Below are positions 1-64,000 of a stretch of DNA of 64,000 nucleotides, piece after piece (position 1 is the stretch's first letter; each line of letters starts with the position of its first letter). The stretch is from Limibacter armeniacum. Lineage in GTDB: Bacteria; Bacteroidota; Bacteroidia; Cytophagales; Flammeovirgaceae. The DNA is taken from positions 1,612,001 through 1,676,000 of the forward strand of contig NZ_JBAJNO010000008.1 of assembly GCF_036880985.1 (NCBI RefSeq). The letters run 5' to 3'. The position numbers were made by a program, and so were the translations under genes. The notes beneath the pieces are model-generated. The model ran no database searches and was not told the DNA's origin. It saw nothing but the letters and a program-made list of their open reading frames with translations.

Positions 1-2
1 CT

Positions 3-1490
3 GTGCTGGAATCGGCTAAGAGCATTTATGCACAACAGCCATTTAGAAAGGCATCTTTCAAGCAACACCGAAAAGCGGTTAGTCAAGTACTGATCTCACC
101 TGATGGTTCTGAAGTTCTCTCCCTTGATAAAGATGGTGTAGCAGTAAGGTGGAATTTCAATGGTGTACTACAGGCTGAGTTGGCATATACGGGTGAGAAT
201 ATTCGTCAAGTAATGTGGTCGCCTGATAGTGAGAAAATACTGATGGAACTTGAAGGGGAAAACAGGCGTACTCGTGTCATTATGGTTTTAAGAGATGGTC
301 AACTTTATGGAGCGTATCAGGGTACATGGCCTGCCGCTTTCTCAAAGGATGGAAAGTATTTGGTGATGGCCAATGATAAGTCGGGTGGAAGCTACTGTTA
401 CAATTTGAAGGAAAGTAAGTCTACAAAGCTGAAACATGCAGGTAACCCTATCAGCTTTAACTTCTCTGAAAGCGGTAATCAGTTGGAAATACTCCTTGAG
501 AAAGAAATTCGGGTATGGGATCTCAACAGTAATGAGTTAGTATCAAAAGAAAGCGTTCATCGGAAGACAGCAGGCAAAAAGGATCCAATAGCAGAGAAGG
601 TTGATGTGCTATTGAGAAGAGGTAGCTGGAATGCAGGAGAACAATATATGTCTGCCACCATTGAGGAAGCAGCGCTGAAGGAAAAGCTTTCAAACTGGAA
701 AAATAAGTCAGGTAAAAAGAATGCATTTTTCATGCAGCTGGATAAGTTGGAACCATATGACCATTTTGTGCTTTCAACGGATAGAAAGCGTCTGATGGCG
801 TGGAACAATGAACATCTGGTAGTGGTAGATGACAAAGAAAGAGAGTGGCATTTACCTTACAAAGTTCAGTCAGCAGCCTTGAGTGTAGATGGAACCAAGC
901 TTTTGACAAACCAGTCCGGAAATCAGCAAATTGCGCTATGGGACTTGGAAAATGGAACAGTAGGCGATTTGTTGAGTGAAGGTATCGAACATATTTACAG
1001 GTCTCCATCTGGTAAATTCACCTTGGCAGTAAATAAAGAATTTCAGATCAAAGGTTTTGACTTTGAAGGAAATGCATTGTTTGCAAGTGACCTGAACCGA
1101 TTTGAGCGAGTGTTGTTCTCTTCTGATGAGCAGTGGGCGATGTTTGCGGAAGGTGATACGGAAGCAGCCAATAAATCACAGGTAATGAATTTGGAAACTG
1201 GGAAGGTGATGCCTTATGTCGCAGAAGAACATGGTGCATTGAAATTCAAATTACCAGAGGCATATACTGACATTGTAATTGAAAGAGAGTATAACATGCT
1301 TAAGATATTTGAGCAAAAGAAAGAAGTGGCGTTTTTAGAATTCTCCATTCCTGTATATGAAGCAGCCTTGACTCCAAACCGTGACTACCTGATGGTATGT
1401 ACTGATGCTGGTTTGCTTTACAGGTATCCATTCTCTAAGCAGTCAGTTATCATGTCTTTGCAGGATAAGTCAATCGAAGAGCTTCAATAA
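3..1490 (+). CDS. WD40-repeat protein, 5' end cut by the window
   Basis: The frame is open to the left edge, so this is the C-terminal part of a longer protein; the apparent GTG start at base 3 is not a credible start. The 495 residues contain repeated beta-propeller blades, recognisable by SPDG or SPDS turns followed by strands ending in a W-N or W-D pair, for example VRWNFNG, WSPDSEKI, IRVWDLNS and IALWDLENG. The opening residues (AKSIYAQQPFRKASF, then a H-x4-V-S-x-V blade start) look like the junction seen in large STAND-type NTPase-WD40 proteins, where a helical region leads into the propeller. That is inference, because the N-terminal domains are outside the window. WD40 propellers are protein-interaction platforms. 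It ends at a strong terminator shared with the convergent gene. Confidence 0.75.
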   Translation: MLESAKSIYAQQPFRKASFKQHRKAVSQVLISPDGSEVLSLDKDGVAVRWNFNGVLQAELAYTGENIRQVMWSPDSEKILMELEGENRRTRVIMVLRDGQLYGAYQGTWPAAFSKDGKYLVMANDKSGGSYCYNLKESKSTKLKHAGNPISFNFSESGNQLEILLEKEIRVWDLNSNELVSKESVHRKTAGKKDPIAEKVDVLLRRGSWNAGEQYMSATIEEAALKEKLSNWKNKSGKKNAFFMQLDKLEPYDHFVLSTDRKRLMAWNNEHLVVVDDKEREWHLPYKVQSAALSVDGTKLLTNQSGNQQIALWDLENGTVGDLLSEGIEHIYRSPSGKFTLAVNKEFQIKGFDFEGNALFASDLNRFERVLFSSDEQWAMFAEGDTEAANKSQVMNLETGKVMPYVAEEHGALKFKLPEAYTDIVIEREYNMLKIFEQKKEVAFLEFSIPVYEAALTPNRDYLMVCTDAGLLYRYPFSKQSVIMSLQDKSIEELQ

Positions 1491-1511
1491 AAGCAAGTAC
1501 TTAGCTAATTA

Positions 1512-1551
1512 AAAAGCGGTCTTTCAGTTAACCTTGAAAGACCGCTTTTTT
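1512..1551. terminator. bidirectional terminator between WD40 and GH13 genes
   Basis: A 15-bp perfect stem (AAAAGCGGTCTTTCA with its complement) around a short loop, with A-run on one side and T-run on the other. It sits between convergent genes and can serve both strands. Confidence 0.85.
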
Positions 1552-1566
1552 GTCCTTAAGAATTTA

Positions 1567-3570
1567 TTACCAGTGCTTATTGATTTTCATAACCATGCAC
1601 TGACCTGGTTCTAGCCTTGCAGATACCCAACTGTCATGGAAGGTATAGTGAATGCTTGAAAGGTGGTCGTAATAACTGTTGTTGTATGTACCTTCAATGT
1701 GCAGGTAAAACTCTTCCGAATGGCTGAAATTGGTATTGGCAACTATCAGTAATGAGACATGTTGTTGCCAAGGGTCAAACCGTTCAAAAGCGATGACGTG
1801 TCCAAACCCACCATGAGGACGGTGTATTTTGATAGAATGTTCATTACCATTGGCAATAAAGTTTTCCCCTTCAGGCAGTAAGTTGCTGTTGTACTGTTCC
1901 CTTAACTCACTTACCTGTTGGATAAATGGAATAATATGGTTGTCAGTATCCCAATTCAAAGCACTTTTGAAAAAGAGGGGAAGTTGCTTGTCTCGGAAGT
2001 AGTCATTTTCTTCCTTGGTGAAATTCAGCCCTGTGTTGACAGGCCAGTCTTCAGCCAGTTCAAAACCCTGATGAATCAAAGGAATACAGTTTGGTAGAAA
2101 ACTGTTAATCACATAAGTACACTTGGTATGTGCGATTCCTCCTCTTTGTGTTGCCCTAGGTGTATTATGTGTTTCAGGAGTTCCATAAAAAGGAACTGCT
2201 AACCATTGGGCTGCATCTTCAATTACTCTTTGGATACCATCGGGCTTTGAAGTGACTCTCCATTCGTGTCCCAGTACCGCATTGTAGCCAGCTTCTCGGC
2301 TAGCTAAGGTAATGTCAAAATTTTCTTCACAGAATGCGAAATCAGGGTCAATAGCTCTTGCTTTTCCTATAATCTCTTCCATTAGGGGTTGTGGTACAGC
2401 ATGCCCCATGTCCATCATGACCCCATCAATACCAAAGCTAGTCTGATAATGTGGAATAACACCGGCTAACCTGTCCCAGAGTGGACGGTTAACATTCGCA
2501 GGTTTTGCCAATTGCGGATCATAATACCGTATGGTATTGTAAGCGATGTAATTGAAGTCATTCTCGTCCTTCGCAAATGGGTAATTGTACATCCGTAAGT
2601 AGGTCACATCTGTCCATGCTGGCTGTATATCGTCTGGCGGCCAATCAGCAAAGGCTCCAGGAATGATTAGTTTCCCTTCTTTTGTGTAGGCAACATATTT
2701 TCCATTTTCAATTTTAATCTGCTCGGGTGTTGGAGGCTTTTTGAAAAGCGACCTGTATGTAGTACTTGGAGGAAAGTATGTACCATTTCCCTTAGGGATT
2801 TTCTTTATTTCAATTAATTCATCTTCTGGAAATTCTGGACTGTGATATTCATGGGAACGTGTGGCATCAATCCAGTAAAACCATTCAGGGTGCTCCATGA
2901 CCCAATCACCTCCTAAAGAATTTGTTCTGAGTACAAACTCCATTACTACCCGCATTCCCATCATATGGGCAGCTTCTACAAACGCCTGAAACTGTTCATC
3001 CACAGAAAATGGAATAAGCGTGTCTGCTAACAGTTCATCGAGCTTGTATTGGTTTCTGATTGCATATGGTGATCCCAAGTCCCCTCTGTTGCCATCTTCC
3101 CCGATACTGGTCAATGGCAGGCAATAGACAGTGTTGATTCCCAAAGATTTGATATATGGCAACAGTGCTATACACTTAAGGAAAGTACCAGTCTCCCTAA
3201 AGCCATTCTGACTCATTGTGAGATCATCAGAGTGTGTACCTATTAGCCCATCATTGTCGTGGTCATAGGCAGCAGTCTGTCTTGGGAAAATATTGTAAAA
3301 ATGTCCTGTATAGGTCCAGTCTCCACCTCTTCCGTGGACTTTATTCTGGATTTTGGAGAGAGGTTTATTGTAATCAATTCCACTTTGAGCACTTGCCAAA
3401 ATGCCTTCAATTGCCTCTTTAAACCAACTTATTGGATTTACACCTACTGGACCACTTGGGTTATCCTGACTTAACCAAAGACCAGGGACATAGTAAGTCC
3501 TTTTTTCTTCGGTTTCATGTTTAGTCAAGTAGTCAAGAATCTTTTTAAGGATAGATTGGTGTGATGTCAT
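1567..3570 (-). CDS. GlgE-like GH13 (alpha-amylase family) protein with altered catalytic motifs
   Basis: A 667-residue protein with a TIM-barrel of the alpha-amylase superfamily. Near residue 205 the segment VVMEFVLRTNS replaces the usual DVVxNH of region I, and it is followed by MEHPEWF, as in the maltosyltransferase GlgE. Region II near 383 reads DGVMMDMGHAVP and aligns with the GlgE pattern FRVDNPHTKP: the nucleophile Asp is kept, but the Arg two residues before it is Met. Region III (FCEENFD, about 415) keeps the acid/base Glu. Region IV (GTPETHNTPR, about 463) has Glu where GlgE has Asp. The C-terminus is a beta-rich domain. I infer an alpha-glucan-active or formerly active enzyme; the substrate is unknown. 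No signal peptide. The frame opens at a TTG at 3600, but the ATG at 3570 (MTSHQS) is the better start. No glycogen genes are adjacent. Confidence 0.75.
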   Translation of the reverse strand: MTSHQSILKKILDYLTKHETEEKRTYYVPGLWLSQDNPSGPVGVNPISWFKEAIEGILASAQSGIDYNKPLSKIQNKVHGRGGDWTYTGHFYNIFPRQTAAYDHDNDGLIGTHSDDLTMSQNGFRETGTFLKCIALLPYIKSLGINTVYCLPLTSIGEDGNRGDLGSPYAIRNQYKLDELLADTLIPFSVDEQFQAFVEAAHMMGMRVVMEFVLRTNSLGGDWVMEHPEWFYWIDATRSHEYHSPEFPEDELIEIKKIPKGNGTYFPPSTTYRSLFKKPPTPEQIKIENGKYVAYTKEGKLIIPGAFADWPPDDIQPAWTDVTYLRMYNYPFAKDENDFNYIAYNTIRYYDPQLAKPANVNRPLWDRLAGVIPHYQTSFGIDGVMMDMGHAVPQPLMEEIIGKARAIDPDFAFCEENFDITLASREAGYNAVLGHEWRVTSKPDGIQRVIEDAAQWLAVPFYGTPETHNTPRATQRGGIAHTKCTYVINSFLPNCIPLIHQGFELAEDWPVNTGLNFTKEENDYFRDKQLPLFFKSALNWDTDNHIIPFIQQVSELREQYNSNLLPEGENFIANGNEHSIKIHRPHGGFGHVIAFERFDPWQQHVSLLIVANTNFSHSEEFYLHIEGTYNNSYYDHLSSIHYTFHDSWVSARLEPGQCMVMKINKHW

Positions 3571-3859
3571 GTCAATGTATTTATGAGGTATAAAGCCCAA
3601 AAAGTGATGTTGATGTATCTTCTTCGAAATTTTCAGTTTTAAAAAGAATTGGTCATTCTTGATATAGGTGTTTTAGACTTTTTCCAAGAATGTTTAGTGG
3701 GGAATCCACTGAATATGTCCGAAAATATTGTGAGGAAAGTTAAGATTACATGATCTCAATCACTTTTTTTGTTAATGAGAATGAAACCATATTTTCAACG
3801 GGTTGAAATAAAAGAGAATCGAATGTTTTTTGTACAAACCAAAGAAAAAGAGGAGCTAA

Positions 3860-4300
3860 TTACTCCTCCTGATTTTCATAATATTCCTCATACATTTGCC
3901 TGATGACTTCTTCCCCAACGGAGTTTTGCCTTTGAGCATCACGTTGAATACACTCCTCTAGCTGCGTATCAAACTCTTCGATAGACACGGTGACTTCCTC
4001 TCCCGTTTCAACCTCTAGCATCTGTGCAATAGCCCTTATTTTCTTGAGGTGTATAGGGGCTAAGTTAGTGTCATCCACTATAACATTCCTGCCAGCCTTG
4101 ATTGAAGACCTTATCAGCCAGTCTCTCAAAGTGAGGACAAATCGTTCGTTATCTGGAGAGTGAACGGAACTGTCCAACATCTCCCTCATTTCATCTCGGT
4201 TGACGCGTTTCCAAACATTAGGCTCTTTTTCAAGCAATGCTTTGGCAAAAGTTGTTTTGCCAGAGGCTGGTAAGCCTCTAAGGACAAGTATTTTTCTCAT
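3860..4300 (-). CDS. P-loop kinase, T4 polynucleotide kinase-like
   Basis: A 146-residue single-domain P-loop protein. The Walker A motif RGLPASGKTT lies at residues 8-17, and VNRDEMREML followed by VIVDDTNL matches the kinase half of T4 polynucleotide kinase and related zeta-toxin/PNK-like ATPases, in which the Asp acts on a nucleic-acid 5' hydroxyl or a small substrate. No phosphatase domain is fused. The gene is 49 bp downstream of the YdeI-like gene on the same strand and may be cotranscribed with it. Family knowledge supports a phosphotransferase; the real substrate, whether nucleic-acid ends or a metabolite, cannot be read from the sequence. Confidence 0.8.
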   Translation of the reverse strand: MRKILVLRGLPASGKTTFAKALLEKEPNVWKRVNRDEMREMLDSSVHSPDNERFVLTLRDWLIRSSIKAGRNVIVDDTNLAPIHLKKIRAIAQMLEVETGEEVTVSIEEFDTQLEECIQRDAQRQNSVGEEVIRQMYEEYYENQEE

Positions 4301-4349
4301 CTGATAGTGGTTGAAAGTCGTACGGTTAGCTTAATGGCTAAGCCAGTAC

Positions 4350-4979
4350 TTAGGCATTGAGTTTACGCTCATCTTTGAGCAGTTCAATAGCCTTTTTTAT
4401 TCGTGACTGGATTGTTTCGTCTTTTTTGGCATCACCAATCCACTGTGCGTATTCTTTTCGGTATGTATAAGCCAGCTTTTCAAAAAACTCTTTAGCTTCC
4501 GGATTTGCGTTTAGTGCATTTTGAAATACCTCTGGTACCTCAATCGCAGGCCTTCTGACTCCTTGTGTTCTTCGGGTAAGCTTCACATCATTCAAAGGGC
4601 GAAAGCGCAGCGCTGACCAGACTTCATCAATGGCAACTTGAGAAACAGGTACATACTGTAAGTTTTCCATAATATTCCAGCCTGTATCACGAGTAATGTC
4701 GGTTTTGATACCACTGGATTTTTTAGGGTAGGAGCACCAAAGAATCCCTTTTTTGTCTAAAACCTTTACAGCTGTAGGAACCAGCTTTTTCAGTTCTGCC
4801 TTATTGTGAGCGAAAACTTGAACAAACTGATAGGCCTGTCCTTTAGCTACCTCAGTATCAACCGATGAGAGATTCAGTGAACCTAAATAATGAAGGTACT
4901 CTTCAGGGGCGTTGATTATCAATATATTGTATTCAGCTTTTAGCTGAAGCTTTTGGGTAATGGCAGAAATATCGATCAT
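4350..4979 (-). CDS. YdeI/OmpD-associated (OmdA-like) protein with N-terminal DUF3052-like part
   Basis: 209 residues, no signal peptide or membrane segment. The first 130 or so residues resemble DUF3052-type small proteins (LLIINAPEEY-type opening, WCSYPKKSSGIKTDI in the middle, then VSQVAIDEVWSALRFRP). The C-terminal 60 residues carry the YdeI/OmdA signature: P-x-V-P-E-V-F near 148, then an aromatic-rich helix pair (FEKLAYTYRKEYAQWIGDAK) and a basic tail. Proteins with the YdeI tail are linked to bacteriocin or stress protection in enterobacteria, but the biochemical role is unknown. Starts at ATG 4979. Likely first gene of a two-gene unit with the P-loop kinase downstream. Confidence 0.7.
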   Translation of the reverse strand: MIDISAITQKLQLKAEYNILIINAPEEYLHYLGSLNLSSVDTEVAKGQAYQFVQVFAHNKAELKKLVPTAVKVLDKKGILWCSYPKKSSGIKTDITRDTGWNIMENLQYVPVSQVAIDEVWSALRFRPLNDVKLTRRTQGVRRPAIEVPEVFQNALNANPEAKEFFEKLAYTYRKEYAQWIGDAKKDETIQSRIKKAIELLKDERKLNA

Positions 4980-5289
4980 ATTCTTTGGTTTTAATATCGA
5001 ACAATGAAAAAGGGTCTTGTTTTCAGGTGAAGAAGTTTATGTTGGGGCTTTCTTCAAATCCAAATTAAATGAAATAAAATAAAGATAAAATGCAAATATC
5101 TGTTACTGAAATCTTAAAGATTTGTCTGCGCTAATTACCTTGTGAGGATTGGTAGTTAATAATATTCGTCACTACCTTTATATCTTGGTGATTTAGTAAG
5201 ACAAAAAATGGGTTGTGAGTTAACCTCAGACCCAAAGAGTAAAGTGCTGTTACTCATAATAGAAAGATTAATTACTGTGACGCTAACTG
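4980..5289. other. intergenic region between divergent genes
   Basis: 310 bp between the YdeI-like gene and the sensor kinase. AT-rich. I see a near-match to the Bacteroidota -7 element (TACCTTTA about 115 bp upstream of the kinase start) but no clear operator, hairpin or small gene. Confidence 0.5.
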
Positions 5290-8187
5290 ATGAGTTTTAG
5301 AAAGCCTTTGAAAATACGGAACGAGTCATTCTGGTTGATGCTCCTGCTGACAGCCCTTTCTTTCGGCTTGATAATATTTTATGTGTATTATCGGGCAGGG
5401 GAACAGGCAAAGAAAATGGCATTTGCTGTAATGACTTCAACAGCCGAAAAGCATGCACAAGGGATCGAAGGAAAAGTTGAGCTGGTTTTGGATCAGGTTG
5501 ACTATCAGGGTGAGCTTGTTGAGATGAATTGTGAAGATGGAGATTTGGACCTGGATATCCTGAACCGAAGCCTTTTGCATTTGCTTTCTCATAATGGTAG
5601 TATCCATGCTACTTGGGCTACGTTTGAACCTGAATACTTGAAAGAAGCAGGTTTATTAGCCAATCAGAATAAAGACAGTGCAGAAGTAAGTCCTTTTTGG
5701 TATAGGACCAGAGAAAACGGAAAAGACGACTTCCTTTCTGATGAATTGCCCTACAGAAACGTAATCAATAAGCTGAATCTCAAATCAGATAAAACAGAAA
5801 TCCTTCATACCCGCCACATCTTCCATGACTATGATCACAAGGTCTCAACTGGTGAGTTTTTTACAATTGTAACCCCCATCACACTTAAAGGAAAAAGGAT
5901 TGGCTTGGTCGGTGCTGATATCAAAATGAGCAAGATCAAGCAGATGATTAATGGTACTTCCATGTTTTGGCAGGAATCAACCATTTTGATCTCTAATGAT
6001 TTTCAGATCGTAGCACACCCTCATGAAGAGTGGGAAGGTAAGTATGTGGAAATGCCCGAGAATTTGCGTCGTAGGTTAGCTGCGATGAAACCAATTTCTA
6101 GGGTTCATTTTAATAGGGACGGTCAGGAAGAATATTACGAGACATTCATTCCTATGAATATTCGGGGGGTGGCAGAGCCGTGGTTCTTGTCAATTAGAAT
6201 GCCGATGTACCTGCTGATGGAGACTTCAAAGCAGACAAGAAATTACCTGCTGGTGATTGTATTTGCTGCTTTGGTGGTGATCTCTCTTGGGATGTCCTAT
6301 GTGGTAAGTAACTGGAGAAGGGAAATCAATAACAGAAAGCAAATCGCGGAAGAATATAAGCATACAAGTGAACTGTTGAGAGATATTCTGGATAACTCAG
6401 AAAGGCTACTCATGTTTACAGTTGACAAGGATTTTAAGCTGATCAGTTTCAATGCGGAGTTTGGAAGGATATTGGAAATGATATCAGGAGCTAAAGCACA
6501 TAAAGGCAATGACATTTTCTCATTTTTCCCTGCCAACTACAAGGCGCTTGAAAGAAAGTATAAAGCTGATGATAGGCACTTCACTTTGGAGAAGTTTGAG
6601 TATCATTTGATTAGGGCATTGGATGGCGATGCATTCTCAATTACAGAGCTGTATGGTGAACTGAGTTTCGAGCAGTTCTATAACCCATTCAGAAATCAAG
6701 AAGGTGAAATCATCGGTGCGACCTGTTTCTTTATTGATGTAACTGAACTCAAGATAGCAGAAGAACAGCTAATGGAGTCAGAAAGTAAGTTCCGTCAGCT
6801 GTATGAAACCAGTGGAGATGGATTTGTGCTGATGTCTGTTGACCGTTATATCACCGACTGTAATGATACATTTGTTAGGATGATGGGGTATGATAACCGT
6901 AAGCAGTTACTAGGGAAACATGTCAATGAGTTTACACCAGAGAAATGGCATAGTCTGGTGGAGTATTCACTGAATGAAATTCAGGAAAAAGGTTACTCAG
7001 CACCTTACGAAAAAGAATACCTAAGAAGAGATGGAACCCCACTTCCTGTAGAAGTGAGGATCAATAGTATTACAGATGAGTATGGCAACCTGAAAGGTCT
7101 TTGGGGTAGTATTCGTGATATTTCAGAAAGAAAATATATTGAGGAGGAGTTGCAGGTTTATCGGGATCATCTTGAGTTGATGGTAAAACAGCGTACCAAG
7201 AAGATAGAAAACCAGAAGCTGGAACTGGAGAAACAATCTGAAAGCCTGAAAAAGGCGCATGATGAAATTCAGTCGAAAAATAGTGAGCTAGCCAAGCAAC
7301 ATGATATTGTACAGCAATCCCTGTCTGATTTGGAACAGGCTTATAAAAACCTGAAAGTGATGCAGGCCCAATTGGTAAATGCGGAGAAAATGGCATCACT
7401 CGGGCAGCTGACTGCAGGTATTGCACATGAGATCAATAACCCGATCAACTTTGTGTTCAATAACGTGACTCCACTGAAAGAGGACGTGGCAGAGATCAAG
7501 GAAGTGATTTCTCGTTATCGTGAAGAATATGCAGGGGAAGAGCTTCAGAAGCTGTGGGAAGAATATGATGTATCCTTCCTGTTTGAAGAAATAGAGTTGC
7601 TACTTCAAGGTGTGGAAGAAGGGGCTTCAAGAACTGCCAGTATCGTTCAGGAGTTAAAAACATTCTCCCGAACCAATGATCAGGTTTTTGATAAAGCCAA
7701 TGTTGAGCTGGGCATAGATGCCACTTTAACGCTACTCAATAACAAGATTAGAAACAAGGTAGAGATCATCAAGGAATACGGTAATATCCCTGAGATTAGC
7801 TGTAATTTAGGTAAGCTGAATCAGGTATTTATGAATATCCTGTCTAATGCGGTTCAGGCAATTCCTGATGAAGGAGTAATCACAATTAAGACAGCCATTG
7901 CCGAGGGTAAAAAAGTACCTTCAATCAGCATTACAATCCGTGATAATGGTATGGGAATGGAAGAGCAGACTCAGAATAAGATATTCGACCCATTCTTTAC
8001 GACCAAAAAGGTAGGAGAAGGTACAGGACTGGGCTTATCCATTTCTTTTGGTATCATTCAGGATCATGGAGGAACCATCAAGGTGAATAGTAAAGTTGGA
8101 GAAGGAACGGTGTTTGAAATTGTGTTGCCAATTGAGCAACCTGAAAAAAAGTCTAAAACAAAAGATAAGCAACAAGTAGATTTTTAG
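5290..8187 (+). CDS. Cache-PAS-PAS hybrid-type membrane sensor histidine kinase
   Basis: 965 residues. A transmembrane helix at about 15-35 and a second at about 320-342 bracket a periplasmic region of about 280 residues that looks like a Cache sensor (FWYRTREN, FTIVTPITLKGKRIGLVGAD, a typical Cache strand pattern). Cytoplasmic PAS domains follow at about 365-490 and 500-620, then a long coiled coil (620-700) and a kinase core: H-box GQLTAGIAHEINNPINF with His713, N-box FMNILSNAVQAI, G-boxes DNGMGM and GTGLGLS. There is no receiver domain, and the protein ends soon after the ATPase domain with a basic tail. Family knowledge: autophosphorylates His in response to a small extracellular ligand. 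No response-regulator gene is adjacent, so the partner is unknown. ATG at 5290. Confidence 0.93.
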   Translation: MSFRKPLKIRNESFWLMLLLTALSFGLIIFYVYYRAGEQAKKMAFAVMTSTAEKHAQGIEGKVELVLDQVDYQGELVEMNCEDGDLDLDILNRSLLHLLSHNGSIHATWATFEPEYLKEAGLLANQNKDSAEVSPFWYRTRENGKDDFLSDELPYRNVINKLNLKSDKTEILHTRHIFHDYDHKVSTGEFFTIVTPITLKGKRIGLVGADIKMSKIKQMINGTSMFWQESTILISNDFQIVAHPHEEWEGKYVEMPENLRRRLAAMKPISRVHFNRDGQEEYYETFIPMNIRGVAEPWFLSIRMPMYLLMETSKQTRNYLLVIVFAALVVISLGMSYVVSNWRREINNRKQIAEEYKHTSELLRDILDNSERLLMFTVDKDFKLISFNAEFGRILEMISGAKAHKGNDIFSFFPANYKALERKYKADDRHFTLEKFEYHLIRALDGDAFSITELYGELSFEQFYNPFRNQEGEIIGATCFFIDVTELKIAEEQLMESESKFRQLYETSGDGFVLMSVDRYITDCNDTFVRMMGYDNRKQLLGKHVNEFTPEKWHSLVEYSLNEIQEKGYSAPYEKEYLRRDGTPLPVEVRINSITDEYGNLKGLWGSIRDISERKYIEEELQVYRDHLELMVKQRTKKIENQKLELEKQSESLKKAHDEIQSKNSELAKQHDIVQQSLSDLEQAYKNLKVMQAQLVNAEKMASLGQLTAGIAHEINNPINFVFNNVTPLKEDVAEIKEVISRYREEYAGEELQKLWEEYDVSFLFEEIELLLQGVEEGASRTASIVQELKTFSRTNDQVFDKANVELGIDATLTLLNNKIRNKVEIIKEYGNIPEISCNLGKLNQVFMNILSNAVQAIPDEGVITIKTAIAEGKKVPSISITIRDNGMGMEEQTQNKIFDPFFTTKKVGEGTGLGLSISFGIIQDHGGTIKVNSKVGEGTVFEIVLPIEQPEKKSKTKDKQQVDF

Positions 8188-8570
8188 GATAAAAATAAGC
8201 CACCGGAAAAGGGGGGATGACTTTCCGATGGCTATAAAATTGGGGAGGGGGATAAGTTGGCTAGCTTGGAGATTATATATCTTATTTGGTTTAATTGTTA
8301 AGGCTTTTTCTATGATTAAATTTAATGGTTGTTCATGAATCCATGAAAGGCTGGATTGTAAAAAATTCATTTTACCTGAAAATTCTTTTTTTAGTGCAAT
8401 TGTAGTGCTGCTTAGTTGCAAATCAGATTTTTGAAGGGAGTATGTCTTACCGTTAATCACTAACTTCATGAGGCTGTAATTCTTACATGGGTACTCTTCC
8501 TCAGTAATTTGACATAAGTATTTGGCGATAGCCATTAGCTTGAAAGTTCAAAAAAACTTTTAGCTAACTT
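8188..8570. other. 383-bp gap, terminator hairpin and a doubtful antisense ORF
   Basis: The only long open frame here is on the minus strand (ATG at 8535, ending at 8035, 166 codons). Its last 51 codons lie antisense inside the kinase gene and it would read through the kinase terminator hairpin. The first 115 codons have no recognisable domain, and the hydrophobic segment LFRWLIFILKIYLLLIF comes from the kinase overlap. I treat it as probably non-coding. No other feature seen. Confidence 0.5.
8199..8232 (+). terminator. hairpin after the sensor kinase
   Basis: GCCACCGGAAA pairs with TTTCCGATGGC (10 of 11 positions) across a G-rich loop, 11 bp after the stop codon. The following T-run is weak, so termination strength is uncertain. 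Confidence 0.5.
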
Positions 8571-9398
8571 ATGAGAATTACCCTAGTCTTGAGCATACTT
8601 ATTTTCATACCTAATTTCGCTCAACCCCAATCTTTTTTACATCAGGTTTCTGCTTCTAGTGCTTCTACTGGTTATGCGGATATCGCATCAGTTTATAGTA
8701 AGAGCATTTCCGGAAATCCTGCCATCATTTCAAATTTCAAGGAAGCTAGCCTACTTTCAGGTTTTGCCTATCGCTTTAATCATCCTTCTTTTTCTACCAT
8801 GTCTGCTGGAGTGGTGATGCCTGTTGCTTCTCCCATCAGAGTCTCATTGCTTGCTGCCAGATTCGGAGATCGTGCTTTTCATGAGCAAGCTGTATCACTG
8901 TCAGTATGTCATCAGGTAGGGGAAACGTATTTGGGGCTCAGCTTGAATGTGATGGAAGAAGGTGGGGAGCAATTACTAACTGAGCGGAGTGCAACAATCG
9001 ACATTGGAGTAGCTTTGCCATTACTTTCATCATTGAGGCTTGGAGCAATGGTGAAAAATATCCTTCGAACTGCCTATAGGTATGAAGAAAATTCTATCCC
9101 CACTTATATCCAGACAGGTATTGCTTATGAACCTTTATCCGATAAGTTAGAGTTACAGTTGGTAATCAGTAAAGAGGTAGCAGGTGAGAAGGCATTACAT
9201 GCGGGTGTTTTTTATAAACCAATTCCTGAAATAAGCTTACAAACTGGTGTTAGAACATATCCCTTGTCTCAACATTTTGGAATTGGTTGTAAGCTGAATA
9301 AGGTCAGTGTCCATTATGTCATTGAGAGAAGCCAATATTTACCTGTCAATCATCTATTGGGAATGTATGTGCAACTTTCTAAGAAAGCGGCAATATGA
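8571..9398 (+). CDS. outer-membrane beta-barrel protein, PorV/PorQ-like
   Basis: 275 residues with a signal peptide (MRITLVLSILIFIPNFAQ, cleavage near Q18-P19). The mature part begins with SASSASTGYADIASVYS and NPAIISNF, the pattern with which Bacteroidota PorV/PorQ/FadL-like barrels begin (an A-N-PA turn after a Ser/Gly-rich strand). The rest is alternating amphipathic strands ending in an aromatic-poor strand MYVQLSKKAAI. I infer an outer-membrane barrel of about 14 strands; PorQ-like proteins accompany type IX secretion, but this assignment is by pattern only. The stop codon overlaps the next start (ATGA at 9395), so the two are translationally coupled and probably act together. Confidence 0.65.
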   Translation: MRITLVLSILIFIPNFAQPQSFLHQVSASSASTGYADIASVYSKSISGNPAIISNFKEASLLSGFAYRFNHPSFSTMSAGVVMPVASPIRVSLLAARFGDRAFHEQAVSLSVCHQVGETYLGLSLNVMEEGGEQLLTERSATIDIGVALPLLSSLRLGAMVKNILRTAYRYEENSIPTYIQTGIAYEPLSDKLELQLVISKEVAGEKALHAGVFYKPIPEISLQTGVRTYPLSQHFGIGCKLNKVSVHYVIERSQYLPVNHLLGMYVQLSKKAAI

Positions 9399-11410
9399 AA
9401 ATTGTACTCCTGATTTTCTTGATGTGTCTGTCATATTGGGTATTTCCGCAGTCAAGGCATCCTGCGTATAATACAAAAACAGCTGAGCCTTTTATGGAAC
9501 AGTACTTGGCAGATGCAGAAACCACTTCTCCTGATTTTGAGCTCCTCATGCATTATTACCTTTCTCCGTTAGACTTGAATAAAGCGGATAAAACAGACTT
9601 ACAGGTATTAGGTGTGTTGAATAATGAAGAAATTGACGCTCTGATTGCGCATAAGGCAAGGTTTGGAAAGCTACTTAGCATTTATGAGTTGCAGGCAGTG
9701 AAAGGGTGGAGTCAGCATACACTGGATAGAATCCTACCATTTGTCAAAATAAGTGATGCTGGAAATGATACTGATAGCCGACCATTACTTGAAAGAATTA
9801 GAAAGGAAGAAAATCACTACTTGCTCTTGCGTTGGCAGAGAGCATTGCAAAAACAGCAAGGGTTTATTGACAATAAGGAAGGGAAGTCAGCGTATCTAGG
9901 CAGCCCTGATAAACTATTTTTAAAATGGCGGTTGAGTAGACCAAGGGATTTTAGTTTCGGTATTACAGCGGAAAAAGATGCAGGTGAATCATTTAGATAT
10001 GGAGCTGATTACATATCTGCTCACGTTGGGTTATTTAATAAAGGAGTGCTAAAGTCTTTGATTATTGGAGATTATCAGATGCAGATCGGGCAAGGACTTT
10101 TGTATGGAGGAGGTTTTACGACAGGAAAAGGAAGTGAGACCATTCTATCAGCCAAAAGGAACCACATAGGTATATTGCCATATTCATCGTCTATGGAGAG
10201 TGGTTTTCTTCGGGGTTGTGGTTTTACCCTAACAAAAGGAGCTTTTGATTTTACAGGTTTTGGTTCTTTAAGGAATTTGGATGCCAATACTGAAGCAGAA
10301 AACATTACCATCAAAGAAGACGGTTTTCATAGAACTGAAACTGAGGTTAAAAACAGGAAGCAGCTTACAGAGCTCTTGACGGGAGGACACTTGAGATATC
10401 AACCTTCGTTTTTCCCATTGCAAGTTGGATTGACTTATTCTCAAACCCGGTTTTCTCACCATTTATCTCCAACTCCTACTTATTACAATCAATTTTACTT
10501 TCAGGGAAAAAGATTAGCCCTTGTAGGTTTTGATTTGGATATAACTTGGCAAAACCTGACCATTTTCTCAGAAGTGGGGAAAGATTTAAATGCAGGGTTG
10601 GGGTATTTGGCAGGAGTAATGGCTGGCTTATCTAAATATGCTGACTTGACATTGTTGTATCGGGACTATGCAAGGGATTTTCATACGTTTTATGGAAATA
10701 CTTTTGGCGAATCTTCTCAGAATATAAATGAAAGCGGGTTGTATGTAGGGTTAAAAGTTTATCCGAACAGACAATGGGAAATCTCCGCATATATTGATCA
10801 GTTTAAGTTTCCATGGTTACGTTTTCAGGTCAATAGACCTTCAGTGGGGTATGACAGCTTTCTGAGAGTGAAATGGAAGCCATCTAAAGCAATCGCCATG
10901 TACGGTCAGTATAAGTGTGAGGTGAAAGAGAAGAATACGGAGATTTTAGCCAATACGGAAGTGTCCCAATTGACGAAGCAACAATGGCGATTTGATGTTG
11001 ATTATGGAGTTAGCAAGGAACTTAATTTAGGAGTAAGGTATCAGGCAAGTCAGCAATTGCAAGACGGAGCTGAAAGTACAAGCGGAATGGTCTTGCTTCA
11101 GGATGTGAGTTACCAATACAAATCCCTTCGGTTTAGTGCACGTTGGGCAGTTTTTGATACAGACGACTATGATAATAGACAGTACGTTTATGAAAAAAAT
11201 GTATTGTATGCCTTTTCCTTTCCCGCATACTATGGGCAAGGTATGAGACAGGTTTACATAGTACAATACAAGCCTTCAACCCGAATGTCAATTTGGGGAC
11301 GGTATGCTGTGTCACACTATAGTAATCAGGAAGTAATAGGGAGTGGTAATGACCTAATTGAAGGAACAAAAAAGTCAGAAGTCACCCTACAGCTTTTACT
11401 GAAATTTTGA
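9395..11410 (+). CDS. outer-membrane barrel with periplasmic helix-hairpin-helix motifs
   Basis: 671 residues, signal peptide MKIVLLIFLMCLSYWVFPQ. After the signal, residues 58-125 contain two ComEA-type helix-hairpin-helix units: LDLNKADKTDLQVLGVL then EEIDALIAHKARFGKLLSIY and a second hairpin ending DRILPFV. From about 140 to the end the sequence is a long run of amphipathic strands (GDYQMQIGQGLLYGGGF, then many alternating aromatic strands) finishing in TLQLLLKF, a typical C-terminal beta-signal with terminal Phe. So a DNA-binding-type motif faces the periplasm at the foot of a large barrel. The family is widespread in Bacteroidota without known function. Overlaps the preceding barrel gene by 4 bp. 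Confidence 0.8.
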   Translation: MKIVLLIFLMCLSYWVFPQSRHPAYNTKTAEPFMEQYLADAETTSPDFELLMHYYLSPLDLNKADKTDLQVLGVLNNEEIDALIAHKARFGKLLSIYELQAVKGWSQHTLDRILPFVKISDAGNDTDSRPLLERIRKEENHYLLLRWQRALQKQQGFIDNKEGKSAYLGSPDKLFLKWRLSRPRDFSFGITAEKDAGESFRYGADYISAHVGLFNKGVLKSLIIGDYQMQIGQGLLYGGGFTTGKGSETILSAKRNHIGILPYSSSMESGFLRGCGFTLTKGAFDFTGFGSLRNLDANTEAENITIKEDGFHRTETEVKNRKQLTELLTGGHLRYQPSFFPLQVGLTYSQTRFSHHLSPTPTYYNQFYFQGKRLALVGFDLDITWQNLTIFSEVGKDLNAGLGYLAGVMAGLSKYADLTLLYRDYARDFHTFYGNTFGESSQNINESGLYVGLKVYPNRQWEISAYIDQFKFPWLRFQVNRPSVGYDSFLRVKWKPSKAIAMYGQYKCEVKEKNTEILANTEVSQLTKQQWRFDVDYGVSKELNLGVRYQASQQLQDGAESTSGMVLLQDVSYQYKSLRFSARWAVFDTDDYDNRQYVYEKNVLYAFSFPAYYGQGMRQVYIVQYKPSTRMSIWGRYAVSHYSNQEVIGSGNDLIEGTKKSEVTLQLLLKF

Positions 11411-11458
11411 TTTGTATCATCATTGTCCATGCGATTATTTTTATTGAAAAAAACTATG

Positions 11459-11466
11459 TAATTTTG
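11459..11466 (+). promoter_or_regulatory. possible -7 element of the metal permease gene
   Basis: TAATTTTG fits TAnnTTTG. Predicted transcription start is about 11473, just upstream of the palindrome at 11484. No good -33 TTTG at the usual spacing, so only moderate support. Confidence 0.4.
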
Positions 11467-11483
11467 ATCTATTGAAAAATAAA

Positions 11484-11499
11484 TTTAGATAAGTCTAAA
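11484..11499. promoter_or_regulatory. DtxR/MntR-like operator
   Basis: TTTAGATAAGTCTAAA is an inverted repeat with 6-bp half-sites TTTAGA and TCTAAA around 4 bp. The half-site resembles operators of DtxR-family manganese/iron repressors. It ends 5 bp before the start of a Mn/Zn-type permease gene, where a bound repressor would block early transcription. Confidence 0.6.
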
Positions 11500-11504
11500 A
11501 ATAT

Positions 11505-12371
11505 ATGGATGCATTTTGGATAATTCTGACAGGAGTTTTGGTCGCATCAAGTTGTGGACTGCTAGGTTGTTTTCTCCTTTTAAGGAAAATGACGATGGTT
11601 GGGGATGCCATCTCTCATGCTGTTTTACCCGGTATCGTAATCGCATACCTTATTTCAGGTTCAATCAATAATGTTCCAATGCTGGTTGGTGCGGCCATCT
11701 TTGGCGTGATTGTAACAGTGCTGATTGAGATGCTAAGTAAGCGAGGAGGACTTCAGGAAGATGCAGCCATAGGGGTTTCCTTTACCGCACTTTTTGCCAT
11801 TGGTGTTATCCTGATTTCTTTTTTAGCAGGAAGTGTAGACTTGGATCAGGATTGCGTACTATATGGGGAGATCGCTTATGTACCCTTGGATGTGTGGGAG
11901 TGGAATGGTGTAGAAATGGGGCCAGCTGCTACTTGGATGCTAGGAGGCAATCTACTATTGGTCATTGCTTTTATACTGTTCGGTTATAAAGGTTTGAAGT
12001 TGACTAGCTTTGATCCTGTCTATGCAACCAGTATAGGAGTATCAGTAAACTTATGGCATTATGCCTTGATGGGAGCTGTTTCAATGACAACTGTGTTTTC
12101 ATTTGAATCTGTAGGGGCTATTATGGTCGTGGCATTTCTGGTAGGTCCTGCGGCAATTGCATACTTACTGACAGAGAAACTTTCCATCATGTTGGCACTG
12201 TCTGTTGTGGCAGGGGTTATCGCAGCGATAGGGGGGTACTATTTAGCATTATGGCTGGATGGTTCAATCGCGGGAGCGATGTCTGCAATGATCGGAATAG
12301 AGTTTATGTTGGCATTCCTTTTCAGTCCAAGCCAAGGGATTCTCAATAAGAAAAAAAGGTTGGCTGTTTAG
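11505..12371 (+). CDS. metal (Mn/Zn/Fe) ABC transporter permease, ABC-3 family
   Basis: 288 residues with eight or so hydrophobic helices and the family features of ZnuB/MntB/TroC permeases: LLGCFLLLRKMTMVGDAISHAVLPG near residues 20-45 and VGAIMVVAFLVGPAAIAYLLT near 205-225, the coupling-helix region that touches the ATPase. It moves a divalent metal across the inner membrane with an ATP-binding subunit and a binding protein. Neither partner is adjacent here: upstream is an outer-membrane protein and downstream is ruvC. The palindrome just before the start suggests metal-responsive repression. Which metal cannot be told from the permease alone; the operator type favours manganese or iron. 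Confidence 0.9.
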   Translation: MDAFWIILTGVLVASSCGLLGCFLLLRKMTMVGDAISHAVLPGIVIAYLISGSINNVPMLVGAAIFGVIVTVLIEMLSKRGGLQEDAAIGVSFTALFAIGVILISFLAGSVDLDQDCVLYGEIAYVPLDVWEWNGVEMGPAATWMLGGNLLLVIAFILFGYKGLKLTSFDPVYATSIGVSVNLWHYALMGAVSMTTVFSFESVGAIMVVAFLVGPAAIAYLLTEKLSIMLALSVVAGVIAAIGGYYLALWLDGSIAGAMSAMIGIEFMLAFLFSPSQGILNKKKRLAV

Positions 12372-12456
12372 GTTCACCTGAGCATTTTGAATAATAGAAG
12401 AAGAGGTGTTGAAAATATTCCTTTCCTTTGCAGAAGAATAATGTGATTTTTGACGA

Positions 12457-13008
12457 ATGGAGGAAAGAATAATTCTTGGGATAGACCCAGGTACCACTGT
12501 AATGGGATATGGTTTGATTTTGGCAAAGGGAAGTAAGCTATCACTGATTCAGTATGGTGTCATTCATTTGTCAAAGTACAGTAACCACGCCTTGAAGCTC
12601 AAAAAGATTCATGAGAGGATTACGCAGATACTGGAAGAGTACCATCCTGATGAAGTAGCTTTGGAAGCGCCTTTTTTTGGTAAAAACGTTCAGTCGATGC
12701 TTAAACTAGGTAGAGCTCAAGGAGTAGCGATGGCAGCAGCACTTATTAGGGATATTCCTATTACAGAATATGCACCCAAAAAAGTGAAATCTGCCGTAAC
12801 AGGAAATGGAAATGCGACTAAAGAGCAGGTTGCCAAGATGTTGATGAACATCCTTAATTTTAGAACAGCAGCCAATGAGTTACTGGATGCGACTGATGCC
12901 CTAGGAGTGGCTGTTTGTCATGTCTATCAAAAAGGGGATAATACAAGTAAAACCAAGTCTTGGGGAAACTTTTTGGCACAAAATCCTGATCGAATAGTAA
13001 AAAAATAA
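12457..13008 (+). CDS. ruvC: crossover junction endodeoxyribonuclease RuvC
   Basis: 183 residues, the normal length. It resolves Holliday junctions together with RuvAB during recombinational repair. The RNase-H-like fold shows its acidic residues: Asp10 in GIDPGTTVMGYG, Glu70 in ALEAPFFGKN, and Asp144 and Asp147 in LLDATDALGVAVCH. The segment KNVQSMLKLGRAQGVAMAA is the conserved helix that dimerises. ATG at 12457 follows 85 bp of spacer after the permease gene, which holds a TTCCTTTG near-match to the -7 element at 12423. ruvA and ruvB are not in the window. Confidence 0.97.
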   Translation: MEERIILGIDPGTTVMGYGLILAKGSKLSLIQYGVIHLSKYSNHALKLKKIHERITQILEEYHPDEVALEAPFFGKNVQSMLKLGRAQGVAMAAALIRDIPITEYAPKKVKSAVTGNGNATKEQVAKMLMNILNFRTAANELLDATDALGVAVCHVYQKGDNTSKTKSWGNFLAQNPDRIVKK

Positions 13009-13166
13009 GTACGAGTTTATAGATTTGTCAAGTTATTAGTCTAATTACGGGCTAATTGCACACATCGCTTTCAATTTTAGTGGCACGCTGATGGAAGAAG
13101 ACTTTGAGAGAAGGGATTGGAAATGAGGGTGTTGCAATTTTTTGAAACCAAATTACATCGTTAACC

Positions 13167-13982
13167 ATGTCTTATAATCTATTAAAAGGAAAAAGAGGAA
13201 TTATCACAGGTGCTCTGGATGAGAACTCAATTGCTTGGCAAACTGCTGTCAGAGCAGTAGAAGAAGGTGCTGAAATTGTATTGACTAATGCACCAGTTGC
13301 CATGAGAATGGGTAAAATCCAAGAGTTGGCGGATCAGTTGAATACAATTGTGATTCCTGCTGACGCAACATCTTTGGAAGATATAGAAAACCTGTACAAA
13401 AAGGCACAAGAGCACTTCGGTGGTGAGAATATAGACTTTATCCTTCACTCAATCGGCATGAGCCCGAACGTGAGAAAAGGTAGAGAATATGGTGACTTGA
13501 ACTACGACTATTACCAAAAGTCAATTGATATTTCAGCTCTATCATTCCACAAGATGATGCAAGTTGCTGAAAAAATGGACATCCTGAATGAGTGGGGTTC
13601 AGTAGTAGGACTGTCATATATTGCAGCTCAAAGAGCATATCCTGATTACAGTGATATGTCACAGGCTAAAGCAGTATTGGAGTCAATCGCAAGAAGTTTT
13701 GGTCAGCGTTTGGGTGAGAATAAGAAAGTTCGTGTGAACACGATTTCTCAGTCTCCAACTCCTACTACAGCGGGTCAAGGTATCTCAGGTTTCAATGTAT
13801 TCCTGGATTACGCAGATATGCTTTCTCCACTAGGTAATGCAACAGCAGGAGAGTGTGCTGATTACATCATCACTTTATTCTCTGACCTGACTAAGAAGGT
13901 TACAATGCAAAACCTTTTCCATGATGGTGGTTTCTCAACATCAGGCATCTCACATGCATTGGTAGAGAGATTGAGCAAGTAA
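13167..13982 (+). CDS. fabI: enoyl-[acyl-carrier-protein] reductase (NADH) FabI
   Basis: 271 residues, a short-chain dehydrogenase that does the last reduction of each fatty-acid elongation round, in the cytoplasm. The nucleotide-binding start GIITGALDENSIAWQTA (residues 11-27) matches the FabI form of the Rossmann motif (G-x5-SIA) rather than the usual TGxxxGIG. The catalytic pair is Tyr161 and Lys168 in YPDYSDMSQAKAVLES, with the second FabI Tyr at 151. FabI is the triclosan target in other bacteria. Stands alone, with a 158-bp upstream gap that contains a TAGATTTG match at 13020, and ends at a strong terminator. Confidence 0.95.
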   Translation: MSYNLLKGKRGIITGALDENSIAWQTAVRAVEEGAEIVLTNAPVAMRMGKIQELADQLNTIVIPADATSLEDIENLYKKAQEHFGGENIDFILHSIGMSPNVRKGREYGDLNYDYYQKSIDISALSFHKMMQVAEKMDILNEWGSVVGLSYIAAQRAYPDYSDMSQAKAVLESIARSFGQRLGENKKVRVNTISQSPTPTTAGQGISGFNVFLDYADMLSPLGNATAGECADYIITLFSDLTKKVTMQNLFHDGGFSTSGISHALVERLSK

Positions 13983-14001
13983 TTTTATTACTGCTTTAAC
14001 A

Positions 14002-14041
14002 AAAAAACGGTTGGTGTTATCAAAACACCAACCGTTTTTTT
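14002..14041. terminator. bidirectional terminator after fabI
   Basis: AAAAAACGGTTGGTGTT pairs perfectly with AACACCAACCGTTTTTT around a 4-5-nt loop; T-runs form on both strands. It lies between convergent genes. Confidence 0.9.
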
Positions 14042-14087
14042 ATGACCATCTTTATTTACTATTAGGAAAGCCAAATGAATAGCATTC

Positions 14088-14666
14088 CTACTTCAATGTT
14101 CCTTTATAAGTATTGTTGTTGAGTTCTTTCATTCGAAGAAGTTCTCCGAGTCTGTGCTCATGCTCATCAACCCACTGAATCTTGTTGTAATCATTGTTTG
14201 GATACATGTCAAAGTAGGAAACATATTCACTTCCAGCCTCTTCAAACTTATCCGTAAAGTACATTTCAATCATTACAAAGTTCTTGCTGATGTTACTGAC
14301 TAGATCCTGATAAATAGGATCACTGGCAAACCTGTTATTTGTTTCAGCCTCTTCTGCTATTTTTCGCTCAATAATTTTCTTTTTAACAGCAGCTCTTCTT
14401 TTGTTTTCTTCCTTAATCAGTTTTTGACGCAAACCTTCATAAATTTTGTACTGGTCTTCGGGTAAATCAAATAAGTCTTTACCAAAATAGAGTTTCCAGA
14501 AGTAATCGTTGTCAGGCTGAGTTTTTAGTTTTGCCCAAAGTTCAGGCTTCATAAAAGGATCATTCATCGAAGCAATATCGTTCGATACGGTCTGAGCCTT
14601 TGCATTGGAAGTAAGAAGGTTAAAGGCAAAAAATAATAATATATAGAAAAAGGTTTTTCCTTTCAT
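14088..14666 (-). CDS. small secreted protein of unknown function
   Basis: 192 residues from the ATG at 14666; an in-frame ATG at 14693 would add nine residues before the signal peptide. The N-terminus MKGKTFFYILLFFAFNLLTSNAKAQ is a clean signal peptide with an AKA-Q cleavage site. The mature protein is charged and helical, with a basic helix (KEENKRRAAVKKKIIERKIAEE) that may form a coiled coil around residues 85-115 and aromatic pairs such as NDYFWKLYFGKDLF. I do not recognise the family. It is probably periplasmic. Confidence 0.7.
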   Translation of the reverse strand: MKGKTFFYILLFFAFNLLTSNAKAQTVSNDIASMNDPFMKPELWAKLKTQPDNDYFWKLYFGKDLFDLPEDQYKIYEGLRQKLIKEENKRRAAVKKKIIERKIAEEAETNNRFASDPIYQDLVSNISKNFVMIEMYFTDKFEEAGSEYVSYFDMYPNNDYNKIQWVDEHEHRLGELLRMKELNNNTYKGTLK

Positions 14667-15149
14667 TGAATAGCGATAGTTAAATTCAGACATACTAGGT
14701 CTTTTGTATAAAACTCAAAACTTGCTGAAATATTTTTCCTGATAGCAGGATTCGCAGTTAAAGTATAATTTCTTGTATCAAATTAAGATTTTTTGTGCCT
14801 GTCTTCAAACTCATTTTAAGAAGATACGACGGAAGCGCTTTGTTTATAGGTGTATGCATGGATATATCAGACTAAAAGTTGGAAGATAATGCTCAATCTT
14901 CGAACAAGAATGGTCAAATCCTTGATTTCTGTGATGTATTTGATGGCATAAGAACTATTTTTGCACCTTAAAAGCTAATTCAGCTAAACAGGAATAGTAC
15001 AAAAGCGTTGCCAAAACACTTTTATTTTGCAACTGTCTGTGAGATGGAGAGAAAGTTTTAGGGAAGAGGATTATTACAATATGATAAGGTTATAATTTTA
15101 AAGCTGTGCTATATTTGTATGGGATTTTGAGTTGGACCCAAAATGATTG
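14667..15149. other. 480-bp divergent intergenic region
   Basis: Separates the small secreted protein from the FAD oxidoreductase. It holds the promoter listed at 15110, a further + strand TATTTTTG match at 14956-14963 with an imperfectly spaced TTTG upstream, and an imperfect hairpin near 15007-15032 (GTTGCcAAAA with TTTTGCAAC). No ORF with coding character; a short RNA from the 14956 element is possible but unsupported. Confidence 0.5.
15110..15117 (+). promoter_or_regulatory. -7 promoter element of the FAD oxidoreductase gene
   Basis: TATATTTG matches TAnnTTTG. Predicted start near 15124, leaving a leader of about 25 nt before the ATG at 15150. No clear -33 box. Confidence 0.6.
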
Positions 15150-18089
15150 ATGAGAATGGACCACAATAAACTGAACAAACTTTCAGCTTCCCTAAAAGGA
15201 AAGCTATTGTACAATGATACCATCCGTACATTATACGCCACGGATGCGTCTGCTTACCGAGAAATGCCTTTGGCTGTTGCTATACCAGAAACAGAGGAGG
15301 ATATCAGAAAGCTTATTGTCTTTGCTAATGAGCACAGCGTCTCATTGATCCCACGTACAGCGGGTACCTCGTTGGCAGGGCAAGTAGTGGGTAGTGGTAT
15401 TGTGGTAGACGTTTCACAGAAGTTTACTTCTATACTGGAAGTGAATAAGGAAGAGCAGTGGGTACGTGTACAACCTGGCGTTATCCGGGATGAGCTAAAT
15501 ATGCACTTAAAGCCATATGGGTTGTTTTTTGGCCCTGAAACGTCTACGGCTAACCGTGCGATGATTGGGGGAATGGTCGGTAATAATTCTTGTGGATCCA
15601 ATTCTGTGGTCTATGGAAGCACAAGAGATCACCTGATGGAGGTGAGAGGCTTTTTGAGTGATGGAAGTGAGGTAGTCTTCAAGGATATTAGTCCTGATGA
15701 GTTTCTTGCTAAATGTCAAGGACCCGATACGCTGGAAACGAAGGTTTACAATCAAGTCAGGGAAATGCTGTCTGATGAGGTAAACAGGGAGGAAATAGAG
15801 AAAGAGTATCCTAAAAAGACGATTCCAAGAAGGAATACAGGTTATGCATTGGACTTGCTGGCAGATACAGAACCATTCAATAACGATGGTATGCGTTTCA
15901 ACTTCTGTAAGTTGATTGCAGGCTCTGAAGGTACTCTGATATTTATTACGGAAATTAAACTTCATTGTGATCCAACTCCTCCTGCCTATAAAGGGCTGGT
16001 ATGTGCTCACTTCAATACAATTGATGAGTCTTTACGAGCAAACCTTATCGCATTGAAATATACGCCATCAGCAAGTGAATTGATGGACCATTATGTGTTA
16101 GAATGTACAAAAGCTAACATAGAACAGGCGAAAAACCGTTTCTTTGTGCAGGGAGATCCAGGCGCGATTTTGGTAGTGGAGATCAGTAGAGATAGTGAAG
16201 AAGAAGTGAAAAATGCTGCTGATGCTATGGTGGAAGAGATGAAGCAAGCAGGACTTGGTTTTCATTTTCCATATGTATTTGGTGATGATATCAAAAAAGT
16301 CTGGAACCTGCGTAAGGCAGGGTTAGGCCTATTGTCAAATACGCCTGGAGATATGAAGCCTGTGGCAGTAATTGAAGATACAGCGGTAGATGTTAATGAC
16401 TTGCCTTCCTATATAGCGGACTTCAATGAGACACTTACAAAACACAACCTGTATTGTGTTCATTATGCTCATGCAGGTTCAGGAGAGTTGCACCTTCGTC
16501 CTATTCTTGACTTGAAGACAGAAGAAGGTAACCAAATGTTCCATACCATTGCTGATGAAATAGCCCATTTAGTAAAGAAATATAATGGATCATTGAGTGG
16601 AGAGCACGGAGACGGTAGACTCAGAGGAGAGTTTATCCGATTTATGGTCGGGGAGAAAAATTATGAGTTGCTAAAAGAAGTAAAGTTTGCTTGGGACCCG
16701 AAAAATGTATTCAATCCAGGCAAAATTGTGGATACTCCGCCAATGAACACAAGCTTGCGTTATATGCCAGGTATCGATACGCCAGATATTGATACAGTGT
16801 TTGATTTTAGCGCTACACAAGGTTTGGTAAGGGCTGCCGAATTCTGTAACGGTTCAGGAGATTGTCGTAAGACGGAGCTGTCAGGAGGTACCATGTGTCC
16901 AAGCTATATGGCTACCCGAAACGAGAAGCACACGACTAGGGCTAGGGCTAACATCATGCGAGAGTATTTGAGAAAGCCTTATGAGCAAAACCGTTTCAAT
17001 CATAAAGAGATTTATGATGTGATGGACCTTTGTTTGTCGTGTAAGGCTTGTAAGTCTGAATGTCCTTCCAATGTGGATGTCGCAAAATTGAAGGCAGAGT
17101 TTCTACAGCACTACTATGATGCGAATGGTGTTCCTTTAAGAGCGAAGATGATAGCAGGTTTCAGTAAGTTGAATACATTAGCTTCACTAGCACCTTGGGC
17201 CTATAACTTTGTTTTCAAGTTTGGTCCTACAGCTGCAATAGCCAAGTCTGTGTCTGGGTTTGCAAAAGAAAGGTCTGTTCCTCTTTTGCATAAAACGACT
17301 GTCGATAAATGGTTTAAGAAGCACCAGAAACAACTGAAATCAGCACAGGTCAATACAAAAGGAAAGGTATACCTTTTCAATGATGAATTTACCAACTACA
17401 ATGATACTCCTGTAGGTATCAAGATGGTATCTCTATTGGAGAAGTTGGGTTATGAGGTAATTATCCCTAAGCATATCGAAAGTGGCAGGACTTACCTTTC
17501 AAAAGGTCTGGTAAGAGAAGCAAAAGAGATTGCTATTCAAAATGTAAACTTGCTGAAAGACATCATCTCTGAAGAGGTGCCATTGGTAGGGATTGAGCCA
17601 TCCGCAATTTTGACTTTTAGGGATGAGTATATTGACTTAGTACCTGATTACATGAAAGCAGATGCTCGTAACCTGGGAGAAAATGCACTGCTTTTTGATG
17701 AGTTTTTCGCTAAGGAAATAAAGGCTGGAAATATTACAGCTGACCAGTTTACTGAAAAGCAACAGCTCATAAAGGTTCACGGACATTGTCATCAGAAGTC
17801 AATGGCTTCATTGACACCAACAAAGCAGATGTTGTCATTGCCAACAAACTTTGAGGTGCATATGATACCTTCAGGGTGCTGTGGAATGGCAGGGTCATTT
17901 GGGTATGAGAAAGAGCACTATGAGACTTCTATGCAGATAGGAGAGTTGGTACTTTTCCCTACTGTTCGTAAGCAGCCAGAAAGTGTGATGATTGCTGCAC
18001 CAGGAACAAGTTGCCGTCATCAGATAAAAGACGGTACTGGAAAAACAGCACTTCACCCAATTGAAATATTGCATGATGCATTGAAATAA
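15150..18089 (+). CDS. FAD-linked oxidase fused to iron-sulfur subunit (GlcD-GlcF / D-lactate dehydrogenase type)
   Basis: 979 residues. The N-terminal half is a VAO-type FAD-binding domain (LIPRTAGTSLAGQVVGSGIV near 65-85; GGMVGNNSCGSNSVVYGSTRDH near 140-160) followed by the FAD-oxidase C domain ending HGDGRLRG-EFIRFM. The C-terminal half is a GlcF-like module with two 4Fe-4S motifs (CNGSGDCRK...MCP and CLSCKACKSECP) and CCG-type cysteine motifs (GHCHQKS and SGCCGMAGSFGYEKEHY). Such fusions oxidise D-lactate, glycolate or another D-2-hydroxyacid and pass electrons to the quinone pool; the substrate is not decided by sequence. The frame opens at a TTG at 15147; ATG 15150 or 15156 is the likely start. 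Monocistronic, ending at a strong terminator. Confidence 0.92.
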   Translation: MRMDHNKLNKLSASLKGKLLYNDTIRTLYATDASAYREMPLAVAIPETEEDIRKLIVFANEHSVSLIPRTAGTSLAGQVVGSGIVVDVSQKFTSILEVNKEEQWVRVQPGVIRDELNMHLKPYGLFFGPETSTANRAMIGGMVGNNSCGSNSVVYGSTRDHLMEVRGFLSDGSEVVFKDISPDEFLAKCQGPDTLETKVYNQVREMLSDEVNREEIEKEYPKKTIPRRNTGYALDLLADTEPFNNDGMRFNFCKLIAGSEGTLIFITEIKLHCDPTPPAYKGLVCAHFNTIDESLRANLIALKYTPSASELMDHYVLECTKANIEQAKNRFFVQGDPGAILVVEISRDSEEEVKNAADAMVEEMKQAGLGFHFPYVFGDDIKKVWNLRKAGLGLLSNTPGDMKPVAVIEDTAVDVNDLPSYIADFNETLTKHNLYCVHYAHAGSGELHLRPILDLKTEEGNQMFHTIADEIAHLVKKYNGSLSGEHGDGRLRGEFIRFMVGEKNYELLKEVKFAWDPKNVFNPGKIVDTPPMNTSLRYMPGIDTPDIDTVFDFSATQGLVRAAEFCNGSGDCRKTELSGGTMCPSYMATRNEKHTTRARANIMREYLRKPYEQNRFNHKEIYDVMDLCLSCKACKSECPSNVDVAKLKAEFLQHYYDANGVPLRAKMIAGFSKLNTLASLAPWAYNFVFKFGPTAAIAKSVSGFAKERSVPLLHKTTVDKWFKKHQKQLKSAQVNTKGKVYLFNDEFTNYNDTPVGIKMVSLLEKLGYEVIIPKHIESGRTYLSKGLVREAKEIAIQNVNLLKDIISEEVPLVGIEPSAILTFRDEYIDLVPDYMKADARNLGENALLFDEFFAKEIKAGNITADQFTEKQQLIKVHGHCHQKSMASLTPTKQMLSLPTNFEVHMIPSGCCGMAGSFGYEKEHYETSMQIGELVLFPTVRKQPESVMIAAPGTSCRHQIKDGTGKTALHPIEILHDALK

Positions 18090-18116
18090 TGGTGCTAAAA
18101 CCATCGCTTATAACAG

Positions 18117-18147
18117 AAAAACCGGATTTGCTAATCCGGTTTTTTTT
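18117..18147 (+). terminator. terminator after the FAD oxidoreductase
   Basis: AAAAACCGGATT pairs with AATCCGGTTTTT around a 4-nt loop, followed by a run of T. Confidence 0.9.
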
Positions 18148-18377
18148 ATAGATAATCGCTACTTATTACAAAATAGACCTAAGCCCAAAGGAGATTTAAG
18201 GAAGAGGAATTTAGTCAATAATAGCGTTTGAAGACAGTGTAATATTTTGAAAACCTGAATAGTACTGTCAATTATTGTAAGTGAAATGGGTATTCGCCAT
18301 TGTTAGATTCTGCTGTTAAAAAAGGCTAAATAGCATTAAAATCAGCCAACAGATACTAAAATACCTCACAGCCTTTC

Positions 18378-18385
18378 TACCTTTG
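18378..18385 (+). promoter_or_regulatory. -7 promoter element of the surA operon
   Basis: TACCTTTG matches TAnnTTTG; predicted start near 18392 gives a leader of about 29 nt. The same octamer lies upstream of rhlE and ruvX in this window. Confidence 0.65.
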
Positions 18386-18420
18386 TATTAGAACCATTAG
18401 AATTTGGATCAATAAACTTT

Positions 18421-19299
18421 ATGAAAAAATATATTCTGCTGCTTAGCTGTGCTTATGCTTTTTGGGGCTGTGACCAGGTTCAGCACATTTTTTCATCTGG
18501 TACTGAGGAAGGTGGAAAAGGCGCAACGCTTGCTAGAGTACACGATAAATACCTATATGAATCGGATGTAAATGAGATTCTTCCTGCCCGCATTTCTCAG
18601 GAAGATAGTGCCAATATTGTTGGAAGATATATCAATTCTTGGATTAATAGAGAGCTGATTCTCTCCGAAGCTGAAAAGAACCTTGTGATGGATGAGGCGG
18701 AGATGGAGAGACGTATGCAGGACTATAAGTTTCAGTTGCTGATGTATGCTTACGAGCGTAAGTACGTAGATGAGCATCTGGACACTACCGTGACTGATAC
18801 GGAGATACAGGCTTATTATGATGAGAATGAAAAGGAATTTCTCCTGAAATCAAATATTGTAAGAGGCTTGTTTCTGAAATTTCCAAAGGAAGCACCAAAG
18901 TTGGACAAAGTTCAGAAATGGATGCGTTCATCGAAGGAAGAGGATAAGGAAGAGCTTAGATCTTTGTCGTACAGTTATGCCGATTTTGCACACCTGAATG
19001 ATGAGGTTTGGCTTGACTTGGATGAACTCTTGTTCGGAACGCCATTTATGAAAAGCACTTCTGATAAGATTCAGGCATTGAAACGTAACAATTTCTGGTC
19101 TGCTGAAGATGGCAGTTATCAGTATTATTTCCTGATTGAAGAATACAAGATTATAGATCAGGTTTCTCCATTGCAATTTGTACAGGAGCAGGTGCGTGAG
19201 ATTATCATTAACCGTCGAAAACTCCAGCTTGCTAGTGAGCTTGAAAAGAAACTTTATGACCAGGCGACTATAAATAAAGACTATGAGGTATATCGTTAA
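18421..19299 (+). CDS. SurA/PrsA-like periplasmic chaperone lipoprotein
   Basis: 292 residues. The N-terminus MKKYILLLSCAYAFWGCDQ is a lipoprotein signal with lipobox AFWGC and lipid Cys17. Residues 35-120 (ATLARVHDKYLYESDVNEIL, then SWINRELILSEAEKN) follow the SurA N-terminal chaperone-domain pattern, and TDTEIQAYYDENEKEFL near 125 is the usual link to a parvulin domain, but that domain itself is poorly conserved and probably not an active isomerase. It overlaps the next gene by 17 bp, as expected for a coupled pair. In Bacteroidota, such genes sit in a row before surA and help outer-membrane proteins across the periplasm. Confidence 0.8.
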   Translation: MKKYILLLSCAYAFWGCDQVQHIFSSGTEEGGKGATLARVHDKYLYESDVNEILPARISQEDSANIVGRYINSWINRELILSEAEKNLVMDEAEMERRMQDYKFQLLMYAYERKYVDEHLDTTVTDTEIQAYYDENEKEFLLKSNIVRGLFLKFPKEAPKLDKVQKWMRSSKEEDKEELRSLSYSYADFAHLNDEVWLDLDELLFGTPFMKSTSDKIQALKRNNFWSAEDGSYQYYFLIEEYKIIDQVSPLQFVQEQVREIIINRRKLQLASELEKKLYDQATINKDYEVYR

Positions 19300-20641
19300 A
19301 GGGATATTTTTGGGATTGCTGCTGATTTTTTGTGGCAGCGTGACATTGTTGGCGCAGAAGAATGCTGTGGTTGACAAGATTGTGGCTAAAGTTGATAACC
19401 ACATCATTTTACTTTCTGATATTGAAGGAGGCTATCAGCAGATGCTGGCAAATGGACAGTATCCACCCAACACACAAGAAGCTAAGTGTGAAATCCTGAA
19501 GCAGTTGATCATGACTAAGGTAATGTATGCCAAAGCACAGATCGACTCCGTTGAGGTAGATGATGCACAAGTGGAAGCTGAGCTTGATCAGCGTATGCAG
19601 TATTTTATATTGCAGGCAGGCTCTCAGGAGAAGCTGGAGCAAACACTTGGTTCATCTGTAGCTGACCTTAAAAATGACCTGAGAGAGCAGGTAAAAGAGC
19701 AGCAGACTGTTCAGAAGATGCAACGTGATATCTTAGCTGAGGTTAAGATTACACCTGCACAGGTAAAAGAGTACTTCAATAACATCCCTGAAGACAGTAT
19801 TCCATTCCTTCCTGCCGAAGTAAAAGTAGGGCAGATCGTAATGGAGCCTGAAGTTAGTGAGTCTGAAAAAGAAAAAGTCAGAAAGAAACTGGTTGATATC
19901 AAGAAGAGAATCCAAGGTGGCGAAGACTTTGCCCTTATGGCTCAACAATATTCTGAAGACCCAGGGTCTGGCAGAAAAGGTGGAGACCTTGGTTGGCACG
20001 GTAGAGGTGAGTTAGTACCTGAATTTGAGGAAACAGCACTGACTATCGAAGAGGGAGAGATCGCAGATCCTATTGAGTCTGATTTTGGATATCACCTGAT
20101 TCAGTTGCTTGAAAGACGTGGTAACCGCTTCCATGCAAGACACATCTTGGTTCGTCCGCAATCTAACACGCAGGATATGGATAGAGCTGTTGCCAAGTTG
20201 GACAGTGTAAGAAATCTTGTGATGGGGGATAGTTTGAGTTTTCCAGAGGCTGCTCAAGAGTATTCTTCAGACCAGTTGACTCGTGCAAACGCAGGTTATT
20301 TCAAAAACCAGTCAACAGGTAGCTCTTATGTTTCTACTGAAGAGCTTGATCCAGTTGTTTTCTTTACGGTTGATACGATGAAGGTAAACAACATGACGAA
20401 GCCAATGCGCTACAGAACTGATGACGGTAAAGAAGCTGTAAGAGTAATTTATTATAAAGACTATAAAAACCCTCATTACGCTAACCTGAAGGATGATTTC
20501 CAAAAACTTTATCAGGCAACCCTGAACAGTAAGAAAAATGAGATCCTTCAAAACTGGGTGAAAAAGGCAAGAAAAGATGTCTACATTGAAATTGATGAAG
20601 ACTTTCAAGGATGCAGTTTCCTAGAGGAATTTAGGCAGTGA
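19283..20641 (+). CDS. surA: SurA-type peptidyl-prolyl cis-trans isomerase / outer-membrane protein chaperone
   Basis: 452 residues with a signal peptide (MRYIVKGIFLGLLLIFCGS, cleaved after LLAQ). The chaperone N-domain (NAVVDKIVAKVDNHIILLSDIE, with LKQLIMTKVMYAKA) spans about 25-170. The first parvulin domain at about 180-280 shows QYSEDPGSGRKGGDLGW and FGYHLIQLL; the second starts at RFHARHILVRP and runs to about 385. It escorts unfolded barrel proteins to the BAM machinery in the periplasm. Downstream of the lipoprotein chaperone, with a terminator right after; moxR follows after 290 bp, an order I know to be common in Bacteroidota. Confidence 0.95.
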   Translation: MRYIVKGIFLGLLLIFCGSVTLLAQKNAVVDKIVAKVDNHIILLSDIEGGYQQMLANGQYPPNTQEAKCEILKQLIMTKVMYAKAQIDSVEVDDAQVEAELDQRMQYFILQAGSQEKLEQTLGSSVADLKNDLREQVKEQQTVQKMQRDILAEVKITPAQVKEYFNNIPEDSIPFLPAEVKVGQIVMEPEVSESEKEKVRKKLVDIKKRIQGGEDFALMAQQYSEDPGSGRKGGDLGWHGRGELVPEFEETALTIEEGEIADPIESDFGYHLIQLLERRGNRFHARHILVRPQSNTQDMDRAVAKLDSVRNLVMGDSLSFPEAAQEYSSDQLTRANAGYFKNQSTGSSYVSTEELDPVVFFTVDTMKVNNMTKPMRYRTDDGKEAVRVIYYKDYKNPHYANLKDDFQKLYQATLNSKKNEILQNWVKKARKDVYIEIDEDFQGCSFLEEFRQ

Positions 20642-20660
20642 TACTACTGTTTGTTAGTCG

Positions 20661-20697
20661 AAAAAAAATCCATCTTGTAATAAGGTGGATTTTTTTT
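20661..20697 (+). terminator. terminator after surA
   Basis: AAAAAATCCATCTT pairs with AAGGTGGATTTTTT (one wobble pair), loop of about 5 nt, and T-run. Confidence 0.9.
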
Positions 20698-20928
20698 GTC
20701 TTAAAGCTGTAAATCCTATAATTTGATAGTATTAATTCCAGTTGTGTCAAATATTGTACTTTGGTAATATTTAAAGTGAAATTGAACCGATAGTGTATGG
20801 TTTGATACGGCTTTTTGGAGATCAGAACCCTTTATTATCCTGTTGCAAATTTTAATCTGCAAAGGTTTCAAGGCTTCTTATCACGATTTTGAAATTTGTT
20901 CAGGTGAACTAGAACCAGTCATAAACAT

Positions 20929-21897
20929 ATGTCAGTACATTTTCAATCAGACAAAGAAGCAGCTGATGCGCTGCATGCCTCCTACAAAAGATTAAGAGAA
21001 GAGATCGGAAAGGTGATTGTAGGTCAGGACGAAACAGTCAAGTTAGTCTTGACATCCATCTTTTGCCAAGGTCACTCCCTGCTTGAAGGAGTTCCAGGGC
21101 TTGCGAAAACCCTGTTGATTCAAACTGTATCATCAGTGTTAGACATGGAGTTCAATAGAATCCAGTTTACACCTGACTTGATGCCTTCTGATATTCTTGG
21201 TGCGGAAACTATGGATAAGGATAGGCATTTTCACTTTGTGAAAGGTCCTATATTCTCCAATATTGTCTTGGCTGATGAAATCAACCGTACACCGCCAAAA
21301 ACACAGTCAGCCCTGCTTGAAGCCATGCAGGAGTATTCTGTGACTATTGCCAATAAACACTTTGAGCTGCCTAAGCCGTTTTTTGTGTTGGCTACTCAAA
21401 ACCCGATTGAGCAGGAAGGTACATATCCACTGCCTGAAGCGCAGCTTGACCGTTTTATCTTTAACATTACTCTTGATTATCCATCTTATCAGGATGAGGT
21501 CAACATTGTCAAGAATACAACTACAGATGTACGAGTTAAGCCTGATAAGGTACTGGGCAAAGAGGAGATTATCTATTTCCAGAACTTGGTAAGAAAGGTA
21601 CCAATTGCTGACAATGTAGTAGAATATGCCGTGAAGCTGGTTGGTAAGACTCGTCCAAACTCTGAACATGCTTCGGATTTCTCAAACAAGTACCTTGATT
21701 GGGGGGCAGGTCCAAGAGCATCGCAGTTTTTGGTGTTAGCAGCAAAATGTAATGCACTGCTAAATGGCAAGTATTCTCCAGATATTGAGGATGTACAGGA
21801 AACAGCAACAGCTATCTTAAGACACAGAATTGTCAGGAACTTTAAGGCTGAAGCGGAAGGTATTTCAATAGAGGAAGTAGTGAAAAGGCTAATGTAG
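20929..21897 (+). CDS. MoxR-family AAA+ ATPase
   Basis: 322 residues, normal length. Walker A GVPGLAKT at 54-61, Walker B IVLADEINR with Asp116 and Glu117, sensor region ATQNPIEQEGTYPLPEAQLDRF, and arginine-finger region DWGAGPRASQFL. MoxR ATPases act as chaperones that help assemble or activate partner proteins, often with VWA-domain partners such as BatA/B or DUF58 proteins. None of those partners follows here: the next gene is on the opposite strand beyond a perfect terminator, so this copy stands alone. ATG at 20929. Confidence 0.95.
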   Translation: MSVHFQSDKEAADALHASYKRLREEIGKVIVGQDETVKLVLTSIFCQGHSLLEGVPGLAKTLLIQTVSSVLDMEFNRIQFTPDLMPSDILGAETMDKDRHFHFVKGPIFSNIVLADEINRTPPKTQSALLEAMQEYSVTIANKHFELPKPFFVLATQNPIEQEGTYPLPEAQLDRFIFNITLDYPSYQDEVNIVKNTTTDVRVKPDKVLGKEEIIYFQNLVRKVPIADNVVEYAVKLVGKTRPNSEHASDFSNKYLDWGAGPRASQFLVLAAKCNALLNGKYSPDIEDVQETATAILRHRIVRNFKAEAEGISIEEVVKRLM

Positions 21898-21916
21898 CCT
21901 ATAATAGACATATAAA

Positions 21917-21960
21917 AGAAAAGCACTTTAGATTACATTTCTAAAGTGCTTTTCTGTTTT
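21917..21960. terminator. bidirectional terminator between moxR and cmk
   Basis: 15-bp perfect stem AGAAAAGCACTTTAG (21917-21931) with its complement at 21941-21955 and a 9-nt loop. The T-run on the + strand runs into the cmk stop codon. Confidence 0.9.
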
Positions 21961-22643
21961 TATTGAGCTTCTGCTACTTCCTTAGCCAACTGATAGATAA
22001 TATCAATTTGCTCTTCAATAGTGGTGTTGGTAGTGTCAACAATTCTAGCGTCTTGCGCGACTTTCAAAGGACCTTCTTTTCGAGTTGAGTCAAGGTGATC
22101 TCTGTTCTTTAAGTCTTCTAATACGTCCTCAAAGTTCACCTGCTCTCCTTTTGACTCGAGCTCTATCTGTCTTCTTTTAGCCCTAACTTCCACATCCGAA
22201 GTCATAAATACTTTCAGTTCAGCATTAGGGAATACGACAGTGCCGATGTCTCTACCATCCATGACGATGCCTTTTTCAGTACCCATTTTCTGCTGCTGAT
22301 CTACAAGGAAGTGTCTTACTTCAGGAATAGAAGCGACATCACTCACCTTGGAAGTAATCTCCATTGTACGGATTTTGCTTTCAGCAGATTCACCATTCAG
22401 GTAGATTTCAATATTCCCAGTCACATCATTTATAGCAAACCTCAATGAAATTTCACCCAGTGCTTTCTTTACTTCCGTTATATCTTGAATATCAATTTTA
22501 TTCTCCAGAATGTAATAAGTTGTAGCACGGTACATAGCACCAGTATCAATGTAAATGTAGTTCATCTTGCGTGCTACAGCTTTAGCCGTGGTACTTTTGC
22601 CACATCCTGCATGGCCATCAATGGCAATTATTATTTTTTTCAT
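21960..22643 (-). CDS. cmk: cytidylate kinase
   Basis: 227 residues. Phosphorylates CMP and dCMP for nucleotide synthesis. P-loop DGHAGCGKSTTAKAVA at 9-24, substrate region YIDTGAMYRATTYY, the motif VMDGRDIGTVVFPNAELKVF, and the lid RRQIELESKG. All canonical. Cmk genes in Bacteroidota often neighbour lytB/ispH; that gene is not here. A promoter element (TATCTTTG on the minus strand) lies 55 bp upstream. Confidence 0.96.
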   Translation of the reverse strand: MKKIIIAIDGHAGCGKSTTAKAVARKMNYIYIDTGAMYRATTYYILENKIDIQDITEVKKALGEISLRFAINDVTGNIEIYLNGESAESKIRTMEITSKVSDVASIPEVRHFLVDQQQKMGTEKGIVMDGRDIGTVVFPNAELKVFMTSDVEVRAKRRQIELESKGEQVNFEDVLEDLKNRDHLDSTRKEGPLKVAQDARIVDTTNTTIEEQIDIIYQLAKEVAEAQ

Positions 22644-22697
22644 CTTAAATCAAGTTCTAAATGTAATTGTAGCTTTGGTTTAAAAGGGATAGGCGGG

Positions 22698-22705
22698 CAA
22701 AGATA
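22698..22705 (-). promoter_or_regulatory. -7 promoter element of cmk
   Basis: TATCTTTG on the minus strand matches TAnnTTTG, 55 bp before the cmk ATG. No -33 box at the usual distance. Confidence 0.5.
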
Positions 22706-22754
22706 AGGAAAACAATGAAGATATTGGAGTCGAAAATTCAACGCTGAAAAGGTA

Positions 22755-22789
22755 AGAGATCACTACAAGCTGGGTGATCTCTTTTTTTG
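22755..22789. terminator. hairpin downstream of the Mpo1-like gene
   Basis: AGAGATCAC pairs with GTGATCTCT around 10 nt. The clear T-run is on the + strand; on the minus strand, where the gene is, the tail is only TTACCTTTTC. Confidence 0.6.
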
Positions 22790-22794
22790 AAAGG

Positions 22795-23289
22795 CTAATA
22801 TTTGATACCTATTTTAGCGAACAAGAAACTCATCACCCAAGCAGGCCCTACCAACAGAAACTGTAAATCTTTCAGGAATGAAGGTTTTTTGCCCTCAACC
22901 TTATGGCCATAAAATTGGAATATCCATGAAACAATGAATATCACTAATGAAACCTGCCAAAGTGGGGCAAAAGTGGCTATATAGTGACAGCCTACGATGG
23001 AAACAGCAGATAGGATTGCCATGCCTATTGTAATAACCAATGAGAGTCTCATGTAAAACAGGATCAGTATCAATATGCTGAAAAGTGTCGCAAAATGTGC
23101 ATATGGCAGTAGTTCAGGCATAGAAGTAGGTACAAGCCCCTTTAGGAAATCAGCAGGAATAGAAGCAACTAAACCCACAATGCTGAAGTAAATGAGTGGT
23201 ACTGCTAAAAAGTGTATGGCTTTATTCAGACTGTTTTGGTGGCTTTCACCGTACTCGCTAAAAAGTTTATCAATCTTTCTCATAGTCAT
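22795..23289 (-). CDS. Mpo1-like (DUF962) membrane protein
   Basis: 164 residues with four hydrophobic helices. The family signature is present: HFLAVPLIYFSIVG near residue 27, and FQFYGHKVEGKKPSFLKDLQ near 125-145, with the conserved His residues on the cytoplasmic side. The yeast member Mpo1 is an Fe(II)-dependent dioxygenase in alpha-oxidation of 2-hydroxy fatty acids. A comparable role in a sphingolipid- or hydroxy-fatty-acid-containing Bacteroidota membrane is plausible but inferred. Two in-frame ATGs (23289 and 23283). Confidence 0.85.
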   Translation of the reverse strand: MTMRKIDKLFSEYGESHQNSLNKAIHFLAVPLIYFSIVGLVASIPADFLKGLVPTSMPELLPYAHFATLFSILILILFYMRLSLVITIGMAILSAVSIVGCHYIATFAPLWQVSLVIFIVSWIFQFYGHKVEGKKPSFLKDLQFLLVGPAWVMSFLFAKIGIKY

Positions 23290-23406
23290 TGTTTAGATAG
23301 GTTATGGAATAGTTGTCATTATTACGTGTATTAATGTAAATATTTCAACATTACTTTCCATCATGATTGGTGAGAAATTATTCACTCAATATTGATATTC
23401 AGACAC

Positions 23407-23434
23407 AAAAAAAACCGACTCTATTGAGTGTCGG
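23407..23434 (-). terminator. terminator after nagA
   Basis: On the minus strand CCGACACT and AGAGTCGG form a stem with one mismatch, 4-nt loop, followed by eight T. Confidence 0.75.
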
Positions 23435-23487
23435 CTTTTCCAGCTCCAAAATATTCAACAAATCATGTCTATCGCAATTACTAATCT

Positions 23488-24645
23488 TTATACGCTTACT
23501 GCTGCCAGGTCGTACTTTATTTTTCCGTCTACAAAAGTTTTTACTATCTCAAAGTCATTGTCTAGCAAGACAATGTCTGCTTTATATCCAGCTTCTAGTT
23601 TTCCAACATTTTCAAGGCCTAGACTCTGTGCCTGATTCCATCCTGTGGTCATAACCAGTTTCTCCAATGGGATATTAGTTAGCTGGTAAACGTTTCTTAG
23701 TCCTTCGTTAAACTTTAAGGTGCTACCAGCCAAGCTACCTGATTGAAGTCTAGCCTCTCCATTCGTCACTGTCACATCTAATCCGCCAATATCATATCTA
23801 CCATCGTCCAACCATGCGGCTTCCATTGAGTCTGTAATCAGCATAAGGTTTTCAATTTTCTGTACTTTGAAAATCAGCTGAATCATATCAGGGCAAAGGT
23901 GAATCTTGTCACAAATAAGCTCTAGCTTGAGTTCATTGTCCATCAACCCAGCGCCAACCAAACCAATCTCACGGTGGTGCAGTGGCGTCATTTGGTTACA
24001 GAAGTGTGTCAGGTGTCTAAGGCCATTGCGTTTAGCCATCTTCAGCTCCTTGAAAGTAGCTTCAGTATGGGCTGCAGAGCACATGATTCCAAGATCAGTA
24101 GCCTCCTTCACAAACTCCATAGCACCTTCTTTCTCAACAGCTAATGATACAACTGCTACATCATACAAATCGTTGAGTTCCTTGATCTCAGCACTGTTGG
24201 GTAACCTGATGAAATCAGGGTTTTGGGCTCCTGCACACTTTTCATTAATGTAAGGGCCTTCAATATGTACTGCCGGTACCTTCGCATATTCGGGCTTTCG
24301 GGCATATTTAGCGACCGCTTTCATGGCCGCTTTCAAATCTTCCTGAGGGGCAGTAAGGGTAGTAGGTAAAAATGAGGTAACCCCTTCTTGTACCTTGGCT
24401 CTTGCATGTATGGCAATTGCCTCACTGTCTCCATGCATTACATCAGCACCTAAGGCACCGTGTGTATGTATATCAATAAACCCAGGCATGGCCATCAAAC
24501 CTGTTCCATCAATCACCTCCGTTACATACGGTATGTCTTTTCCTGGACGATAGACCTTGATGATTTGGTCTCCGTCAATCAGGATAGAAGCTTCCGTAAT
24601 ATATAGGTCCGGTGATACGACAGTTACATTGTTGATCAGTTTCAT
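23488..24645 (-). CDS. nagA: N-acetylglucosamine-6-phosphate deacetylase
   Basis: 385 residues, amidohydrolase superfamily. Removes the acetyl group of GlcNAc-6-P in amino-sugar or peptidoglycan recycling. Metal-site His60 and His62 in FIDIHTHGALG, the Glu in HIEGPYINEKCAGAQ, His in SAAHTEA and HLTHFCNQMTP, and the catalytic Asp in LMLITDSMEAAW. All expected residues are seen. No nagB or transporter is next to it. ATG at 24645. Confidence 0.95.
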   Translation of the reverse strand: MKLINNVTVVSPDLYITEASILIDGDQIIKVYRPGKDIPYVTEVIDGTGLMAMPGFIDIHTHGALGADVMHGDSEAIAIHARAKVQEGVTSFLPTTLTAPQEDLKAAMKAVAKYARKPEYAKVPAVHIEGPYINEKCAGAQNPDFIRLPNSAEIKELNDLYDVAVVSLAVEKEGAMEFVKEATDLGIMCSAAHTEATFKELKMAKRNGLRHLTHFCNQMTPLHHREIGLVGAGLMDNELKLELICDKIHLCPDMIQLIFKVQKIENLMLITDSMEAAWLDDGRYDIGGLDVTVTNGEARLQSGSLAGSTLKFNEGLRNVYQLTNIPLEKLVMTTGWNQAQSLGLENVGKLEAGYKADIVLLDNDFEIVKTFVDGKIKYDLAAVSV

Positions 24646-25124
24646 TATTTGCTTGGATTTAATTGCGAATAATCATTTGTGATTGCTATTTGATACTAAT
24701 TAAGTGAAAATAAAGGGAGCATGGTTTCACTGAAAATGGTGAGTTTTTGTTTTTGGAATGTAAAATACCTGAAAGCAGTGAGTAGGGGTTTTGCTTTATG
24801 TGGCTGAAAAAAGTGAAGGTGAATCACCAATAATTATGAAGCATTGAAAATTTGTGTTTTTTTAAGTCAAATTGTGGTGTAGAACATCAGAACAGAATTA
24901 GTAATAAAACTCATGTGAATTTGACTAAATCAGGTTGGGTGGTTAAGTATTATTATCCCGTAAAAATTGTAAACACCTTGAACCCGAAGGTATCTTTAAT
25001 TTTAACCCTACCCATATTGATTTCATGTCAAACTTAAATCAAAAGAACTCTCACAATTGTTTTACATAAGGTAGTTTGACAAATATCCGTACAAGCGGTA
25101 TTTACATTTTTAGCATTGCTGATT
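24646..25124. other. 479-bp divergent intergenic region
   Basis: Between nagA and the TPR sensor kinase. A TACATTTT near-match to the -7 element at 25103-25110 with TTTG at 25075 (spacer 24, longer than usual) may be the kinase promoter. A 61-codon open frame at 24852-25037 has no domain and no start context, so I do not call it. Confidence 0.5.
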
Positions 25125-27356
25125 ATGAAACAGGCACTCTTGCTATTATTGCTTTCCTTGTTTACCCTAGGAACAGTGATAGCTCAATCACCCAAAATAG
25201 ATAGTCTGAAAGATCAACTTGTTGAAAGGAATGATCCAGACAAAATTGAAATTTATGTAGAAATGGCTTGGCTTAGCCGAGACATAGCACCAGGTGCTAC
25301 AGTTGAGTATGGTGAAAAGGCTTTAGACCTTGCTAGCAATACAGGCAACCTTGAGCTAATACCCAAAATCCTCAACTTTATAGGGATTGGTTACAGAAAC
25401 CAAGGTAACTACCCAATGGCATTGCAAAGTCACCGAGAGAGCTTGTTACAGGCAGAAGAAGTGGGGAACAAGGTACAAGCAGGGTATGCCTATATTAATA
25501 TTGCCAACCTTTATTTCTTTCAGGGAAATAATCTTAAAACGCTTGAAAACTTAGCCGAAGCCCTGGAAGTATCTGAAGAATCCGGAGACAAGCGCTTGAT
25601 GTCATACTGTACACAAAACCTAGGAAATGTCTACTTAGAAGAAGGAGACTACGGAACGGCTCTCAAGTATCAGCATCAGACATTAAAACTACGTGAAGAA
25701 CTGGCAGATGAAGAGGGGATTGTCTCTGCTATGTACAGTATTGGTGATGTTTACTTGAAAAGAGGGGATTTGGACCGTGCCTTGGATTATTATCACAGTG
25801 GTATAGAAAAGGCTCAGGCGATTCATTATCCTATTATGGAGTATATGCTTTACCAGTCGATTGGTAAGGCCTACGTCATGATGCAAAGCGATGATACTAA
25901 TCAAAAAGCACTAGCGTACTTATTGAAAGCCAAGGAAGGCTTTGCTTCTTTTGGTCGATCTGAGAAGGGACCTGATCTCTATGCTGATATTGCTGAAGTG
26001 CTAAAGAAAGAAGGTGAAGTGGATGAGGCAACCAAGTATGCACATGAAGGATTGCTGAATGCAAAACTTATAGGGCAACGGTCTGTAGAGCGTCGACTGA
26101 TGGGAATGTTGGCAGCGCTCTATGAGGAGCAAGGAGATACCGCCAAAGCGCTTACATACCTGAATAATTATGTAACCTTGGATAAGGAGTTGGATAACCG
26201 AGAGCAGATCAGTAAGCAGAATAGGTTACAAACCAATATGGCGCTTACAGAAAAGGAAAGAGAGATAATACGGCTTGAAAGTAAAAACAGTCGTGTATTG
26301 TCTGAGCTGAAAGCTCAGCAACTGATCCTATTACTGTTGGGGCTAGGATTGGTAACGTTGACGCTATTTGGTATTTACATTTTTCGATCTAGGAAAAGAA
26401 CCGAGGAGTTCAATGCTCGATTGGTTTTACAGAATAGACAGATTGAAAGTCAAAAGAGTCATATCGCCGAGGTCAATACTGAATTGGAAAAGAAATACAG
26501 TGAACTGAAGACTACGATGGGGCGACTGAAAACAGCCCATAAACAACTATTGGAGGCAGAGAAGATGGTATTGTTAGGACAGTTGACTGAAAATATTACC
26601 CATGAGGTAATGGTGCCGGTCAACTTTATAGCCGAAAAATTGCCTCCTTTAAGACAAGATATCCAACATGTAATTGCACTCTTGGCCATGTACAAGGAGC
26701 TGACTCCTCAAAATGCAGCGGAGATTTTGAAACGTATTCATGAAATGGAGCAATCCATGGACCTTAACTACTCGATTGATGAGATTGACCAGTTGATTGA
26801 AGGAATCGAAAAAGGAACCATCAGGACTCAGGAGATCGTCAATGGGTTGGGGAGCTACACCAAGATGGATAACCTCAAATGGAAGGATGCTGATGTGCAT
26901 GATATAATAGTAGCAACATTGAGACTGCTAAGAAGGAGAAGCCATGAGCATATTCCAGTAATCAAGCATTTTGCCTCTGATTTGCCACTTTTACGTTGTA
27001 TACCAGGAAAAGTCAGTCAGGTGATGATGAATATCGTGGACAATGCTTATCAGGCCTTGGAAGGAAAGCAGGATGGGAAAATAGAGATATTTACAGGACT
27101 AGTAGAAGGCACCCATGAAGGTGAAGATGACTTTATCTATATCAGGATAAAGGATAATGGTGTCGGCATGTCAGAATATACCCAAAAGCACTTGTTTGAG
27201 CCATTTTACTCCACAAAAGAGATTGGAAAAGGCGTTGGATTGGGGTTAGCGATCTCTTATGGGATTATTGAAGAGCATCATGGCAAAGTGAAAGTGTCCT
27301 CTCATCAAGGAGTTGGTACCGAGATTACCATCTATTTTCCGGTTTCAGGTGAATAA
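25125..27356 (+). CDS. TPR-repeat sensor histidine kinase with variant H-box
   Basis: 743 residues from ATG 25125 (the frame opens at a TTG nine bases earlier). Signal peptide MKQALLLLLLSLFTLGTVIAQ; then six or so TPR repeats in the periplasm (for example MALQSHRESLLQAEEVGN, ALKYQHQTLKLREELADEEG, ALDYYHSGIEKAQ) to about residue 370; one transmembrane helix at about 397-417; a coiled coil; then the kinase core. The H-box reads GQLTENITHEVMVPVNF: His493 is kept but the N-N-P motif is M-V-P. N-box MMNIVDNAYQALE and G-boxes DNGVGM, GVGLGLAISYG are normal. Typical Bacteroidota TPR-kinase layout; the signal and partner regulator are unknown. Confidence 0.9.
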   Translation: MKQALLLLLLSLFTLGTVIAQSPKIDSLKDQLVERNDPDKIEIYVEMAWLSRDIAPGATVEYGEKALDLASNTGNLELIPKILNFIGIGYRNQGNYPMALQSHRESLLQAEEVGNKVQAGYAYINIANLYFFQGNNLKTLENLAEALEVSEESGDKRLMSYCTQNLGNVYLEEGDYGTALKYQHQTLKLREELADEEGIVSAMYSIGDVYLKRGDLDRALDYYHSGIEKAQAIHYPIMEYMLYQSIGKAYVMMQSDDTNQKALAYLLKAKEGFASFGRSEKGPDLYADIAEVLKKEGEVDEATKYAHEGLLNAKLIGQRSVERRLMGMLAALYEEQGDTAKALTYLNNYVTLDKELDNREQISKQNRLQTNMALTEKEREIIRLESKNSRVLSELKAQQLILLLLGLGLVTLTLFGIYIFRSRKRTEEFNARLVLQNRQIESQKSHIAEVNTELEKKYSELKTTMGRLKTAHKQLLEAEKMVLLGQLTENITHEVMVPVNFIAEKLPPLRQDIQHVIALLAMYKELTPQNAAEILKRIHEMEQSMDLNYSIDEIDQLIEGIEKGTIRTQEIVNGLGSYTKMDNLKWKDADVHDIIVATLRLLRRRSHEHIPVIKHFASDLPLLRCIPGKVSQVMMNIVDNAYQALEGKQDGKIEIFTGLVEGTHEGEDDFIYIRIKDNGVGMSEYTQKHLFEPFYSTKEIGKGVGLGLAISYGIIEEHHGKVKVSSHQGVGTEITIYFPVSGE

Positions 27357-27388
27357 CAGAAATCCCTCATGAATTGAGGGATTTCTGT
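27356..27388. terminator. bidirectional terminator between TPR kinase and sirtuin
   Basis: ACAGAAATCCCTCA pairs perfectly with its complement around TGAAT. The stem starts at the last base of the kinase stop codon. Confidence 0.8.
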
Positions 27389-27394
27389 TGTATA

Positions 27395-28093
27395 TCAATT
27401 TTCTTTTTTTAAAATATCCGCAACTTTTTTAAGTCCTTTGGTTGCAACATCTTCGATAAAGAAGAGGTCTGGGGTAGGCGGGAATTCCGTTTTTTGAGGA
27501 TTGACCACATATATTGGAACTCCTGGGTTCGTCATAAATGCCAAACTTGCGGCAGGGTAAACGAGCATTGAAGTTCCGACCACAATCAGGAAGTCAGATT
27601 GCTTGACTACTTTTTCAGCTTCAAACATCATAGGAACTGCTTCCCCAAACCAAACAATATGTGGCCTGAGTTGTGAGCCTTTTTCACAACAGTCACCCAT
27701 CTTGATTTCCCAGCCTTCTACATCGTAGATAAGTGTTTCATCATAAGTGCTTCGGGCTTTGAACAGTTCCCCATGTAGGTGAATGACATTCGTTGATCCA
27801 GCTCTTTCATGTAAGTTGTCTACATTTTGCGTAATGATGGTTACATCGAATTCTGCTTCAAGATCTGCTAAAACCTTGTGACCGTCATTAGGGAAAACCT
27901 CCAATGCCTTTTTCCTTCTTTCATTATAAAACTGTTGCACAAGGGTGGGATTACGATGCCAAGCCTCGGGAGTGGCGACATCCTCTACACGGTGTCCTTC
28001 CCAAAGTCCATCAGCACCCCTGAAAGTAGGAATGCCACTTTCTGCACTGATACCCGCGCCTGATAGTACGGTAAGTTTTTTCTTCTGAGTCAT
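27395..28093 (-). CDS. Sir2-family NAD-dependent protein deacylase (class III, zinc site reduced)
   Basis: 232 residues. NAD-binding motifs GAGISAESGIPTFRGADGLW (12-31) and TQNVDNLHERAG (89-99), with catalytic His107 in IHLHGEL. Tyr56 and Arg59 in FYNERR are the class III (CobB/SIRT5) pair that binds succinyl or malonyl groups, so desuccinylation is likely. The zinc module is shortened: where CobB has two Cys pairs, only Cys135-Cys136 remain before GSQLRPHIVWFGE. So the structural zinc is probably absent. Divergent from menA. A TATTTTTG element on the minus strand lies at 28158. Confidence 0.92.
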   Translation of the reverse strand: MTQKKKLTVLSGAGISAESGIPTFRGADGLWEGHRVEDVATPEAWHRNPTLVQQFYNERRKKALEVFPNDGHKVLADLEAEFDVTIITQNVDNLHERAGSTNVIHLHGELFKARSTYDETLIYDVEGWEIKMGDCCEKGSQLRPHIVWFGEAVPMMFEAEKVVKQSDFLIVVGTSMLVYPAASLAFMTNPGVPIYVVNPQKTEFPPTPDLFFIEDVATKGLKKVADILKKEN

Positions 28094-28157
28094 GGAGTTT
28101 TTGGTTGAATGTGATCAAGTATTTCTTTTAATGGCCAACTAAATTTAGTGAATCAGT

Positions 28158-28165
28158 CAAAAATA
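28158..28165 (-). promoter_or_regulatory. possible -7 element of the sirtuin gene
   Basis: TATTTTTG on the minus strand, 65 bp upstream of the start codon, fits TAnnTTTG. Confidence 0.45.
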
Positions 28166-28267
28166 TAGGAGGAAAACACAACTTTACCCCACTAATCGTT
28201 AATTTCGCGATTTTAAGAGACAGATAGAGCTTTTAAGCATTTCGAGAAATGAAATCGAAGAAAAACT

Positions 28268-29161
28268 ATGAAACACTGGATTGAAGCGGCTAGACCTAGA
28301 ACTTTACCTTTGGCATTGGCTAGTATTGGAATGGGCAGCTTTTTGGCAGCTGGACAAGGCGCATTTAGTTGGGATATTTTTGTACTGTGTAGTTTGACGA
28401 CTATCCTGTTGCAGGTTTTGTCAAACTTTGCCAACGATTATGGAGATTCCATTCATGGTGCTGACAGTCAAGATAGGGAAGGACCAAGCAGGGCAGTACA
28501 ATCTGGAGTGATCACATCTACTGGCATGCGCAATGCCGTTATTCTTTTCTCAATATTATCATTGGTTTGTGGTTTATCATTACTCTATGTTAGCCTGAGT
28601 AACTGGAATGAGTTTTTAGGTTTCCTAGGGCTGGGCGTTCTAAGTATTATCGCTGCAATCACCTACACAGCTGGTAAAAAACCTTATGGTTATGCAGGGT
28701 TGGGGGATATTTCGGTGATCATATTCTTTGGTTTGGTAGGTGTATTGGGTACGCTCTATCTTTATACCAAATCATTTGATTGGGTTTATGTGTTGCCGGC
28801 GATAAGCTCAGGCTTGTTTGCAACTGGTGTATTGAATGTCAACAATATTAGGGATATCGAATCAGATATAAAGGCAGGGAAGAAGTCAGTACCTGTCCGA
28901 TTGGGTAGAGAGGCTGCGGTTTGGTACCACAAGTTTTTGTTGAACGGAGGGATGATTTGTGCCGTGGTGTTTACGATGCTAGATTTTAGAAGCGGATGGC
29001 AGCTAATGTTTTTGGTGACTTTACCGCTATTGAGGAAAAATGAAAAAGCAGTAAGAACATTAACGAAACCGTCTGAACTGGATCCATACCTGAAGCAGAT
29101 GGCTATGACGTCTTTACTGTTTATGCTGACATTTGGAGCAGGTTACGTATTGTCCCGTTAA
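28268..29161 (+). CDS. menA: 1,4-dihydroxy-2-naphthoate polyprenyltransferase
   Basis: 297 residues, UbiA-family integral membrane prenyltransferase with eight or nine helices. It joins a polyprenyl chain to DHNA in menaquinone synthesis. N-terminal WIEAARPRTLPLALASIGMG is the MenA opening; the first Asp-rich motif is NDYGDSIHGADSQDREGP (near 57-75); the second is NNIRDIESDIKAGKKSVPVRLG (near 195-215). No other men genes are in the window. Starts at ATG 28268. Confidence 0.93.
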   Translation: MKHWIEAARPRTLPLALASIGMGSFLAAGQGAFSWDIFVLCSLTTILLQVLSNFANDYGDSIHGADSQDREGPSRAVQSGVITSTGMRNAVILFSILSLVCGLSLLYVSLSNWNEFLGFLGLGVLSIIAAITYTAGKKPYGYAGLGDISVIIFFGLVGVLGTLYLYTKSFDWVYVLPAISSGLFATGVLNVNNIRDIESDIKAGKKSVPVRLGREAAVWYHKFLLNGGMICAVVFTMLDFRSGWQLMFLVTLPLLRKNEKAVRTLTKPSELDPYLKQMAMTSLLFMLTFGAGYVLSR

Positions 29162-29191
29162 GACAGATAACAGTTTATATAAAATCAAAAT

Positions 29192-29237
29192 AAAAGCTCT
29201 ACAAGGACTCATCCATGATTCCTTTGTAGAGCTTTTT
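29192..29237 (+). terminator. terminator after menA
   Basis: AAAAGCTCTACAAGGA pairs with TCCTTTGTAGAGCTTTT (one bulged T) and is followed by T-run. Confidence 0.85.
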
Positions 29238-29296
29238 TGTTAGTTAAGTTTAGTAAAGTGGTGATAATGGGTATAGATCAAGTTAAACGTAATATT

Positions 29297-29686
29297 TTAT
29301 TTGCTTTCAGAAGGAGTGTATTGAGCAATTGATTCCTTCTGTTCATTAGTCTTGATACGTTTTGTTTCAATGGCATAAGTAATGGTGTTCGCAGAAACAG
29401 TTATGCCATTAAATGTGATTTTTTCATTTGTGCCATCTGTATAGGCTTTGATGATATTATTAGCCCAGTCTATTTCTATCTTCGGAGCTTGTATTTTATA
29501 GTCGCTTCCCTCGATATAAGCATTGCCCACAAGTTCAAGCACTTTTTCCCTCACATCGAAATGGGACTCCTTGCTGTGATAATATGGAGGAGTCGTGTCA
29601 TCCTTCACAGGGGAGATGGCAAAAGATTGAACTGTAATCAATAAGGCGAATGCTGCAAGCGTGAGTTTATTCATAACCAATTTCAT
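29297..29686 (-). CDS. exported OstA/LptA-like small protein
   Basis: 129 residues from ATG 29686; the frame extends to a TTG at 29716 that is less likely. Signal peptide ends near ITVQSFA. The mature part resembles one or two OstA/LptA beta-turn units: REKVLELVGNAYIEGSDYKIQ, then APKIEIDWANNIIKAY and FNGITVSANTITYAIETK, the alternation of no-name strands seen in LPS-transport jellyroll proteins. It is much shorter than LptA and stands alone, so a role in LPS transport is only an inference. Confidence 0.55.
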   Translation of the reverse strand: MKLVMNKLTLAAFALLITVQSFAISPVKDDTTPPYYHSKESHFDVREKVLELVGNAYIEGSDYKIQAPKIEIDWANNIIKAYTDGTNEKITFNGITVSANTITYAIETKRIKTNEQKESIAQYTPSESK

Positions 29687-29956
29687 TATTCTTATATTTC
29701 TATTGAAGAATTTCAAGTCGTACGATTAGATAAACATGAATGCGTTGTCAAAAGGTTCATTTAAAAGTCAGATTAAAGTTTTAATAGACTTTATTAATTT
29801 TCTTTAACTGAATATTCAGCTGTTTTTCCATATTATGTATTGATAAACAGCTCTTTGTTTAAAGATATTAAGATAGTATTGTGTTATTTTTATTTTCTTC
29901 TCAAAAGAATATTGTAATGAATTCAACTTTTTTAGTGTAAAAGTCCTATAATCGCC

Positions 29957-29964
29957 TATATTTG
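29957..29964 (+). promoter_or_regulatory. -7 element, almost leaderless promoter
   Basis: TATATTTG matches TAnnTTTG. The expected start is about 29971, only a few bases before the ATG at 29974. It also rules out the upstream TTG at 29962 as the start codon. Confidence 0.55.
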
Positions 29965-29973
29965 CGATTGATT

Positions 29974-30357
29974 ATGAAAACATCTTCTCAAGACATATCG
30001 AAAATTCTGAAGCACGTAGTGCTGGTAATGCTGATTTTGCTGTCAGCATCAGCAGATATGCTATGTCAACAGGTAAGTGTTGAGGCAAGAAAGGTGGTAA
30101 GTCAGATGAATACTCAGGATGAGACTGAAGACGACGCAACCAATTCTGATAATGATGTTTTTGTAAAGGCACAAACTACAAAAGCGACTGTTCCCGCATC
30201 CTTGCAGGTGGACTTGGTGCGTATCGCCCATGAAGTGGAAGTCGTAGTTTATGAATCAGTATTGATTGAGGAGCCTGTTCAGATGCTGGTGCATCCAACA
30301 CTATTGGACTATTATCAGCGATTGTTCAGTTACTATATTGTCGCCAACGCTCCATAA
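29974..30357 (+). CDS. small exported or membrane-anchored protein, unknown
   Basis: 127 residues. A hydrophobic stretch at about 13-30 (HVVLVMLILLSASADMLCQQ) is a signal peptide or anchor; the Cys in ADMLC lacks a good lipobox. The next part is acidic and Thr/Asn-rich (TQDETEDDATNSDNDVF), then a segment VEVVVYESVLIEEPVQML. No family recognised. The ATG at 29974 is chosen over a TTG at 29962 because the promoter overlaps that codon. Alone on its transcript, followed by 240 bp before secDF. Confidence 0.55.
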   Translation: MKTSSQDISKILKHVVLVMLILLSASADMLCQQVSVEARKVVSQMNTQDETEDDATNSDNDVFVKAQTTKATVPASLQVDLVRIAHEVEVVVYESVLIEEPVQMLVHPTLLDYYQRLFSYYIVANAP

Positions 30358-30596
30358 TTTTTTCCCTTTCTATTTGGAACCACTTTTTATGGTCTCCATA
30401 CCTTATCTCTTTTCCAATTATTTTATTGAATAGAGTATCATGCATCTCACAGTTGAGTGAGGCTGCTTGCTATACATCACAGAGATGAATTTGCTTGCTG
30501 AAGATAAGATTACTTCAGTTTGCAGGTGCTGATCTTTGTAAGACTTATTTCAACATCTATATATCCAAACAAAACACAGTTTAACTATTACTGATC

Positions 30597-33563
30597 ATGA
30601 AAAACAGAGGCGGAATTATTTTGCTGGCGGTGATCGTAACAGCGTTCTGTTTGTTTGATTTGTCTTTCACATACGTTTCTAGACAAATCAACAATGATGC
30701 AGAAGCTTACGCTACCGATTCAGAGGGACATTTCAACTATTTCAAGAAGCAATCATACGTAGACTCGTTATGGAACGAGCCGGTATACAACTTCTTGGGA
30801 GTGAAAGAATATACACTTCGTGAAGTGAAAGAAAAAGAGCTTGCTCTGGGGCTTGACCTTCAAGGTGGTATGCACGTTATCTTGGAAGTTTCTCCAACAG
30901 ATATCGTAAAAACACTGGCAGGTAACAACGTTGACAAAGCGTTTGAAACAGCATTGGAAAATGCAGTAAAAGAGCAGAGAAACAGCCAAGATAACTTCAC
31001 TGACCTGTTCTTTAACGAGCTGGATGCTCAGGCTCCAGGTAAGTCATATGCTGAATACTTTGCTACTGCAGCTAACAAAGGTAAAGTAAGCTTTAACTCT
31101 TCAAACACTGAGGTGAAAAGAGTAATCGAGGCAGAAGTAAATGATGCTGTAGATAGAGCTTTCCAAATTGTAAGAACTCGTATTGACCAGTTTGGTGTAA
31201 CTCAGCCAAACATCCAGAAGATCCAAGGTACAAGCCGTATCCAAATTGAGCTTCCAGGTGTTGACTCTCCTGAGCGTGTAAGAAAGCTGTTGCAAGGTGT
31301 TGCAAAGCTTGAGTTTATGGAAGTGTGGACTCCACAAGAAGCTACTCAGCACTTGGTAAGACTTAACGATACTTGGGTTAAGAAGCACAAAGCTGAGGAA
31401 ACATTGGCTCCTAAGACTGAGGAGAAAGTAGAAGAGAAAAAAGGTTCTGAGTCTGATCTGTTCGAAGGTGCTGAAGGTGATTCAGCTACAGTAGCTGAGG
31501 CTGACTCTGCAAAGACTGAGGAAACTGCGGTTTCTCCACTGTTCGAATATGCTAAAGGTGGTTTGATCTACTCACTTGAGGACACTGCAAAAGTGAACGA
31601 AATGTTGAGAGACCCACAAGTGAAAGAACTGATTCCTTCAGACCTTGAGTTTGCTTGGGAAAACAAAGGTTTTGAGGCAGGTGAAGGTCAGGAGTTGATC
31701 AGACTTTACACTCTGAAAAGAGGTAGAAAGTCAGGTCTGACAGGTGATGCTATCGCTGATGCAAGACAAAGCTTTGACCAGAATGGTCGTCCTGCAATTT
31801 CTATGTCAATGAACGTAGAAGGTGCTAAGAAGTGGAAAAGAATCACAGCTTCTAACTTGGGTAACCCAATCGCAATCGTATTGGATAATAGAGTTTACTC
31901 TGCACCTACAGTACAGTCTGAGATCGGTGACGGTCGTTCAGAGATCACAGGTAACTTCACTGCTGAAGAAGCAAAAGACTTGGCTAACATCCTGAAAGCG
32001 GGTAAACTTCCTGCTCCAACTAGAATCGTTGAGGAAGTGGTTGTAGGTCCTTCACTGGGTGAAGTAGCACAGAATCAAGGTCTGACTTCAATCGTAGTAG
32101 GTTTGGCACTGGTAGTGCTGTTTATGATTGCTTACTACTCTAAAGGTGGTTTGATTGCTGACCTTGCGTTGGTGGCAAACATCTTCTTTATCTTCGGTAT
32201 CCTTGCTGAGCTGGGTGCTGCTTTGACATTGCCAGGTATTGCAGGTATCGTACTGACAATCGGTATGTCGATTGACGCCAACGTACTGATTTTTGAGCGT
32301 GTACGTGAGGAAATGAGAAAGGGTCTTCCATTGGTGGACGCTGTTAAGACTGGTTACGACAGAGCATTCTGGACGATCTTTGATGCCAACCTGACTACTT
32401 TGCTGACAGGTTTCATGCTTTATACATTCGGTACAGGACCAATCAAAGGTTTCGCAGTAACATTGATGATCGGTATTGTATGTTCATTCTTCTCTGCGGT
32501 ATTCTTGACTAAAGAGGTTGTAGCTTACTTGGTAGCTAAGAAAGGTAACGATGCAAAACTGTCGTTCTCGTCTCCAATTTCATCGAAAGTAAAAGACCTG
32601 AACTTCGATTTCATCAAGGGTAGAAAAATTGCTTACATAATTTCAATCGTAACAATCGTTGCTGGTGCTGCAGTAATGGCGACTAACGGTCTTAACCTTG
32701 GTGTAGACTTCAAAGGTGGTCGTTCTTATATCGTTCAGTTCTCTCAAGAAGTAACTCCATCAAAACTGGAAGGTACACTTGACAAAGCACTGAAATCAGC
32801 TGACGTAAAAACTTACGGTTCTGAAGACGTTCTGAAAATTACTACTGCTTACCTGATCGATGAGGAGTCTGCTGAAGCGGATGCAGAAGTAAAAGATGCG
32901 TTGGTAAAAGCTATTGAGTCTCACACAGGTGATAAGTTCTCTAATGCTAAGAATGCATCTGAAGGAACATTTATCATTTCTTCAAGCTCTAAAGTAGGAG
33001 CAACGATTGCGGATGATATCGCTAAAGGTGCGGAAGAGGCTGTAGTGTTCTCACTGTTGGCAATCTTCTTCTACGTTTGGGTACGATTCAGCAACTGGCA
33101 GTTTGGTCTGGGTGCAGTAGCTGCCCTATTCCACGACGTTCTGATTGTAATCGCAATCTTCGCTATTGCTACATTGCTAGGTGCACCATTTGAGGTTGAC
33201 CAAGTATTCGTGGCAGCGATCCTGACAATCGTAGGTTACTCAATCAACGATACCGTGGTAGTATTTGACCACGTGCGTGAACACCTTGCTGAAAACAAAG
33301 GAACTTCACTGAAAGATACTTTCAACAAGGCAATCAACAATACGTTGAACCGTACGTTAATCACATCACTGACTACCTTGCTAGTAATCGTGATCCTGTT
33401 GATCTTCGGTGGTGAAGTATTGAGAGGTTTCTCATTCTCTATGATGGTAGGTATCTTGGTAGGTACATACTCTTCAGTATTCATTGCATCTTCAATTGTT
33501 TATGATACAAACAAGAAGTTCAACGTGAAAACTGGTGACAAGAAAGAGTCAGCTAATGCATAA
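30597..33563 (+). CDS. secDF: fused protein translocase subunit SecDF
   Basis: 988 residues, SecD and SecF in one chain, the usual Bacteroidota form. Uses the proton gradient to pull preproteins out of SecYEG. TM1 at 5-24; SecD P1 region with LGLDLQGGMHVILEV (about 83-97) and RVRKLLQGVAKLEFMEVW; an acidic low-complexity insert at about 268-320 (EEKVEEKKGSESDLFEGAEG and on) is characteristic of the group. SecD signature IGMSIDANVLIFERVREE near 560. The SecF half starts near 685, with NLGVDFKGGRSYIVQF and VGYSINDTVVVFDHVREH. Codon use looks adapted (strong preference for GGT, CGT, ACT), in keeping with high expression. Confidence 0.98.
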   Translation: MKNRGGIILLAVIVTAFCLFDLSFTYVSRQINNDAEAYATDSEGHFNYFKKQSYVDSLWNEPVYNFLGVKEYTLREVKEKELALGLDLQGGMHVILEVSPTDIVKTLAGNNVDKAFETALENAVKEQRNSQDNFTDLFFNELDAQAPGKSYAEYFATAANKGKVSFNSSNTEVKRVIEAEVNDAVDRAFQIVRTRIDQFGVTQPNIQKIQGTSRIQIELPGVDSPERVRKLLQGVAKLEFMEVWTPQEATQHLVRLNDTWVKKHKAEETLAPKTEEKVEEKKGSESDLFEGAEGDSATVAEADSAKTEETAVSPLFEYAKGGLIYSLEDTAKVNEMLRDPQVKELIPSDLEFAWENKGFEAGEGQELIRLYTLKRGRKSGLTGDAIADARQSFDQNGRPAISMSMNVEGAKKWKRITASNLGNPIAIVLDNRVYSAPTVQSEIGDGRSEITGNFTAEEAKDLANILKAGKLPAPTRIVEEVVVGPSLGEVAQNQGLTSIVVGLALVVLFMIAYYSKGGLIADLALVANIFFIFGILAELGAALTLPGIAGIVLTIGMSIDANVLIFERVREEMRKGLPLVDAVKTGYDRAFWTIFDANLTTLLTGFMLYTFGTGPIKGFAVTLMIGIVCSFFSAVFLTKEVVAYLVAKKGNDAKLSFSSPISSKVKDLNFDFIKGRKIAYIISIVTIVAGAAVMATNGLNLGVDFKGGRSYIVQFSQEVTPSKLEGTLDKALKSADVKTYGSEDVLKITTAYLIDEESAEADAEVKDALVKAIESHTGDKFSNAKNASEGTFIISSSSKVGATIADDIAKGAEEAVVFSLLAIFFYVWVRFSNWQFGLGAVAALFHDVLIVIAIFAIATLLGAPFEVDQVFVAAILTIVGYSINDTVVVFDHVREHLAENKGTSLKDTFNKAINNTLNRTLITSLTTLLVIVILLIFGGEVLRGFSFSMMVGILVGTYSSVFIASSIVYDTNKKFNVKTGDKKESANA

Positions 33564-33584
33564 GTGGATTAGCTTATAGATAAA

Positions 33585-33612
33585 GAAAACCCGAGGGAAA
33601 CCTCGGGTTTTC
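33585..33612 (+). terminator. terminator after secDF
   Basis: GAAAACCCGAGG pairs perfectly with CCTCGGGTTTTC around a GAAA tetraloop. Confidence 0.9.
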
Positions 33613-33707
33613 TTGTTTTGGAGCTTTTGTAATAGGAGGTAAGTGTTTAGTTAAGCAGATGTATCATTGAAATTGGAAGTTTAAAACGCTTCAATGATTT
33701 ATAGGTT

Positions 33708-33871
33708 CAACTCCTTTGGAGTTGGATAAATGGATTTACTTATACCGCAGGCTTTTGCCTACGGCTACTATTATTCAATCCCTTTGGTTTTTTCTTTTAC
33801 AACAAACCATATTAGCTCCGGATAAAAGACGGATTTTATAGTGTTTTTTATAACAGAACCCTGAATGGGTT
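33708..33871. repeat. hairpin-rich non-coding tract, possible dispersed repeat
   Basis: Within a 500-bp gap there are three separate hairpins: CAACTCC-TTT-GGAGTTG (33708-33724), CCGCAGGC-TTTT-GCCTACGG with one mismatch (33745-33764) and AACCC-TGAAT-GGGTT (33857-33871), with phrases such as CAATCCCTTTGG between them. The combination resembles the palindromic intergenic repeats of many Bacteroidota genomes. No ORF. No second copy is in this window, so repeat status is inferred. Confidence 0.45.
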
Positions 33872-34005
33872 GAACAGGATAACATCATCATTTAGTAGAT
33901 CATAATATGTGAAAGGGTTAGAATAGAAAATCTCTATTCCAATTCAATACTTGCGTAATTTGGCTTTGAATGAATAGCATACTTTGCTTGTTTAGCAGAT
34001 ACAAA

Positions 34006-34034
34006 AAAACACCTCCGGATATAGCAGAGGTGTT
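34006..34034 (-). terminator. terminator after the T9SS cargo-like gene
   Basis: On the minus strand AACACCTC pairs with GAGGTGTT around 11 nt, followed by T-run. Confidence 0.8.
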
Positions 34035-34064
34035 TGTGTGGGTAAATAGGTTAATAAAAATAGG

Positions 34065-35426
34065 TTACTCTTTGATGACTTTGAAAGTCTTTTGAATTCC
34101 TTCTACTGTGACCTGAAGGATGATCATGCCTGTGGTAGCACCTTCCAGAGAGACAGGTAGTAAGGTTGATCCAGTATTGATATAATTGATGTCATTATAT
34201 ATGATTGCACCATTTACCTGAATGCCCATAATGGCAATCTGAACAGGTTCAGGAGCATAAATCTGTAGGAAAACAGAAGTATTATCGGCAAGCAGGTTTG
34301 ATGACCCCAAGGAAATATCCACATTGGTCATTTCACTATTTCTGATAATTACTGTAGGTGAGTACTCAAACTTATTATTGAAGTCAACTTGTTTTAAACG
34401 GTAATAAATCGTGTTAAAGCTGTTGAAGTTATCCTCAAATTTGTAATCGATTCTTGTTTGGCTATTTCCACTGCCTTCTACTTCACCCACTTTTTCAAAA
34501 GTCTTACCATCTGCAGATCGTTCTATTTCAAAGTGACTGTTGTTTTCTTCTGAAGCAGTAGCCCAATTTAAGGATACAGACTCACTATTTCTGTTACCAG
34601 AAAAGAAGATCAACTCCACAGGGAGTAGCTCATTGAAAATGCCTCCATCCAATCCTTTTGAATTGATGATTTCAATTAGTTTATAAAGGTTTTCATTAAG
34701 TTCTATTTCATCTGTAGGTCTAGTATCTCCACTTCCTAACCCACTTCCTGAAGAACTGTCTACGTAAATAGCCGTCTCAATACTGTTTTGAACTTCAGGG
34801 TTTTCAGCAATCATATTACCCATAACTACAATATCTCCACTAGAGCCACTATTTACATCAAGGTTTCCTTGTTGGTCAAGAGTGTAGTTATTTAATACAA
34901 TCAGGTTGCCATTGCCTTCAACTGCTATAGTTGACTTCTGTAGTTGGTGTAGGTTGTAGACAATCAAAGTGCCTCCATCCTCAATCGTAATGTTTGTAAA
35001 GCTTGAGCCTCCTCCAATCTCAAGATCCCCTTCTATATAAAGTACCCCTCTTATAGTAAGATTACCGTCATCAAATGAGACTGTACTGCTGATCATATCC
35101 GCATTTTCAATGTAGACATAACCATCTGAATAAATCGTTTCATATGACCTGTCTTCTTCAGTTGTATATAATACCGTATCTCCACTGATAATGATACTGC
35201 CTATATTTCCTCCACTTGGAACAGGAGGGTAGCCTGAAGGTGGGAAGTCCCATGTGTTGGAATGCGTCCATGTTCCTCCTGAAAAATTGGAAACATAGGT
35301 TTGTGCGAATAAGCCTTGAATCGAAAGCAGGAATGTCAAGGTTAACAATAGAGGAAGTAAATAAGATATAAGATTGGCTGTTTTCCCTTTCCTATATGGA
35401 GATGAAGAGAATAAATATTTAATCAT
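34065..35426 (-). CDS. secreted protein with fibronectin-like region and T9SS-type C-terminal domain
   Basis: 453 residues. A long N-terminal leader with hydrophobic core LLPLLLTLTFLLSIQGLFAQ. Residues 35-230 form a repetitive beta structure (DGNLTIRGVLYIEGDLEIGG, ITIEDGGTLIVYN) that suggests a beta-helix or stacked-strand passenger. At about 268 comes the phrase LPVELIFFSGNRNSESVSLN, then WATASEENNSHFEIERSADG and YYRLKQVDFNNKFEYS, the fibronectin-like module that precedes type IX secretion signals. The last 80 residues look like a sorting domain and end LQVTVEGIQKTFKVIKE. So exported by T9SS and surface-bound or released; function unknown. Confidence 0.8.
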   Translation of the reverse strand: MIKYLFSSSPYRKGKTANLISYLLPLLLTLTFLLSIQGLFAQTYVSNFSGGTWTHSNTWDFPPSGYPPVPSGGNIGSIIISGDTVLYTTEEDRSYETIYSDGYVYIENADMISSTVSFDDGNLTIRGVLYIEGDLEIGGGSSFTNITIEDGGTLIVYNLHQLQKSTIAVEGNGNLIVLNNYTLDQQGNLDVNSGSSGDIVVMGNMIAENPEVQNSIETAIYVDSSSGSGLGSGDTRPTDEIELNENLYKLIEIINSKGLDGGIFNELLPVELIFFSGNRNSESVSLNWATASEENNSHFEIERSADGKTFEKVGEVEGSGNSQTRIDYKFEDNFNSFNTIYYRLKQVDFNNKFEYSPTVIIRNSEMTNVDISLGSSNLLADNTSVFLQIYAPEPVQIAIMGIQVNGAIIYNDINYINTGSTLLPVSLEGATTGMIILQVTVEGIQKTFKVIKE

Positions 35427-35875
35427 AGCTTGGGTTCTTTTCGATGGTTGAGTAACTAATCTAAATCGGCAAGTGAATTCGTATGCTTACCATACATCGG
35501 GTGATGTGTATTTCATGCTGAGGCTAATTTGTAATGAAGTTAAATGGCTCAGATAAAGTACACTGTAGGAAAAGCAGCGATTTTCTGTCAATTAATGCTG
35601 TGTGCTAGTGTTTGAATAGAGATAAAACAATGATAGGGAATTATTGAGGAGGTAGCGTAAAGTTTTAGCAAAGGAATGTAAAGGTGTAAGGTATTTTGCT
35701 TTTTTTGAAAAAATGGAGTCTGAATGGTGTTTTTTATTTTGCATATAACACGAATATAGGATGTTACAGATCTGTTTATCGGTTATTTTAAAATAAATGA
35801 TAAGCTGAAAAAGCATTTACTTATATGCTATAAATAATTCAATTGATGAGTTGTAACTTACAGTTTTTGTGGAGC
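35427..35875. other. 449-bp divergent intergenic region
   Basis: AT-rich gap between the T9SS cargo gene and the GH113-like lipoprotein gene. One imperfect inverted repeat (ATACATC/GATGTGTAT) near 35491-35511. A 74-codon minus-strand frame at 35592-35816 has no coding features. No clear promoter match. Confidence 0.45.
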
Positions 35876-36892
35876 ATGAAAAGCCATTTTTGGGTTGTTA
35901 TATTTTCGTTATTGGTAGGTTGTACTACAGTTTCAGGAACCACTGATCAAGAGAAAATTAATGGAGTCAACCTTGTAGCCATGAAGCAACAAATAGGGAA
36001 GAAGCAGGTTGAGCCTATCAGTAAGTTGGGCGCAAATTGGGTGGCAATTATACCGTATGGATTCACTGACCCAGAACTGTGTAATGTAACATATGACCAC
36101 CCAAGGCAATGGTATGGAGAGACTAGCAAAGGGGTACGTGAATATGTGGAGTTGTCAACTCAGGAAAAAATGGAAGTGATGCTAAAACCTCACCTTTGGG
36201 TAAAAGGACAAGGTTGGGCAGGCGATTTGGAGTTTGAGTCTGAAGTGGAATGGCGTAAATGGGAAGACGGCTACCGTAAGTATATACTTCATTTTGCTGC
36301 AATGGCAGATTCGTTAAATATCCCGTTGTTTTGTATAGGAACCGAGTGCCGGAAGGCAGTAACAAAGCGAGAAGGTTTTTGGAGAAGTCTGATTAAGGAA
36401 GTGAGAGGTGTGTATAATGGTCAAGTAACATATGCAGCCAATTGGGATAACTATGATAAGGTCCGATTTTGGGACGACTTAGATTTGATAGGGATTGATG
36501 GCTATTTTCCTGTATGTACTGATAAAACACCTGAAGTAAATCTGCTTGAAAAGGGATGGGAATCCGTTATGCTAAATCTGGAAGAATTGGCTGAGCAATT
36601 TCAAAAGCAGGTCATTTTTACAGAGTTTGGATATCAGAGTATAGACTATGCCGCAGATGGTCATTGGAAACACAATGGAGACACTTTACAGGTTAATCAG
36701 CAAGGTCAAGCGAATGCATATCAGGCTATATTCAACTGTTTCTGGAAGGAAGATTGGTTTGCTGGAGGTTTTCTTTGGAAATGGTTTCCAACTCACGAAA
36801 CGTTAGGGGAAAGGCAGGATAAGCGTTATACTCCTCAAGGGAAATTGGCAGAAGAGGTAATCAGGAGTTTTTATAACAAAAGAATGGATTAA
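35876..36892 (+). CDS. GH113-like glycoside hydrolase lipoprotein
   Basis: 338 residues from ATG 35876, chosen because it gives a lipoprotein signal MKSHFWVVIFSLLVGC (lipobox LVGC) and has GGAG just upstream; the frame opens at a TTG at 35843. The TIM-barrel sequence matches family GH113 (beta-mannanase type): KINGVNLVAMKQQIG at the first strand, VMLKPHLWVKGQGWAGD, the acid/base Glu in FCIGTECRKAV, IGIDGYFPV, and the nucleophile Glu in VIFTEFGYQS, ending GGFLWKWFPTHE. Likely acts on mannan or another hexose chain at the outer membrane, though specificity is not certain. No polysaccharide-utilisation (SusCD) genes nearby. Confidence 0.85.
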   Translation: MKSHFWVVIFSLLVGCTTVSGTTDQEKINGVNLVAMKQQIGKKQVEPISKLGANWVAIIPYGFTDPELCNVTYDHPRQWYGETSKGVREYVELSTQEKMEVMLKPHLWVKGQGWAGDLEFESEVEWRKWEDGYRKYILHFAAMADSLNIPLFCIGTECRKAVTKREGFWRSLIKEVRGVYNGQVTYAANWDNYDKVRFWDDLDLIGIDGYFPVCTDKTPEVNLLEKGWESVMLNLEELAEQFQKQVIFTEFGYQSIDYAADGHWKHNGDTLQVNQQGQANAYQAIFNCFWKEDWFAGGFLWKWFPTHETLGERQDKRYTPQGKLAEEVIRSFYNKRMD

Positions 36893-36897
36893 AGATA

Positions 36898-36935
36898 AAG
36901 CGTCGCAATAGATCACTCAATATTGCGACGCTTTA
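36898..36935. terminator. bidirectional terminator between GH113 gene and ridA
   Basis: AAAGCGTCGCAATA pairs perfectly with TATTGCGACGCTTT around a 10-nt loop, ending 3 bp from the ridA stop codon. Confidence 0.9.
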
Positions 36936-36937
36936 TT

Positions 36938-37315
36938 TTAGTTGACTGCGATACATGAAATCTCAACATTCACGTCTTTAGGAAGTCTAGCGACCTCTAC
37001 AGTTTCTCTTGCAGGAGCGTCATCACCAAAATAACTGCCATAAGCTTCATTGATCTTGCCGAAGTCATCCATGTTTTTGATAAAGATGCTGCACTTTACC
37101 ACGCTGCTGAAATCCATTCCTGCTTCTTCAAGAATAAAGCGAAGGTTTTTCATTACCTGATGCGTTTCTTCTTCGATACTACCGTTAATCAGGTTGCCTG
37201 AAGCAGCATCAAAAGGAATCTGTCCAGAAACATATAAGGTGTTTCCTGCCAATATAGCTTGGTTATAAGGCCCGATAGGAGCAGGAGCCTTGTCACTTGT
37301 GATAATTTTTTTCAT
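36938..37315 (-). CDS. ridA: RidA/YjgF-family enamine/imine deaminase
   Basis: 125 residues, normal length. Hydrolyses reactive 2-aminoacrylate-type enamines from PLP enzymes. Family motifs: APAPIGPYNQAILAGNTLYVSGQIP at the N-terminus (residues about 10-34), NLRFILEEAGMDFSSVVKCSIFI, and the C-terminal ARETVEVARLPKDVNVEIS, where the Arg that grips the substrate carboxylate lies. Single gene facing a terminator; pcrA is 100 bp upstream on the same strand but separated by another hairpin. Confidence 0.93.
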   Translation of the reverse strand: MKKIITSDKAPAPIGPYNQAILAGNTLYVSGQIPFDAASGNLINGSIEEETHQVMKNLRFILEEAGMDFSSVVKCSIFIKNMDDFGKINEAYGSYFGDDAPARETVEVARLPKDVNVEISCIAVN

Positions 37316-37367
37316 TTGTCAATTGGTTATATAAAATGAGAAATATATAGGATCCAAATATCTGTAA

Positions 37368-37405
37368 AGCATAAAGCCATTCTCCTGTAGGTAATGGCTT
37401 TATGC
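37368..37405 (-). terminator. hairpin after pcrA
   Basis: AGCATAAAGCCATT pairs with AATGGCTTTATGCT around a 10-nt loop; the T-run is weak on the minus strand. Confidence 0.65.
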
Positions 37406-37414
37406 TTAATTTAA

Positions 37415-39676
37415 TCAGTTTAGAATCATCAGTTTGGCAAAAGCCAAAATAAGTGTCTTCTCACCTTCACGGTCAAACCTTACCTTGGCACGTTTGTCTG
37501 CGCCATCAATTTCCATTTTAGTAATGATACCTTCTCCAAACTTGACGTGCATTACACGCATTCCTTCCTTCAAGTCATTTGGATCACAAGCAACAAAGTT
37601 ATCAGGCACCTGAGTCGTCTTCTTGTTAAAACCTGAGGTTCTTCTTTGGTTAAGGTTTGTAGGTTGATTGTTGTTGCTTCCTACTTTGGTAAAGCCACTT
37701 GGTACACGAGGTGGTTCATTGCTAAAGCTGCTTGAAACAACACCTCTGGCATTGATAAATGTACGGTCAATCTCACCAAGGAAACGGCTAGGTTCACACA
37801 TGATCAATTTGCCAAAACGGTAACGTTGTAGTGCAAATGACAGGAAGAGTTTCTTTTTGGCCCGTGTCATGGCTACATAGAACAGACGGCGTTCCTCTTC
37901 AAGGTCAGCCCTGCTTTCCAGCATCATTTGTGAAGGGAAGAGATTTTCTTCCATACCAACAATATACACATGATCAAACTCAAGTCCTTTTGACATGTGA
38001 ATGGTCATCAGAGTAATGGTGTCTTCGTCGGCATCCTGATCCGTAGAGGTGATCAATGATACTTCCTGAAGGAATGAGTCCAGACTTTTATCTTCTTTTT
38101 CAGGATCTTCTGAAAATGCCTTGATAGCGTTCAGTAGTTCTTGAAGGTTTTCATAACGTACTTTTCCTTCAACAGTCTTGTCGTCATACAGCTCTCGAAG
38201 CATACCAGAGTTTTTGGCAATGAGGCTGGCAGCTTCAAAAGCGTCCTTCTGCTCCACAGTAAACTGGAAGGCTTTGATCATATCAGCAAACTGCTCTATA
38301 GATGTAGCGGCACGACCACTGATAAAGCGTCTGATATTTGAGACAACATCCCATATTTTCAGGTTGTTCTCATTTGCAATAACTCTCAGTTTGTTAACGG
38401 TAGTTAGACCAATACCTCTTTTAGGGTAATTGATAATCCTTTTGAAGGCTTCCTCGTCAGCAGGGTTCATGACAAAGCGCAGGTACGCTACCATGTCCTT
38501 GATTTCCTTTCTTGAGTAGAAAGACAAACCACCAACAATCTTGTATTTGATATTGGTACGGCGAAGGGCTTCCTCTATCGCACGTGACTGGGAGTTGGTA
38601 CGGTAGAGGATGGCGATATCACTGTTCCTAAGGCCATGTGTCATTTTCTCTTCAAAAATGGAACTGGCTACAATTTTCGCCTCTTCATTGTCTGTCGCTG
38701 TCTTGAAGATTTCAATCAGAGCACCTGCATCATTCTGGGTCCAGACGTTTTTAGGAAGCTGGTGCTGGTTGAAGCGGATAATGGAGTTAGCCGCCTCTAC
38801 AATGTTCTGTGATGAACGGTAGTTTTGTTCCAGCTTGACCACCTTCAGGTCCGGATAGTCTTTCTCAAAGTTCAGGATATTCTGAATGTTAGCACCACGG
38901 AAAGCATAGATTGACTGAGCGTCGTCACCTACGACACAGATGTTCTGGAAACGGGCAGCCAGCTTTTTGGTAATGACATATTGGGAGATGTTCGTATCCT
39001 GAAACTCATCAATCATTACATAGCGGAACTTGTCCTGATACTTGTTCAGTACATCCGGAAACTTGTGGAACAGTACGTTGGTATTGAAAAGCAGGTCATC
39101 AAAGTCCATGGCATTTGCCTTGAAGCATCTGATCGCATACTCTTTGTATATTTCCGAGATCTTGTGTCTGCCGGAAGCCTCATCTTCAATGCGAAGCTCA
39201 TTGTTGTTCTCATACATGCGCCAAGATATCAGGTTGTTCTTGGCACTTGAGATGCGGGATAGGACAGAATTGGGTTTGTATAGTTTGTCATCAAGGTTCA
39301 TGTCTTTGACAATGCCTTTGATCACAGATTTAGAATCTTCGGTATCATAGATGGTGAAATTGCTCTGATACCCCATTTTGTCAGCTTCAAAGCGAAGAAT
39401 TCTGGCAAAGATGGAGTGAAATGTGCCCATCCAAAGGTTTTTGGCATCACTGCCTACTACCTCTTCGATCCGCTCACGCATTTCACGGGCAGCCTTATTG
39501 GTAAAAGTCAATGACAATATATTGAAAGGCTCGACACCCTGTTCCATCAGATAGGCGATCTTGTAAGTCAGTACCCTCGTTTTGCCAGAGCCTGCACCAG
39601 CTATAATCATCATTGGGCCATCGTTGTAAACAACAGCTTCTCTTTGCGGTTCATTTAAGCTTTCCAGATAATCCAT
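37415..39676 (-). CDS. pcrA: UvrD/PcrA-type ATP-dependent DNA helicase
   Basis: 753 residues, superfamily 1A 3'-5' helicase for repair and removal of proteins from DNA. In order: Q-motif LNEPQREAV, motif I AGAGSGKTRVL (27-37), TFTNKAAREMRER (Ia), DEFQDTN (II), GDDAQSIYAFRGA (III), EQNYRSSQNI (IV), TIHMSKGLEFDHVYIVG (V), VAMTRAKKKLFLS (VI). The tail has a basic, Gln/Asn-rich linker and then the small domain MRVMHVKFGEGIITKMEI, the RNA-polymerase-binding Tudor-like fold of PcrA. No exonuclease domain. ATG at 39676. Confidence 0.95.
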   Translation of the reverse strand: MDYLESLNEPQREAVVYNDGPMMIIAGAGSGKTRVLTYKIAYLMEQGVEPFNILSLTFTNKAAREMRERIEEVVGSDAKNLWMGTFHSIFARILRFEADKMGYQSNFTIYDTEDSKSVIKGIVKDMNLDDKLYKPNSVLSRISSAKNNLISWRMYENNNELRIEDEASGRHKISEIYKEYAIRCFKANAMDFDDLLFNTNVLFHKFPDVLNKYQDKFRYVMIDEFQDTNISQYVITKKLAARFQNICVVGDDAQSIYAFRGANIQNILNFEKDYPDLKVVKLEQNYRSSQNIVEAANSIIRFNQHQLPKNVWTQNDAGALIEIFKTATDNEEAKIVASSIFEEKMTHGLRNSDIAILYRTNSQSRAIEEALRRTNIKYKIVGGLSFYSRKEIKDMVAYLRFVMNPADEEAFKRIINYPKRGIGLTTVNKLRVIANENNLKIWDVVSNIRRFISGRAATSIEQFADMIKAFQFTVEQKDAFEAASLIAKNSGMLRELYDDKTVEGKVRYENLQELLNAIKAFSEDPEKEDKSLDSFLQEVSLITSTDQDADEDTITLMTIHMSKGLEFDHVYIVGMEENLFPSQMMLESRADLEEERRLFYVAMTRAKKKLFLSFALQRYRFGKLIMCEPSRFLGEIDRTFINARGVVSSSFSNEPPRVPSGFTKVGSNNNQPTNLNQRRTSGFNKKTTQVPDNFVACDPNDLKEGMRVMHVKFGEGIITKMEIDGADKRAKVRFDREGEKTLILAFAKLMILN

Positions 39677-40081
39677 ACTACTCTAAGAATCTATGCAATA
39701 AGGGGTTAGCCCCTATGGTTGTGCCATATATGTTGTTAACAAGGCGATCGTTTCCATTTTCCAATAATTATAAAGGGGAAATGAGTCGCCAATAGTTGCG
39801 CAAGTTAAGTAATTTTTGACGAGCAAACGGATATTTCCCATCTTAGATATTAGGCAAAGACGGCATTAGACTTGCTATAATTTAATTTGTAAGAAAATAG
39901 GTGTGTTTTTTTAAGCCTAAATTGTGTTCCTAAAAGATAGGAATAGTGTAATTAGGAATTTATCGGGATATCACTTTTGTTTTTTTACAGAACTTTTCAA
40001 TTTGTATTGACTATGAAGGCAATTTAGTTACTAACAAATTAAATTGATTAACTTATAGGAAAGGCATCTACCTGCCGATTT
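39677..40081. other. 405-bp divergent intergenic region
   Basis: Between pcrA and yqgE. The only structure noticed is the inverted repeat TTCCTA-AAAGA-TAGGAA at 39927-39943. No ORF with coding features; no TAnnTTTG match on either strand close to a start. Confidence 0.5.
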
Positions 40082-40687
40082 ATGTTTCTTGAACATTTTA
40101 AAGTTCCTGCCATGGATTTCGATCTGAATTTTAGTCAAAATGTAGCGGTGAAAAAGGGAGACCTTTTGGTAGCCGAGCCTTTCTTGAAAGACCCGAATTT
40201 TGAGCGTTCTGTAATCCTGATCTGTGAACATACTGATGAGGAAGGGTCCTTTGGTTTGATTCTGAATAAACAGTCGCTTGTCAGTGTGGAGCAGGTGACC
40301 GATCAGCTCCAGCTCAATTCACCACTCTATGTAGGGGGCCCTGTAGAGCAGAATACTTTGTATTACATCCATAAGTTTAAGGATTTGGATGGGGCTTTGC
40401 CGCTGAAAAATGGACTTTACTGGGGAGGTAGTTATGATCACCTCAAGGAGTTGAGTACTACGGGGCAAGTTAGTACCGAAAATTGCCGCTTTTTTATGGG
40501 TTATAGTGGTTGGGGTAGCTTTCAGCTGAAAGGGGAGTTGGAAAGAAACTCTTGGATCGTCACACATGCCAACCTTTCAGGTCTTTTTGATATTGATCCT
40601 GATAAGTTATGGAAAAAGGTACTTACAGCGATGGGCGGCAAGTACAAGGTCATTGCCAATTATCCTATGGAGCCACGAATGAACTGA
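40082..40687 (+). CDS. YqgE/AlgH (DUF179) family protein
   Basis: 201 residues. The family pattern is clear: KKGDLLVAEPFLKDPNFERSVILICEH (about 21-47), GSFGLILNKQ, LYVGGPVEQNTLYYIHK, and FFMGYSGWGSFQLKGELERNSWIV. No transmembrane or signal sequence; structures of the family show a beta-barrel-like cytoplasmic fold of unknown activity. In many proteobacteria yqgE is next to yqgF (ruvX), but here ruvX lies 20 kb away. The start could also be the ATG ten codons later (40112). Confidence 0.93.
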   Translation: MFLEHFKVPAMDFDLNFSQNVAVKKGDLLVAEPFLKDPNFERSVILICEHTDEEGSFGLILNKQSLVSVEQVTDQLQLNSPLYVGGPVEQNTLYYIHKFKDLDGALPLKNGLYWGGSYDHLKELSTTGQVSTENCRFFMGYSGWGSFQLKGELERNSWIVTHANLSGLFDIDPDKLWKKVLTAMGGKYKVIANYPMEPRMN

Positions 40688-40947
40688 AACATCCTCTTAA
40701 ACAGGAATCGTTTTTGAGGAGATATAAATAAGTTTGAAAAGAAAAATTATTCTGATAGAACGGAATTAGGTAAAATGAATTTTGGACAAATCCATTTAAT
40801 TCATTTCAGTTTAGTAAGAAATTGCTAATTTTGAATTGAATAGAATCGGATTTTTAACCTCAATGTAGGCGCTGTTTTTAAGTACAGTTTCTTTTGTCCG
40901 ATAGTAACAGACGGTACTTGCATTGAGTTTTGAAAGGTACGTTTGTT

Positions 40948-42921
40948 ATGAGTACACATTCGGAAGAAGATCGTAAAGACAAAGCTCAAAATGTGGAGGC
41001 CGGAAACAATTCTAGTGAAACAAAGGGAGCTGTGAATCAAGAAAACAGGGATTCAGATAATAAAATCTTGGACATGGAAACTGAAAAGCAAAAGGTAGAA
41101 GAATCGGTGGCTGCTGATAAAGCAGCTGAGCAAGCAAATGTGGAAGCATCGGCATCTGCTGAAAATGCAGATTCTCACGAGCATGAGGATGACCTTGAAG
41201 AGGACCGTGATTACTCAGGTTTATCCAAAAAAGAATTGATTAAGGAGAGTGAAAAACTACTCCACCACGCTGATGTTGTCAAAGCTGAAAAGCATGCACG
41301 TCAGCTGAAAGAGGCGATGGACCATATCCGTGATGAAGAGCGTGAGGTGGCAAAAGCTGAATATGTAGAAGCACAAGGTAATGATGAGGGGTTTGAGTAC
41401 CATGACACAGACCTTGATGTTTTTTACACCAACTACAAGGCAATCCGTGAGCGCAAGAAGAAGCATTTCGAAGAGATGCAACAGATGCGTGAGTCTAACC
41501 TGAAGAAAAAGCAGGCAATTATTGACAAGATCAAGTCACTGATTGAAGAGACTGACCAGAAAGGGATTATGGCTAAGATGAAAGACCTGCAAAAGCAGTG
41601 GAAAGAAATCGGTGCTGTCCCTCAAATGGAGGCGGATGAGCTATATAAAACTTACAGTGCATTACTCGATATGTTCTATGACCAAATGAGCATTGAGTTT
41701 GAGCTGAAAGAGTTAGACAGAAAGAAAAACTATGAGGCAAAAGAAGCCCTTTGCGATAGAGCAGAGAAGCTGATTGAGCTTGAAAATATCAACGATGCCG
41801 TTGCACAGCTGAACTTGCTGCACGACGAATTCAGGTCTTACGGTCCTGTCCCTAGAGAGCAGCAGGAAGAGATCTGGAAACGTTTCAAGGAAGCTTCAGA
41901 CAAGATTTACGATAAGAAGCGTGAGTTTGCTGAAGTATTCAAGCAGCAGCTTAACGAGAATATGAAGCAGAAGCAGGAGCTTTGCTTGAAAGTGGAGCCA
42001 TTTGCTGAATTCAATTCTGATCGTATCAAGGAATGGAATGCTAAAACAAAAGAACTGTTAGCAGTTCAGGAGGAGTGGGAGAAAGTAGGACCACTTCCAA
42101 GAGAAGTTGCCAAAGAAATCAACAAGCAGTTCTGGGGTAACTTTAAGCAATTCTTCCACAACAAGGGTAAATTCTTTGAAGAACTGGAAGCACAGCGTGC
42201 AGAAAACCTTCAAAAGAAAGAAGCTCTTGTACTGAGAGCGGAAGAGCTGAAAGAAAGTGCAGACTGGAATGCAACAGCCAACAAGCTGAAAGGCTTACAG
42301 CAGGAATGGAAAGGCATTGGTCCGGTTCCTGAAAAGCAAAGGGATGAGGTATATGCTAAGTTCAAGGCAGCATGTGATTACTTCTTCGAAAGAAAGCGTA
42401 ACAAGCGTAAGGAGGAAGACAAGGTCTTTATCGAAAACCTGAAGAAGAAAGAGGAAATCTGTCTGGAAATTGAAACAATGGCAAAAGAAGGACAGCCTTT
42501 CAGCATGGAAGTGCTTGAACAGCATATCGATAATTTCTTTGCAATTGGTTTTGTTCCAAGAAGAGACAAGGATTCTATTCTGGAGAAATTCCTGAAAGTT
42601 GCAGAAGGCTATATCGATAGTGCTAAAGTAAGCGAAGAGGAAATGGAAGACCTGAAACTGAAATTCCAGGCAAGCGTGATCAGACACGTACCAAATGGTG
42701 CCAAGAAATTCAGACATCAGGAATCAGGTTTGCGTCACAAGATCACAAACCTTGAGAATGATATCGCACTTTGGCAAAACAACTTGGCATTCTTTGCTCA
42801 TTCAAAGACAGCCAACCAAATGAAAGAAGAATACCAGAAGAAAATTGAGGATGCAAAAGCTGAAATCGGTAAGCTGAAAGACAAGCTGAAGATGATTCAG
42901 AATATCTCAGATGCTGAATAA
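40948..42921 (+). CDS. DUF349 five-repeat coiled-coil protein
   Basis: 657 residues from ATG 40948; the frame opens at a TTG 18 bases earlier. The first 110 residues are acidic and low complexity. Then five DUF349 units follow, each ending in a turn of the form W-x-x-I/V-G-x-V/L-P: WKEIGAVP, FRSYGPVP, WEKVGPLP, WKGIGPVP and a divergent FFAIGFVP. Between turns are long charged helices, and the C-terminal 80 residues are a coiled coil (HKITNLENDIALWQNNLAFF). No signal peptide, so cytoplasmic. DUF349 proteins are widespread in Bacteroidota with no settled function. Ends at a strong terminator. Confidence 0.93.
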   Translation: MSTHSEEDRKDKAQNVEAGNNSSETKGAVNQENRDSDNKILDMETEKQKVEESVAADKAAEQANVEASASAENADSHEHEDDLEEDRDYSGLSKKELIKESEKLLHHADVVKAEKHARQLKEAMDHIRDEEREVAKAEYVEAQGNDEGFEYHDTDLDVFYTNYKAIRERKKKHFEEMQQMRESNLKKKQAIIDKIKSLIEETDQKGIMAKMKDLQKQWKEIGAVPQMEADELYKTYSALLDMFYDQMSIEFELKELDRKKNYEAKEALCDRAEKLIELENINDAVAQLNLLHDEFRSYGPVPREQQEEIWKRFKEASDKIYDKKREFAEVFKQQLNENMKQKQELCLKVEPFAEFNSDRIKEWNAKTKELLAVQEEWEKVGPLPREVAKEINKQFWGNFKQFFHNKGKFFEELEAQRAENLQKKEALVLRAEELKESADWNATANKLKGLQQEWKGIGPVPEKQRDEVYAKFKAACDYFFERKRNKRKEEDKVFIENLKKKEEICLEIETMAKEGQPFSMEVLEQHIDNFFAIGFVPRRDKDSILEKFLKVAEGYIDSAKVSEEEMEDLKLKFQASVIRHVPNGAKKFRHQESGLRHKITNLENDIALWQNNLAFFAHSKTANQMKEEYQKKIEDAKAEIGKLKDKLKMIQNISDAE

Positions 42922-42945
42922 AAGCACTCTTCTGATCAAACATAT

Positions 42946-42979
42946 AAAAAGCACCAGTTTGCAAAAACTGGTGCTTTTT
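42946..42979. terminator. bidirectional terminator between the DUF349 and mcrC-like genes
   Basis: AAAAAGCACCAGTTT pairs perfectly with AAACTGGTGCTTTTT around GCAA. Confidence 0.9.
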
Positions 42980-42992
42980 CTTTTATCAGATA

Positions 42993-44717
42993 TCAGACAT
43001 GCCATCGGTTCAGTATTTTACCAATTACCTGTTGGAGTGGTTTGGCTGAATCAGGTTTGCTCTCAACCACGCCTATGATGGGGAGGAAGTCTTCATTGTA
43101 ATTCAGCTTCCATATTGGGTACTGCATCGAGTCTGGACAGAGTAACCAAAGAAAGTCAGGTTTGAGGTGATGACTTGTTCCGAACACCCTCAGGCAGGTG
43201 TAGTACTTCAAGGCTGCATCCTTGATGTCTTGTTCCACAACCACCTTTGCTCTTTTGTATTTGGCATCAATGACTGCATAACGGATGTCATGCTTTTGAG
43301 AATACTCTAATACAAAGTCAGGAGTATAGTAGTGGTTTTTCTTGTCTACTTTTCCATGAAGTACAAGGTGGGTGTCTCCAGGATCACGTTCTATTTTAGG
43401 GTTGTAAATCATATTCAAGACCCATTCTTTCCCATTCTTTTTCCCTGTAAAACAGACATACTTGTGGATCATGCCTTTCCTGTGCTTGAACTCTATCTCA
43501 TATTCTTGGTTTTTCAAATAGTCCTTGATAACATCAATGATTCTATAATAATTGAATAGCTCATAGAGTTGGTCAAGGAAGTTGAGATTCATGACACTGC
43601 TCTGGTTGAGGTTGAGCACAAATTGTCTCATTGAGCAAATGGCAGTATAGACCCTTGAGTAGTGTCTTTTCTTAAGGAAAACATGTGTGACTTTTGGGTA
43701 TTCGTTCAATGGGCGAACCCCTTCAAATAGCTTGGTATAACGCTGTTCAATAGCATAAAACTTATTTCTGAGCTTTTCCAACTCATCCATTGAGCGTTTG
43801 TAAAAGATAAATTGTACTGCTTTGTAGTTGGCGTGTTCGGTGCTTTCAAAGTTTTTTCCCTCCAAAAAGCTTCGCAGGAACTCATCTACCTTGTTGATGA
43901 TCTCATGAACTCTTTCTAGTGCACCAAGGATGGTTTCATTCTCATAGGTGCGGTAGTCATGGGTATTAACTTCTGAGGCAACCCTGTCCAGTACTCCGTA
44001 TTGTGTGCCCACTTCAATGGCTTCAGGCCACTCGGCAAAGGAATCATCAAAATGGACTTCATCCAAGTGGCTAAGTAGCCATTCAATACTTTTACTCCCA
44101 ACAGATCTTGCCCGATATGGTTCTACAACAAGTTTCTTTCTGATAATGGAGTGGGGGAGTTTCCAGAAGTCATAATACAGCTCTTCCATTACTTCCAAAA
44201 AGTCATAGATGACCCCCAAATTGCGAAGCGTTAGCTCATTTGTTTTTTTAGGCTCTACTTCGATTGGTTTTTCATCTTCACGCTCTTTGTCGGTGCGTTT
44301 TATTTCTCCTGAAAAAAACTTGAGCAAAAGGTCCTTGTTCTTGTCATATAGGTATGAAAAGAGTTGTTCTGCCTCAGAACCTGTCAGTTTTGATGCATCT
44401 ACCCTGACCGTGAATTCATAGCCACAAAACCAGATTGTGATATACCCCAGCCTGTTGGAGAAGAACTGCATCATATTCGCCTTGATATAATGTTCTTCTT
44501 CGTGTTTGGTCAGGTATAATGGATCAATAAGGTCTCCGTCAATTGCTAAGCCGAAGTCTATTGGAATCTCTTCATCCTTATAATGCAGTTCCATTTCGTA
44601 GAAACGATGCTCCACTACAATAAGGTCGCCGTCGCTGTTTGGGGCAATTTCATCACGGATCACCTCATAGGGAGGGTCAGTATTCTTACGTAAGGAAAAA
44701 ATTTTCAGTTCGAGCAT
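42993..44717 (-). CDS. McrC-like protein: DUF2357 plus PD-(D/E)XK nuclease
   Basis: 574 residues, second gene of a two-gene operon. The N-terminal 330 residues are of DUF2357 type (FGLAIDGDLIDPLYLTKHEE, IWFCGYEFTVRVD, IRKKLVVEPYRARSVGSKSI, then YRTYENETILGALERVHEII, a highly conserved patch). The C-terminal third is a PD-(D/E)XK nuclease with TPDFVLEY (Asp near 466) and YAVIDAKYKRAKV (Asp-x-Lys near 482), with DIKDAALKYYTCLRVF after it. This domain order is that of McrC partners of McrB GTPases. It should cut nucleic acid when driven by the neighbour. Target unknown. A 101-bp spacer with a short tandem repeat separates it from the GTPase gene. Confidence 0.85.
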   Translation of the reverse strand: MLELKIFSLRKNTDPPYEVIRDEIAPNSDGDLIVVEHRFYEMELHYKDEEIPIDFGLAIDGDLIDPLYLTKHEEEHYIKANMMQFFSNRLGYITIWFCGYEFTVRVDASKLTGSEAEQLFSYLYDKNKDLLLKFFSGEIKRTDKEREDEKPIEVEPKKTNELTLRNLGVIYDFLEVMEELYYDFWKLPHSIIRKKLVVEPYRARSVGSKSIEWLLSHLDEVHFDDSFAEWPEAIEVGTQYGVLDRVASEVNTHDYRTYENETILGALERVHEIINKVDEFLRSFLEGKNFESTEHANYKAVQFIFYKRSMDELEKLRNKFYAIEQRYTKLFEGVRPLNEYPKVTHVFLKKRHYSRVYTAICSMRQFVLNLNQSSVMNLNFLDQLYELFNYYRIIDVIKDYLKNQEYEIEFKHRKGMIHKYVCFTGKKNGKEWVLNMIYNPKIERDPGDTHLVLHGKVDKKNHYYTPDFVLEYSQKHDIRYAVIDAKYKRAKVVVEQDIKDAALKYYTCLRVFGTSHHLKPDFLWLLCPDSMQYPIWKLNYNEDFLPIIGVVESKPDSAKPLQQVIGKILNRWHV

Positions 44718-44725
44718 ATAATAGT

Positions 44726-44750
44726 GAGACTGAAGATAGGAGACTGAAGA
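44726..44750. repeat. short tandem repeat in the mcrB-mcrC spacer
   Basis: GAGACTGAAGA occurs twice (44726-44736 and 44740-44750) with a period of 14. It lies just before the mcrC-like start. Confidence 0.7.
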
Positions 44751-44818
44751 CCAGTGTTGTCAGATATATAGTTAACTAATTTCTGAAATTGCTTTTTCTA
44801 AAATCTCCTACCTATTGG

Positions 44819-47368
44819 TTAGTCCATCATAAAGTAATTGAAGTAGTTCTGTGAGTAGCCTTCCCGTTCTCCTTTTGCAATTATGCGGGATAAAACAGAG
44901 GCTGCACGTGAGTCTTTCAGAGAGAACTCATTGATTTGCTCCAAAAGCTTCTTAAGTCCGTCATGGGCTTCATGACCTTGAAGATCGATTTTGGTCAGTA
45001 TTCTTTGCGCAATGCAATAATCCAATGGCCTTAGCTGCTCACTCATTACATGGTGTGCCACGTTACAGTATTCTACAATTGATTTTTTAACCCTTGGACT
45101 GATGTAAATGCCAAGTTGCCTCAATGTTGTTTCAATGGCATCATATTTCTCCTCCAACTCAGGGTCGTCAAATTCCATATACTGAAGGCTTTGTTGTTGC
45201 TTAAAGTCGGGCAAATCAAACAAGTCCCGCATCAGTTCAAAAGGAAGGTTTAACGGTTCTATCTCAGGTACTTCAAATGTTGGAAACTGCATCTGTCTAG
45301 GTAAATCCAGTCGAATGATTGGTGTACGGTCTAGCAGTCTTGGCGAAATTTCTTCAGTTGTTCGGTCAATATTCATCGTACCAATAAACCTTAGGTTATT
45401 GGCATAGGTGATTTTCTCTCCGTCACCAAGGTCAATACAGATAGGTTTTCCCTCATGGGCATACGAGTCGGTCAGGTTGTAAAACAATCCCCAATAGTGC
45501 TCCATAGGGCTAAGATTGGCCTCATCCAGAATTATGTAAGAGTAGGGTGACTGCAAGTGAAGAGACTCGTTCATCTCCATATTCAATTGAGATAGCAGGT
45601 CGTAAACTCCAGTAGAAGACTTGTGAAAACGCTTGGAGATTGGATTTGCAAAGCCGATCAGGTCTTTCTGTGATGTCCACCCTCTGGCAACAGGAACTTC
45701 AACAATCCTGTTATTTGGAACCAACGATTCGGTTACCTTCTTGGCTAGAGAAGTCTTTCCGGTGCCAGGAAGTCCCCAAAGTAAGGTCAGTGAATTTTGA
45801 TGAACGGATATGAGTAGGTTAGCAACAAAATGCTCAGGGTAATTCCTGCCTGCCTGTACCATTTTCCTGTGTACAGCTTGAGTCAACTCTTTTAGTGTCT
45901 TGATCTCAGGAATTCCTATTACAGGCTGCTTGATGAACTTTGGCTTGTCTGAAGGTCGATCAGAGAAGTTTCTACCTGTCAGGAAGTCAAAATGTGTTTT
46001 TGTCTTGATCAGGTCGTGCAATACCTGCTTGGACTTATTTTGGGTGTCAATGAACTCATCCTGAAGAATACCGATACTTTTTTCAAGATCAGCCTTGAAC
46101 AGGTTCAGTTCTTCTATTTCTTTCTGTAAGCCTTGGAGGTCATTATAGGTCTTGGCAATTTCAATCTCTGCGGCTCTTTCCTTTAGGTCTAAACGGACTG
46201 TTTCCAGCTTTTTAAGTGTCTCATCCAGCTCACGGTTGATCTCCTCTTCTCGCTCTTTTAAAAGCGCTTCACGAATTTTTTCCTCGTCTTCCTGAAGGGA
46301 GTTGATATTTAGCTTGATGTTTTCAACTTCATGCTTGAGTTGGTCAATAGTGGAAAGTTCTTGGGATTTGACGAGTCGTAACCTGTTCAGTTCATTTTCA
46401 AGCTCCAGCTTTTGTTTTTCGATATCGCCCAGTTCACTTTTGAAGAAGTCATTTTTGGCAAGTCGGCCTAAGAACAGGCGTATCTCATCTACATTTTCCT
46501 TTCCCTTGTCAAAAATATCTTTCAGACGCTCATAACGGGAAGAAACGCTCTTGATGTTACTGTTGCGTGCAATAACTTCCCAAAGGTTTTCACTCTTGTC
46601 AAAATAGCTCTTGATTTCCAGTTGCTGCTCAACCCAGTCAAAAAGCTCTCTTCTGCTTAGAAAATCGATTCTTTCTGTAATATATAACTCAATATCCTGA
46701 TAGGACTTTACCAGCTTGCGTGAAAGGCGCCCATATTTGCCCAAATCCAGTTCCAGATACAGGCTTTCAGGTAGATTGAATATTTCTACCTGCTTTTTCA
46801 GTCCCATAGATATCTTGATGGACTTTGTCTCGGAGTTGGTCTGAACACCCGTAAAAGCACCGTAGATCTTTCCGTTATCTGTATCTTCTATCAGAAACTT
46901 TTTGCTGTGGGTTACATAAACTTCTTCAATCAGGTCATAATACCGCTTATCAGGGTAGAATAGCTGGCGATCCAAGTCCAGTTTGCCTTTGAAAATATCA
47001 AGGATGTGATCTTCATAGAGGTGGTCCAGTTTATCGGCGTGGGTTACATATTTGGTTAATGAGTTATCGGAGTTGTATTGTTCGTCTTCGGTTCTTTTAG
47101 CATTGGTTCTAAGTCCTTTAACCTTAATCAGTTCATCGGGGAGGTATTCAGTTTCAAGTGGTTTACTGGCTAGAAATATGCTGTTGCCCAAATCATTAAA
47201 ATCCAATTTTTCCCAATTTTCCCCATCATAGTAAAATAGGGGAATAATGAATTTTTTGCTTGAACGGTAGCTTTTGGAATCTTGTATGGCAATAATGTAA
47301 CTATCTTCGTCTAAGGCATAATTATTATCATAATTGTCGAAAACATTTGAGATCTGGTTTATTTTCAT
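44819..47368 (-). CDS. McrB-like AAA+ GTPase with long coiled coil
   Basis: 849 residues, first gene of the operon with the McrC-like nuclease. The N-terminal 300 residues are mixed alpha/beta with no domain I can name (possible target-recognition part). Residues about 310-475 are a continuous coiled coil (EKQKLELENELNRLR, IREALLKEREEEINRELDE, LKERAAEIEIAK). The AAA+ domain starts near 500: Walker A WGLPGTGKTSLAKKV (about 530), Walker B YIILDEANLSPMEHYW (about 611), and GTMNIDRTTEEISPRLLDR (about 663), the M-N-x-x-D-R-S/T motif that marks McrB GTPases. McrB forms hexamers that power McrC. The inserted coiled coil fits the coiled-coil McrBC lineages called CoCoNuT in comparative genomics; exact type unassigned. 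Confidence 0.88.
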   Translation of the reverse strand: MKINQISNVFDNYDNNYALDEDSYIIAIQDSKSYRSSKKFIIPLFYYDGENWEKLDFNDLGNSIFLASKPLETEYLPDELIKVKGLRTNAKRTEDEQYNSDNSLTKYVTHADKLDHLYEDHILDIFKGKLDLDRQLFYPDKRYYDLIEEVYVTHSKKFLIEDTDNGKIYGAFTGVQTNSETKSIKISMGLKKQVEIFNLPESLYLELDLGKYGRLSRKLVKSYQDIELYITERIDFLSRRELFDWVEQQLEIKSYFDKSENLWEVIARNSNIKSVSSRYERLKDIFDKGKENVDEIRLFLGRLAKNDFFKSELGDIEKQKLELENELNRLRLVKSQELSTIDQLKHEVENIKLNINSLQEDEEKIREALLKEREEEINRELDETLKKLETVRLDLKERAAEIEIAKTYNDLQGLQKEIEELNLFKADLEKSIGILQDEFIDTQNKSKQVLHDLIKTKTHFDFLTGRNFSDRPSDKPKFIKQPVIGIPEIKTLKELTQAVHRKMVQAGRNYPEHFVANLLISVHQNSLTLLWGLPGTGKTSLAKKVTESLVPNNRIVEVPVARGWTSQKDLIGFANPISKRFHKSSTGVYDLLSQLNMEMNESLHLQSPYSYIILDEANLSPMEHYWGLFYNLTDSYAHEGKPICIDLGDGEKITYANNLRFIGTMNIDRTTEEISPRLLDRTPIIRLDLPRQMQFPTFEVPEIEPLNLPFELMRDLFDLPDFKQQQSLQYMEFDDPELEEKYDAIETTLRQLGIYISPRVKKSIVEYCNVAHHVMSEQLRPLDYCIAQRILTKIDLQGHEAHDGLKKLLEQINEFSLKDSRAASVLSRIIAKGEREGYSQNYFNYFMMD

Positions 47369-47404
47369 GAGTTATATATCTTTTTAGCATGGCTATCTTA
47401 TTTT

Positions 47405-47418
47405 TTTCCAATTGGAAA
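47405..47418. promoter_or_regulatory. 14-bp palindrome upstream of the McrB-like gene
   Basis: TTTCCAATTGGAAA is a perfect palindrome 37-50 bp before the start codon, in the promoter zone of the operon. A possible operator; no regulator gene is adjacent. Confidence 0.45.
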
Positions 47419-47459
47419 TTACGTAAGGGAGGTAACAAATAAAAGTTGGACAAAGAAAA

Positions 47460-47490
47460 ACCCTTAAGGAAAAATATTATCCTTAAGGGT
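47460..47490 (-). terminator. terminator after the DEAD-box helicase
   Basis: ACCCTTAAGGA pairs perfectly with TCCTTAAGGGT around 9 nt, followed on the minus strand by TTTTTCTTT. It separates the helicase from the McrBC-like operon. Confidence 0.85.
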
Positions 47491-47502
47491 AATTTAGTGT
47501 TA

Positions 47503-48887
47503 TTATCTTTTGTTTCTTTTAGACTTAGGTGAGCCTGAGCTTCTTGACTTTCTTTTACTACTTGAATAGGCTGTCAGCTTACCAGCGTCACGCGCTTTCT
47601 TCAGCCTGTTTTTTTCCTTATGCTTAGCCTTCAGCTTAGGATCTTTCTTCTCATGGAACGCACCTTTAAATGTTGGATCCTCTTTTTTACGCTGATTATC
47701 GATCTCCTTTGCCATAAACTGGCGCTCATCTTTAGGCGTCTCCGTGATTTCAACATCAGCAGGCATATCAATCACTGGAAGAGGAATGCGAATCATTTCC
47801 TCAATTTTCTTGATATGATACTTTTCGGCAGGGTTGCAGAATGTAATCGCAGTACCAGTATTGTTAGCGCGTCCTGTACGACCTACCCTGTGTACATATT
47901 CCTCATAAAGGATTGGTACATCAAAGTTGATCACGTGGCTTACCATGCTGACGTCAATTCCCCTTGCGGCGACATCTGTAGCTACAAGGAAGCGGATATT
48001 ACCTTCCTTAAACTCGTTGATGGCATTGATACGTGAGTTCTGTCCTTTGTTGGCATGGATAATCCTTGTAGCCCCTGCATCTATGCGGTCAAGGTATTTA
48101 CCTATGCTATTGGCATTTTCTTTCTTACGAACAAAAATGATCACCCTGTTGAAAGCTTCCTCATCTTTGATCAGCTCTGTCATCAGGTTCAGTTTTGTGC
48201 GGAAGTTAGGTGCGTAATAGACAGACTGCTCAACCATCTCCGCAGTAGTTGACTGAGGCGTGATCTCAATTGTGTGTGGAAAATCAAGAAACTCCTGACT
48301 AAGCTTATGTACGATGTCAGGCATAGTGGCTGAGAAAAGCAGGTTTTGCCTTTTGGTAGGCAAGATTTCCAGCATTCTTCTGATTTGAGGCATAAAACCC
48401 ATATCCATGATACGGTCTGCTTCATCCAGAACCATGTACTTGATTTGCTTGAGTAATAGCTCACCTTTTAGGTAAATATCCATTACCCTACCTGCGTACC
48501 AATCAGTATGTCAATACCATTCTGAATGGTTTCAATCTGTGTTTTTGGACCTATACCACCATAAACGGCAGTGTGTCTGATGTCTGTATATTTAGCTAGC
48601 TGTGTAAGGTGGTCGTCCACCTGTATCGCTAACTCTCTTGTAGGAACAAGAATCAGTGCACGAGGCAAGTCACCTTGTGCATATTTTATTTTCATCAGAA
48701 TAGGCAAAAGGTAGGCAGCTGTTTTACCTGTACCCGTTTGCGCTACACCCAATATATCCTGCCCACCCAAAGCAGGTGGGATTGTTTGTTCTTGAATAGG
48801 AGTTGGCTGCTCGAACCCTTGCTCTTTGATAGCGTTCAGCAGCTGTTTATTTAATTTGAAATCTTCAAATGTCTTTTTCTCTTCCAT
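47503..48887 (-). pseudogene. rhlE: DEAD-box RNA helicase (RhlE type) split by a one-base frameshift
   Basis: Two adjacent frames make up one helicase of about 460 residues. The first (48887-48483) has the Q-motif FEQPTPIQEQTIPPA, motif I AQTGTGKT, PTRELAIQ and ends IDILIGTQVG before a stop. The second (from 48483) starts MDIYLKGELL and has VLDEADRIMDMGF, SAT, ATDVAARGID and HRVGRTGRANN, then a basic tail of about 80 residues rich in Lys, Arg and Ser. In intact relatives the join reads GTPGRxMDIY; adding one base at about 48493-48494 (one C on the minus strand) restores exactly I-G-T-P-G-R-V-M-D-I-Y. So it is a very recent frameshift or a sequencing error. Intact, it would remodel RNA at low temperature or in ribosome assembly. 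Confidence 0.9.
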
Positions 48888-48910
48888 TACCTATATGCTA
48901 TATAATCGAA

Positions 48911-48918
48911 CAAAGGTA
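48911..48918 (-). promoter_or_regulatory. -7 promoter element of the helicase gene
   Basis: TACCTTTG on the minus strand, 24 bp before the ATG at 48887; predicted leader of about 16 nt. Confidence 0.6.
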
Positions 48919-48978
48919 GTGATTATGACTGAATACTTCCTGTTGTATAACAAAAGTGATAAGAAGTAAGTGTTTGCC

Positions 48979-51180
48979 TTAAATGCTGACCCTAATACCT
49001 GGGCCCAACATTACAAAGAAAGTTTCATCTTTGATCAGGTATCCCCAGCCGAAGTAAATTGGAAGACTGAGTTTTCGCCCGGGTTTGTCCAACGGGTGCA
49101 GCGAGAGCAAGGTAATCAAACCCAAGTCTCTGTCTTGGTTATCATCACTCAGGTTAAAAGCGTTGAGGGCGATACTGCCCACACCAATACGATAAGGACG
49201 TAGTTTTCCGATAGTGCCAGGTTTATAGAACTTGAACTGGGCAATGGCAGCAATACTTACACCACCAAGACCCCCGATGTCCTCTTCTCCAAAACGCTTT
49301 ACCAACAGACCCGCAGGGAACGATACATCGATATCAAAACTGCTTTTCTTACTTAAGTATAGAATGACCTTCTTCTGATAAATGCTTTCAGCGTATCGGT
49401 CTCTCTTGTGTTTGATATTGATTTCAATCCTTGACCATTCTTCCAATCTATATGTTTTCAGACCTAAATGGTTATTCAGGTTGATACTCGTCCCTGAACA
49501 ATCTTGTTTCTCGTAGTTGAAATACCTAGGAGAAGTCTCATCAGGGCAAACAACAAACTCATCAATTTTAGCAAGCTCAATTAGCTGTCCTTGGCTTCCC
49601 AGTACCCTGACATCTAGCTCAAGGTATTGTTTGCCAAACAAAAGTCCATTGGCATCGAGTGCTTGCGTATCGAAGTAAAGGATAACGTCCCGAACACTTT
49701 TATTATAGAAAATAGGCTTCTCGATTCTGTCAAGAGGTAAGCGATTGTATTCATCATACTCTATACTGACAAAATCAAAGTCTCTTGGCCTTTGGTATTC
49801 CTTTATCTTTAGTGAGCGTCCTGTTGGTTTGCCACGGTCATAGATTTCAATTTCTGAACGGTTGATGTCCATCGGTATCTTGAGACGGGCTGTTTGGACA
49901 TTGGCACTTTTGACCAATGAGTCAATACTGCTTTTGTATAAACCTTCAAACTGGTATTCGGCTTTCTGCAACTCTTCACCTTCAAACCGGACTTCTACCT
50001 CTTCTCCTGGATTTACTGTCAGGTTGGTAGTCCAGTTACGGCCACGTCTTAGGATACTGACCTTATGCAAGGTTGCATTGGAACTAATGGAGAAGTTGGT
50101 GATGAAAACAGCTTTGTCTCCATCCTTGATATAGAGATATCCCTGAGACGCATTGTGCTTAGAATAAACCCTCAATTGGCATAATACTCTGTTGTTACCC
50201 AAAAGTGCTTTGGTAAAGAGTTCTGCAACTAAAGCACCACCTTGTTCTTCTTGGGCCTCCAATCTATAGGTTTTCTGAAGGCGCAAGTTTGGGTGGTTCT
50301 GAATTTGAATTTCGATACCCTTCACAGACGAGTCCTCTGTTTGCGTGACATCTTTACGGTCTGTGCTCAAAAAAGCCAAACGACTTTTCTTGACAATGAA
50401 AGAAAGGTTCAAAGGATTGGTCTGAAATTCCTGAAGGTCAGATATCAGGTTTGGTTTAAAGGTCTTCAGCCTAAAAGACAATTGCTGCTTTTTGAGGTCT
50501 TGTGGCAATACATGAAGGAACAGCTTTGCGTCTTTTTTGGTAATCCGATAATAAAGACCATCAGACTCCTGCCACAGTTCCATTGGTCTAATATTTTGGG
50601 TATGGTTGCTGAGCAACTCAAATACACGCTCTTCCCCCACAAACAGCTCACGTGGTTCATAATTATAATCTGCAAGCTCTATACGAGTCTCGGTATACGG
50701 CAATAGCTCAATCTCCTGAATGATTTCCTTACCATCCAACGTCCATATTGCAAATGAAAGACTAGGGAATTCGGACTTGACAAGGTCTTTGAATCGAATT
50801 TTTAGCCTGAAATAATCATCATTGAAGTTGAACGGTTCTTCCACTATCTCAAACTCAGGAGAAGAAAGGATTTTCACTTCTGATATATTCCGCATGTTGC
50901 GGAGCGTCAACCTGATTTCGGCCAATTCATTTCCATCCTGAAACCTGAAAGGAAGTACCTCTCTTTGCCCTGTTTTAGCCCTAGGCTTTTTTAGGTTGAA
51001 TGTTAAGGTATCAATGCTCAGTGATGCATTTGAAATATAGTTGGTGGTATATTGATTTTGAGCTGATACAGGCTTTGGGCCCAATAAAAGCAGGAGCAGC
51101 AGCATCACAGCTGCTGGAAACAATTTATTACCTGTTGAGATAAATAGAAGTTGCGTTTGATTTAGTATTCTGTTAGTCAT
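48979..51180 (-). CDS. large exported envelope protein, unknown function
   Basis: 733 residues. An N-terminal signal sequence has core LFPAAVMLLLLLLLGPKPVSA, cleaved before QNQ. The middle 500 residues are beta-rich with repeated short strands and conserved-looking phrases (ELLPYTETRIELADYNYEPR, FVVCPDETSPRYFNYEKQ), with one Cys pair that could be oxidised. The last 120 residues, from about 615, look like barrel strands (FDIDVSFPAGLLV, GVSIAAIAQFKFY, SLPIYFGWGYLIKDETFFVM), ending GPGIRVSI. So it may be anchored as a small outer-membrane barrel. I do not recognise a named family. Monocistronic. Confidence 0.7.
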   Translation of the reverse strand: MTNRILNQTQLLFISTGNKLFPAAVMLLLLLLLGPKPVSAQNQYTTNYISNASLSIDTLTFNLKKPRAKTGQREVLPFRFQDGNELAEIRLTLRNMRNISEVKILSSPEFEIVEEPFNFNDDYFRLKIRFKDLVKSEFPSLSFAIWTLDGKEIIQEIELLPYTETRIELADYNYEPRELFVGEERVFELLSNHTQNIRPMELWQESDGLYYRITKKDAKLFLHVLPQDLKKQQLSFRLKTFKPNLISDLQEFQTNPLNLSFIVKKSRLAFLSTDRKDVTQTEDSSVKGIEIQIQNHPNLRLQKTYRLEAQEEQGGALVAELFTKALLGNNRVLCQLRVYSKHNASQGYLYIKDGDKAVFITNFSISSNATLHKVSILRRGRNWTTNLTVNPGEEVEVRFEGEELQKAEYQFEGLYKSSIDSLVKSANVQTARLKIPMDINRSEIEIYDRGKPTGRSLKIKEYQRPRDFDFVSIEYDEYNRLPLDRIEKPIFYNKSVRDVILYFDTQALDANGLLFGKQYLELDVRVLGSQGQLIELAKIDEFVVCPDETSPRYFNYEKQDCSGTSINLNNHLGLKTYRLEEWSRIEINIKHKRDRYAESIYQKKVILYLSKKSSFDIDVSFPAGLLVKRFGEEDIGGLGGVSIAAIAQFKFYKPGTIGKLRPYRIGVGSIALNAFNLSDDNQDRDLGLITLLSLHPLDKPGRKLSLPIYFGWGYLIKDETFFVMLGPGIRVSI

Positions 51181-51400
51181 TCTCCTTCGTCTTCAAAATA
51201 ATTGGTGCACTTGGGTAGAGTGGAGTGGTTTATTTGTTAGGGCGTTACTGAGTAGTATGAATGCCTTAACATTTCCATCCAATCCATTGAGTTTTCTAAG
51301 AATAATTATAGATAACACACGAACATTTATAATAACGCAATCTCGTCAATGCAATTATTCTTTTCTAAACCGATTGCAAAGGATTGTCTAAATTTTTGTT

Positions 51401-51459
51401 AAGTATTAAAGGTTGACTTCAATCCTGTCAAGAATTGATAAAGTCAACCTTTAATACTT
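51401..51459 (-). terminator. 19-bp perfect inverted repeat after the FadJ-like gene
   Basis: AAGTATTAAAGGTTGACTT (51401-51419) and its exact complement (51441-51459) around 21 nt, 18 bp after the stop. Stem is long and AT-rich; no strong T-run follows on the minus strand. Possibly a terminator or a 3' stabilising hairpin. Confidence 0.6.
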
Positions 51460-51476
51460 GTAGGGAAATTCGATCT

Positions 51477-53447
51477 TTAATTGATTGTTCTTTTGGAGAG
51501 GTAGCTGAAAGGGCCTCCTAAAAATGGCGGATAACCTGCGCCGAAAATAGCTCCAAGATTTCCTTCTTTTTCTGAGAATAGAAGGTTATTGTCTTGGCAT
51601 TCTTGCACTTCAGCAAGCATTTGCTGATGGAGGTACTCTCCAATATCAGCAACTTGTGAGTCATTGGTTTGGTCAAAAAGCTGTAGGACATCAGGGTTAC
51701 TTTTGAGTTTTCTGATTTTCTTATCCTTTTTATAAAGGTAAAAGCCTTTTAAGGTACTTTTACCCATAAATCTTTTGTCAGCCATCGAACTTAAAGATGC
51801 TTGAAAATCACCTTGCAGAAGTGAGTTTACAGCTTCAATGCCAAGCTCATCCATCCATTCAAATGGGGCGAGTGAAAACCCCTTAACTTTAGCTTGCTTA
51901 TCAATGTACGCTATGGAGTTTCCAGCTTGAAGCAATTGGAGTGCAGCTACAAAGTAACTCTTGAGCAGTTTTGGAACGAAAGCTTCATTTTGAGTGAAAA
52001 TGCAGTTTTTGCCTTGCAATGAACCAACTATCCAAGCTGTGCCTTTCGCCTTGTTGGTATTCGTTTCTGTTAAAATAATTTCCAGAAGCGGTGATTTGTC
52101 AACTGGAGATCCATACTGAAAACCTACCAAATCAGGGAGTTGTTGGTTCAGTTCAGAAAGCGGTTTACTAGGGTTGAAACAGGCAACGATTGTGTTTTCA
52201 GGTACGGAGACGGATGCCATAGACTGCTCATCAATAATCAGGAAGTCTAGGTTTTGAGGAACTTCTTTGTCGATGGTATGCGTGAGTTTTTCAAACATGG
52301 AGTTGGCTTTCTCCTGAGTCAGAATTCCTTTCCTTTTTTCGTTTTCAATAAGCTTTCCCAAACCCTTTTGAATATCATCAACCTCATGCTCATCAGCACT
52401 GAGGATGCATACATTACAATCTTTTTTTAGCAAGGAAAAAGACAGTTTGGTAGCATTGTCTTCATTGAGCCTTAACCCAATACTTTTTGGCGCTAAAGCT
52501 TTATCGTTATACGGATTTTTCTTTAAGTCTGTAATTGTGAAAAAGAGTTGGATCAGCTCTTGGGCTTCTGGTGTTTGAAGCAATTGACAGAACAGGTTTA
52601 TTTCATTTTCAATACATTGATCCAAGTTGTGTGAGGTGTTGAATTCAATACTGTCAATGATAAGTGGTAAGGCAGGGTACAATCCCTTGGCCTTTCGCTG
52701 AATGGTTTTGCGAGCAAGGTTAAATACTAGTTTTCTTGTCAGTGGGTTAGAATCCAAAAACTTGCTTAAGCCATTTCTTTTGTCCACTTTATTAAAAGTA
52801 CCAGAAGCTAGGTCTCCAACCATTTGGATCGCAGTTTCAGTCAATTGTGCTGGATTGCATAGTTTGTCAGCAAGTCCCAGTTGGTAGGCTTTTTTAGCAT
52901 AGACGTTTTTACCACTGAGCGTGATATCCAGTGCTTGTTGAGTACCCACTCTTTTCCAAAGTCTGATAGTTCCTCCCATACCTGGAAGTAGTCCCAGTTT
53001 AACCTCAGGAAGTGCCATCATTGTAGAAGGATCCTCAGAAACCACAATGGCAGTACAGCCTAATGAGATTTCCGTGCCACCTCCCATACATGCGCCATGA
53101 ATGGCAGATACAATGGGTTTGGGAAATAAGCTGAGTCTCTTGATCAGTTGATGTCCTTCCGCTGCGGCTTTTCTGACTTCTTCATTGGGTAGATCGATAA
53201 ATTGCTTGATATCAGCTCCTCCCATAAAACCTTTCTTTTTACTGATGAGCACGGCACCTATCAAAGTAGGGTCTGTCTCCACTTCGTCCAATAGACGATG
53301 GAAGTCAGCAGCAAGGGATATGTCAATAATATTGACCTCTGAGTCGGGTTTGTCAAAGCATAGGAAAGCAATGTCTCCTTTTCTTTCAAGGTAGATCAGT
53401 GAAGATTTTTCAGTCGTAGGATTGTGGTTATTCATTGTCGAGTACAT
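51477..53447 (-). CDS. FadJ/FadB-like protein: intact crotonase domain, degenerate dehydrogenase half
   Basis: 656 residues, laid out like the fatty-acid oxidation alpha subunit. The N-terminal enoyl-CoA hydratase domain is normal: KKGFMGGADIKQF, HGACMGGGTEISLGC (first catalytic Glu) and ALPEVKLGLLPGMGGT (second catalytic Glu). The dehydrogenase half is eroded: the NAD motif GxGxxG is replaced by KKSIGLRLNEDNATKLSFS near 325, and the catalytic His-phrase HFFSPVxxMPLVEI is FQYGSPVDKSPLLEII. The later phrase GFSLAPFEWMDELGIEAV still shows descent. So hydration without oxidation is the likely activity, unless it acts as a scaffold for a thiolase. No thiolase gene is adjacent. Start ATG 53447, alternative 53435. 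Confidence 0.85.
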   Translation of the reverse strand: MYSTMNNHNPTTEKSSLIYLERKGDIAFLCFDKPDSEVNIIDISLAADFHRLLDEVETDPTLIGAVLISKKKGFMGGADIKQFIDLPNEEVRKAAAEGHQLIKRLSLFPKPIVSAIHGACMGGGTEISLGCTAIVVSEDPSTMMALPEVKLGLLPGMGGTIRLWKRVGTQQALDITLSGKNVYAKKAYQLGLADKLCNPAQLTETAIQMVGDLASGTFNKVDKRNGLSKFLDSNPLTRKLVFNLARKTIQRKAKGLYPALPLIIDSIEFNTSHNLDQCIENEINLFCQLLQTPEAQELIQLFFTITDLKKNPYNDKALAPKSIGLRLNEDNATKLSFSLLKKDCNVCILSADEHEVDDIQKGLGKLIENEKRKGILTQEKANSMFEKLTHTIDKEVPQNLDFLIIDEQSMASVSVPENTIVACFNPSKPLSELNQQLPDLVGFQYGSPVDKSPLLEIILTETNTNKAKGTAWIVGSLQGKNCIFTQNEAFVPKLLKSYFVAALQLLQAGNSIAYIDKQAKVKGFSLAPFEWMDELGIEAVNSLLQGDFQASLSSMADKRFMGKSTLKGFYLYKKDKKIRKLKSNPDVLQLFDQTNDSQVADIGEYLHQQMLAEVQECQDNNLLFSEKEGNLGAIFGAGYPPFLGGPFSYLSKRTIN

Positions 53448-53692
53448 TGTCTACCTCTTTGCTTAAGGTGTTAAGCAGAAGAAGTGTATAAATTTGATAA
53501 GTTGGTTACATGAAAACTTGTTACTTATAAAGATAATGTACGACTTGAATAATTTTGCGAAAAAGTTGAAGTAAAATTCTACTAGAAAGAGAGGAGAATA
53601 GTGGGTAGAAAAAATGTGGGTTAAAAAGTGTTTTTAATTTTATTAAAAAATGGTTCCTATTTTTATAATCTAATTAAAAAAGTGAGCTGTTT

Positions 53693-53723
53693 TTTGGTTT
53701 ATATTGATTAGACTCTATATTTG
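53693..53723 (+). promoter_or_regulatory. strong Bacteroidota-type promoter of the 53.7-kb RNA
   Basis: TTTG (53693-53696), 19-bp spacer, TATATTTG (53716-53723): both elements at the consensus distance, the best promoter match in the window. Expected start about 53730. The nearest annotated gene starts 343 bp later. Confidence 0.8.
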
Positions 53724-53759
53724 CACTATCAAGAATTTTAAAATTGTACTAAAAGCTGA

Positions 53760-53840
53760 ATGAATTTTTATGGCGGACGTCTTGTTCTTGTAAATGTGCA
53801 CAGATTGAAATTTGAGCACAACTTGAACCCACTGCCATGA
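53760..53840 (+). CDS. possible 26-codon leader ORF 1
   Basis: ATG at 53760 to TGA at 53840; encodes a 26-residue peptide beginning MNFYGGRLVLV and ending HNLNPLP. No good ribosome-binding site. Its last codons cover the CCACTGC arm (53829-53835). Could be chance. Confidence 0.3.
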   Translation: MNFYGGRLVLVNVHRLKFEHNLNPLP

Positions 53841-53914
53841 ATAGGATCTTACAGAAATATGATTTATACATCTCAATATATTGTCCAGCATATGACCATG
53901 ATTATCCGTTGTAA
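53837..53914 (+). CDS. possible 25-codon leader ORF 2, Tyr-rich
   Basis: ATG at 53837 overlaps the stop of ORF 1 (ATGA). Peptide MNRILQKYDLYISIYC plus PAYDHDYPL has five Tyr, at residues 8, 11, 15, 19 and 23. The stop codon (53912-53914) lies in the right arm of the 53903-53920 hairpin, just before the antiterminator arm. Could be chance. Confidence 0.35.
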   Translation: MNRILQKYDLYISIYCPAYDHDYPL

Positions 53915-53971
53915 CGGATAGCAGTGGCCTGGCGGTTTATTGATTTGTATTAACTGTATATAATTGTATTT

Positions 53972-54015
53972 AGCCGGTCACTGCTGAGAAAAGAACAGCA
54001 ATGACCGGCTTTTTT
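53972..54015 (+). terminator. terminator of the structured RNA
   Basis: AGCCGGTCA pairs with TGACCGGCT, extended by TGCTG/CAGCA after one mismatch, loop of 9 nt, then TTTTTAT. Confidence 0.9.
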
Positions 54016-54072
54016 ATTTGTCTGTGGCCAACCTAAGCAGGCAACATTATTGACCTTAAACTTACTGATGCA

Positions 54073-54276
54073 ATGAAAGACAAATTCACTTTTGAGCTAA
54101 AGACTTCTGACGGGGTATTCCTGTCTCTGGATGTTTTAAATAGCGAAACTTTTGAAGACGCAAGAGAAGCCGTACAGAAACAGTGCCCTGGCGCTAGAAT
54201 CGTTTCGGTATTTGAATACAAAAACGGTCACATGGTGAAGCAACACAGTCATCGCATCAAGAAGGTGAAGGTCTAG
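54073..54276 (+). CDS. 67-residue basic protein, unknown
   Basis: Starts MKDKFTFELKTSDGVFLSLD; the middle TFEDAREAVQKQCPGARIVS suggests a helix followed by a strand, as in a compact alpha/beta fold; the tail is basic (KQHSHRIKKVKV). No membrane or signal sequence. The only promoter visible upstream is the one before the structured RNA, so expression probably depends on reading through the terminator at 53972, 57 bp before the start. Good coding character for its size, but no family recognised. Confidence 0.7.
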   Translation: MKDKFTFELKTSDGVFLSLDVLNSETFEDAREAVQKQCPGARIVSVFEYKNGHMVKQHSHRIKKVKV

Positions 54277-54285
54277 CCAAGGTCT

Positions 54286-55659
54286 TTATCTCTTAAACTC
54301 ATCCTTGTAAATTGGAATTCTGAAATTGACAAAGAGATTGGTTAGACTATTTTCAGAGTCAAACAGTTTCGAGATAAGAGAATAAGACCCTACAGATATA
54401 AATCGCCATCTACCTCCAATACCTACATTCAGTTTCTCTGCAACATTGTTGTAAGTGAGCGGTAAGTAGGTGCCCCAGCGTAACTTTTCGTATCTGGGAA
54501 TTACATTGAGCGCAAAGATATTGTCAAGCCTTTTTGATAGCAGATCGAAATCAGGAATAGTCAAGGCAGGGCTAACATGGAGATAGAAGTTATTCCCAAA
54601 ATTATAATCAAATTGCAGGATCAGGCTGAGTGGCAGTCTGATCCTGTAATCAGTATTGGTTTCTGATGTGATATCAAAAGTTTTTTCCAATGCATCAGCA
54701 GCTTCCTCCAGTGTGTGGATTCCTGCAAAATTTTCTGTAGCTGCCGAGTCAGCTGATACGGATATAGATTGAAGCTGCCTGCTGTCTTTATATTTGATAC
54801 TCCCTATATCATTGACTGTAAACCCAACCCTGAACTGGTAGTCATCGCCATATTTCTGATTCTGCGGACGGTATTCATATACAGCGCCAAAGTCAAGACC
54901 ATACCCTATACTTTTGAATAAGTCGACAGACTCGCCCTCAAATAAATCATTGATGGTATTGTCAAACCCGAAATCAATTTCAGCATTGATATTTTGCAGT
55001 TCTGAATTGATATCAGACTCTAAGCCGATGTTATCAATATCAAAAAAGGCTGAACCTGTACCTGAAAGTATCTTGAATTTACCTCCAAACTTGACCCTGT
55101 GATTTTCTGAAATATCAAATGACCTTGCGTAACCTGCACCAATTTCCATCCACATATTCAGGTAACCTGTTACAAACTCTCCATCAAGTACTTGTTGGGC
55201 AAGATCTGATGCTCGTCCGGATATAAGATCAAATAGCTCTAGCTCAGATACATTGTAAATGCCAAAAGCCCTTATTTCCCATGTGAGGGATACAGCCGAG
55301 CGGTCGTTTATGGCATAAAGGACTGATGGGAGTTGTATGTTACCTGTAATGAAAGCCCTGCTGTTATCTACCGTAAAGACATCATCAATGTTTTCAAGTC
55401 CACCTGCCTGAAGTTTATTGGCAATGTCAAAACTAGGCAAGTAATTATTTGAGAGTGCTGAGATGTTAGCACCTGCAACATTGATGTCTAGTTTGAAAGG
55501 TGTATCCGCAGTATTGGCTGGCTGATACCTCATACCTCTAATGCCGATATACCTGCTGGAAATATCTGGTTCAAACTGAGCTTGCAGCGGTAAATTGAAA
55601 ATTGCTAACAGTGCAGCAATGATGAGCAGTGAAGATTTGTTAGGCATGATAGCAGTCAT
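54286..55659 (-). CDS. DUF5723-type outer-membrane barrel protein
   Basis: 457 residues. Signal peptide core LLIIAALLAIFNLPLQAQ. The mature start FEPDISSRYIGIRGMRYQPANTADTPFKLDINVAGANI is the DUF5723 opening, followed by alternating strands with the expected aromatic girdles (KFKILSGTGSAFFDIDNIG, IGYGLDFGAVYEYRP, FRVGFTVNDIGSIKYKDS) and a final strand LFVNFRIPIYKDEFKR. Likely an outer-membrane barrel of unknown function, common in Bacteroidota and sometimes linked to envelope upkeep. Two possible starts (ATG 55659 and, four codons on, 55647). It converges on the 67-residue gene with only 9 bp between. Confidence 0.8.
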   Translation of the reverse strand: MTAIMPNKSSLLIIAALLAIFNLPLQAQFEPDISSRYIGIRGMRYQPANTADTPFKLDINVAGANISALSNNYLPSFDIANKLQAGGLENIDDVFTVDNSRAFITGNIQLPSVLYAINDRSAVSLTWEIRAFGIYNVSELELFDLISGRASDLAQQVLDGEFVTGYLNMWMEIGAGYARSFDISENHRVKFGGKFKILSGTGSAFFDIDNIGLESDINSELQNINAEIDFGFDNTINDLFEGESVDLFKSIGYGLDFGAVYEYRPQNQKYGDDYQFRVGFTVNDIGSIKYKDSRQLQSISVSADSAATENFAGIHTLEEAADALEKTFDITSETNTDYRIRLPLSLILQFDYNFGNNFYLHVSPALTIPDFDLLSKRLDNIFALNVIPRYEKLRWGTYLPLTYNNVAEKLNVGIGGRWRFISVGSYSLISKLFDSENSLTNLFVNFRIPIYKDEFKR

Positions 55660-55761
55660 TGTGGTGGTAGAAAGTTTGAGAATATGCCCAAAAGGGTACT
55701 ATGACTACAGTAAATCAATCCAACTTACAACACTGAACATTAAAAATCGATGACATAAATG

Positions 55762-56688
55762 CTATTTGCCGAAATGGTTGGCAATGCTGTTCACTAAGTT
55801 GTAATCAGCCTGTTCATAATTGGGATAAAGTTTCCTCATCTCTTGTTCTGCTTCCTTGGCTGTTTTAGATGAAGCGATAACCCTTAGAAACTCTTGAAGG
55901 TACACGATATTCTCATCAATTAGCTTCATATCAGCGGGAGGTCCATGGCCTGAAAATACCTTAGGTTGACTGCTGTTGTATTTTTTCTTCAATGTCTGTA
56001 ATTCCTGAATCCAATTGATAATGCATTGTTTATCGACACCATAGCCTAACCACAGATGTACTTTGTTGTAGCAAAGGTCGCTGACAAATAGTGCGTTGAG
56101 ATCATGAATGTAGACTGTAGTGACATGAGGGGCTTCAGCAGATGCATAGTCACTCTTTAAAAGGAGTTGAGTTCCATTAGGAAGGGAGAGTAAGGTGTCA
56201 TTCAGTACCTTTATTGCCGCTAGGAAGCTAAAGTCAGGTATGGAGTCTTTTTCAGATACCATATCTGGTAATATTACATCTGCAGCTGGACGCTTCAATG
56301 CTTCCATCATTTCCTTGATATCTTTCTTGATAGAAGAGGTTGCTGTAACCGTGTTTGCTTCAGGAAAGCTTTGCAGAATCGTTGGCAAGCCTAGGAGTTG
56401 ACCAGGGTGTCCGTGTGTAATTAGGATTTCCTTGGGTTTTCTCTGCCTGTCGTTAAGTCTCCGGACAATTCTTTTTGCATCCTTTTCATTGCGGAAACAA
56501 TCGAGTAGGATAGCTGACTGACCGTCATAGATGATATAGGAGCTTAAACTTCCAGACAAGCTTTTGATCCATTCTATACGGGCTTTGGGAGCTTTGTCTT
56601 GCGCTTTTGAATAAAAAGGCAATTCCATAAAAAACAGTGTGGCACATATTAAGAGAAGGAGAGGTGCCAAAAATAAGTGGCGTTTCAT
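55762..56688 (-). CDS. exported metallo-beta-lactamase-fold protein with degraded metal motif
   Basis: 308 residues with signal peptide (LFLAPLLLLICATLFFMEL, cleaved near SKAQ). The fold pattern is clear: SLSSYIIYDGQSAILLDCF near 45-65, EILITHGHPGQLLGLPTIL near 88-106, ALFVSDLCYN near 200, and VFSGHGPPADM near 245. The hallmark H-x-H-x-D-H is H-G-H-P-G-Q: both His of the first pair stay, but Asp and the last His are lost, so at most one metal site is complete. It may bind one metal, work by another chemistry, or be inactive. Divergent from the DUF4290 gene. Confidence 0.82.
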   Translation of the reverse strand: MKRHLFLAPLLLLICATLFFMELPFYSKAQDKAPKARIEWIKSLSGSLSSYIIYDGQSAILLDCFRNEKDAKRIVRRLNDRQRKPKEILITHGHPGQLLGLPTILQSFPEANTVTATSSIKKDIKEMMEALKRPAADVILPDMVSEKDSIPDFSFLAAIKVLNDTLLSLPNGTQLLLKSDYASAEAPHVTTVYIHDLNALFVSDLCYNKVHLWLGYGVDKQCIINWIQELQTLKKKYNSSQPKVFSGHGPPADMKLIDENIVYLQEFLRVIASSKTAKEAEQEMRKLYPNYEQADYNLVNSIANHFGK

Positions 56689-56805
56689 GATTAGCTGGTT
56701 GGTTATCAGTTATCTGTGTGGTAGATTGCACTGAACAAGTTAGGAAAAAAAGATGAGGTGTTGAAAACAGGACCTTCTCACTCTTTATTTTTGAGAATAG
56801 TTTCC

Positions 56806-56813
56806 TAAATTTG
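56806..56813 (+). promoter_or_regulatory. -7 promoter element of the DUF4290 gene
   Basis: TAAATTTG matches TAnnTTTG; predicted start near 56820, about 24 nt before ATG 56844. It overlaps the TTG at 56811, so that TTG cannot be the start codon. Confidence 0.6.
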
Positions 56814-56843
56814 TCTTTGTATACTGCAAAAATCAGATTGAAT

Positions 56844-57458
56844 ATGACAGATCCCAATTATAATACAGCTAGGCCCGAGCTAAAACTGAAAGAATACGGT
56901 AGAAACGTACAGATGCTTGTGGAATACATCTCAGAGCTTGAGGATAAAGACAAGCGTACAAAATATGCCAATATACTCATACAGTTGATGAAACAGCTGA
57001 ACCCAAATGTAAATGCTGGCACAGATAGCCTTCAGCGTACATGGGATCACCTTTATGTTATGTCCAGTTTTGATTTGGATGTTGAAAGCCCTTACCCAAT
57101 TCCTGAAGAGGATGTTTTGTGGAGAAAGCCACAGCGCATTGCATACAAGGATGGTGAAATGAGGTTCAAACATTATGGCCGCAATATTGAGATGCTGGTA
57201 GGTAAAGCACTTGATGAGGAAGACGAAGATGTGAGGTTGAAAGCATTTGCCAATATTATGCGCCTGATGAAAAACTTCTATCAGTCATGGAATCAGGAAA
57301 ACCCTGATGAAGCTGTAATTATGCAGGATATTGAAACTATGGCGAAAGGTGGTGTTGATATGATGGTAGTGCTTGATAAGTTCCCATTCTTGGTGGACAA
57401 GCGTAACTACAATGATGTGATCAAGAAATACAACAGCAGAAAAAGAAAGAAGTATTAG
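56844..57458 (+). CDS. DUF4290 family protein
   Basis: 204 residues from ATG 56844. Highly patterned: ARPELKLKEYGRNVQMLVEYI near 8-28, then LMKQLNPNVN, WDHLYVMSSFDLDVESPYP, and a second half that repeats the first (MRFKHYGRNIEMLVGKALDEED, then IMRLMKNFYQSWN), so the protein looks like an internal duplication. The C-terminus is very basic (KKYNSRKRKKY), which may mean RNA or nucleic-acid binding. Function unknown; the family is restricted to and broadly conserved in Bacteroidota, as far as I know. Confidence 0.9.
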   Translation: MTDPNYNTARPELKLKEYGRNVQMLVEYISELEDKDKRTKYANILIQLMKQLNPNVNAGTDSLQRTWDHLYVMSSFDLDVESPYPIPEEDVLWRKPQRIAYKDGEMRFKHYGRNIEMLVGKALDEEDEDVRLKAFANIMRLMKNFYQSWNQENPDEAVIMQDIETMAKGGVDMMVVLDKFPFLVDKRNYNDVIKKYNSRKRKKY

Positions 57459-57483
57459 TCTAATACATACTGAATTCATAAAG

Positions 57484-57527
57484 AAAAATCCTTCCTGAAT
57501 ATGGTAATTTCAGGAAGGATTTTTTTA
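57484..57527. terminator. bidirectional terminator between DUF4290 and the exchanger gene
   Basis: AAAAATCCTTCCTGAA pairs with TTCAGGAAGGATTTTT around about 10 nt; T-run on the + strand overlaps the neighbouring stop codon. Confidence 0.88.
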
Positions 57528-58493
57528 TCCCCTTACGTAGACGAAGGTCATGTACACAATGAAAATTAGCATAAGCATTCCTCCTTCAAACCTGCTCAAT
57601 AGCTTTTTTCTTTGGGTATGGGAAAAAAGAAAAACGAGTACAATAGCCATGATTTGTACTATCAAATCTGTGTTGAGGTGGTAATGGTAGGGCATCTTAC
57701 CCATTAGTCTTGTTACAGGAAGAATAAAGACGATATTGAAAATGTTAGACCCTGTTACATTACTGAATACAATATCCATCCGCTTTTTTCTGACAGCCAT
57801 AATGGAGGTTACCAATTCGGGCAGGGAAGTACCTGTTGCCAAAATAAAGATGGCGATAAATTCCGTACTCTTGCCTATGTATTGACTGATTTCCAGTGAT
57901 TGTGTAACCGTAAGGTAACCACCAGCTGTGATGGTAACCATACCAACCACAATATCCTCAAAAATCAGTAGGGCAGGCAGCTCTTTCACTTCCGTTACTA
58001 ATAACTCATTTTCTTCAGGTTCATGGGTGACCAAGTACAGCAGGAATACGATAAACAACAGAAATATTAGTCCTGCCTCCAAAAAGCTCAATGTGTCTGC
58101 ATACTCTTTTCCAAAAAAGTAGGCATCATTGACCAAAACGAACAGCATTACCGTTACAATCAGTGCGTAAGGGATATCCCTCCAGATATTGTTACGGTTA
58201 ATCATTATGGGAGAGATCAGTGCTGTGAGTCCCAGAATAAATAGAAGGTTGAAGTTATTACTGCCTATGATGTTGGCAAATACGACATCTGTTTCGCCAT
58301 ACAAATGGGCTACAATACTTACCGTTAGTTCTGGAACGGATGTGGTGAAGGCAACAAGGCTTAAGCCAAGTGTCACTTCTGAAAGTTTGTATTTCTGGGC
58401 AAGGGAGGACGTACCTTCCAGGAATTGGGAAGGACCTTCGATAAGAAGCCCAAAGCCAAGAAGTAGCAGTAGTATGTTAAGCCAGATCTCCAA
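57525..58493 (-). CDS. Na+/Ca2+ exchanger family (YrbG-like) antiporter
   Basis: 322 residues, about ten helices in two inverted halves. The paired alpha-repeat motifs are visible: VAFTTSVPELTVSIVA with ANIIGSNNFNLLFILG in the first half, and ATGTSLPELVTSIMAV with SNVTGSNIFNIVFILP in the second. The Glu in each S-x-P-E-L motif is the ion-binding acid. Exchanges Ca2+ (or K+) for Na+ or H+ across the inner membrane. An acidic cytoplasmic loop EPEENELLVTEVKEL lies between the halves. Alone; the gene upstream is nit. Confidence 0.92.
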   Translation of the reverse strand: MEIWLNILLLLLGFGLLIEGPSQFLEGTSSLAQKYKLSEVTLGLSLVAFTTSVPELTVSIVAHLYGETDVVFANIIGSNNFNLLFILGLTALISPIMINRNNIWRDIPYALIVTVMLFVLVNDAYFFGKEYADTLSFLEAGLIFLLFIVFLLYLVTHEPEENELLVTEVKELPALLIFEDIVVGMVTITAGGYLTVTQSLEISQYIGKSTEFIAIFILATGTSLPELVTSIMAVRKKRMDIVFSNVTGSNIFNIVFILPVTRLMGKMPYHYHLNTDLIVQIMAIVLVFLFSHTQRKKLLSRFEGGMLMLIFIVYMTFVYVRG

Positions 58494-58565
58494 GTTTAGT
58501 TTTCAGGTAATGGTATAGTACTATTTGTTGAATCGAAGGGCGAAGTTAATGTTTTTCTTGTTCAC

Positions 58566-59348
58566 TTATATCAGTTTAAAATGGTCAGCATCTAAATGTG
58601 CTGGGAACTTTTCTCTAAACTTTGAAAGTATATCTTTTTCGAGCGTCACCTGCCAAATACCTTCTTGTTCTTGAGGTGCTAAAAGAGCTTCTCCTTTAGG
58701 TGAGTAGGCCGCTGTATGTCCATTGTAAGGAATACCATTTCCATCGGTACCCACTCTGTTGACACCAATACAATATGACAGGTTTTCAATAGCCCTGGCA
58801 GCCAGTAATGTGTCCCATGCATTGACTCTGGCAGCTGGCCAGTTGGCAACATAAAGGAGCAGGTCATAGGATAGTGATTGGTTACGTGACCAAACAGGGA
58901 ATCTTAGGTCATAACAGATTAGAGGGCATATTTTCCACCCTTTTAGGTCTACAAGTAGGGAATCCTTTCCAGCAGTGAAACTGAGGTGTTCATCAGCCAT
59001 ACTGAATAAATGGCGTTTGTCATACTGCTCATAAGTGCCGTCAGGTCTCATCCAGATCAGCCTGTTATAGCAGTTACCATTTTCCTTGACAACATAGCTA
59101 CCTGTTACTACTGCACCAGTTTGAGCAGCCTGCTGCTTCATCCATTTAAAGGTAGTAAGGTTCATAGGTTCAGCCAGAGAGGCAGCTTCCTTTGCAAAAC
59201 CGGTATTGAACATTTCAGGGAGTACAATCAGGTCAGTTGGAGAGGGGATTTGCCAAATCATTTCCTCCAGCATAGCCAAATTGGCTTCAGGAGAAAGCCA
59301 ATGTAAGTCTGCTTGTATCAGTGTTATATTCAGGGCTTGTGTTGTCAT
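58566..59348 (-). CDS. carbon-nitrogen hydrolase, YafV/Nit2-like omega-amidase
   Basis: 260 residues from ATG 59348; an upstream TTG at 59369 lies within a promoter element and is rejected. The nitrilase-superfamily triad is present: Glu45 in VLPEMFNTGF, Lys111 in QYDKRHLF, and Cys145 in PLICYDLRFPVWSR. That last phrase and the MFNTGF phrase are those of YafV/Nit2 enzymes, which hydrolyse alpha-ketoglutaramate and alpha-ketosuccinamate in methionine salvage and glutamine transamination. Stands alone. Overlap of its promoter with the end of the CAP gene suggests an independent start. Confidence 0.92.
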   Translation of the reverse strand: MTTQALNITLIQADLHWLSPEANLAMLEEMIWQIPSPTDLIVLPEMFNTGFAKEAASLAEPMNLTTFKWMKQQAAQTGAVVTGSYVVKENGNCYNRLIWMRPDGTYEQYDKRHLFSMADEHLSFTAGKDSLLVDLKGWKICPLICYDLRFPVWSRNQSLSYDLLLYVANWPAARVNAWDTLLAARAIENLSYCIGVNRVGTDGNGIPYNGHTAAYSPKGEALLAPQEQEGIWQVTLEKDILSKFREKFPAHLDADHFKLI

Positions 59349-59366
59349 TGAATGGTTTTTGTTTGC

Positions 59367-59374
59367 CAAATTTA
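59367..59374 (-). promoter_or_regulatory. -7 promoter element of the omega-amidase gene
   Basis: TAAATTTG on the minus strand, matching TAnnTTTG, 19 bp before the ATG at 59348. It overlaps the stop codon of the CAP gene. Confidence 0.6.
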
Positions 59375-59884
59375 GTTTGCATCTACAAATACGAGCATAA
59401 AGTAGAAAAGTCCACGATCGTTCTGAACGGCTGCCGCACTCATATAGTTAAAGTCAGGGTAGTTAATGTAGTTGCACCCTCCTTCCATAAATTGGGAAAA
59501 TGCTGTGCCCGCAGGATCAAGGTTGTCATTGAAAGCATAACATCCTCTTACAGTTCTTACCGTAGTACCAAAGTTGGTTTTAATGGTATTGAAATATGGT
59601 GCTGCCAAGTCATCATTTTCAGCATTTGACCTGAACAATACAGTGTTGTAAAGTGCGTCACCCTCTGTACAGCGTACAAGGTATCGTTTAGCTTGCTGAA
59701 AAATCAAGAGGTCATGCTTTAACTCAGGTAAACCTGAAGCAGTTCTGTTAGCGTTGATTTTGTCAAACAACTGAGTTTCGATATAAGATCGGTTAGCAAA
59801 GTCGATTTCTCCTCTTTCCTCACAAGCTGAGAGAGAGAACAAGGCTGCCATGTATAAAACGAAAAAATACTTGAGTTTACTCAT
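59372..59884 (-). CDS. CAP (SCP/PR-1)-domain lipoprotein
   Basis: 170 residues. Lipoprotein signal MSKLKYFFVLYMAALFSLSAC with lipobox LSAC. The mature region opens with LFDKINANRTASGLPELKHD then LLIFQQAKRYLVRC, the first helices of CAP domains, and ends YMSAAAVQNDRGLFYFMLVFVDAN, the last strand of that fold. The catalytic-like His of most CAP proteins is not obvious in the shortened middle. Role unknown; CAP proteins in bacteria are often surface or envelope proteins. A -7 element lies 26 bp upstream of the start. Confidence 0.7.
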   Translation of the reverse strand: MSKLKYFFVLYMAALFSLSACEERGEIDFANRSYIETQLFDKINANRTASGLPELKHDLLIFQQAKRYLVRCTEGDALYNTVLFRSNAENDDLAAPYFNTIKTNFGTTVRTVRGCYAFNDNLDPAGTAFSQFMEGGCNYINYPDFNYMSAAAVQNDRGLFYFMLVFVDAN

Positions 59885-59909
59885 ACCAAATGGGCTTTCT
59901 GCTTTGTCA

Positions 59910-59917
59910 CAAATATA
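59910..59917 (-). promoter_or_regulatory. -7 promoter element of the CAP lipoprotein gene
   Basis: TATATTTG on the minus strand, 26 bp before the ATG at 59884; fits TAnnTTTG. Confidence 0.6.
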
Positions 59918-59989
59918 GGTAACCAGCTTGTATAACTAAAAAGTAGATGTGAAGTGGCTAACTAATATAAATACTCCTTAAACAACAAG

Positions 59990-60013
59990 ACCACCCAAGA
60001 GATGTTGGGTGGT
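59990..60013 (-). terminator. terminator after def
   Basis: ACCACCCAA pairs perfectly with TTGGGTGGT around a 6-nt loop; on the minus strand a T/G-rich tail follows. Confidence 0.75.
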
Positions 60014-60042
60014 ACTTGAAATTTTTAATGTATTGTCAGAAT

Positions 60043-60603
60043 CTACTTCTTGTAGAATTTCATTTTATAGTCGTAGTTACACTGGCCTTTAGTAATCTTG
60101 TCCAGTTTACCTTTCAACAGGCGTCTTTTCAGAGGGCTTAGCATTTCTGTAAACAGGATGCCATCCAAGTGATCATATTCGTGCTGAATTACACGTGCAG
60201 TCATCCCATCAAACTCCTTCTCATGCTTTACCCAGTTTTCGTCAAACCATGAAAGCGTGATACGTTCAGGTCTGAAGATTTCTCCTCTGATACCCGGAAT
60301 ACTCAAACAACCTTCCTCATAACCCCAGTCATCGCCATCTTCTTCAACGATTTCAGGGTTAATGAATACCATTTTCATTCCTTCCTCTTTGGAATCTTCG
60401 TCCAGCATAAGGTTTGAGTCGATCACGAAAATTCTTTTGCTGATACCTACTTGTGGACCTGCAATTCCAACACCACTTGCTTCGTACATTGTATCAAACA
60501 TATTGGCAGCGATTTCCTTTACGTCAATGTCGCCTTCTTGCTTGATTTCTGCTGCTACTTTTTTCAGGATCGGATCACCGTATGCTATTACTGGATATAT
60601 CAT
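60043..60603 (-). CDS. def: peptide deformylase
   Basis: 186 residues from ATG 60603, where the canonical N-terminus MIYPVIAYGDPILKK begins; the frame itself runs further up to 60678 but those residues do not belong to the family. Removes the formyl group from new proteins. Metal and substrate motifs: GVGIAGPQVG (about 44-53, G-x-G-x-A-A-x-Q-x-G with G for the second A), EEGCLSIPG with the metal Cys, and QHEYDHLDGILF with both metal His and the catalytic Glu. Downstream of ruvX on the same strand, but with its own promoter element. Confidence 0.96.
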   Translation of the reverse strand: MIYPVIAYGDPILKKVAAEIKQEGDIDVKEIAANMFDTMYEASGVGIAGPQVGISKRIFVIDSNLMLDEDSKEEGMKMVFINPEIVEEDGDDWGYEEGCLSIPGIRGEIFRPERITLSWFDENWVKHEKEFDGMTARVIQHEYDHLDGILFTEMLSPLKRRLLKGKLDKITKGQCNYDYKMKFYKK

Positions 60604-60718
60604 GATTAAATTTGAAATAAAATATTGATCGCCATTCAGTACGTCATCATCAGGAAAATGAATTACTGCTGAAAGCATTCTGAATAATCAGGCGTATTTG
60701 ATGCTATGATTTGAACTA

Positions 60719-60726
60719 CAAAATTA
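60719..60726 (-). promoter_or_regulatory. possible -7 element for def
   Basis: TAATTTTG on the minus strand, in the gap between ruvX and def, 116 bp before the chosen def start. Confidence 0.4.
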
Positions 60727-60745
60727 CGTTTTTCATTACAATTTT

Positions 60746-61171
60746 TTAGAACAGGGAGTTCCCTTTTTGTTCCAAATACGATTGCAGAATAATAACAGCA
60801 CTGACTTTGTCAATGTTTCCTTTATTACGTCGATCCTTCTTTTTGGAGCCGCTTGCAATCATGGCATCCAAAGCCATCTTGGATGTGAAACGTTCATCAA
60901 TCAGGTGAACAGGCTTGTCCGGAAAAATCTTATTCAACTCCTTCTCCAGTTTCAGTACAGGCTGTGTTGTATGTGTATCTTCTGTATTCAGTTTACGAGG
61001 ATGTCCCAACACAATAGCCTCTACTTCTTCCTTTGCCATATATTCTTTGAGGTAAGGGATCAGCTTTTTGGTTTCAACTGTTTCAAGCCCACTTGCAATG
61101 ATCTGCATTGGATCTGTAACAGCAAGTCCTGTTCGTTTGAGTCCGAAATCTATACTTATAATTCTAGCCAT
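60746..61171 (-). CDS. ruvX: Holliday junction resolvase-like protein RuvX (YqgF)
   Basis: 141 residues, RNase-H-like fold. ISIDFGLKRTGLAVTDP with Asp8 is the first acidic motif; VLGHPRKLNTED the second region; LIDERFTSKMALDAM and the final KDRRNKGNIDKVSAVIILQSYLE holds the last Asp. The family is essential in several bacteria, with roles in 16S rRNA 5' maturation. A -7 element lies 20 bp upstream of the start. Confidence 0.94.
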   Translation of the reverse strand: MARIISIDFGLKRTGLAVTDPMQIIASGLETVETKKLIPYLKEYMAKEEVEAIVLGHPRKLNTEDTHTTQPVLKLEKELNKIFPDKPVHLIDERFTSKMALDAMIASGSKKKDRRNKGNIDKVSAVIILQSYLEQKGNSLF

Positions 61172-61190
61172 TGTAGATGTTTGTTTGGTG

Positions 61191-61198
61191 CAAAGGTA
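61191..61198 (-). promoter_or_regulatory. -7 promoter element of ruvX
   Basis: TACCTTTG on the minus strand, 20 bp before the ruvX ATG. Confidence 0.6.
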
Positions 61199-61290
61199 AT
61201 GCTTTTAGTAAAGAATTCACTTTAAGGGGGTAAAACTAGTCTTAAGAGCGCATCTGAAGAAAACACAGGTTCGCACTTAATGGGCGCAAT

Positions 61291-61309
61291 CATTGTTTTG
61301 ATAACAATG
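61291..61309. promoter_or_regulatory. inverted repeat between ruvX and a secreted-protein gene
   Basis: CATTGTT-TTGAT-AACAATG, a perfect 7-bp inverted repeat 40-58 bp upstream of the gene at 61349. Possible operator or a small hairpin. Confidence 0.4.
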
Positions 61310-61348
61310 TGCTTCTCTGTTTAGTTGTAGCCCTCAGTTTTGGATTCC

Positions 61349-62047
61349 ATGATGCATATGCTTAAAATTTACTTTACTGCCATTTTACTTTTAATCTCTG
61401 TTTTGCCTGCTTTTTCCCAAAAGGAGCAGGTGCTGGCTGTATTGGATAAATATGGCTTATACCTTTCAATGCTTGAAGCAGGGTTAAAAGAGGAGGGAGC
61501 GGAGTATTATTTCAAATGCTCAACTACTATTGAAAGTAAGTCAAAGGTTATGAAATATACCTTTGAGTTTGACCCGAGAAGGTCTGCTGGTGCATTCTGG
61601 GTGGGCAGTAACGGGGGAGAAGAAACTACAGACAAGGAGACAAGACAATTGGAAACGTATTTGAATGAAAAGGTAGCAGAAGCAACGGCAGACATAGATG
61701 AAAACTCATTACAACTTGAGGCTGATACGGAAGAGGAACTGGTGATCTCTTTTAAGTATTCAACAACCACACTTCCTTCCTCATATGCATTTTTTGCTGA
61801 TTGTCTTGTAAAAGCTCATATCAATAAAGCGGAAAAGGCTTTCACTTTTATCTCTTTTGAGAGTTTCCGACCGACTGTGCTAATGGGGAAAAAGGTTGAA
61901 AAACTGAAAGGGTATGGAACATTATGTACGCTTCATGGCAGTCAGGGGTGTTTTTTTGATCAGCTGTTTATCAATGCAGCGTCTACATGGCTGGGGAAGG
62001 ATTTTAGACTGCTATCTAGGTACTATGATTATGGTAAAACACTTTAA
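61349..62047 (+). CDS. exported protein of unknown function
   Basis: 232 residues from ATG 61349 (further ATGs at 61352 and 61358; the frame opens with a TTG at 61340). The signal peptide MLKIYFTAILLLISVLPAFSQ is clear. The mature part alternates charged helices (QVLAVLDKYGLYLSMLEAGL, KETRQLETYLNEKVAEATAD) with strands (YYFKCSTTIESKSKVMKYTF, LVISFKYSTTT) and ends in an aromatic tail. Two Cys in TLCTLHGSQGCFFDQ may form a disulfide. No family recognised. Probably periplasmic. Confidence 0.7.
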   Translation: MMHMLKIYFTAILLLISVLPAFSQKEQVLAVLDKYGLYLSMLEAGLKEEGAEYYFKCSTTIESKSKVMKYTFEFDPRRSAGAFWVGSNGGEETTDKETRQLETYLNEKVAEATADIDENSLQLEADTEEELVISFKYSTTTLPSSYAFFADCLVKAHINKAEKAFTFISFESFRPTVLMGKKVEKLKGYGTLCTLHGSQGCFFDQLFINAASTWLGKDFRLLSRYYDYGKTL

Positions 62048-62050
62048 AAA

Positions 62051-62090
62051 AAGTCCTCTTACGATTTTCTGAAAACCTATAAGAGGACTT
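62051..62090. terminator. bidirectional terminator at the ArsC-like gene
   Basis: AAGTCCTCTTA pairs perfectly with TAAGAGGACTT around 18 nt; an A-run to the left gives the T-run for the minus strand. Confidence 0.82.
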
Positions 62091-62098
62091 GTCAAGTT

Positions 62099-62452
62099 TT
62101 ATTCAGCGATCTTAGCTGCAATGGCTTCAACCGTCTTTTTAGTGTTTCCGATAAAGATTTCACCATCAATTATAAAAACAGGACGCTTCAGGAATGTGTA
62201 CTCTTCCAATATCAGCGACCTGTAATCATCTTCATTCAGCTGCTGATCCTTTAAGCCTCTTGCTGCATACTGACGAGAGCGACGGCTGAATAGCGACTCA
62301 TAGCTACCTGCAAGTGCTTTCATCTCATCTAGCTGCTCAGTTGTGATAGCGGCAGTCTTAATATCCTGTTTTTCAAAATCCTCTCCGATTCCCAATTCCT
62401 TTATAATTCTTTTGCAAGTGTCACAAGTGGAGAGGTGATAAACTTTTCTCAT
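62099..62452 (-). CDS. ArsC/Spx-family thioredoxin-fold protein
   Basis: 117 residues, the normal length. The N-terminal YHLSTCDTCKRII has a C-x-x-C motif (C10 and C13), where true ArsC enzymes have one Cys and Spx has C-x-x-C. Later motifs: FEKQDIKTAAITTEQLDEM, the SLFSRRSRQYAARG segment, and FLKRPVFIIDGEIFIGN, where Arg-Pro is the family cis-Pro site. Could reduce arsenate with a glutathione or thioredoxin partner, or act as a redox-linked regulator; no ars genes are near, so I favour the more general family name. Confidence 0.88.
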   Translation of the reverse strand: MRKVYHLSTCDTCKRIIKELGIGEDFEKQDIKTAAITTEQLDEMKALAGSYESLFSRRSRQYAARGLKDQQLNEDDYRSLILEEYTFLKRPVFIIDGEIFIGNTKKTVEAIAAKIAE

Positions 62453-62484
62453 AGCTACAGATAATATTTAAAACATTAAAATTA

Positions 62485-63378
62485 TTAGACCACCACCTGG
62501 TAGTCAGGTTGTTTGTATTGTATTTCTTCAATATTGCCTTTTATCATATGAGCCATTTTATCTGTAGGGAGGTCATTTGGGTCATGTCCAAATGGATCCT
62601 CAATTTCCTCAGCAATAATCACAAGGCTCATGGCTACATAGTAGATGATCAGTACCGGAACAAATGTCCACCAACCCAGCTGGTCTATAAACCCAATCGG
62701 CATGATCATGGCATAAATCCAAATATAAATTTTCAGTAAGTAGGCGTGAGCAATAGGAATCGGTGTATTGTGAATACGTTCACATTTACCAAGTACAACC
62801 AGCAAGTTGTCGGTGTATTCCATAAACTTGATGCGCTGGAAGTCTGATAGGTTACCACGTTCGTACTCATGTTCTATCACTTGAAGCATCATTCTGACCA
62901 AACCATTAGGGCGGTGTTGCCATTGTTTGAGTTGTTCAAGGATATCGTCAGGAAGGAATGTTAGTTCCTCAAAAATAACTCCTTTCCTAAGGTGTTCTTT
63001 CAGTACAAAAGGGAATGCCTTAAGCATAAGAAACAACCGCTTTTTATTTTCAGATTCTTCTATTTGCATGTGGATATGCAATGCAAAGTGCCTGCAAATA
63101 TTGACCATTGAGCCAAGAACTTTACGGGCTTCCCACCACCTGTCATAAGCTGTGTTTGTTCTGAATACCAACAAAACACCTAAAGCAGCTCCCAATAATC
63201 CTGGCAGTGAAAAACTGCTGGCAAAGTTGAATTCTGTTAGCTCATGTATCGCGCTGAATAGCAGGCAGGGAATGGCAATGCTGATTAGGTTACGGGCAAG
63301 TTTTCGGACTAGATAGCCTTTGAACTTGACAATCAGGAAGATAGTAGAGTTGAATAAATCTTTAGAATCTTTTTCCAC
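62485..63378 (-). CDS. bestrophin-family anion channel
   Basis: 297 residues. Four membrane segments with the bestrophin hallmarks: VVFR-like GVLLVFRTNTAYDRWWEARKVLG at about 70-95, a cytoplasmic middle region with NLLVVLGKCERIHNTPIPIAH near 190-210, and a C-terminal DPFGHDPNDLPTDKM near 265, the region of the Ca2+-clasp in animal bestrophins. Bacterial members form pentamers; Klebsiella's conducts cations, and others anions, so ion preference is open. Overlap-free operon with the ArsC-like gene (32 bp apart). Confidence 0.92.
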   Translation of the reverse strand: MEKDSKDLFNSTIFLIVKFKGYLVRKLARNLISIAIPCLLFSAIHELTEFNFASSFSLPGLLGAALGVLLVFRTNTAYDRWWEARKVLGSMVNICRHFALHIHMQIEESENKKRLFLMLKAFPFVLKEHLRKGVIFEELTFLPDDILEQLKQWQHRPNGLVRMMLQVIEHEYERGNLSDFQRIKFMEYTDNLLVVLGKCERIHNTPIPIAHAYLLKIYIWIYAMIMPIGFIDQLGWWTFVPVLIIYYVAMSLVIIAEEIEDPFGHDPNDLPTDKMAHMIKGNIEEIQYKQPDYQVVV

Positions 63379-64000
63379 GATAGTAGTAGTTTTAGCTTAA
63401 ATGATGATGAGATCTACACTAGGTGCGTTCATGCTATTGTTAGTTACGATTTGGGTTCTTTTCCTTCAACTTGATAGACAGAATGTGAAAGGTGAACATT
63501 TGAATAATTAAATGTACCTCTTGTAACATAATGGCAAAATTGGAAATAGTCCTGTTTCAGCCAGAATAGGTGCTAAAAGCCACTTCAAAGGACTGTCATT
63601 TGTTTTTATTTAGAATGACGCTTTTTATAGTACAGCAAATAATTGTGAATATCCAAAAAAGAGGAGGAATTCCAAAGGGTGGGCATTTGTTTTTGAAAAG
63701 AAGGCAGTTTACATTTGTTCCATCTTAAAAAGCAGCTAGCATTTGCTGATCAAAAGATAATTTCAATTTAGACTTTCCACCCTTCGTATTTAGGGTTGTA
63801 TATAAAAGTATAAGGTGGAATGTTTTTTGTGAACTATTGTAAAAATTCGAAACAAAAAACATTCGAAACCATTAAAGCATTAAGAGAGTTAAACTTTTTT
63901 CATTTTCATATTTACTGGACTAAGGGCTTCGTCAATGATGAAGTCCTTTTTCAATTTTTAGGCTTTTGAAGGGCTGTCATATGATACAAACCTTTCTTTA
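63379..64000. other. 622 bp without a gene at the right edge
   Basis: Two + strand hairpins each followed by T-runs: TTCCACC(c)TT with AAGGTGGAA (63775-63820, tail TGTTTTTT), and AAGGGCTTC with GAAGTCCTT (63922-63949, tail TTTT, one wobble). Between them ATTCGAAAC is repeated at 63845 and 63861. No protein gene and no + strand gene upstream in this stretch, so these hairpins could end small RNAs, or belong to a leader of a gene beyond the window. Confidence 0.45.

Follow-up and report, generated by a model that had tools for sequence, protein, structure and literature searches.

The region that we analysed in detail lies in a 64,000-nucleotide stretch of Limibacter armeniacum DNA (the window; positions below refer to it), where a predicted promoter, a long structured leader RNA with an intrinsic terminator and an ORF for a 67-residue protein follow one another on the + strand. 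There are no + strand ORFs of at least 40 aa between 53395 and 54072, which agrees with an earlier note on this DNA that described about 290 nt devoid of any sizeable gene. The 67-aa ORF (54073–54276) begins 62 nt after the end of the terminator stem-loop and is the only + strand gene before a convergent gene; since the latter ends at 54286, the 67-aa gene is the sole possible target in cis. Upstream, on the minus strand (51477–53447), is a 656-aa FadJ-like fusion with a strong enoyl-CoA hydratase domain. The NAD-binding 3HCDH_N part of this fusion falls under the Pfam cut-off (20.0 against 22 bits), and the protein may therefore be divergent or degenerate; a second FadJ-like copy, 27% identical, is present at G000:C8:2555786.

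The predicted promoter (53693–53723, +) consists of TTTG at 53693–53696, a 19-nt spacer and TATATTTG at 53716–53723. This corresponds to the Bacteroidota consensus, TTTG near -33 and TAnnTTTG at -7, as it is given in two papers (PMC7366714; PMC9723704). The consensus promoter named in the earlier note is thus confirmed as a sequence match: of all -7-like boxes that the + strand carries between 53450 and 54072, it alone matches fully (10/10). Transcription would start near 53728, and we presume that the promoter is used in vivo. On both strands together, 464 kb contain 4 exact copies of TTTG-N19-TAnnTTTG, compared with 2 in a reversed-sequence control, which by arithmetic makes about 0.3% for a single gap; taken by itself, the -7 box shows no enrichment in the window, with 62 copies against 67 expected. 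Because the pattern is not much enriched in the genome and the box not at all in the window, the support for this promoter is local, namely a single full match where one would look for it. The + strand carries two more exact -7 boxes within 53448–53690, TAAATTTG at 53489 and TAATTTTG at 53550; the best -33 box matches just 2/4 positions for each, and additional leader transcripts could start from them.

The leader RNA, for which we infer both ends, would extend from 53728 to 54016 (+). Folded as RNA from 53728 to 54020, it reaches -84 kcal/mol (z -5.10; equalled by 0/200 shuffles), and even without the terminator the z-score is -2.76 (again 0/200). The terminator is a stem-loop at 53972–54010 followed by TTTTTTATTT (53972–54019 in all, +), whose arms as a duplex are worth -26.0 kcal/mol and which presumably ends transcription in vivo. 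Its 5' arm, S2 (53973–53985, +), can pair either with the 3' arm of the terminator, S3, or with an upstream segment, S1 (53920–53933, +), and is thus shared between the terminator and an antiterminator. The S1:S2 duplex reaches -24.7 kcal/mol, a value attained by 2/5000 dinucleotide shuffles of the leader. Both the pairing of 53920 with 53973 and the strong terminator that uses the same arm had been proposed in the earlier note and are borne out by these computations, which show the helices and their excess over chance directly. A third pairing proposed there, CCACTGC (53829) with GCAGTGG (53921), did not hold up: an equal or better upstream partner for S1 arises in 764/5000 shuffles, and the probability of this alternative is 0.00 in each of the 39 model states printed.

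To place these values in the genome, we scanned the window and 120 stretches of its contig (2.458 Mb, 31% of the genome), in which 667 strict terminators were each asked for the best complement to their 5' arm up to 250 nt upstream. S1:S2 is the strongest of all these complements, with the runner-up at -20.1 kcal/mol; the 667 terminators are partly non-independent, as one 49-nt hairpin recurs in repeat copies. By the ratio of duplex to hairpin strength, S1:S2 ranks 7th of 667, and of the six loci above it, five share a single 20-kb stretch (L094; three between 825 and 1518) and the sixth is L169. A pass over 464 kb with 105 strict terminators put S1:S2 first by both strength and ratio. The locus therefore has a terminator between promoter and gene together with a mutually exclusive antiterminator that exceeds chance.

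A further element, which the earlier note had overlooked, is a predicted rod hairpin of 119 nt (53850–53968, +; -33.6 kcal/mol) that holds S1 in its 3' half and would act as an anti-antiterminator. The region 53842–53971 folds with a z-score of -2.84, and 1/200 shuffles folds as well. It is preceded by a 5' hairpin (53767–53841, +), the closing helix of which is reached by 52/5000 shuffles. In our free-energy models, which do not include kinetics, the RNA ending at 53992, with S2 made and S3 not yet made, divides between the rod (0.50) and S1:S2 (0.44), and in the full-length RNA the terminator has a probability of 1.00. When the sequence upstream of S1 was shuffled, the median of S1:S2 rose to 0.99, compared with 0.44 in the real RNA; values of 0.45 or less were seen in 13/1000 such shuffles, and in 21/1000 when the loop was shuffled as well. 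This hold on S1 is specific to the real sequence and is a direct result of the computation: upstream structure competes with the antiterminator. In these models, then, the leader holds both an antiterminator and a separate structure that restrains it, and this combination is our main argument for a switch over a plain small RNA. The regulated transcription switch proposed earlier is accordingly supported in its antiterminator and gains a restraint, but loses one of its three pairings.

Two short ORFs, likewise missed by the earlier note, are candidates for the sensor. ORF1 (53760–53840, +; 26 aa) opens at the first ATG of the deduced transcript, and ORF2 (53837–53914, +; 25 aa, 5 of them Tyr) overlaps it by ATGA and terminates 5 nt short of S1. 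Of 20000 shuffles, 264 contain two overlapping ORFs beginning at the first ATG, and 55 contain such a pair that also ends 0–15 nt before S1, the latter test having been framed after the ORFs had been seen. When a ribosome-sized mask was placed on the model RNA, the outcome depended on its position: S1:S2 was 0.27–0.72 for ORF2 codons 1–4, 0.79–0.99 for codons 5–23 and 0.00 for codons 24–26, and it was 0.06–0.50 at seven positions in ORF1. This dependence on position is a computed property of the model, and as such it follows the principle of leader-peptide attenuation. The five Tyr among the 24 codons after the ORF2 start are a weak excess (P 0.012, uncorrected), and the codon scores of ORF1 and ORF2 are uninformative. 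The ORF2 ATG, which sits inside the closing helix of the 5' hairpin, counts against a translation sensor. So do two amino-acid genes of the same genome, which served as controls and have no such leader: the stretch upstream of hisG has zero strict terminators, and pheA has one, 91 nt upstream, with a complement of just -8.2. Our best guess, a tentative one, is that translation of the leader is the sensor and that both short ORFs would be translated. An alternative sensor would be a protein, perhaps the 67-aa product itself, or a small molecule that binds the rod; any binder of its 5' half would have the same effect as a ribosome.

Based on these models, we consider that the leader is probably a transcription attenuator of the 67-aa gene, and we propose the following scheme. 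By default, the rod (53850–53968) would hold S1 and leave S2 free to pair with S3, so that the terminator forms and transcription stops near 54016. Anything that occupies or opens the rod's 5' half would free S1 to pair with S2 ahead of the synthesis of S3, and the polymerase would then continue into the 67-aa gene. The likeliest occupier would be a ribosome that pauses in the Tyr-rich ORF2, to which it would have passed from ORF1 through stop-start coupling. Once at the stop codon of ORF2, the ribosome would mask S1, and termination would be restored. A more elaborate version, which we regard as a long shot, is that this is a lineage-specific attenuator in which the two stop-start-coupled peptides steer the rod, the antiterminator and the terminator, and that the 67-aa protein is a stall-induced regulator, made only upon a stall in the Tyr-rich stretch.

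The main competing reading is that 53728–54016 is a complete, free-standing small RNA that acts in trans, with leaky read-through or a separate weak promoter serving the 67-aa gene. The limits of the transcript suit this well, as a promoter and a strong terminator enclose a noncoding RNA that is long and structured with or without its terminator. According to the earlier note the 67-aa gene lacks its own promoter, and the + strand between 53724 and 54072 is indeed free of exact -7 boxes; a 5/6 box at 54013, whose -33 box is poor (1/4), qualifies this statement and could provide a weak promoter. Independent small RNAs are also numerous in Bacteroidota transcriptomes, with 85 in F. psychrophilum (PMC9723704). 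A plain small RNA, however, has no need for an antiterminator as strong as S1:S2, nor for a structure that restrains it, and the shuffles rarely yield either. We consider this reading rather unlikely, and prefer the attenuator.

The pairing of S1 with S2 could also be a coincidence, or S1 a neutrally duplicated copy of the 3' arm of the terminator, in which case there would be no switch. S1 does resemble S3 (AGCAGTGGCCTGGC and AGCAATGACCGGC), repeated terminator-like hairpins occur elsewhere in the genome (L094), a strong complement can exist without a hold-back structure (L169), and no homologues were found that could show selection. On the other hand, two separate shuffle tests, for the antiterminator (2/5000) and for its restraint (13/1000), speak against chance, and the region is single-copy in the genome. 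This explanation seems to us improbable. A mobile repeat was rejected: the leader DNA matches once in its own genome, and the other own-genome match listed is 18 nt long (E 0.17).

In leader-peptide attenuators of the trp, his and phe type, a short ORF precedes mutually exclusive antiterminator and terminator helices, and in transcriptional riboswitches terminator and antiterminator are exchanged within a long 5' leader. The present leader resembles the former in having a short ORF before exclusive helices and in a model that tracks the position of the ribosome. It differs in that an orphan small-protein gene lies downstream in place of an amino-acid operon, that two candidate short ORFs overlap, and that the antiterminator arm is held in a rod hairpin where a simple 1:2 hairpin would be usual. 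With transcriptional riboswitches it shares the helix exchange and the long leader, but there is no Rfam match over threshold and no known aptamer or ligand, and the predicted centroid structure consists of hairpins only, without a multi-branch junction. Like 6S RNA, it is a rod-like noncoding RNA with its own promoter; unlike 6S RNA, it has no Rfam match, its predicted rod has small internal loops only, and it carries a terminator and an antiterminator. We regard it as working like a known kind of attenuator, and as a credible orphan switch in front of an orphan protein.

Searches for known RNAs agree with the earlier statement that no known riboswitch class is recognisable here. No Rfam family reached its gathering score in the window (8 sub-threshold matches, the best with E 0.79), which leaves no match for a known riboswitch, a T-box or another Rfam leader, and no tRNA or tmRNA was found in the window either. 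The 6S covariance models gave no match in the window, with the reservation that RF00013 is perhaps blind in this order. At E up to 1, RF00013 detected nothing in 28 genomes of the order, the present one included, and responded in 5/14 controls; 6S RNA of this order may lie outside the model. For F. psychrophilum, leader-peptide attenuation has been inferred upstream of amino-acid operons in a study that lists 64 structured 5' elements (PMC9723704), and B. thetaiotaomicron was described as having long 5' UTRs with short ORFs resembling leader peptides, with 6S RNA found in Bacteroides (PMC7366714). Among open-licence papers on this bacterial group we found none on such an RNA and little on such leaders.

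For the 67-aa ORF the codon score is 0.133. True fragments have a 5–95% range of -0.007 to 0.343, which includes this value; it exceeds 95% of stop-free off-frame fragments (0.05), though not 99% (0.288). Its product has no Pfam match over the cut-off (PepSY, E 0.24), no match up to E 1 in either NCBIfam or PHROGs, and only weak matches to PDB sequences (ubiquitin, E 0.046). A single-sequence structure model (mean pLDDT 82) predicts two strands, a helix and two strands. Fold comparisons with this model gave weak matches throughout: phage Dmd as the best PDB match (E 0.075), Z of at most 5.5 with ribosomal chains first in VIA-align, and E of 0.014 at best in a viral library. The model weakly resembles the small phage inhibitors Dmd and p56 and the RNA-polymerase-binding Gp2 and YkzG, and we draw on these weak resemblances solely for the idea of a stall-induced regulator.

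Relatives of the locus were sought at several levels. In overlapping sets of 97, 390 and 395 genomes, the 67-aa protein retrieved only itself; it was not found in plasmids or phages, nor in GTDB contigs and IMG/VR, where the exact peptide patterns used can pick up close relatives only. The DNA of 53700–54290 had no match in plasmids. Against the 97 genomes, none of them marked as belonging to the same genus, the leader DNA gave only short matches among those listed at E up to 10, the best foreign one being 22 nt long (E 8.9e-4). Two covariance models (R1 and R2), for each of which this sequence was the sole input, found nothing below E 0.3 outside the own genome in 58 genomes. As for the neighbours, a DUF5723 protein matches 1 other genome of 28, twice, at 22–29%, and the FadJ-like protein has distant matches only outside its own genome; a scan of GTDB contigs with the latter, again by exact peptide patterns suited to close relatives only, gave no second example.

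If confirmed, the leader would be a compact switch with explicit arms that can be mutated, in a group on whose leaders of this type our search of open-licence papers found little, with read-through into the 67-aa gene as its presumed outcome, and it would offer a route to learning when this orphan small protein is needed. The procedure, a search for complements of terminator 5' arms followed by a hold-back test, is simple, and its first step ranked this locus strongest of 667.

Of the other terminators in the genome, L169 (minus strand, 14819–15005 in reverse-complement coordinates) has a complement of -22.7 with wider arms and precedes a 45-aa and a 125-aa ORF. It is the second of the two leaders on which the hold-back test was run, and we set it aside as a sibling switch: its real value of 0.957 equals the shuffled median (200 shuffles), meaning no hold-back structure. 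L094 (G000:C8:80001-100000) contains, at about 680–1520, a row of terminator-like hairpins spaced by a few hundred bases or less, several of them with near-identical arms; the row may be a repeat element or else a series of small transcripts.
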